DNA of 64,000 nucleotides from Lota lota (Eukaryota; Chordata; Actinopteri; Gadiformes; Lotidae), in contig JACYXH010000221.1 in NCBI GenBank assembly GCA_026745465.1, forward strand, positions 1,226,001-1,290,000, written 5' to 3'. A program made the translations under genes and the position numbers. The notes beneath the pieces are model-generated. The model saw nothing but the letters and a program-made list of their open reading frames with translations, had not been told where the DNA came from and ran no database searches. Below, piece after piece: positions 1 through 64,000 of the stretch. The stretch's first letter is position 1. The number at the start of each line of letters is the position of its first letter.

Positions 1-430
1 AAACAACCTACCAAAATAAAAGTCACACAATCAATAAAGGATGTGGGGCCCTGTTGTCCTCACATTCAGAGGACAACAAGGGCCCGTGAATGAAGATAAA
101 CAACCTACCAAAATAAAAGTCACAATCAATAAAGGATGTGGGGCCTTGTTGTCCTCACATTCAGAGGACAACAAGGGCCCGTGAATGAAGATAAACAACC
201 TTCCAAAATAAAAGTCACACAATCAATAAAGGATGTGGGGCCCTGTTGTCCTCACATTCAGAGGACAACAAGGGCCCGTGAATGAAGATAAACAAGCTTC
301 CAAAATAAAAGTCACACAATCAATAAAGGATGTGGGGCCCTGTTGTCCTCACATTCAGAGGACAACAAGGGCCCGTGAATGAAGATAAACAACCTTCCAA
401 AATAAAAGTCACACAAATCAATAAAGGATG
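1..430. repeat. 97-bp minisatellite with hairpin-forming unit
   Basis: About 4.4 head-to-tail copies start near 1, 98, 193, 290 and 387 (periods 97, 95, 97, 97). The second copy lacks a CA dinucleotide. Each unit holds a strong inverted repeat: GTTGTCCTC and GAGGACAAC flank the 7-nt loop ACATTCA, and the stem extends through GGGCCC on each side with one unpaired base. Copies are nearly identical, so the array expanded recently. The first copy is cut by the window edge. It probably lies in an intron of tcf25. Confidence 0.9.
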
Positions 431-1616
431 TGAGCGAAAGGGTTTTTATGTTGCGGCCCTGCTTTGTAGCGAGTAATTTTACTTGTTGAATAGAGCTATA
501 TTAGAAAGCATTACACGTTTAAATCTTTAAATCGATGTATATTGCAACCCACTAAATCTACTTGATCTGTACGACACAAATACAATCACTGCGGTTGTAA
601 ATGCAGTAGTAAACAAGCTGATTTAAGTAATCGTTTTTTTATCATAGAAAATTTGTCAGGCCTTATCTAAATCAAATTAGCATAAATTACAGTCCAATAC
701 AGGCAAAATACCCTGTTTATATACATTTATTGAGTGAACATTGTTGGTTTCAAAGCTTAAAATTATCCAGCGTTTCAATGTTTAATGCTTTAACACAGAC
801 CCAATGCTAAATCGAACTGTAACTAGCCCCAAGACATTGTTTTTCCCGTTTGTGACAAACACTTCCCACAGTCATGGCAATGTATGTAGTCCATCAAGGG
901 GAAGTCGTATCGTTAAACGGTTATGGACTATGACAAACACAGCCCTAATAAAGATCCGCACACAATCCAGAAGTGCCCCATCAAAGGCCTGTAATGTCAT
1001 CAGAGAGCGTAAATGTAAGCCCTGCTGGTGTGGAGCATGCTTCCTCTAGCCTTGGTGACCTAATGGGGGGCATGCATGTCTGCCCTTGGTGTAAGGCTCG
1101 CAGCGTATCTATCTATGCAGCTGTCACGCTGTACATGATCTGCTGTACATATCATACACTGACTTCCTCATCTGGCGACAGCTGGGTTCTGGTGCTCTCG
1201 CTCGGTAAGACGGCTGCCTCCTTACCGAGCGGATCTGTTTTAAATCACAGAGGAGATGGCACTGGGCAAGACACCTCCACAAATATGTTTGAACAATTTG
1301 ATAATTGTTTGTTTTTTTATGGATTTTGTAAAGTGTCTTTGAGTATCGTCACAAGTGCGATATCAATAAAATGCATTATTATTATTATTATAAGTCTGCA
1401 ATCTCTCACGCCACTGTATGCATATCAGACGACCCTGCATAGGGTCCCGGCTCAGACGTCAAGGTCGGGCACCGCTGGTCAGGACGATGTAATGGCTGGA
1501 TGCAGTCACATCATATTTAAGGGTTGTTGCACCCAGGTTCTTGTGTGTCTGCTTATTGGTCAAGCGTGTTCACCTGAACCTTAGATTGCTCCTCTTTTCT
1601 GTTTTCCTCCACCCAG
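431..1616. other. Non-coding stretch, presumed tcf25 intron
   Basis: I find no exon here. The preceding tcf25 exon should encode a tetratricopeptide-like stretch ending just before the Leu-Asp-Pro at 1618, and no in-frame match with a suitable donor is visible, so it must lie left of the window. The stretch holds a short ATT run near 1376-1391 and nothing else recognisable. The longer open frames are not gene-like. Confidence 0.5.
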
Positions 1617-4600
1617 TCTGGATCCAGAGTCGGACCCTTTCTGCATGTTGCTGCTCATTGACTTTTTGGCACTGCGCTCCAGGGAATATCATTCCATAAT
1701 CCGATTGTATCAGGACTGGGAGGTGAGGTTTTGTTGTGGTTGTGGTCTGTCCTGCTTTGTTTTGCCCAGGTTACCACATCTACAGCTGTTTGTGTGGTTG
1801 TGTGATGTATGTATGCATGTCATCACCATGGACAATAAAAGAAAATCCATTTCAAACAATTAAAATTTGACTTCAAATATATGCTTGTAAAGCTACGGTT
1901 ATGAGTGTCAAGTATGGCACCCATTGCAACCGAAACCATCCCTAGAAGGAGGGTTTTCTCCTTCTCGAGGAGGAACAAATGACTTGCCTTGGCAATGTTT
2001 GTTTGTGTTTATGTGTATGGTTTATCAGGTAAGAATCCTCATTCCAATTACGTTTTTCAACTTCCCTTCAATACAAAAACCCTTTTGTGTGTGTGTGTGT
2101 GTGTGTCCGCGTCGCAGGAGCACAGAAACCTGTCCCAGCTGCCCAACTTTGCGTTCTCCGTGGCGCTGTGCCACTTCCACCTCAGCCAGGAAGACGACAC
2201 GAAGCCGGAGGAGAGGGAGAAATACCGGAAGAACGCGGACCGCCTTCTCCAACACGCCCTCATCATGTTTCCTGGATGTGCGTTAAGAGCGGCCGCGTGC
2301 ACCTGCGCACACAGACACAGACTATTTGGGCCAAGTGGTCACCTCACAATGCTTTTGTATGTGATGTATTTGTATGAACGTATATATGTGTCTTACGCTC
2401 TCTGCTTGCTGGGCGGGGGGTTTTCTTCCAGTGTTGACGCCGTTGTTGGATCTGTGTACTGTGCAACCAGACGCGGCCGTCTCATCACATGCCTTCTTTG
2501 GCCCTAAGAGCCAAATCGGGTAATACTCCTATGTAATCACTTCAAACATGTTATACAACATCATATATAGATAGATAGAGATATTTATATATATATATAT
2601 CTTTATATTTTTTATTTATTTATTCATAAACGATAAAGACACAGCACAAGAAACTACAACAATAGCTGACAACAACTACAGAATCCACAACAACAAACAA
2701 CGACAATGACGACAATAACAAAAGACAACAACGATGACCTAAAGTGGGTGGGGGGTAGGGGGAAAGGGGGCACAGTGCGCTAATTCAATTGGGGGGGGGG
2801 GGGGGGGGGGGGTCATGTCAGCGCCCGTGTGGATGATTCTAGATAGATAGACGGATCGATAACATGTAGGATAGGCAGGCATACTGTGAGCCATACGACG
2901 TCATATCAACGCTGTGGCATGACAGAATAGCAATGACAGCATTAAAATGGGTCGACCGCACCCTTCCTTGACCCCCTCCTCTCCTCCTCTCCCTGCCACC
3001 CCTTACGCCCCTCCCCTCCCCTCACCTCTACACAGGCAGTCCCCAGCTCTGGCCGAGCTGACCAGTCTGTACGTGGGGAGGACCCATCTGCTGTGGAGGG
3101 AGGGCGGAGTCCTGCTCTGGCTGGAGGAATGTGTCAAGGAGGTGTTGCTCCGAGTCGATGCCAAAGACCCTCTGGTGGAAGACGGCCTGAACAAGTAAGC
3201 TGCTGTCCCCCCATGGTCCAACCTAACGCCAAATGGGTCCCGTGGTTGTTTTGTATATGACTGGTTTGAATAACTGTATTAATGGTTTACGGGGAAACTA
3301 GCAATGGCCGTTTTGGAGACCCACTTAATAATGTGCTGAGAATTGGCTTTTCACGTATCGACAAGCGAACAGGGAGCAAGGGCGGTGTTTGAGGCCTGCG
3401 TGAGATGGATGTAAGCCTCATGCACGCATCTTGTGAAGCGCTTCAGGTGCAGCGCTCGATGTTGTCACAGAGTTGATGTACAGAGTTGTTCTCTGGCTGG
3501 GGGGCAAGGCAGGCACAGCCTCATGAATATATCTGTGTGTGGTAACAACACCGGGAGCCTCATGACCCACACGGAAAGTCTTGCACACAATGTATATGTT
3601 GACACGCTGGGCGCAGACCGACCAGACTGATATGGAGTTGCCATGGTGTTCCCTAAAGGCATGGTGTATGTTTTATGTCCATGTCATGGATTATTATTTA
3701 TTTATTTAAATACAATAAGGGTTAGGGTTGTTTAAAGCTAGGGTGTGCAATTTGGGGAAACCACTCCCCCCCCCCCCCCAAAAAAAAACTAGCTTTAGCA
3801 ATAGGTCTGCCAAGCCTTGTGGAAGACGCAGGTCCTGCACAATGAGTGCACGGGCTGAGTGCACGCAGGTAGGTAGGTAAGGTAGACAGACTGGTTGGCC
3901 ATCCAATCATTTAATTTGGGCCAAATGATTGGACAGGCTTATTACAGGCCTGCAATCCACAGATACATGATTTATTGCATTAGATTTATTGATTGCTGTC
4001 AGGATATAAAGAGAATTTCAACAATAAATTGCCTTCCCTATCTTTTAAGGAAGTATCGTAGGCTTAAAGTGGGAAATAGGGTTATCTATATTTAATTTAA
4101 ACAAATGTATGGCCCAACGTTCCAAACGCAACGACCAGAAGCAAAAGCATTTCTGCTACTGCTCTTCAGTGGTGATTGTATACTAATAGTAATTATATTG
4201 CAAACCACCACCCACATTCGGTGACCATATAAAGTGCTCAATAAGCAGACGTGAGTTATCTAGCCTTAATCTGATCCTAATGTGAGCTCATCATTTGTCT
4301 CCTCCTGTCGCCTGGTCAACGGGGGGCCTCGTACGAAGCCCTCTCACGTTGTTGGGGGCCCCATACCTCAGCCCCTCCTTCCGACCAGGCTGCCTCGAGC
4401 TTCTCCATCTTGTCGCGTCTCAAGTCACCGTTCAGGGCAGGGGCACCACTTCTCAGTGGTGCCGTGTATTTATTGGGTATTATTTGAATGGGATTCTTTG
4501 TACCGTCATGTGACCTCGCTGGGTGCCCGGCCAATTGCGTACAAACTCAACCGCAAGCCAACGGAACTCAATTCTGCCGTGAGCCAACACACCATCTCCT

Positions 4601-7600
4601 GGCTTTGTGGGTTGTATCGCGCATTATTCAAAGAATAAACGGTTCAGGCTTTTCACTTCTGAATAGTTATGAAAGACATTTTCTGTGCACGTTTGCATCA
4701 TCCAATCATTTTTAAGAGGAAAGGAGAAGCGCTGTGCCCCATGTGTTTCCATATATTCCATGCCTCTGGTTTCTGAATTTGAATTCCACACTGCTGCCAG
4801 TATTAAAGACGTTTGAAAATTGAGTTGTAAATTCACATTTGACCGACTGCACTTCTCCTTGACCTAAATATCATGTGCATTGCATGGAAAATCCCTTCAT
4901 GCATTTGTATAATCATTATTATTATTTCATTATTATTTATTAACATCAACGCATTTTATAATCATAATGACAAGAGTAGTCAAAATAAAATATTTCCGTT
5001 ATTTTCATTGCCTCGATATTTTTTATTATATAGTGAGGTATATGTTGGTTTTTGTTTTGCTAGGAGAAAGCAACGATACCAGAGTGCTCCACGCGCGATC
5101 CACCGCCATGTTTTGCTGTCTGAGATCAAAGAAGCCACCTCCTTCCTGCCTCTGGTGAGAGCTCCTAACATTAGTCCGAATCTTCATGCTCTGCTTAAGA
5201 CTGGGGTTATGTTCTCTTTAGTACATGGTGGAGTCTTTTAATGAGCTAATAATGCTCCTGTGATGTCCTCTGTCCCCTGGGTGCTCTTCAACAGTGTCTA
5301 TATGCTTTTACAATAGACACCGTATATTTGTACCATGGCTTTACGGTCGTGTAATATAATAAAGTAGTAAAAACATGGCACTGGTAGTACTAACCATGAT
5401 GTATGACATAACATAGGATGGTACACCTAATCGATTCCATGCATTATATTATGTGTTGAAGGAGGTGGAGTAGTATTATTCACCTCTTTGTCCCACCAGC
5501 ACCACTGACGCATTTCTTGTTGATATATAAACAGTTGATATATACTGGATTTGAAAAGCTACCTAGTGGTCAACGGTGGTTGGTTTTGGTTCAACCATAA
5601 TGTCAACATGTTTCCACTCCCTGCATCTAACTAACACGCAGCCGCATTGCGGGATCTGTCACTTTTGCCCGGTCCTGTTCAATTCATATAGTAGAACATG
5701 GGCTCTAAATGCTGCTTCACCTTGTCTTTCAGGACGTGACCACTCAGCCTGGGATGGGCTTCGACCCTCTGCCTCCCCTGGACTCTGTCACCTCGTACAC
5801 ACGCCCGGAAAGGTACATCGTACAAAATATACACCTAATATATATTACACATATTATCATTTTTATATATGTATGTATATATATATGTGTGTGTGTGTGT
5901 GTGTATATGTGTATTTTTATATATATATATGTGTGTATATATTAGTTACATAAAAGTTAGATTTCTCTTTTATACTCCTGAAAAAGAAGAATACAAATGT
6001 CAGTGTGTCCAGTCCCTTTCTACAGTTTTTTTGCTTTTTCTTTGTGTGTGTGTGTGTGTGCGTGCCTGTGTGTGTGTGCTCCATGCGGCTATAGGCCTCA
6101 GGTGGGCGCTACGGACGAGAGTACGCTGTCGCTGTTCTTCCGCTCGCTGCTGCCCAGCTTCAACCTCCAGGTGAGTGCCGTGGCGTGGGGGGGGGGGGGG
6201 GGGGGGGGGGCAGGGTGGGGGTCATGGTGTGTGGAGATCACGGGAAAGGCTGTGAAGGTTTGCCTCGCACAAAGCCAAAGCCGTGATCCCTGCGTCACGT
6301 TATGTTGCGTTGTTACATACTACAACCTATTGTTTTTCTTTACCTTTGTCAAATGCTATGATTGATCATCGTAATTGTTTATTTATTTAGGGTTCATTTG
6401 ATAGGGATGTATACAGTGTACATAGACAAACTGAGAACAGCTGTCCAATGCAAGTATCGTAGTGCTTATAGTGGATGCTAATTTGCAAGGAAAAAGATGC
6501 AATAAAGCACAAGGTGAATAGGATAAAAGATTACATTTGTGAAGTTGCCATGGATACACACAGGATTGAGATCAACCGCTTGATTTAGGGCAAATGTTGA
6601 TAAAATGTTTGTGGTGGTTCATCACGGTGGCTGCAGAACTGATTCGATGTTGGATATGACATTCGGATTATTTAGCTAATAAAAAAGGGATAATATTAAT
6701 TAGAGCGTTGAGGATGTCTGTCTTGCCAAGAGATGTTTACGCCAAATTCCCCTTGGTTGTCCCCGGGCAGTGTAAAATGGTGCTAAGCAAAGCTTTGAAG
6801 CAACGTGATCCTTATACATAGCCCAGACCAACAATGATAACATTCATGCACCAAGAAGAAAGTAATCTACAGTCTCATCTTTTATCAGAAAAAAACAAGC
6901 GTTGTACAATAACCAACTGTAAAGCTCAAATTAGCAAGGAATTAAAATCCTACGTTAAATATTTTTAATTTTCAATAGTTTGACGTGCCTGTGTAGATTT
7001 CCCAGGTTCGGTATAGGAAGAGGTGTTCTCAGGTAGCCTTCTGATCACTGCTCTTACCTGATGCTGTCCGTGGAGCAAATGTGTACCGCTCTAGCAAATG
7101 GGACTAGCGGGTCCCTGAAGAAACCGAAAGGGCACGGTTCATTTTGTCCTGCGCAACAAATGAATGTGTGCTCCATTACCCCATGTCATTCCAATACTGC
7201 GTACTCCCTCCTATCTTGTCAACGAGGCTGGGTTTACCAAGCACAAGCCATATGGTGAAACGGACGCTAGTAACCACAAAGACGTCAAGTACTCATTTGC
7301 CTCTGTAATAGCTAAAGAAACCAATTACTTCACTTGTTGGTATGACAAAACGGGGAATATATCGTAAAAATTAACAAACGCACAACACAAGCCAAAGAAA
7401 ACCTCATACATCATTTAGTTCCATCGTTCCACCTTTTTGTTGTGCATTCAGGCGTTACTGTTTGTATCGATGTATATCTAGCCAGCTCAACTTATCCATA
7501 TACACAGGACTATGTGGGATACAGGCTTACTTTGCATCTGCCAGTAGCATACTTTAAAGGGCCCATAATAATTAGAATGCATGGACTGGTTGTGTACTTA

Positions 7601-8783
7601 CCTGTCTTACTGCAGTCTTGTGGTCTAAAAGTTGAGAATTTAAAGGTTACTAAAGTGTAGACTATCGTTATCTCAAACCTAGAACTGAGTCACGTTAAAA
7701 CATGGAGCATGCCTTATTTATTTATGTAATTCAATATTTCTAAATTGCGCAGACACCAGACAAATCTGATGCATTAACACTTCTAGCTGTGCACTGATTC
7801 ACTGAGCAAGCGAGGCCACTCATTGTTGCCACACAATCCCAGAAGCAAGTGTATTTTCTGGATGTATAGCATGTAGGAGACATACGGACCGCAGGCGTGC
7901 CATAATGCAGCAGCGGTCTGACCAGCGTCTTCACATCGTCATCCAATTATAGAGAGGAAGAGGTATCAAATAAAGTTATGTAACGGAAGAGATGCCATGA
8001 TGTTTTTCATCTGATACAATGATCTAATTCTCTGGCTTTTTGATTCCAAGCAAGTGACATTACTCGAATGATAAGATCAATGTTTTGAGAGTTTGATTCA
8101 ACCCAAACACTAAGCAGCAACGTTTCAGCCCTAAACGTTTCTCCCCATGCCAATATGGCTCAGAAGAATTTGGTTAGATGGACAAATTGGTCATAATTTT
8201 CCTCTGTATGTATTGCATTTCTAAAAAGAGTCATAAAATGATGACACCAACGATTGCAGTTGAATTCGAATGCATTCAAGCGTTGTTGTGTGTGCGCGTG
8301 TGTGTGATTGTGTGTGTATGTGTGTGTGTGTATATGTATGTGTGTGTGTGTGTGTGTGTGTGTACGCATGTTCATGCATGCGATTGTGTGTGTATGTATG
8401 TGTGTGCGGTGTGTGTGTTTGCATGTTCATGCATGTGATTGTGTGTGTGTCTGCGTGCGGCGGGCGTCTGTGTGTTTGTGTCTGTGTGTGTGTGCACGCA
8501 TGTTCATGCATGCGATTGTCTGTGTGCATGCGGCGGGCGTCTGTGTGTGATTTTGTGTGTGTGTGTGTGTGCGGCGGGGTTGTGCGTGCGTGAGTAGGGT
8601 GGACCCCGGCCTGAGGAGGAGCAGGAGGTGGCCCAGGCCGGCCGGGAGCTGTACCCAGAGGTGAACCGCCTCATGGTGGCCATGAGGGACGTCCTCGCCA
8701 ACATCCAGTTCCAGGAGCCGCCCAGGGACGACCACCCAGACCGGGACGACCACCCAGACCGGGACGAAGAGGAGTGGAACTGA
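1617..8783 (+). CDS. tcf25: TCF25 (NULP1/Rqc1 homologue), 3' part of gene
   Basis: This is the C-terminal part of transcription factor 25, the vertebrate counterpart of yeast Rqc1, which works with the Ltn1 ligase in ribosome-associated quality control. Eight exons join in phase: 1617-1722, 2118-2277, 2432-2519, 3036-3194, 5064-5154, 5733-5812, 6095-6170 and 8598-8783 (TGA). They give about 314 residues. Diagnostic stretches seen are [20 protein letters not shown] (exon 1), [12 protein letters not shown] (exon 2), [17 protein letters not shown] (exon 5), [11 protein letters not shown] (exon 6) and [10 protein letters not shown] (exon 7), followed by an acidic tail ending EEEWN. All introns are GT-AG. 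The 5' exons lie outside the window. The tail contains a perfect 18-bp tandem duplication coding DDHPDR twice. Acceptors of exons 2, 7 and 8 are preceded by GT-rich sequence. Family assignment is from remembered homologues and is firm. Confidence 0.93.
2569..2603. repeat. ATAG/TA microsatellite
   Basis: Short impure run of ATAG units passing into TA dinucleotides in the tcf25 intron that ends at 3035. Confidence 0.7.
2791..2812. repeat. Poly-G run (22)
   Basis: Uninterrupted run of 22 G in the tcf25 intron 2520-3035. It is one of five poly-G runs of 20 or more in the window, all on the + strand. Confidence 0.9.
3195..5063. other. tcf25 intron, 1.9 kb
   Basis: No gene is visible. It contains a C14 run at 3766-3779 followed by A9, and (ATT) runs near 4915-4940. 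Open frames here are not conserved-looking. Confidence 0.6.
5868..5942. repeat. TA/TG compound microsatellite
   Basis: Alternating ATATAT and GTGTGT blocks in the 282-nt tcf25 intron 5813-6094. A further GT tract at about 6043-6080 ends only 14 nt before the exon at 6095. Confidence 0.8.
6187..6210. repeat. Poly-G run (24)
   Basis: 24 G in a row beginning 17 nt after the splice donor of the tcf25 exon ending at 6170. A G-run this close to a donor could affect splice-site recognition; that is inference. Confidence 0.9.
6211..8597. other. Last tcf25 intron, 3' half GT-rich
   Basis: The first 2 kb shows no recognisable gene or element. From about 8286 to 8580 it becomes an impure GT/GTAT/GC array with repeated CATGTTCATGCATG blocks (near 8366, 8423, 8499). 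The last exon follows directly, with acceptor TAG at 8595-8597. Confidence 0.65.
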
Positions 8784-8927
8784 TGTGCAATAAGGAGGAA
8801 GAAAGAAGACATTGCACATTGATGAATGGGGATTGATCAAGCTTTTATATAGAACAGACCTAATATGAACGTCGTTATGATGTGTTGTTTTGTTTTCCTC
8901 TAATCATCACACGTATCAAAAAGCAAA

Positions 8928-8933
8928 AATAAA
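8928..8933 (+). terminator. Poly(A) signal AATAAA of tcf25
   Basis: AATAAA lies 145 nt after the tcf25 stop and is followed by a GT-rich stretch from about 8955 (ggtggttttgtttgttg), the usual layout of a vertebrate cleavage site. No other signal lies closer to the stop. Confidence 0.75.
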
Positions 8934-9269
8934 CTGCGCTCTCAACGTTCTCCACGGTGGTTTTGTTTGTTGTTGAACGAGGGGAATGCGTCCCTGTTGT
9001 AAAGATCTGTCCGTCTGACTTCATCTTTAAACAGCCTAATCCCCAGGTCATAGTAAGTAGTAAACCATTCAGGTAACCTGCAAAGTCACAAACGTTGTAT
9101 CAATTGGCATAATGTATCGTCTTCAAAGCCGCACATCTATAATTACTTTATTCTGATAACACCTAATTAAATTCATTTATATTTAGCCTATCACATGGTT
9201 CAAAATGCAGATGATACAAGTCCAGCCACACACACAATAATTAGAACAAATAAATACAAAACAAAAGCA

Positions 9270-9310
<41 letters not shown>

Positions 9311-9411
9311 AGTAGACCTATTTATTTATTTTTTGCACACAATCTTGCAAAAAATAAATAAATAGGCCTAAAACGCAAATGGCACATTTAATATAGACCT
9401 ATATGAGTGTT

Positions 9412-9442
<31 letters not shown>

Positions 9443-10392
9443 TATTATATTAATTATATATTCGACCTATTATTTCACTTCATTTTGGATAAGTCCATTA
9501 CGGCTAAGTTCCTTAACGGGCTTTAGAAATTAAATTCTATCAATAATGATGCAACATTATATTGCTCTATTAATTTATTGGAAATGACCAAGCGAACTGT
9601 GTCATTTTTTTATTGTTTGGTTTCAGTATGCGTTGCGCCAAACCGTGCGTAAAACTATCAATGTACCAAATGCTGTGGGAGCGCGGACTATTCAAGATTA
9701 AATTACCACTCACACATTAGGCCTATACGTTTTTTCATAGTTTGAGTTTGATACCGAGACTCCGGGCTTCGTAAATGCATTATAATGTTTACAATAATCG
9801 GTATGCAAAGCAATAACTTGTCTGAGGAGAGGAGGGGCCATGTAACGTGTGAAGTACTAAAGCAGAAACGGCTACTTTGTTCGGTGTAGAACAAGTACAT
9901 GGAAACGGACGCTTCGGAAACTATTCACACTTCCCCACCTAAATGAAGAATATCCTCTAACTTAGCTATGGGGTTGGACGTTTTTTATTAGTCGAAGCAC
10001 CCTGAGTGGACTTATTTGGCAATATTTTGGACAGACTATGATAATGTTTTTAGTGTTGATTGATCTGCGAGAAGTTTGTTGACTCCACAGGAGCCCAAAC
10101 GGCTCATCACCCAACTCATTTGGACTGATTCCTTCGACATATGAGACATCATGTACTTCTACACAGCCTATCTCCTTGCGGAGCATTGAGGTACAGTGAG
10201 TTCATTTTATGCAGTGTTCTCTTCTTAGTGTGAACAGCTATACGGATCCATCCTTAAACTACCCAATTAGCTGTGGTGTGGCATACACAGTGCACACTTT
10301 CCTCCCCATTACCAGTTCAGCAGCGCACTATCTCGGAATAGAAAAACAAAACAAGTTCTGTCAAGCCAAAGAAGCAACTAGTCACCAACTGG
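8934..10392. other. tcf25-mc1r intergenic region
   Basis: No coding gene is visible. It holds (CA) at 9268-9306, an inverted repeat at 9313-9370 and 21 G at 9422-9442. The last few hundred bases should contain the mc1r promoter and 5' UTR, but I cannot place a transcription start. Confidence 0.6.
9313..9370. repeat. Inverted repeat, 25-bp arms
   Basis: The left arm TAGACCTATTTATTTATT continues into TTTTTTGCA, and the right arm is its near-perfect reverse complement ending AATAAATAGGCCTA, with an 8-nt loop. It follows directly on a CA microsatellite. Confidence 0.75.
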
Positions 10393-11397
10393 ATGTCGGA
10401 GACCGACATGGGCAACCAGTCGAACAATATCCTGACCATGCACCACATGGAGCTCAGCCAGGCCACGTTCATGGAGGAGAGCAACATGACCAACACCACG
10501 GACGCGGAGTCCAACTCGATGAGCTGCGTACAGATTCGCATCCCCCAGGAACTGTTCCTTACCCTGGGGCTCATCAGCCTTGTGGAGAACATCCTGGTGG
10601 TGCTGGCCATCTTCAAGAACCGCAACCTGCACTCGCCCATGTACTACTTCATCTGCTGCCTCGCGGTGTCCGACATGCTCGTGAGTGTCAGCAACGTGGT
10701 GGAAACGATCTTCATGCTTCTGAACGACCACGGGCTGCTGGACGTCCACCCGGGCATGCTGCGACACCTGGACAACGTCATCGACGTCATGATATGCAGC
10801 TCGGTGGTGTCCTCGCTCTCGTTCCTGTGCACCATCGCGGCGGACCGTTACATCACCATATTCTACGCGCTGCGCTACCACAGCATCATGACCAGTCAGC
10901 GCGCGGTGGCAATCATCGTGTTGGTGTGGCTGGCCAGCATCACCTCGAGCATACTCTTCATCGTGTATCACACCGACAATGCCGTGATCGTGTGCCTCAT
11001 CACGTTCTTCTGCATAACTTTGGTGTTTACAGCGGCGCTCTACCTGCACATGTTCATCCTGGCCTACCTCCACTCGCGCCGCCTCGTGGCCTTCCACAAG
11101 AGTCGCCGGCAGGCCACGAGCATGAAGGGCGCGATCACGCTCACCATCCTGCTCGGGGTGTTCATCTTGTGCTGGGGCCCTTTCTTCCTTCACCTCATTC
11201 TAATTCTGACCTGCCCCACACGGCCGTTCTGCAACTGTTTCTTTAGAAATTTCAACCTTTTCCTCATTCTTATAATATGCAATTCTCTAATCGACCCCCT
11301 TATATACGCCTATCGGAGCCAAGAACTTAGAAAAACGTTAAAAGAGCTGGTTCTCTGTTCTTGGTATTTTGGCGTGTACAAATATCTATTTACATAA
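10393..11397 (+). CDS. mc1r: Melanocortin 1 receptor (MC1R), intronless
   Basis: Class A GPCR for alpha-MSH at the surface of pigment cells. It signals through Gs and cAMP and is antagonised by agouti. A single exon encodes 334 residues, or 329 if the better-context ATG at 10408 is used (G at -3 and G at +4, against T at -3 for the first ATG). Asn-glycosylation sites are near residues 8, 31 and 34. Seven helices lie at roughly 52-76, 84-106, 128-150, 171-191, 197-223, 247-273 and 285-305. The DRY motif is at 151-153, helix 6 carries [11 protein letters not shown] and helix 7 has DPLIY at 301-305 in place of NPxxY, as in all melanocortin receptors. Cys322 in LCSW is the expected palmitoylation site. 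The tail runs on as [10 protein letters not shown], a few residues longer than I remember for other fish. Lack of introns and strong similarity to fish MC1R make the call firm. Confidence 0.97.
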
Positions 11398-11531
11398 AGC
11401 ACCATACTATTTCGAATCCCTTCGATTATAATCACTGTTATGAACACTGTTCAATGAATCACCAGATGAACCCAAAGCTGTCATTGCCATTTGCCATGGC
11501 CCCTCTGTAATGTAAATGGAACACCAACCTA

Positions 11532-11709
<178 letters not shown>

Positions 11710-11812
11710 CACCCAGCTCTCCATATATTCATCCATCTAACCATTTATCTAGCTATTCATATATCTGTCTATCCATCTAAACATCTAGATATAGAACGAT
11801 CTGTCTATATAT

Positions 11813-11848
11813 ATAGATATGTCTATCTAGAGAGATAGACATATCTAT
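11813..11848. repeat. Perfect 16-bp-arm inverted repeat
   Basis: ATAGATATGTCTATCT and its exact reverse complement are separated by AGAG, lying between the two tetranucleotide arrays. Confidence 0.85.
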
Positions 11849-12037
<189 letters not shown>

Positions 12038-13102
12038 ACAGTGTAAAACACCTGTAGAACTGCACAGCAACGATCGTTATTAGGTGGCAACTGTATTTTA
12101 ATTCCTCATAAATTGGGCTAAATGCGATATAAGGAATAAACGATTATAGGCGGTAAAATATAAAACAATGAACAATTGTTCTCATTTTATTTTCACCCAT
12201 GAACTGCTGTTCAAACCAAACAATGTCGATATAAGTAACAGGAGCATATTGCTTTTGTTGTGGCCACCTGTAGAGTAGGCATACCTTCTGTACAATAACT
12301 GTATATTTGAAGTACAATGGAATGGTCAGATATTTATTGATGAGAAAATATTACAAGCCTAATAATGTATGTATCACTGTTGTACTTGCTGTTTGCTAAT
12401 ATCAATGGAACAGTCTTCTATTGTGTCATGCTCAATATTGATTGGACGATCCTGGATTGATTAGGCCGCTTTTAACATATAAACAATGAATATCAGTTTC
12501 TCACATTTACCTGTTGATACCTAAATGATTAATACCTTTATTACAAAACCTTTATAACAAAAAAAAAACCATTACTTTTTTTGGGGTGGTTTAGATAATA
12601 AAGCTCATTAAGATAATCTGAAATTGGAATCATTTTATTCTCTGTATTACTCTCTAACTCTCTAATTAAGTCATTCATGATGGAGTATTATGTGTTAGGC
12701 ATAGCATTTAAGGAAAGTTAAATAAGAAAAAGAGAAGCAAAGTGTAGAGGAAGCAAATGTGATGGGATATGCATTAATGTCTATATGTTGTTTTAAGGAG
12801 GAAATACATTCCTCAATTCCCTCACTTGAGCACAAGCCCACTCAATCAAAACCGTTTGGCAGTTGGCACTTTTCTTTAATTAAGTGCCTTAGGTCTGCTT
12901 GGAAATAAAATGGAATGATGAATCTGGTCATGAGACTCAAACTAGCTGTAGCAAAGTTAACTTGCAAGACATAAGTATCATTGATACTGTGAAACAGGGG
13001 CTCTAGTTGAACAGTTTTAAGACCTAGACAATGCTTAGAGGCATGTTGGATCCTAATCTCAGCACTAAGAACAGGGGGAAGATAGCAAATCATTCACAAC
13101 TG

Positions 13103-13150
13103 CACACACACACACACACACACACACAAAACACACACGCACACGCACAA

Positions 13151-13186
<36 letters not shown>
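13103..13186. repeat. CA array facing TG array
   Basis: (CA) at 13103-13147 with minor interruptions, then AAATT, then (TG) at 13153-13186. The two halves are reverse complements and could form a long hairpin. Such a junction can arise by inversion within a CA array. Confidence 0.85.
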
Positions 13187-13187
<1 letters not shown>

Positions 13188-13840
13188 ATAAATCAAAATA
13201 GTCATGTTTTCTAAAACCTATTGGCCTCTTGCTACTTAAAATACTTCGTCTGTAATGGCTCAAAATCTAATTTTGGACTAGTGAGCAAATGTAATAAAGG
13301 CCCTAATGTAATAAAACGCAATTACGTCTTTTATAACTGTATCATGCATAATTTCCCCGTTTAATTTAGTCAATTCTTATTTTATCAAGCATTCATTGCA
13401 GGCTGGCAACCATTCATACCTACTTAAGTAAGATTAATATAAATGTGTCACATATTTTGAAAAGGCTTAAGAACTGCATTTTTACTGAATTGATTTTGTT
13501 ATTATTGTTCTTTTATTGACTTGAATTTCCGATGTTACCGAAATGGTGACCATCCCATACCTAGATCATGTATTAAGGGGTTTTAAATGAAACAGTACAT
13601 TACATTCAACCAAAATAATGATATTTGATGATTTAGTGTATTTTTGGAATACAAGTATTTCGGTATTTCATGGGTGTGTATAGGCCTAGGCCTACTTATT
13701 TTTGCCATGTATAATCCACTGTACATCATTTCAATGTAAGATCATTTTTAAATGTTTCCAAAAATATATATTTTACACAATGGGAATCACAGAGACGTTG
13801 TGAATTCCTTCATACTACCATTTAAATCAGGTTACTCGAC

Positions 13841-14033
13841 AAGCAACTCAAACCATAGCATGCTATACACTGTGACTTATGTAAAGCACCACAGACCATG
13901 GCATGCTATACACTGTGACTTCTTTAAAGCAACTCAAACCATAGCATGCTATACACTGTGACTTATGTAAAGCAGCACAGACCATGGCATGCTACATACT
14001 GTGACTTATTTAAAGCAACTCAAACCATAGCAT
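13841..14033. repeat. 43-bp minisatellite with A-B alternation
   Basis: Five units start at 13841, 13884, 13927, 13970 and 14013 (last one partial). Units 1, 3 and 5 begin AAGCAACTCAAACCATAG. Units 2 and 4 begin AAGCACCACAGACCATGG, with one base changed in unit 4. All share GCATGCTA and ACTGTGACTT. The array is therefore a higher-order repeat of 86 bp. Confidence 0.9.
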
Positions 14034-15589
14034 GGTTCAACGTATTCCACTCCCGCAATAACGCCTTTTCTATGTAGACACAGGCAATACGTTTCCTTTA
14101 GTATTCATGACTTCAAGGCAGCATCTATTGACAACACATGTGAGGTGTTACAGGTAGGCCTATGTAGAACAGCACCGACCCCTGGATATAGAGGGTGTGA
14201 TGGCAAGACTGAAACCCATTGACAAGTGATGAACTGAATCTACATACTGAATGGCCATACGTGGATCAGAGTTATTTGAAACTCGTATGTTTTTTTTTTT
14301 TTTTGTATAAGGCAGGTCTCGCTAAGGCAAGTGCATTGCTGTGAGGAACCCTGGACATCATTCCAACCCAAGACAGATAAATAATAACCAGACGCCAGGA
14401 TAAATACTGGACCCCGTGAAGTTGTTAATATGACCCCCGGAAAGATGACTTGGTGAAGTTATTCTTGATGAACATGTCGCAGTCTCATAACGTATTTATA
14501 GACCCCCAAATGAAAGGACAGTAGGGAGACGCACTCAAAGACACCATTATGCCGTGGCTTGGTTCGGATATGACAGCGTAGGAAGTGCTTTCAAAATAAA
14601 AGTTATTATCATGCGCTTCCCTCGAGCTAGGAGATCAGTCACATGCTGCTATGAGACTGACCGAGAGCAGAGAGAGAACAGAACGGAACAGAAGGCCTTT
14701 ATAGAGCACAACACACTATCCCTTTCACAGACACTCACATGTATAAAAGTCATTGCTCTGTATCAATGCTTGCATGACACCTCTTATTCAACTCTTGTTT
14801 CTGCAAATATAAGCATGTGAACTTAACCCCAGTGTTCATTTCCCCATGTCTTCCTGCCTTAGAATATATTGGCCTCCCATATTGCCTAGAAAGTCCTACA
14901 TTACTTATCGATATCTTTCCCAGTATTTGGAAATAGGCCGTTGTGATCCTCCTGTTAATTTGTTTAATTTATCTATAATTTTTGTATTAAATCAAGTTGT
15001 TTTAAGTGATTCATATTGTACAAGGCTATACAGAATAGGCCATAGAGGCACTGCACTGTAGACTTGAGCAAAAAAGTAACATGTTGACAGTTGGGCAGAA
15101 TGACATTGGAACAAACAGAATCAATACTATTTATTCTTCCTAGTGGGATAGACAGGGTGTGGACAAGCCATCCTTTTGTATAGCCACAGTGAATATAATG
15201 TTGTGTTTCACTGTTTCAACCTTTTCTACATGATAGTCAACACCCTAGTATACTTGAAGATCTGCACTCAAATCCCAATGTTCATACACACCTCCTCCAA
15301 AGGCGTAAACTCGTATGGTTATGCCTTTTATGCAGTACTATTCATTACGAGTTTTGGGAGATAAGTACCTATTGCATATTTGATTGCCATTCTGAGGAAT
15401 CAATAAACACTCTCCACTTAGTACAGCCTTATGTCCACATCTCCATTTCTTCTGGCGCCTCATGTCCACTAGATGGCGCTCGTTGGCAACCTTCTTTCCA
15501 AAAGGAAAAACAAACCGTGGTCAAGATAGTGATGTTGCAGATGTCAAATACAAAACGCCGTCTTGACAGTGCTCGCTGTATGTACACAC

Positions 15590-15650
15590 GGAAACATATC
15601 CGGAAGAACGACATCGACATGCTTTGTGCTGAGTGAGAGCCACAATACGG
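15590..15650 (+). promoter_or_regulatory. Candidate def8 promoter / first non-coding exon
   Basis: A CCGGAAG motif (ETS/GABP-like) at about 15600 is followed by a possible donor ACG|GTGAGC at about 15650 and by CpG-containing sequence with repeated GTTAGC. The first coding exon of def8 begins after a clear acceptor at 16941-16942, so a 5' untranslated exon must lie upstream. This is the best-looking place; it is inference. Confidence 0.3.
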
Positions 15651-16135
15651 TGAGCTGTGACTGTTGTGGTAAAACAGGGGTAACGTTAGCTAACATCATT
15701 ATCATAACAGTGCCACTGCTAGCCCCGGCTAGTTAGCGTTAGCTACTTGTATATTTATCCCAGTCTGGATTCTTCTACCGTCTCACCAATTACACCGTTA
15801 TTTATCGGCAGTCTTAAGTGTAACATTGGTATGCAATGGCAAGCATTAAGGGGCGATGTTTGCTCCTAAATGGTAGAAGCACGACAAAAGACCAGCGTCG
15901 CTGGAGAACTCTGGGCTCAGATTGGTTGAGGTCAGTGGTTCGATGGCCGAGACTCCAGCATGCTGGATCGATGCGGGCAGTGTCGCGTTGTTCGGTAGCG
16001 TGACGTTTACTCGTGAAGTGGTACTTCTAGGTGTGTTAGATGGGCCGCCTCTGGACCTGATTTATAGGTTAGATATGACCTAAGTACCTATGTGTAATGT
16101 CTAAGTGTGGCTATTAAGTCACACTTGGGTGGGTG

Positions 16136-16136
<1 letters not shown>

Positions 16137-16180
<44 letters not shown>

Positions 16181-16181
16181 G
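16137..16181. repeat. (TTG)n microsatellite
   Basis: About 15 TTG units in the presumed def8 5' intron. Confidence 0.95.
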
Positions 16182-16956
16182 AACGTGATGAGTTAGAAGA
16201 TAACTGAAACGGGTTTCCTCAAGGGATGGATTGAAAACAATCCAATCAACTAACGATTTCGATTATAAAGCATCAAAAGGCAAATTCAAAAGAATGAAAA
16301 CAAAGAAGTCTTCCATCAAAGCAAGCTAAATCAATACGCACAGATAGATGTTAGTCTAAACAGGGCGTGAGTTTAGAACAAAAGAGGACATTGTAGTCTG
16401 TTCCAATGGCGTTAAGAATAACTTCTGTAACCTTAAAATATAAGTTGTAACTTGCTTAATGCTGATACGTTATTAATAACGATTTAGACCAAACGAGCCA
16501 CTGGACTGAATGAAGGGAGACCGTGCATTACTGACCACAAACACTGCACAGATATAAACCTGTGTAAATAGTTGGGTCAGCTGTTCAGAGAAGTGCAGAG
16601 CAAGAGAGTTTTCGGGCTGCAGAGGTGGAGAAGGCTGTCAGTCCCACACTATGGAACAGGGAGAAGACCAGGTGTGCTGTTCTACAGCCTGCTGTATTTA
16701 AACACACCACAAACCGTTATCCTAATGCGATTACACTTGAATATCATCGTTTTCTTTTGTGTTGCAGACACTAAAGGTGTCATCCAACTATACAGTCTGT
16801 GAAAGGGATTCCTGGATTTGATTGTTACTCTCTGGCTGGAGCCCTTTAGTGGCCCACAACCTGATAATAAATAACCTCCATTGTTCAATAGTGACTGCAG
16901 CAGCCCTATATCTATAAGTTTGTCTTTGTGTTTCTCTTCAAGATGTAGCCATTGAG

Positions 16957-25681
<8,725 letters not shown>

Positions 25682-28600
25682 AGATGGCGCGGGCCAGATG
25701 TTACTGTGACCATTTGTGAACATTGCACTTTGATTGGCTCTGGTGTACTGCTACCCCCTGTCAACACTGAGGTGTTAAGCCTAGCTTGTTTTGTCCAAAT
25801 AGTTTTTTGTGCAGATGTTTCTGGTGTGCGTTTCAATTCAGTGCACTGGAAACATGTTTTTTCTTTTGTATTTTAAATCCTGGTCTGAGACTGGTGTACA
25901 CACTGTGTTTTGTGTGTATTTGCCTACGTGTCTTATGTACAAGCCTGTATACTTACAAAATGGGTATAAGTGGCCTGCAGACACATCAATAGGTCATGTT
26001 AAATGCAGGAGTTTTGTAATGTATAAAGTGTTCCGTCTTTTTCTTTTTACTGCAAACTTTGCATAATCTTTAATCAAAAGTCCTAATGGCAAGAGATAAA
26101 TACTTCTAAGGTGATGACACAGCTTTAAAGAATTTCTAAATTCAAAATAAAAGTAAATCATCAAACTCTTTGCCGAAATGATGACATTACATTTTGCTTT
26201 TATTTTCTTTGTTTTTGATGCCTCCTCATTCATTCTCTAAAGGTGCGTGCCAAGTGGCTACAAAGCAGGATACATTATGTTGCCTTTTTACGTGAAACGT
26301 GTGTGAAATTCTATAGTGTCATGTAGTGCAGTTAATCTCAGAGCAGTTTGTAACAAATTAAACCAGTACTCCTCATTCATGTTTGCATAGTCCAGCTTGA
26401 CAGCTAGAAGTCAGTGTTGTTTATCAATTGTATTCTGAATATCTCAGTGCAGCAGCCATTGTGTTCTTGGTTGCGGTCCCAAGTATAGCACATTTCGTCA
26501 CTCTTAAGGGGCGTGTAAATGATTAAACACCATTGTTTTGACTGTGTATCTTTCAGCATGGGTTTTCTTCTGAATAACCATTGTAGGAGTTGATGGAATC
26601 GTATGTGGTGCATGAATAAAATGCTTGCCTCAAGAGATGTAGTATTTGTGTCAAAGCTGACGTAATGTATTGCATTCACCATAATAGTTGATGATTATAT
26701 AGTTGAAAAATAATTATTCAATTCATAGATCAACCTTCTTGGCTACTTATTTAGACAGACATTAAGAGGGTATACTTTTTCTAAAGATTTATTTGTGTTA
26801 AAGATTTCTTATTGTTTAATTGCTGAATTACATCCTAATCAGTGTCTATTTCTAGTTTGCCCTGAGGTCAAATAAACTTACTCAATAACTAAGTATATGT
26901 TAATATTTAATCTTCACTTACAACTGTAATCTTCACCAACGAGAGACATCCAGATGTTAATGGAACCTCATTTTCCAGCAGATGAAAAGGTAATGAGCCA
27001 GAATACTCTGGGTTTTTATACAGTGGAAGGATGTATAATTGATTTAATAGAAATAGGAAATAATTTTAAACCCCCCCCCCCCCTTTTTCACCTTTGTCAT
27101 TCATCTTGATAGGTATAATTTGTATTAATGAACAGTATGCTGTATGTTTTAAAAAACTCAATATAATACAACGATCGGGCTGCTATCTAATACATTATAG
27201 CATATAATTTCCTCACCTTTTAATTGAATTCAATTGAATCAAGCCATATCACTGCACTGTATGGGAAGCTAATGCCTTTCTGGCAATGCTTAATTAGGAG
27301 GTTGTTCTTTGCAATTTGGCAAGCTCTGCTTATTTATCATACGCCGCCTGACTCATTATGTCGAGACAATTTCACACTTACACAGAGAAACACAGAGTGC
27401 ATGATGGGCTGATACATCATATAATTAACAGTGAGTCAATGATTTCCCTGTGTTGTTTTGATACTGGAGATCTGGCGAGGAGGAGTCCTCTTAAATGTGG
27501 TATTTCCTGATTGCTTCAGGCAAATTGATAGATTCTTTGTAGTTGGGCTTATGAAACATTTTTAGTTTGATCAAAGCCCATGGATACTGCGATTAAACTA
27601 AACTACTCTCAACAGCTCATTTGTACACAACTGTCTTTTGTAAAGAAATAATCTGTTTGCAATAGGTTGGAAAGGGAGAGAAACATTGCTGTTGTACCAT
27701 AACTGTAAAAGCTCATGCAGTTAATGTATTGGTGTACTCTCTGTTACACCAATACACCACATGTTTGAATTGTAAACCGTACAATGACAATGCTTTCATT
27801 CGTCCCCAAACGAATCACACAGATATTAAACACATTGTCGCTATAGTGTTACGTCATTCTCAGACTCTAAAGCAAACGTAAGATAATACTTAAGCATTCT
27901 TTGATCTCCAAGTTGCTGTGCTTTTTTCGGTTGGCACACAAATGAGAGAGTTGCATAATAATATCTGCAGTCTGTTGGCACTTTATTATATTTGTTTGAA
28001 AATGCAAAACAATGTGGTAAAATTTTACAATAACTGAAAGTCTATTTCAGTGGAATAGACATGTCTTTAACAGACCCTGAAAAACAATTGGCAGCAATAA
28101 CCATCTCCGATAAGAGTAAACTGGCTCACATTTGTGTTTTCTTTTCAGACAATTAAAATACTGTCAAGCATGGAATTTAGCAGAGAGTATATTGAACGTA
28201 GCCGTCTTCATGTTGGTCATGTTAACACAGTGTGGCAATAACCCTGGCACCGAAATTAAACTTGAGAGACAAGAGTGCAATCTTTGTGTTTTCGTTTTGG
28301 TAATTGTTACTTCGGCACACACACAGAAGATGGAGAAGGTTTGATGGACGAACGTAACAAAACAAAAAGCAGTGATCCCCAGCAGTGATTGTCTTTAAAT
28401 AACAGTTTTCATGCTCCTGTATGGGTGTTCACAGACAATCAGGGACATTCTATTGCTGGATATTGATACTCTTTGAAACCTCTCAGTCTCATGGGGGAAG
28501 GGTGTGGAGGTGTGGGGGCCCAGGCCCCATGCTGTCCCCTAAACCTAGACACTGTTCCCATTCAGACTCTTCTGCCCACCCCTGAGAGGCCAGGAGAACG

Positions 28601-28977
28601 GAGGTGCCGTTCTCCCACTGACAACATACCCTGTTTTTAAATAAAGCCCATAAAACTCACCCAGAGTGCAATAAAAAACCCAGTTTCTTTAAACAATGAC
28701 TTTCCCTATGCACTCATATGTGTGTGGCTGAGAGAGAGAGAGCGATTGATAGATAGACAGACAGAGAATGGACGAGTGCAGACAAACAGAAAGAGAGGGT
28801 ATGCATATTGCATGGTTCCTCTCTACATTCCATCAGCCGTGTTACAGAGCATTAGTACCAGAGTCCAATCTGAAATAGTCCCTGTAGCACCAAGGAACTT
28901 AGTTGGGTGGGGTGGGTGGGTGGGGGGCTCTGGCTGTGTCTGCTCTGGGGCGTGCGCGCCAACGCCAGCTCTCTCTC
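25682..28977. other. def8-dbndd1 convergent intergenic region
   Basis: def8 (+) and dbndd1 (-) converge here, so both 3' UTRs should lie inside. There is a C13 run at about 27071. The block around 27210-27400 is non-repetitive and could be a conserved non-coding element, but I cannot test this. No coding gene is visible. Confidence 0.55.
26146..26151 (+). terminator. Candidate def8 poly(A) signal
   Basis: AATAAA lies 465 nt after the def8 stop. Further AATAAA copies at 26615-26620 and 26871-26876 are possible alternatives giving longer 3' UTRs. Confidence 0.45.
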
Positions 28978-44083
<15,106 letters not shown>

Positions 44084-44186
44084 CCAGCCCAGCAGTGAGT
44101 GTCTCGCTGCTTACAACAATAGCATCAGAGAGTGTGGATAAAGGAGGCACAGATGGTGGCAGACAGCGCTGGAACAGCCTTTGTGC

Positions 44187-44189
<3 letters not shown>

Positions 44190-44253
<64 letters not shown>

Positions 44254-44290
44254 AGTGTGTTTGAGTGTGTATGTGTGTGTGTTTTTGTAT
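44190..44290. repeat. GT microsatellite upstream of dbndd1
   Basis: A pure GT run to about 44250, then imperfect, about 110 bp upstream of the dbndd1 start codon on the minus strand. Confidence 0.9.
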
Positions 44291-44367
44291 GTGTGTTAGT
44301 AGAAGACAGACAGATAAATAGAGAGACCCATGAGAGAGATTGAGAGAGAGCGATGTAGGTGTGTGTG

Positions 44368-44781
<414 letters not shown>

Positions 44782-45044
44782 CAGAGGGAGAGGGAAAGAG
44801 TCAGACAGAGAGAGATGGGAACGGCAGCATCACACAGCAGATCTCGAAGCTACTTTGTTCAGTAAGCGTAGCATTGTTGAAGAGCTTGGTGGCAATATAA
44901 TGCAGAGAGATCCAGAAAGGGAGAGGAAAAGGAAGGGAGGGAGGAAGGTAGGGGAAAATGGGTGGGGGTGTAAGCTGGCACCCTGCCCAGACTGAAGCCA
45001 GAATGGGGTATCAGCAAAGGCTGTGGGGCACAGCAAAGAAAGGG

Positions 45045-45048
<4 letters not shown>

Positions 45049-45139
<91 letters not shown>

Positions 45140-45227
45140 CGTGTGTGTGTGTGTGTGTGCGTGCGTGATATGATTACCAGATCATCATGAATGTGTTTCA
45201 ATTAAACTACACGATATTGGACCACTG
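45049..45227 (+). repeat. (GT)n plus 63-bp tail, copy 1
   Basis: (GT)n at 45049-45166 is followed by a 63-bp unique tail (45165-45227) beginning GTGATATGATTACCAGATCA and ending ATTGGACCACTG. The same tail follows a GT array at 49772-49834 with one substitution. Confidence 0.9.
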
Positions 45228-45345
45228 CTGTAACAGGAAACCCACTCCTTTGTTAGAACGTTACTCTGCTCTTACTAGTTGACTAGAGATGGCCCTCTAG
45301 TGGTGGTATGAAAAACAACTAGTCTCTCGATAGTCATGTGATCGC

Positions 45346-45359
45346 GTTGCCATGACGAA
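45346..45359 (+). promoter_or_regulatory. Candidate RFX X-box of gas8
   Basis: GTTGCCATGACGAA has a perfect left RFX half-site (GTTGCC), the AT spacer and a right half matching 4 of 6 consensus positions. It lies 138 bp upstream of the start codon of a motile-cilium gene, where X-boxes are expected. Confidence 0.45.
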
Positions 45360-45424
45360 ATGTTGTTGTTTGAGATCTCTGAGTAGGACCTCTTTTGCAG
45401 CCATTATACTAGCTTGCACAAGAG

Positions 45425-45433
45425 ATATATAAA
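45425..45433 (+). promoter_or_regulatory. TATA-like element of gas8
   Basis: ATATATAAA lies about 50 bp upstream of the gas8 start codon. If used, the 5' UTR would be only about 25 nt. Cilium genes often lack TATA boxes, so this may be chance. Confidence 0.3.
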
Positions 45434-45483
45434 CCTGTACTACTGTATCTTCGGGGTTAGGCTATCCCTCGCAACATTTGGAA

Positions 45484-49491
<4,008 letters not shown>

Positions 49492-49631
49492 CCTCAAACT
49501 GTATTGCTCTCTGATCTCGGATAGCTCAATTTATATTTATAAATATTTGTATGGTGTGTGCCTTTGTACGATTTTCTGTGGACTCGGGACGTGAAATGAA
49601 TGAAGAACCAGAACAACAGAAGAAAAGAAAA

Positions 49632-49834
<203 letters not shown>

Positions 49835-49880
49835 TATGTATGTGTATATATATGTATATATATATATATATGTATATATA

Positions 49881-49934
49881 TAAAAATCTAAAAATGTATT
49901 TTATATATATATATAAATACATTTTTAGATTTTT
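49881..49934. repeat. AT-rich inverted repeat
   Basis: AAAAATCTAAAAATGTATTT pairs with its mirror across a TATA core. It is immediately downstream of (TA/TG)n. Confidence 0.8.
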
Positions 49935-50657
49935 CATTCACAAAGCAATGCTTCATGCAACAAAGAAAATAAGAGAGGGATAAATGAAGTATTCTGACAA
50001 CAGACAAGCTGCAGGGGATTTGCATAAGTATTTTCTATACGGATATTTGATCAGAACAGATGAATTGTATCACATCTTGTATCCAACCCGCTATTGGGTT
50101 TAGATAGAAAAACAAGAGTTGTTAAACTGAACAAGGCCTGCAGGTGGTGGTCAAGTACCACTAATCTACTGATGCACGGGGTTGTGCTTTTTTGGTCCAG
50201 TGCTATCATCCGATATTCTGGGTCCCAAACTGCGTTTATTACGATACGCTTATGTATAAAGTGCGCAACTAAAACGCAATGCAACTGAAAATCAAATACA
50301 GTATGTCTTCATTTAATAACATAAATATCTCCATATCCATAATTATCAAACGATCGTGCATCGATATGCAGCGATACATGTTCAATGTAATTAGGGAAAG
50401 AAAAACAGTAATTGATATTCCTCTACACCAGGATTTCAGTATTTAATTTGTGTTCGTCGAACACATAACTGCATCATGGATTTAATTTAGCAATTGCGAA
50501 TGAATTGGTCTTCGTGGGCTTCCATACAACAAAAGCCTTAGACAAGCAGCTGTTGTTGCGATGTTTTACACCGTCTACTTGCACCACTCCTCTACTTAAA
50601 TTACTTTTCTGGATCCTTGGAGAAAGTTATTTGTATCACCTACGAGCTCTGCGTAAT

Positions 50658-53600
50658 ATGGAGGCTGTTGTAAAGATAAGATCTGGTAAAATGTTTACGA
50701 CGTTTTACGTCCTTAACACTATAATTCCATTGCATGACTATCAATTTTAAAATTAGGATTATTTGCTTAAGTTTATCTTTGTCTATTATAAATATGCATT
50801 TACCCTTTGGTTTTAGGGGCCACAAAATGGGATATTCGACAGAAAGTTTGGGACCATATTGAAGAAAATAATCTCGCAAACTTCCCGAGGCCTGTTCACA
50901 ACCGTATTCCAAATTTCAAGGTAATGCATTTCATTACATTTTAGCCGTACAATACTACGGCAAAAATTGTGTTAAGGACGTTGAATGTGTAGTTCAGGCC
51001 CTATGCGCGTTCCCACACAGTCCAATAATATGTAATCTACGTTCACTGTGAACCTCTAGGTTGCACAAAAGTAGCCAGAGAACACCTCTCTGTCTACTTG
51101 TTCATCTGGTGGGGACAACAAACTTTTTAACTGCAATGGGATAACGGGAATCAAACCACAATACCTAGGCTCATTTAGATTAATCTCTTAAAAAAGTATG
51201 ACGTCGAATGCATATTTTGGATATACAGTATCCAATTTGGATTTAATATACCAACAGCCGGATTCGTAAATGCCAATAGAATACTGTTTAACGGAATGTA
51301 TGCCCATCAATTGTATTCAAGATCTTTATTGATTGGTTTTCTCTGCATGTTTGCAACCTACTCAATGGTCGCGGGTTAGGGTGCAGTTGAAGCCTGTGAC
51401 AGGCTGACGGCCCTTGAGGAATTCAAGTCTAGCCAGACCGTCAAAGTAAACCCTGACAGACCGCAGCAGCAGGCACGCTTTGTCACACTGGACGTAAGTT
51501 CCTGCTACATACCTTCTGCTCCCTCTTGTCCACACCCTCCTCCATGCAGGGGGCCTTCAGCGCCTGTGCCAGGGTCACTGGGCTTGAGGCCTTCACCGAG
51601 ACAGCTGAGGTGAAAGTGGATCCTGACAAGCCTTTGGAGGGCGCTCGGCTAGAAGTGCTACAGGTAGTAGTCATGTGTGGGTGGAAAGGCCTCTAGAAAC
51701 TACATATGAAGGCCCACTCACGCCCGTTTTATTTAACCGAAATAAGTTTTTTTGTATTTCATACAAATGTTCACAGTCTTATGTTTTATGTTAAACATTA
51801 ACAAGTGGCCATTGAACACTAACCATCACAAGTCTGCTTCTTAATCTCTTTTAAGGCAAAGAAAACGCTGTTGGTGCCCACCCCTCGTCTTCGCGCTGGT
51901 CTCTTCAACAAGATTACCCCTCCAGAGGGGGCCAGCAAAGAGCAGCTGCGTGTGTGCTCTACATCCCAGGTTGGTTTTAAGCTAGCTCTGGTTTAGCTAG
52001 CTAGAGACATTCATGCATTACATGCATTTCTGGTTGACTGTACATCTGTCTGCAGGGCGTGAAGGAGTTCAGCGTGCCTGTTGGCCTGGATGCCAAGGTG
52101 AAGGTGGACCTGGTGGTGGTTGGCTCTGTGGCCGTCTCTGAGAAAGGTGAGAGCCACAGCATTAGCTCTGAGATGTTAGTATAACCCGAAATGCTCGTTT
52201 ATTAGCCAATCTGGCAGGCAAACACAAAAAAAAGAGGCCACAAATAGTCATCTCAGTAGCTGTCTTTATGTTGAGAAGTAATGTGAAAAATCGTCTCCTT
52301 CGGAAAGGCCATCATAAAAACCGGATGGTTTGTGAGATCGATCCAGGTCCCTTTAGCATGATACTGACGGACTACACCAGAGTCACGACATCGTCCTGTC
52401 TGGTGTCAACAGAACCGCCCCATGATCATATGGACAATGTTTGCCTGGAACCGTGGTCCCTGTTATCCTTTGGGGAATGTTGGAGAGGCTCTGTGTACAT
52501 GGGAACGTGGTTGCCGACCCGCTTCATACCCTCATAAGTGCAGTTTTTCTGCACTTATTCACACTATGCCATTGATACCAATGAACCAACCTAATGGTTC
52601 CAGGAACATGGCCGTCAGGGTTGATCAAGTAGCCTACTGAGCAGGCTCAACTCTGAAATATATTGGCCTCTTCTAACTACATATATATATTTATTTATTA
52701 TGAACATCATGTTTATTTTTTGCATATATAGGGCTTGTCCATCATAACGTCACATCGCAATGACCGCCTCCAGTACCAAAGTATTACAGCTTAGGAATGT
52801 TATTGGTAGTAATGGTGTTTTGGTCATTGTTTAGGAATTGAAGCGTGAAATTATTAATCAATATGGAGGGACACTGTTGTTTCTCATGTGAGGCGTGGCA
52901 AAACAAAGTTTTGATTAGTCTAGGTTATGATAAGTTAACATTTATTAAGGGTTATCACAAAATGGCGACTATTGCCCACAAAAAATCCCATGATGCATTC
53001 TGATGTACAAGCCCTGTATATGCAACATACAGTGTGGTACATATGCTGCCACTTTGCTTACCACCTGACTTGTTGTTAGAGTGTGCTCAAGTAGAATTAA
53101 ACCTTCACTTGCTCATGACACACACTTCCTCTTATCAAGCCATCATTCAAATGTGTCACAATCTCTTACAGACACACACCATTTTGACCAGGCCATTTTG
53201 ACCAGCAATTTGTTTATTTATTTCCTGGTAGTTGATGACATGTTGTCAACAACGACTATGCCAGTAGTAGGAGATGTCTTGCCAGGAAGGAGAAATAGTA
53301 CCGCCGATGGTGTGTATAATCTAGTTTCAAGGTTGGAGTGAGATACATGAGAGGCACTTCACGGTTTGACGATTTCTACTGATGCAGGACTTTTGTTACA
53401 TAGCAGCCCACACAAATGCATTCATTAGGAAGTCCACCCAATGCTACCATTGGGGACTCCTCGCAAGCCGTCCGTGGCTAACTTCTGCTCCTGTCCTGAG
53501 ATAAGGCAACAATCTCCATACGTCTGAATGTTCTTTTCTCTATTGGATTATTGGAATTCAAGCCCCAATCAGAGCCGTCCTGTAGGAAGGGCAGTGGCCG

Positions 53601-56391
53601 TTTAGGTGAGGGGGTCATGGTTGTACCAGTGCCATGTACCATGGACCTGTACCGGAACACACTCACTGCACTGTCCAATGGACGAAGGAGACTAGAGACA
53701 GACAGGTCTGATCTACTGGTTGAATTATTTATAATATGAATGGTTTTATAGTAAGCATTTTCTTGCTTACTGTGTTGTGGTGTAGATCAAGTTTGTTAGT
53801 ACATGGACGTTGTAGCAGTTGGTTTGTTTGTTTGTTTTTAAAGAATACTCCTTTGGATTGTTCGGTGGTTATACTATGCTTAAAGCACGATTCAAACAGC
53901 GTGGTAATCAGTATGTGGTCATTATTTCCCTGCTATGCTAATCTTTACGCATCATCAGTTCCTTTTGGTACCTACTACTAATGTTCTAGTTGAGTTGCAT
54001 AAAATATTAATATATTATTATCTGATTTGATAAATTATTCACTGCACATATTGACCTCGGGTGACCCCTCGGCATGCCATTATGCAGTGGTGAAATTACA
54101 TTTCTGCTTCATAACCTCTATGGGGATTCCCACTCTAACAGGTTATCGGATAGGGAAAGGAGAGGGCTATGCAGACATGGAGTACGGCATGATGGTCTCA
54201 ATGGGAGCTGTGACGGACTCTACTGTGGTGATCACGGTTGTCCACGACTGCCAGGTCAGTGTTTCATTTTGAGCAATTTCCATTTTTCATTAATGAAAAC
54301 TAGAAGCTGTCGGTGAGCATTGGTGCTAGCCGGATGTTGACTAGCATTGCGTGGCTGGTCTTCACAGGTGGTGGACATCCCAGAGGAGCTGGTCGAACCA
54401 CATGACCTCACTGTGGACTACATCCTCACCCCCACCAGAGTCATCAAGACCAACTGCCTCCTCCCCAAACCAGAGGGGATCATCTGGTCAAAGGTAGAGT
54501 CGCTTTTGTTATCTACAAGATGTGTAATTCTATGTCTGACCACTAGAGGGCAGTCAGCTCCTTCCAAAGCCCTCTTGTTCACAAGCGAGGCCAATGCTAC
54601 CCTGACCCCTTCCTCCTGAAAGCAAATTATATCCACAGCATTGTAGAGGACTTTAATATGCCACAATGAATGCCAGCTTCATGTATCCACTACCAATCCC
54701 CACAGCTGGAAATCACTGTGATTTCGGGATGTATGGCGGGGTTTAGAAATCGAGACGGCACAATGGCAAATTTGGTCAGTGAACAGTAGAAAATATAATT
54801 TATTTGATGAAATATCATCGTCATGCAAGTAGGACACCATCAAATGCAGATGAGTGAGGTTTCAAAATGTAATACAAATGTTTTGCTTTTCACAAGGGTT
54901 TTACGATCCGCCATTATCATAGAGGTTGAAAAGAACAATATGATCCAGAGTGGATAGATATATAGATGGATGGATGGATAGATAATTAATGTGTGTGTGT
55001 ATATATAAATGTATTTGACACAATGACTCTTAAGTTCTGCTACGTGAGTCCCTTAAGACGCACATCTTAGTAAACCGGACCCAGTGACCTTCCAGGCAGG
55101 AAGGCCATGTCTGCTCATCAAAGGCCCTGCGTGGCAGGCTCGGCTCTGCCGGGGCCGGTGGAAGTAGGGGTCAGAAAGGACCACGCTATAAACAATAGCG
55201 GCATATATCCTTTACAGCCCCGGCCACTATCAAAGTCCTCCCGTTCCCTGTTTAAAGAATGAAAGAGCACTCTCTATTTTTACCTGCAGGGAAAGTGCAA
55301 TATTCCACTGACTAAATGCATATTTAGTCTCAGCAGCCCAGTCAAGAAAAGGGAGGAAAGGAAAGCTATATTTTTGTGTTTTTCAAATATGGAGGGAGGT
55401 CAAGGGTGTGTTTCTCATAGCATGCTTTATTCTAAAAGTCCAATATCCCTTCACACCAAGCATTAGGTCGCCAGTTACATTGCATGGATCCCCTGCAATG
55501 ATAGCTAAACGCTGCTAGTGCTGGTGTCCCCCCACCCAGTGAGCCCATGCAGTTCTCTGTCCCCAGCTTAACAAATACATGCTGGAGAAGATCCCCGTCC
55601 TGAAGAAGCTGCGGGCGCTCGAGCTCCAGGCAGGCAAGGAGGTTCTCCTGGGGCCCGAGCCTCCTGCAGAGCCTGGGAGGGCCCCGAGAGGCGGAGACCC
55701 CCAGGCTCCCCAGGGCGAGGGCCTGAAGTCCAGGAGACAGGGCAGGCCGCGGCCGAGACGGAACACCCAGCGAGAATCCGACGGGGAACCCAGACGGGAG
55801 GCCCCCGGCCCCGGAGGCAACGAGGAGCCGCTGCCGAAGCCCCGACGCCGGCCGGCTAGGGTGAGGAGAGAAGGGGGCAGAGGGGAAAACCAGGCCAATG
55901 GCAGCGAGGAAGGTCGAGAGAAAGTGAGAGGGGAGCGCAGGGGATGGAGCTGGAGGGGGAGCGTCGGGGAGGGTGGAAGGAAGGGGAAGGAGGAGGAGGA
56001 GGAGGAAGGTCTGGAAGGTGAAACCCAACACGGCCCTCCCTCTAATGTGACCACGGTGTATCTGGGAGGCATCCCCGCAGGCCTGCGGGTCAGCGAGTTG
56101 AAGACCGCCCTGCGGGAGAAGGAGGCTCTCCCTCTGAGACTCACCTGGCAGGGGGCTCAGCACAGGGCCTTCCTGGACTACGGGGACCCCCAGGCCGCAG
56201 ACCAGGCCATGGAGGCCCTCCAGGGCCTCTCCCTGAACGGCCAGAGCCTGCACGCCGAGCTGGCCAAGAACCAGCGGGGGGGCAGGAGGGCCGGCCCGTC
56301 CAGGAGCAGACCCAGGTCCAGGCTGGTGTCCCATACTAAGGCCACGCCCAGTGATGATTCTGGGGAGCCTCAAAAGGAGGATCTGCAGTAA
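50658..56391 (+). CDS. mthfsd: MTHFSD, methenyltetrahydrofolate synthase domain protein
   Basis: RNA-binding protein with an N-terminal 5-formyl-THF cyclo-ligase-like fold and a C-terminal RRM. Its enzymatic activity is unproven. Exons: 50658-50685, 50817-50920, 51380-51493, 51550-51663, 51856-51969, 52056-52146, 54142-54254, 54368-54493 and 55567-56391 (TAA). Phases join for all, giving 542 residues, or 504 with only one of the two 114-nt exons. Human is about 383. Signatures are [14 protein letters not shown] (exon 2), [20 protein letters not shown] (exon 5), [11 protein letters not shown] (exon 7) and [20 protein letters not shown] (exon 8). The last exon has a long Arg/Glu/Gly/Pro-rich linker, then an RRM at about 429-502 (RNP2-like VYLGGI, RNP1-like HRAFLDYG) and a basic tail. 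The linker is much longer than in mammals. mthfsd and foxf1 converge. Confidence 0.93.
51380..51493 (+). CDS. mthfsd: mthfsd exon 3, first of a homologous exon pair
   Basis: 114 nt, phase 0 at both ends, acceptor TTAG and donor GTAAGT. It encodes 38 residues including GAVEACDRL and [13 protein letters not shown]. It is equivalent in position and length to the next exon, with 18 of 38 residues identical. The VKVNPD..P form resembles microbial relatives of the family more than exon 4 does. Confidence 0.8.
51550..51663 (+). CDS. mthfsd: mthfsd exon 4, second of a homologous exon pair
   Basis: 114 nt, phase 0 at both ends, acceptor GCAG and donor GTAGTA. It encodes GAFSACARV and [18 protein letters not shown], which is the version closest to the mammalian protein as I remember it ([18 protein letters not shown]). 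The intron separating it from exon 3 is only 56 nt. Confidence 0.85.
52147..54141. other. mthfsd intron, 2.0 kb
   Basis: It contains a TIR element (52722-53023) and nothing else recognisable. Open frames here are not gene-like. Confidence 0.6.
52722..53023. mobile_element. TIR element, about 300 bp
   Basis: The left end GCATATATAGGGCTTGTCCA is mirrored by a right end TGTACAAGCCCTGTATATGC (revcomp GCATATACAGGGCTTGTACA). Identity continues weakly inward (CATCA). Consistent with a MITE flanked by TA; no open frame. Confidence 0.65.
54494..55566. other. mthfsd last intron, 1.1 kb
   Basis: Contains a short GATG/GATA run near 54953-54985. No exon is seen. Confidence 0.55.
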
Positions 56392-56821
56392 AAGGAGATC
56401 ACGCGACACACCGATACCACATGTGTGTGTGTGCTGGTGTTACATAAACAGGTGTTTTGTAGGACTTGTGTTATCTGAGCCTCTGTATTAACTGCCAATT
56501 GTGATAGGTATAACCACCAGATTGTGCATTTCAGCGTTGCTTTAGAGTATACGTTGGCTTATTAGCAGTGTTTCGTTTCAACTCACCGACACACACGCAG
56601 ACCTGTTAGTGTGTGTGTGTGTGTCTTCGTGTAGAGTTGTCTTTTTCTTTTCTTCTTTAAAGTGTTTTAATACATTGTGTTTAGAACCGTGCATGACTGA
56701 GTACAGTTATGTGTACAGTCACGCAGGGGATAACTGTTGAGATAAGCTAATCCGAACGCCCGAAATTGAGCAAATAACAGAGAAGAAAACAGACTTTTCC
56801 ATCCATTTCTGAGATTAAAGG

Positions 56822-56842
56822 ACAGTTGTTAGAAGGTCTAGT

Positions 56843-56900
<58 letters not shown>

Positions 56901-56921
56901 ACTAGACCTTCTAACAACTGT
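56822..56921. mobile_element. AT-core fold-back element
   Basis: ACAGTTGTTAGAAGGTCTAG plus TTATTTTA pairs perfectly with its mirror across a (TA)n core of about 45 bp. It is probably a small snap-back MITE in the mthfsd 3' UTR or just after it. Confidence 0.8.
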
Positions 56922-57589
56922 TTTTGACTCTGATGACTGAAATTATTGATAGGTCTTGCATGTAAAACAATGTTGTGTAATGTAAACATATGCATTATTT
57001 TGTATTCTAATTAAACATTTACGAACTTCCAAAAATATATTTGTTGTATTAATTTTACATGTGAGCATCAAAGAAATCGGTTACATGAATTGCTGTGAAT
57101 GTGATGCCAGCGTGTGACTCGCTCAAGAGGCATGTTAACGTCATAACGAAGTGTTTAGGATCATCGTGGACCTGCACAATGTATCCAACTATCCATATCT
57201 ATCGCATTTGATGTCTTGAAGTGAACATATTTGGCAAATGCAATGGTATTCAAATTCCACATTCAGTACTGACTTGTGTTGCTACTCCGGTAAGCCTCCA
57301 CCCAATGGCACAATGTAGGGGGAGGGCAGGGGGGACATGTCCCCTCCACATTTTGAAATGATCCATTTGGTCCACCCTCTCTTACCAGTGTTGTACTTAA
57401 TTTCTATTCCAGAATAAAAACAAGACATTTTATCACATTTAAATATAATAAGGAAAAAAATTATATATATAAAACAAATAATGAAAGTGAAATTTACATA
57501 GGTTGTGCACTAACTACCCCACCCGTCAACCCTATTAGATGTAATTATTTACCATTCATAGCCAGGTCAATAAACTGTTTTGTAATCAG

Positions 57590-57815
57590 GAGAGAGACAG
57601 AGAGACACGCCAGGGGTGAGAGACAGACGCCAGGGGGGAGAGAGACCCAGACACCAGAGGGGAGAGAGACAGACACCAGAGGTAAGAGAGACTCCAGAGG
57701 GGAGAGAGACTAGAGACACCAGAGGGGAGAGAGACGGAGACATCAGAGGAAAGAGAGACACCAGAGGGAAGAGAGGCCGAGGGACACCAGAGGAGAGCGA
57801 GAGAGACGAAGACAC
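57590..57815. repeat. Purine-rich minisatellite (GACACCAGAGGGGAGAGA-type)
   Basis: About ten variable units of 17-25 bp built from GAGAGAGAC and ACACCAGAGG. The basic/acidic open frame across it is a repeat artefact. Confidence 0.85.
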
Positions 57816-60403
57816 GGTGTCTGCAGTATTAAATTCAAATGTATTAATTAATGGCGTATTGGTCAGCCTTGTCCTATTAAGAGACAACGGTTTAGTGTAA
57901 CACCATTGGGCCTGTCCCACCAAATGTGCCCCCCCTGCTCAAGCCAAGCCATTAGTTAATGTCTTGTGTGGATTTGAACCTTGGCTCTGCAAGCTGCGGG
58001 CTAACAGCAGTGACATTTAGTGGAGCTTCCATTTTGTCTGTGGCCTCCAAACTCTCTGATGGTATTGGTTAACAGGGGAGATGGTGTCAAATGGATATGC
58101 TTTGAATCCGCCTACCAGGAGGTCCTCTCATAATTCCAACTAATCAGATTGGATTACAGCACGGCTCGTATTGAACCTCCGAATTTAACGATTCCATTCC
58201 AGTGTTTATGCCCAGCCGCTTGACATTTAATAGATTGCAGCGTGTGTACCCTCGCCTGCTCTGCAAGCCTGCTGGCCGCTGCGTTGTCTTGTCCCAGTAA
58301 GGCCTGGCCCTCGCTGAAGGATGAGAACACTGCCTGGCTTCTTCCAAAGAGCAGAGCCCACAAGCTTTTTATGGACCTATCATCCAGGCCAGGCTGGTGA
58401 ACAGCTGGAGTGCCCCGCTGGAATCTCACCCCCTCAGCCGCGGCCAAAGCCCCGCGCCCCAGATAATGGTCATCATTTGGTTAATGCGCGCTCCCAGTTC
58501 CAGCGTGTCTATGCACTAGCCCCCTGTGCACGCTGGACTGTTCATCCAAGTGGGATCTGGATCCTGGGGTCAGACAGTGGTCATGGTGGGAGATAACGAG
58601 GCTACACACACAATGCAAAACATGTCACGGAAAAACGATTTATTTTTCCGTAACACTTTTTCGTAGATGAGACCTGGTTACGTAGGCACGTCTCAGTGGA
58701 ACAATGCAACCGAGACAGTAAATTATTCTTATGGTGGTAAAATGTAGGGAATACATTTCTGCCTACTGGGTTCCTGCAAGGGAACACCTGTTGGTGCTAG
58801 TTATAGGCTCATCTTTCCAGTCAGAAAATTAAACATGGTAAGCCTCATTATATGTTATCTAAAATTCATGAGTCAACTTTTTGTAGCCTAATATATCTGG
58901 TCTTGCTGATATGTGCGCAATAGGATGAAATTTACCCTTAAGATTGTTAACCTCGAAAATAAATAAAGAAAACAGTTTTGGATTCAACAGTACACTGTGG
59001 CATTTCGTTTACGTGGTTTTAATTAATACTATCTTTGTAAAGGCTTATCTATTTGCTTATTTATTTAAATTGCATGCGCCTCCATACATGATATCACATT
59101 TGTAAAAAAAGAACGTGTTTCGAAAGTTTGTGATTGACAGTGCACACTTTTTTCTATCTTTTTGCCTTGGTGATATAAGTAGGCCTATACATTTGCAGGA
59201 TTATAAAGATGGAAAGAAAAATATTTAATAAATAGGTGTAATAAAAATATTCGTCCTTGAATGGCCATCCAAATGCGCGCCACAATAAGGACTAGGCCTT
59301 TGAATTGTTAAGGCTTAATTGGAATAAACATTCTAGTTATAGAGAAGGGAGACTGCATTTGAGTTTTACACGTTTTTATTTCATGTCTACATCAATGAAT
59401 TATAATTATTAATATGGGTTTTAAATCAAATTGTCATGTTAGGTCTGTTTGCATCAATAGGCAGGGCCAGCTATGTGCCATTAGTGGAAAAGCACAGTCG
59501 CTACAATGTGTATTGGCGGGGTTGTTTTTTTTTTCTTTCCTTTTCCTTCTGTGTAACCACTAAAAACTTAGACCTGAGTGGTTCGCTCAAAAGAGTCTTT
59601 GGGTTGCATCATGTAATAAGCCCGATGAGAGACAGGAATCAGTCGGATAATGTTAAGATTGAGTTTTACTTTCTAAACTAAACTGCATGCCACAAATCCT
59701 TACCTTCATAGTGTGTTGTACAATTGCATTGACTGGCCTGTCCTAAAGACCCTCGTTAATGTTCCTAACATATACATACAGTGCTGAAAAAAAACGGCCG
59801 TCTACATACAACAAAAACAACGTAACAGTGCTTACAATATTTCTTTGATTTTCATTTTAAAACAAACAAGTAAGCGTTCTGACAAATATTGCCAATAAAG
59901 CATATATTCTTGGTCAACTCGCCTAAAGTTAGAATACGTAGGCTTAAAAAATAAATAAAACGTTGCGCTAATAGGTTATATTCTAAAAAGTGCCTTCATC
60001 TTTTTACACAATATATGTTGTCCGATAGCCTACTGTTCATTGTACTTAAAATTGTTTTACGCTGGTTTTGAATCCAAAATATAGACTCATTGTAGTTGGC
60101 CTAAGAAAAGTACATCTTCTAAAGATAAAGGGAAATGTGCATTTACATTGATTCGATGATCATATACATTTGACAAGTGGAGAGTGGTATTCATCCGCCA
60201 GCAGAACTAGTACCAAACGGCAGTTGTACCCACTTTCTACCATCGGACGGTTTTATCATTTTGTGTGTGTGTTACCCCCGTTCCAGTCTGTTTTCTGAAC
60301 TACGTGGGGAATAGGAGAGTCCAGAAAACAGTACACAAGTAGTCCAGTCCATTTTCCACGAGTTGTTGTCACAGTGTGCGTTTTCCTGGACGGGAGCGTG
60401 TTT

Positions 60404-60409
60404 TTTATT
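60404..60409 (-). terminator. Nearest candidate foxf1 poly(A) signal
   Basis: TTTATT on the + strand reads AATAAA on the minus strand, 115 nt after the foxf1 stop, with an overlapping copy at about 60411. Vertebrate foxf1 3' UTRs are usually longer, so a more distal signal may be preferred. Confidence 0.35.
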
Positions 60410-60523
60410 TTATTTATTTTTTCTCAGATAATTGTCTTTTTCCACTTCAATTCCTGCTGCTGGTTAGTCTGCCTTGGCTTAAAATACAATTATGGTCCAC
60501 TAAATCACTGATTGTCCGTCCCA

Positions 60524-63084
60524 TCACATTACGCAGGGCTTGATGTCCTGGTAGGAGACCTGTTGGTGGTGATAGTAGGACCCGCTGCTCGGAGAATGCA
60601 TGGCAGAAGATGTCATGGCGTTGAACGAGAAGACGAACTCCTTTCGGTCACACATACTGGGTGACTGGGAATGGTACCGTGGAATACCTAAAGATAGAAC
60701 AAAAAAAAACACGTTTTTACAGGTCAATGTTTTGGTCAAACGTAGGCTTCAATACAAACAGGACATTTCGAATATGGTTGAAAGGGATTTAAGCAAAGGC
60801 ACTTTATTAAGAGGTAGGCCTACAACCATAGCCCATTCAATCAGTCCTATTTGTATTATCATTTAGACTGTAGCCTCCATGTAGGCCTGATAATCAACGT
60901 CTCATAAACACCTCTTACGATATTAGGCCTATGTTTGATTGCGTATTTGATCAACGCAGCGGACCAACACAGACAACAGCGGCACAAATAATAATAAACA
61001 TAACCTAACGACGACGGTGACAGAAAATATGAAATATAACTGGTCATTGTGGATAATAAGGGCCTATATATGTTTTTTGTTCCTAATTCAATTTTAAAAC
61101 ATGGCTCCTCATTGGACCAACATAAAATGTATTTGATAAGGCTAATTTGGCCTTACTTTGAATAAACTACCCGTGGGGTTTTACGGTATTAAACACGGAT
61201 GTTTAATAGCCTATGTCTTAATCCTACTTTGCCATTTAAACGTGTGTAGTCCTATTATAGATTCTACGGCACTTGAGCAATTCCATCCTTTTTCTTTTGC
61301 AATCTGCCTGCTAGTTCTTGAATAGGAACGCATTCTATTATGAACACCATATGACATAGTCCAAATTGACTGGAAGCAGTCCGTAAGAGGGTTGGATAGC
61401 CTATAATTGAGAGTGGTCTGTTTGCACGCTAATCCCGAAGGGCCCCATGAAGCCTCGGGGCCAGGCTGCCTGGCTCCATCCGCTCGCTCTGCCTCCGAGA
61501 TGGTCTCTGCCGCTCTGGGACTATGTGGGCCTGACGGCGATGTATGCGCCTAAGTATAAAACAATCTGAAGTGTTCTGGGTTAAAAAAAAAAAAAGAAGA
61601 AGCAAATTTGTATCTAATGAGAACCTTCTCATTTAACCATAAATGCAATTGAATTAATATTAAAAACAAATAGAGAAACGCCACGTCAGCCTGTATGTAA
61701 CACGCTGAATGTGTTTTCTTAAAACGAGAATGCAGCTGTTTTTTTTTTTAAATTGCTGACTGTTAGAATAGGCTATATTAGGCTGAAATTAAATGTGTGT
61801 TAGGCTGCACAACCCGTTGACATGCGACAGATGAGACAAAGTGGAGCACATTTGTCATTTTCTTGGTTAAAACTTGGCTTTTAAAATAACCGAATAAAGC
61901 TTACGCAAAATGCTTCGTTTTTCATTGCTCAATGTTTTGGTTGTGAATGACATGTTTTTCACTGACGTTATGTAACTCTAAACATTTGTCACTGTGGGGC
62001 CTTTTTTTTTTACATCACAGTTTGATCTCGCAGCCTATAGTCAATATATTTTGACAGTTATTCACTCTATCGACCTATGAGTTAAATAATGATCGTCCGC
62101 CCTACCTTGTAGATCCGTACTGTGGCCGTTCTGGTGCAGATATGGCTGCTCTATTGAGTGCGCTGGCAGGCTGGGCTGCAGCGGGTTCGTTCCGGGGTTA
62201 CATGGAGACAACGGCTGCTGCTTGATGTAAGATGCTCCGTTATTGAGCGAGGCCGAGGGGTTGGGGGCCCAGGCCGAGGCTGAGCTGGAGTAGACGGAGT
62301 GGGGGTCCATCACTCCCCCGCCGGTAAGGAGCGGGGATCCAGAATTGTCGTGGTGAGAATAGTCACCCCCGGTGGATCCCGTACAGCTGCCCATGTAGGA
62401 ATGTCCACTGTTGGCTGACAAGTGTGACATGGAGTGCCCGGACAGACCCATGCCCTCCATATTACCTGCCAAATGTCCATTCATCATCCCGATCCCGCTG
62501 TCCAGAGACAGGCTATTGGGCGGACAAGAGAGACCTCCACCACCGCCCTGGAAGTTGTAGGACTCGGGGATGTGGTTGAATCCCAGGCCGTTCATCATGC
62601 TGTACATGGGTTTCAGAGCTTGGCACTTGCGCCTGAAGCCCCTTGGCCTTCTTCTAAATGAACCTTCCTCGAACATGAACTCACTGGCAGGGTCGATAGT
62701 CCAGTAGTGGCCCTTGCCTGGCCGCCCGAGGCCCTTGGGTAGTTTAATGAAGCATTCATTCAGGGACAAATTGTGTCGCACGGAATTCTTCCATCCCTGA
62801 TACGAGCCCCTGAAAAACGGGAAACGGCTCTGAAGGAACTGGTATATTTCACTGAGCGTCAGTCGTTTTGTGGGAGAGCTTTGGATAGCCATGACTATCA
62901 GGGCTATGTAGGAATACGGAGGTTTCTCCGGGCGACGGATCCCTGCGTTAGTCTTCTTTGGTTTCGTAGTGGACGAGGCGGTTTCCATCACCGCCGTCTG
63001 TCCGTGTGGCTTCTCCTGGGCAGACATGGGACTGCTCTGGGCAGGCGTCTGCGCTGGGGTCTGCTGCTGAACTTCTGCCGTCAT
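60524..63084 (-). CDS. foxf1: FOXF1 forkhead transcription factor
   Basis: Nuclear transcription factor of lateral plate and splanchnic mesoderm, acting downstream of Hedgehog. Two exons (63084-62106 and 60687-60524) joined by a 1418-nt GT-AG intron give 380 residues (human 379). The forkhead domain spans about 52-152, opening [20 protein letters not shown] and containing the recognition-helix region [20 protein letters not shown]. It is followed by the FOXF-specific [20 protein letters not shown]. The N-terminus ([20 protein letters not shown]) is like that of fish foxf1 rather than the glycine-rich mammalian one. The C-terminal activation region ends [10 protein letters not shown], preceded by [17 protein letters not shown] in exon 2. 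These tails separate FOXF1 from FOXF2. No defects are seen. Confidence 0.97.
60688..62105. other. foxf1 intron
   Basis: 1418 nt, AT-rich, with no exons or notable repeats. The donor reads AAG|GTAGGG and the acceptor TTTAG on the minus strand. Confidence 0.85.
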
Positions 63085-64000
63085 TAGTAGCCGAGAGCTG
63101 CGTAATGACGAACTAAATCTTTTTGTTTTGTTTTTTGTTTTGTTTTATCTTATAGCCTACAAACGCACAGGTCAAATAATAGTTCGACACACAGTATTCA
63201 ATCCTATGTTTACGGTAGAGAAACTTTACGCACGAACCGTCTTAGCCAAGCGGGGATTTCCTTTTAAATACAATCCATACGCCGTCCGAATCCTGTCCAA
63301 AGCCTCATCAGCAGCGTCCAGAGCGAACTAAGAAACAGGACCGGGTCCGCCTCAGCCTTCAGTTGATATGTTCTCGTGGGTCCGAGCTCACTTTTGACTT
63401 ATCTGTTGCAATCAGAGCATTGGAAGTTTGATGTCTTGGCCGTCCCAACGATAGGTCCCGCCCATGTCCCTCCCACTCCAGCGGTGGGCTGTTGCGCGCA
63501 CATCTGTCTGCCGTCAGTATTCAGGGAAAAGTTTTTTCTTCCAATCACACTGAACCAGTGCACATTTCTCTTGTACAAAAAGGCGGTATCGCAGCAAGGT
63601 GCGTAATTTAATAATGAACTCGCAGTCACATACGTGGAATTACCAAGTGGTTAATAACCATTTAGAAGAGACGTATCGCCAAATTCTAATGTCTGATTTA
63701 GCTGTTTTGGTTATTTCAAACTACTGCTTTATTCAAATACATAATAAAGAAACACATGCTATGTCGCTTTTTATGCGTTCTTCCACAGCTTCCCTGGCTT
63801 CAAAGAACTAGCATCGCTGCAGTGTCTGACATTCTATTTCTAACAAAGACTCTAACATGTGTTAGTAAATAAAAACAACCCTTTTAGCACCACGAAACGC
63901 CTTTACAACAAAGAATAACTCATATTCAAAACTAGCCTCCCAATTTCTTTAAAAGACAGGAACATGGGCAGGATGTTTATACAACAGAATGTAAACATTT
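63085..64000. other. foxf1 5' UTR and promoter region
   Basis: Sequence upstream of foxf1 to the window end. No second gene is visible. In mammals the lncRNA FENDRR is divergent from FOXF1, and I cannot recognise a counterpart by sequence. Confidence 0.5.
63261..63270 (-). promoter_or_regulatory. Possible TATA-like element of foxf1
   Basis: The minus strand reads TGTATTTAAAAGG here, about 180 bp upstream of the start codon, which would give a 5' UTR near 150 nt. Position and sequence only. Confidence 0.3.

What the first reader, a model, noticed from the sequence alone, without database searches (positions are those of the whole stretch)
51380..51663. Likely mutually exclusive exons in mthfsd
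Two adjacent exons have the same length (114 nt) and phase (0-0), encode homologous 38-residue segments (18 of 38 identical, by my count) and are separated by a 56-nt intron. That spacing leaves little room for donor and branch site to be used together, a known steric route to mutually exclusive splicing. Including both would duplicate a piece of the cyclo-ligase-like fold between the NFK of exon 2 and the [10 protein letters not shown] of exon 5. The human protein as I remember it has only one such segment, closest to exon 4. At 47% identity the duplication is old, so both copies appear to be under selection. The two versions (VNPDRPQQQ and VDPDKPLEG) could give isoforms with different ligand or RNA properties.
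Basis: partly seen in the sequence, partly recalled or inferred. Interest (0 to 1): 0.85.

Follow-up and report, generated by a model that had tools for sequence, protein, structure and literature searches.

The report
Swappable exon pair in fish mthfsd
A fish gene of unknown biochemical role carries two alternative versions of the same building block: one keeps a motif found in most bacterial and archaeal relatives that were compared and the other has lost it, so the cell probably splices in one or the other to make two forms of the protein.

Summary
Two adjacent 114-nt, phase-0 exons (51380-51493, 51550-51663) separated by a 56-nt GT-AG intron lie in mthfsd of a genome taken to be a fish's. 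They match at 18 of 38 residues (z 9.7); no second copy was found. Pairwise pN/pS is about 0.49 with saturated synonymous change. Either exon alone completes the Pfam cyclo-ligase domain (103.6 and 100.2 bits); both together score 95.3.

Of 87 bacterial and archaeal relatives, 83 have NPDxPQ here; exon 3 has NPDRPQ, exon 4 has DPDKPL. In a confident model of an archaeal relative the segment is a helix, helix, strand, loop, helix unit.

Best explanation: mutually exclusive splicing that swaps a pocket-loop module. Evidence is architecture and homology only; no RNA data were available. The steric argument is plausible, not decisive: a human 56-nt intron is spliced. NMD triggered by frame shift could not enforce exclusivity, since all four exon combinations stay in frame.

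Verdict: a new member of a known kind, with an unusual ancestral/derived split.

The parts
50658..50685 (+). mthfsd exon 1 (start codon)
50817..50920 (+). mthfsd exon 2, ends ...IPNFK, phase 0; donor AAG|GTAATG
51344..51349 (+). TGCATG (RBFOX-type hexamer; name recalled) upstream of exon 3, next to TTTTCTCT; chance about 6% of one within 50 nt upstream of either exon
   Evidence: weak
51380..51493 (+). exon 3, 114 nt, [38 protein letters not shown]; keeps the NPDxPQ motif; poorest pyrimidine tract of the gene's 8 acceptors (10 of 20), donor GAC|GTAAGT third best of 8
51494..51549 (+). 56-nt intron between the two exons, the shortest of the gene's 8 introns; its retention gives a stop inside exon 4
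51550..51663 (+). exon 4, 114 nt, [38 protein letters not shown]; motif changed to DPDKPL; acceptor tract 16 of 20 pyrimidines (joint highest), lowest-scoring donor of 8, CAG|GTAGTA
51856..51969 (+). mthfsd exon 5 ([12 protein letters not shown]...)
52056..52146 (+). mthfsd exon 6
54142..54254 (+). mthfsd exon 7 (conserved GKGEGYAD)
54368..54493 (+). mthfsd exon 8
55567..56391 (+). last exon: basic linker and RRM, stop TAA; RRM matches human MTHFSD 2e5j

Best explanation
Exons 3 and 4 are an old tandem exon duplication in mthfsd, spliced mutually exclusively so that each mRNA carries one 38-residue module (helix, helix, core strand, loop, helix) of the cyclo-ligase-like domain. Exon 3 gives a form that keeps the NPDxPQ loop seen in most prokaryotic relatives compared; exon 4 gives a derived form (DPDKPL) with an altered pocket rim. 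The RRM is common to both. Exclusivity probably comes from crowding of the exon-3 donor and the exon-4 branch and pyrimidine tract inside 56 nt, with the choice set by competition between a weak exon-3 acceptor and a weak exon-4 donor, perhaps modulated by PTB- or RBFOX-type factors. Shown: the sequence architecture, homology, coding constraint over the pair, and the conserved-motif difference. Inferred: the splicing pattern, the crowding mechanism, and the functional difference.
Against: No transcript or junction data. No second vertebrate genome, so conservation of the pair is untested. A human 56-nt intron is spliced (43-65 nt introns), so double inclusion is not physically excluded. Pairwise pN/pS averages both lineages and synonymous change is saturated, so it does not prove present selection on exon 3. 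The double form still matches Pfam well above the cut-off (95.3 against 27). Exon 3 is not uniformly the more ancestral: of 20 differing positions it scores higher at 13 and exon 4 at 7, mostly near the C-terminal end. Both exons have lost 3 of 14 strongly conserved columns. No docking structure: RNA fold z +1.17.
Confidence: 0.77

Rival explanations
1. Exon 3 is a relic or very rarely used exon; exon 4 is constitutive.
For: Exon 3 has the poorest polypyrimidine tract of the gene, 10 of 20.
Against: Open frame and intact GT-AG sites. It keeps 11 of 14 strongly conserved columns against 9 of 14 for exon 4, including NPDxPQ; a long-unused exon would hardly keep the motif better than the used one.
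Confidence: 0.1
2. The two exons behave as independent cassettes (none, one or both), not strictly exclusively.
For: All four combinations stay in frame (504, 504, 542 or 466 residues before the stop). Ultra-short introns can be spliced.
Against: Skipping both would remove, and including both would double, a unit holding a core strand. 0 of 87 prokaryotic relatives shows an insertion in the aligned segment.
Confidence: 0.08
3. Both exons are constitutive, giving a protein with a tandem 38-residue repeat.
For: The intron has a good donor and a pyrimidine-rich tract, and the double form still passes the Pfam cut-off.
Against: The Pfam score falls from 103.6 or 100.2 to 95.3, and the duplicated unit would have to be looped out of a compact fold.
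Confidence: 0.05

Closest known systems
C. elegans coq-2 exons 6a/6e (PMC7434440, passages seen)
   Same: Two equal-length homologous exons swapped inside a metabolic enzyme's core near the substrate site; human and other hosts have one exon, homologous to 6a.
   Different: There RNA data and removal of the exon link it to substrate choice (rhodoquinone or ubiquinone). In coq-2 the extra exon (6e) is the lineage-special one; here the exon that the human protein is recalled to lack is the ancestral-looking one.
OGDH exons 4a/4b (PMC7969005, passages seen, abstract included)
   Same: Tandem exon duplication in a metabolic enzyme, with branch points of the intervening intron below the roughly 50-nt steric limit from the donor.
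   Different: That intron is 118-131 nt in birds and mammals with distant branch points and a long AG-exclusion zone; here the intron is 56 nt and the crowding is direct.
Human MXE clusters with potential steric interference (57 of 629; PMC5740500, section 7 and passages seen)
   Same: Donor to branch point under 50 nt; homologous exons within a folded domain.
   Different: MTHFSD is not named in the main text of that paper; its datasets were not readable here.
COG0212, the 5-formyltetrahydrofolate cyclo-ligase paralogue tied to thiamin (Pribat et al. 2011, not held; described in PMC4120688, passages seen)
   Same: A cyclo-ligase paralogue of unknown biochemical function; that the MTHFSD domain and the 87 relatives belong to it is recalled, not tested.
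   Different: The relatives used here have one version of the segment; the fish gene has two, and an added RRM.
Canonical MTHFS (3hxt, 3hy3, 3hy4, 3hy6)
   Different: In the profile alignment human MTHFS has Q-D-E-I-E-T where this subfamily has NPDxPQ (low posterior); the exon-3 isoform falls below NCBI's MTHFS cut-off (39.2 against 84.9 bits; exon-4 isoform not scored).

Membership tests
Mutually exclusive homologous exon pair | Adjacent internal exons of compatible length and phase | tested here: met
   114/114 nt, phase 0-0
Mutually exclusive homologous exon pair | Homologous coding sequence | tested here: met
   18 of 38 identical, z 9.7
Mutually exclusive homologous exon pair | Both encode the same structural slot of a folded domain | tested here: met
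   Each isoform spans the whole PF01812 profile; slot structure from a homologue model, mean pLDDT 95.5; the fish isoforms themselves were not modelled
Mutually exclusive homologous exon pair | One and only one exon per transcript | not testable with these tools
   No RNA data held
Mutually exclusive homologous exon pair | Conservation of the pair in related species | not testable with these tools
   No vertebrate collection held
Steric-interference class of MXE | Donor to branch point under 50 nt | tested here: inconclusive
   Plausible adenines 14-41 nt from the donor, but no branch point mapped and a 56-nt intron can be spliced
MTHFSD | N-terminal cyclo-ligase-like domain | tested here: met
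   PF01812, 100.2-103.6 bits against cut-off 27
MTHFSD | C-terminal RRM | tested here: met
   Best PDB match 2e5j (MTHFSD), E 4e-20; Pfam RRM_1 alone is below its cut-off (13.7 against 20.7)
Canonical MTHFS (5-formylTHF cyclo-ligase equivalog) | Reaches the TIGR02727 cut-off | tested here: not met
   39.2 bits against 84.9 for the exon-3 isoform; the exon-4 isoform was not scored
   Present in 83 of 87 relatives and in exon 3, absent from exon 4; no COG0212 model was available to score

The most novel reading that the evidence does not exclude
One fish gene toggles, by exon choice, between the ancestral pocket loop of a family found in archaea and bacteria (exon 3, NPDxPQ) and a derived vertebrate pocket (exon 4, DPDKPL). 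Mammals kept only the derived exon, so human MTHFSD is a specialised or non-catalytic descendant whose ancestral activity survives as the fish exon-3 isoform. If so, the exon-3 isoform is the form to assay for the family's unknown reaction.
Probability: 0.38. Interest if true: 0.68.

Novelty: new member of a known kind. Interest (0 to 1): 0.5.

Why it matters
The function of the MTHFSD domain is unsettled, and the annotated prokaryotic relatives seen here are called cyclo-ligases (5 of 7 plasmid records) although the one that was scored, L016, falls below the cyclo-ligase equivalog cut-off. A natural swap of the family-conserved pocket loop, with everything else constant, would be a ready-made experiment for finding the ligand. 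It would also add a metabolic-type, RRM-bearing protein to the enzymes tuned by mutually exclusive exons, and would warn that fish and human MTHFSD may not be interchangeable.

Tried and rejected
A docking or selector RNA structure over the pair: folding of 51320-51700 is no better than shuffles (z +1.17, 91 of 100 shuffles at least as stable). In 50900-52000 one inverted repeat pair (18 nt, 78% complementary) and no direct repeats of 14 nt or more were found; I judge the inverted pair to be chance, without a formal test.

A third exon copy in the window: none seen. A second gene copy: the own-genome search with the exon-4 isoform gave 6 matches, all in this locus; only the best candidates are scored by that tool, and the PF01812 search missed mthfsd itself.

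RBFOX regulation: TGCATG at 51344 is suggestive, but the chance is about 6% within 50 nt upstream of either exon and 36% over the 706-nt region, so it is only a lead.

Print: searches 'MTHFSD + mutually exclusive' (6 papers, listing seen; passages seen of one, PMC8116631, which names MTHFSD among human skipped-exon events), 'MTHFSD' (93 papers, 40 listed) and 'MTHFSD with exon-duplication terms' (189 papers hold two of six terms, 10 listed, none of the 10 holding MTHFSD) showed no report of this exon pair in what was listed. MTHFSD is absent from the main texts of PMC9741552, PMC5740500, PMC7969005 and PMC4465641. Supplementary tables could not be opened, so prior annotation is not excluded. 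Searches gave nothing used.

The first prokaryote scan confirmed no relative among 61 pattern matches; the second succeeded.

PDB sequence search with single isoforms aligned mainly the C-terminal half; the profile search covered the segment, with low posterior for human MTHFS in the loop, so the NPD-to-QDE61 alignment is tentative. That E61 contacts folate is recalled, from no call.

Full report
WHAT IS THERE. Exons 3 (51380-51493) and 4 (51550-51663) are both 114 nt, phase 0-0, bordered by AG and GT, and separated by a 56-nt GT-AG intron, the shortest of eight (the next are 86, 113 and 131 nt). Their peptides share 18 of 38 residues and 61 of 114 bases, at z 9.7 against shuffles. A six-frame scan of the window shows no third copy. 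The gene is identified by its cyclo-ligase domain (PF01812), its RRM (best PDB match human MTHFSD 2e5j, E 4e-20; Pfam's general RRM model stays below its cut-off) and a forkhead gene at 62062-63084; that human MTHFSD also lies by a FOX gene cluster is recalled, and papers on the 16q24.1 FOX cluster are among those that hold the name (listing). The own-genome search found no other copy (best candidates only). The PF01812 search rang at one other locus, on contig C659, and not at mthfsd itself.

ARE BOTH EXONS CONSTRAINED? Between the two exons pS is 0.75 and pN 0.37, a ratio of 0.49 with a bootstrap interval of 0.32-0.70 (0 of 5000 at or above 1), against a median of 0.98 for shuffled codons; corrected values are dN 0.52 and dS 3.0, which is saturated. 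This shows coding constraint over the pair's history, not on each exon today. Of 14 columns at least 80% conserved among 87 prokaryotic relatives, exon 3 keeps 11 and exon 4 keeps 9; three are lost in both; the rest of the fish protein keeps 39 of 46.

THE NEW POINT. The genome set was confirmed with the exon-4 isoform and found with patterns that do not include residues differing between the exons, so it does not favour exon 3. Of these 87, 83 have NPDxPQ in the segment; N is present in 84 and Q in 85, D in 0 and L in 1. Exon 3 reads NPDRPQ and exon 4 reads DPDKPL. Exon 3 is closer by identity in 83 of 87, tied in 3 and further in 1; by BLOSUM62 it is higher in 85 and lower in 2; profile scores are 51.3 and 34.8 bits. 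Of the 20 differing positions exon 3 scores higher at 13 and exon 4 at 7, the latter mostly in the last helix. In tblastn against plasmids the exon-3 isoform scored higher for 5 of 7 records, equal for 1 and lower for 1. That human statement rests on recall alone.

HOW IT PROBABLY WORKS. All four combinations of the two exons keep the reading frame and a single stop, so frame-based decay cannot police them; if use is exclusive, splicing must do it. In the 56-nt intron the adenines that could serve as branch points lie at positions 14, 16, 18, 39 and 41, under the 50-nt donor-branch limit used in PMC5740500, which classed 57 of 629 human clusters as potentially sterically limited (section 7 and passages seen). 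None of the five fits the yUnAy consensus (my reading; consensus title seen), so the branch site is uncertain. The inner sites are good (exon-3 donor 7.9, third of eight; exon-4 tract 16 of 20 pyrimidines, joint highest) and the outer ones are the weakest of the gene (exon-3 tract 10 of 20; exon-4 donor 4.6), which suits competition (matrix recalled). Against a hard block, human ultra-short introns, including a 56-nt one in HNRNPH1, are spliced; that one depends on SPF45 because of its truncated tract (PMC8363638, passages seen; PMC4463651, passages seen). Intron retention would put a stop inside exon 4. No helpful RNA structure was found. A TGCATG beside a TTTTCTCT tract upstream of exon 3 is a lead for tissue control, not evidence.

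COMPARISON AND NOVELTY. The nearest precedents are coq-2 in worms, where equal-length exons remodel the enzyme core and humans have one exon (PMC7434440, passages seen), and OGDH in vertebrates (PMC7969005, passages seen). Tandem duplicated exons used exclusively are usually ancient: more than 90% of the 236 annotated human events have orthologous events in teleosts (PMC9741552, passages seen). In what my searches listed, no paper describes this pair, but supplementary lists could not be read and genome annotation may already carry both isoforms. I class it as a new member of a known kind. What is unusual is that one exon holds the family-wide motif and the other has lost it.

VERDICT. Observation confirmed; mutually exclusive splicing likely (0.77) but unproven; functional divergence at the pocket is a grounded hypothesis. 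Interest 0.5.

Noticed in passing
window 62062-63084 (-): Forkhead gene (PF00250, 126 bits), resembling foxf1 by recall, downstream of mthfsd in opposite orientation.
   Followed up: partly
window 10393-11397 (+): Single-ORF 334-aa rhodopsin-family receptor (PF00001) that resembles a melanocortin receptor such as mc1r (by recall).
   Followed up: partly
window about 48140-49490 (+): Exons of a coiled-coil gene just upstream of mthfsd, resembling gas8/drc4 (by recall from the sequence), followed by a long GT microsatellite at about 49637-49775.
   Followed up: no
window about 56822-56921: Inverted repeat with arms of roughly 28 nt, perfect as far as read by eye, around a TA run just downstream of the mthfsd stop codon.
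   Followed up: no
L008, L010, L012: On three alphaproteobacterial plasmids the cyclo-ligase-like gene lies beside a LysR regulator, in two of them also beside a BMP-family gene, a hint at a salvage pathway for the family.
   Followed up: no
literature, PMC7918649 (passages seen): mthfsd is reported about 11-fold up in gills of Antarctic notothenioids and read there as a folate enzyme; if the isoforms differ, which one is up would matter.
   Followed up: no
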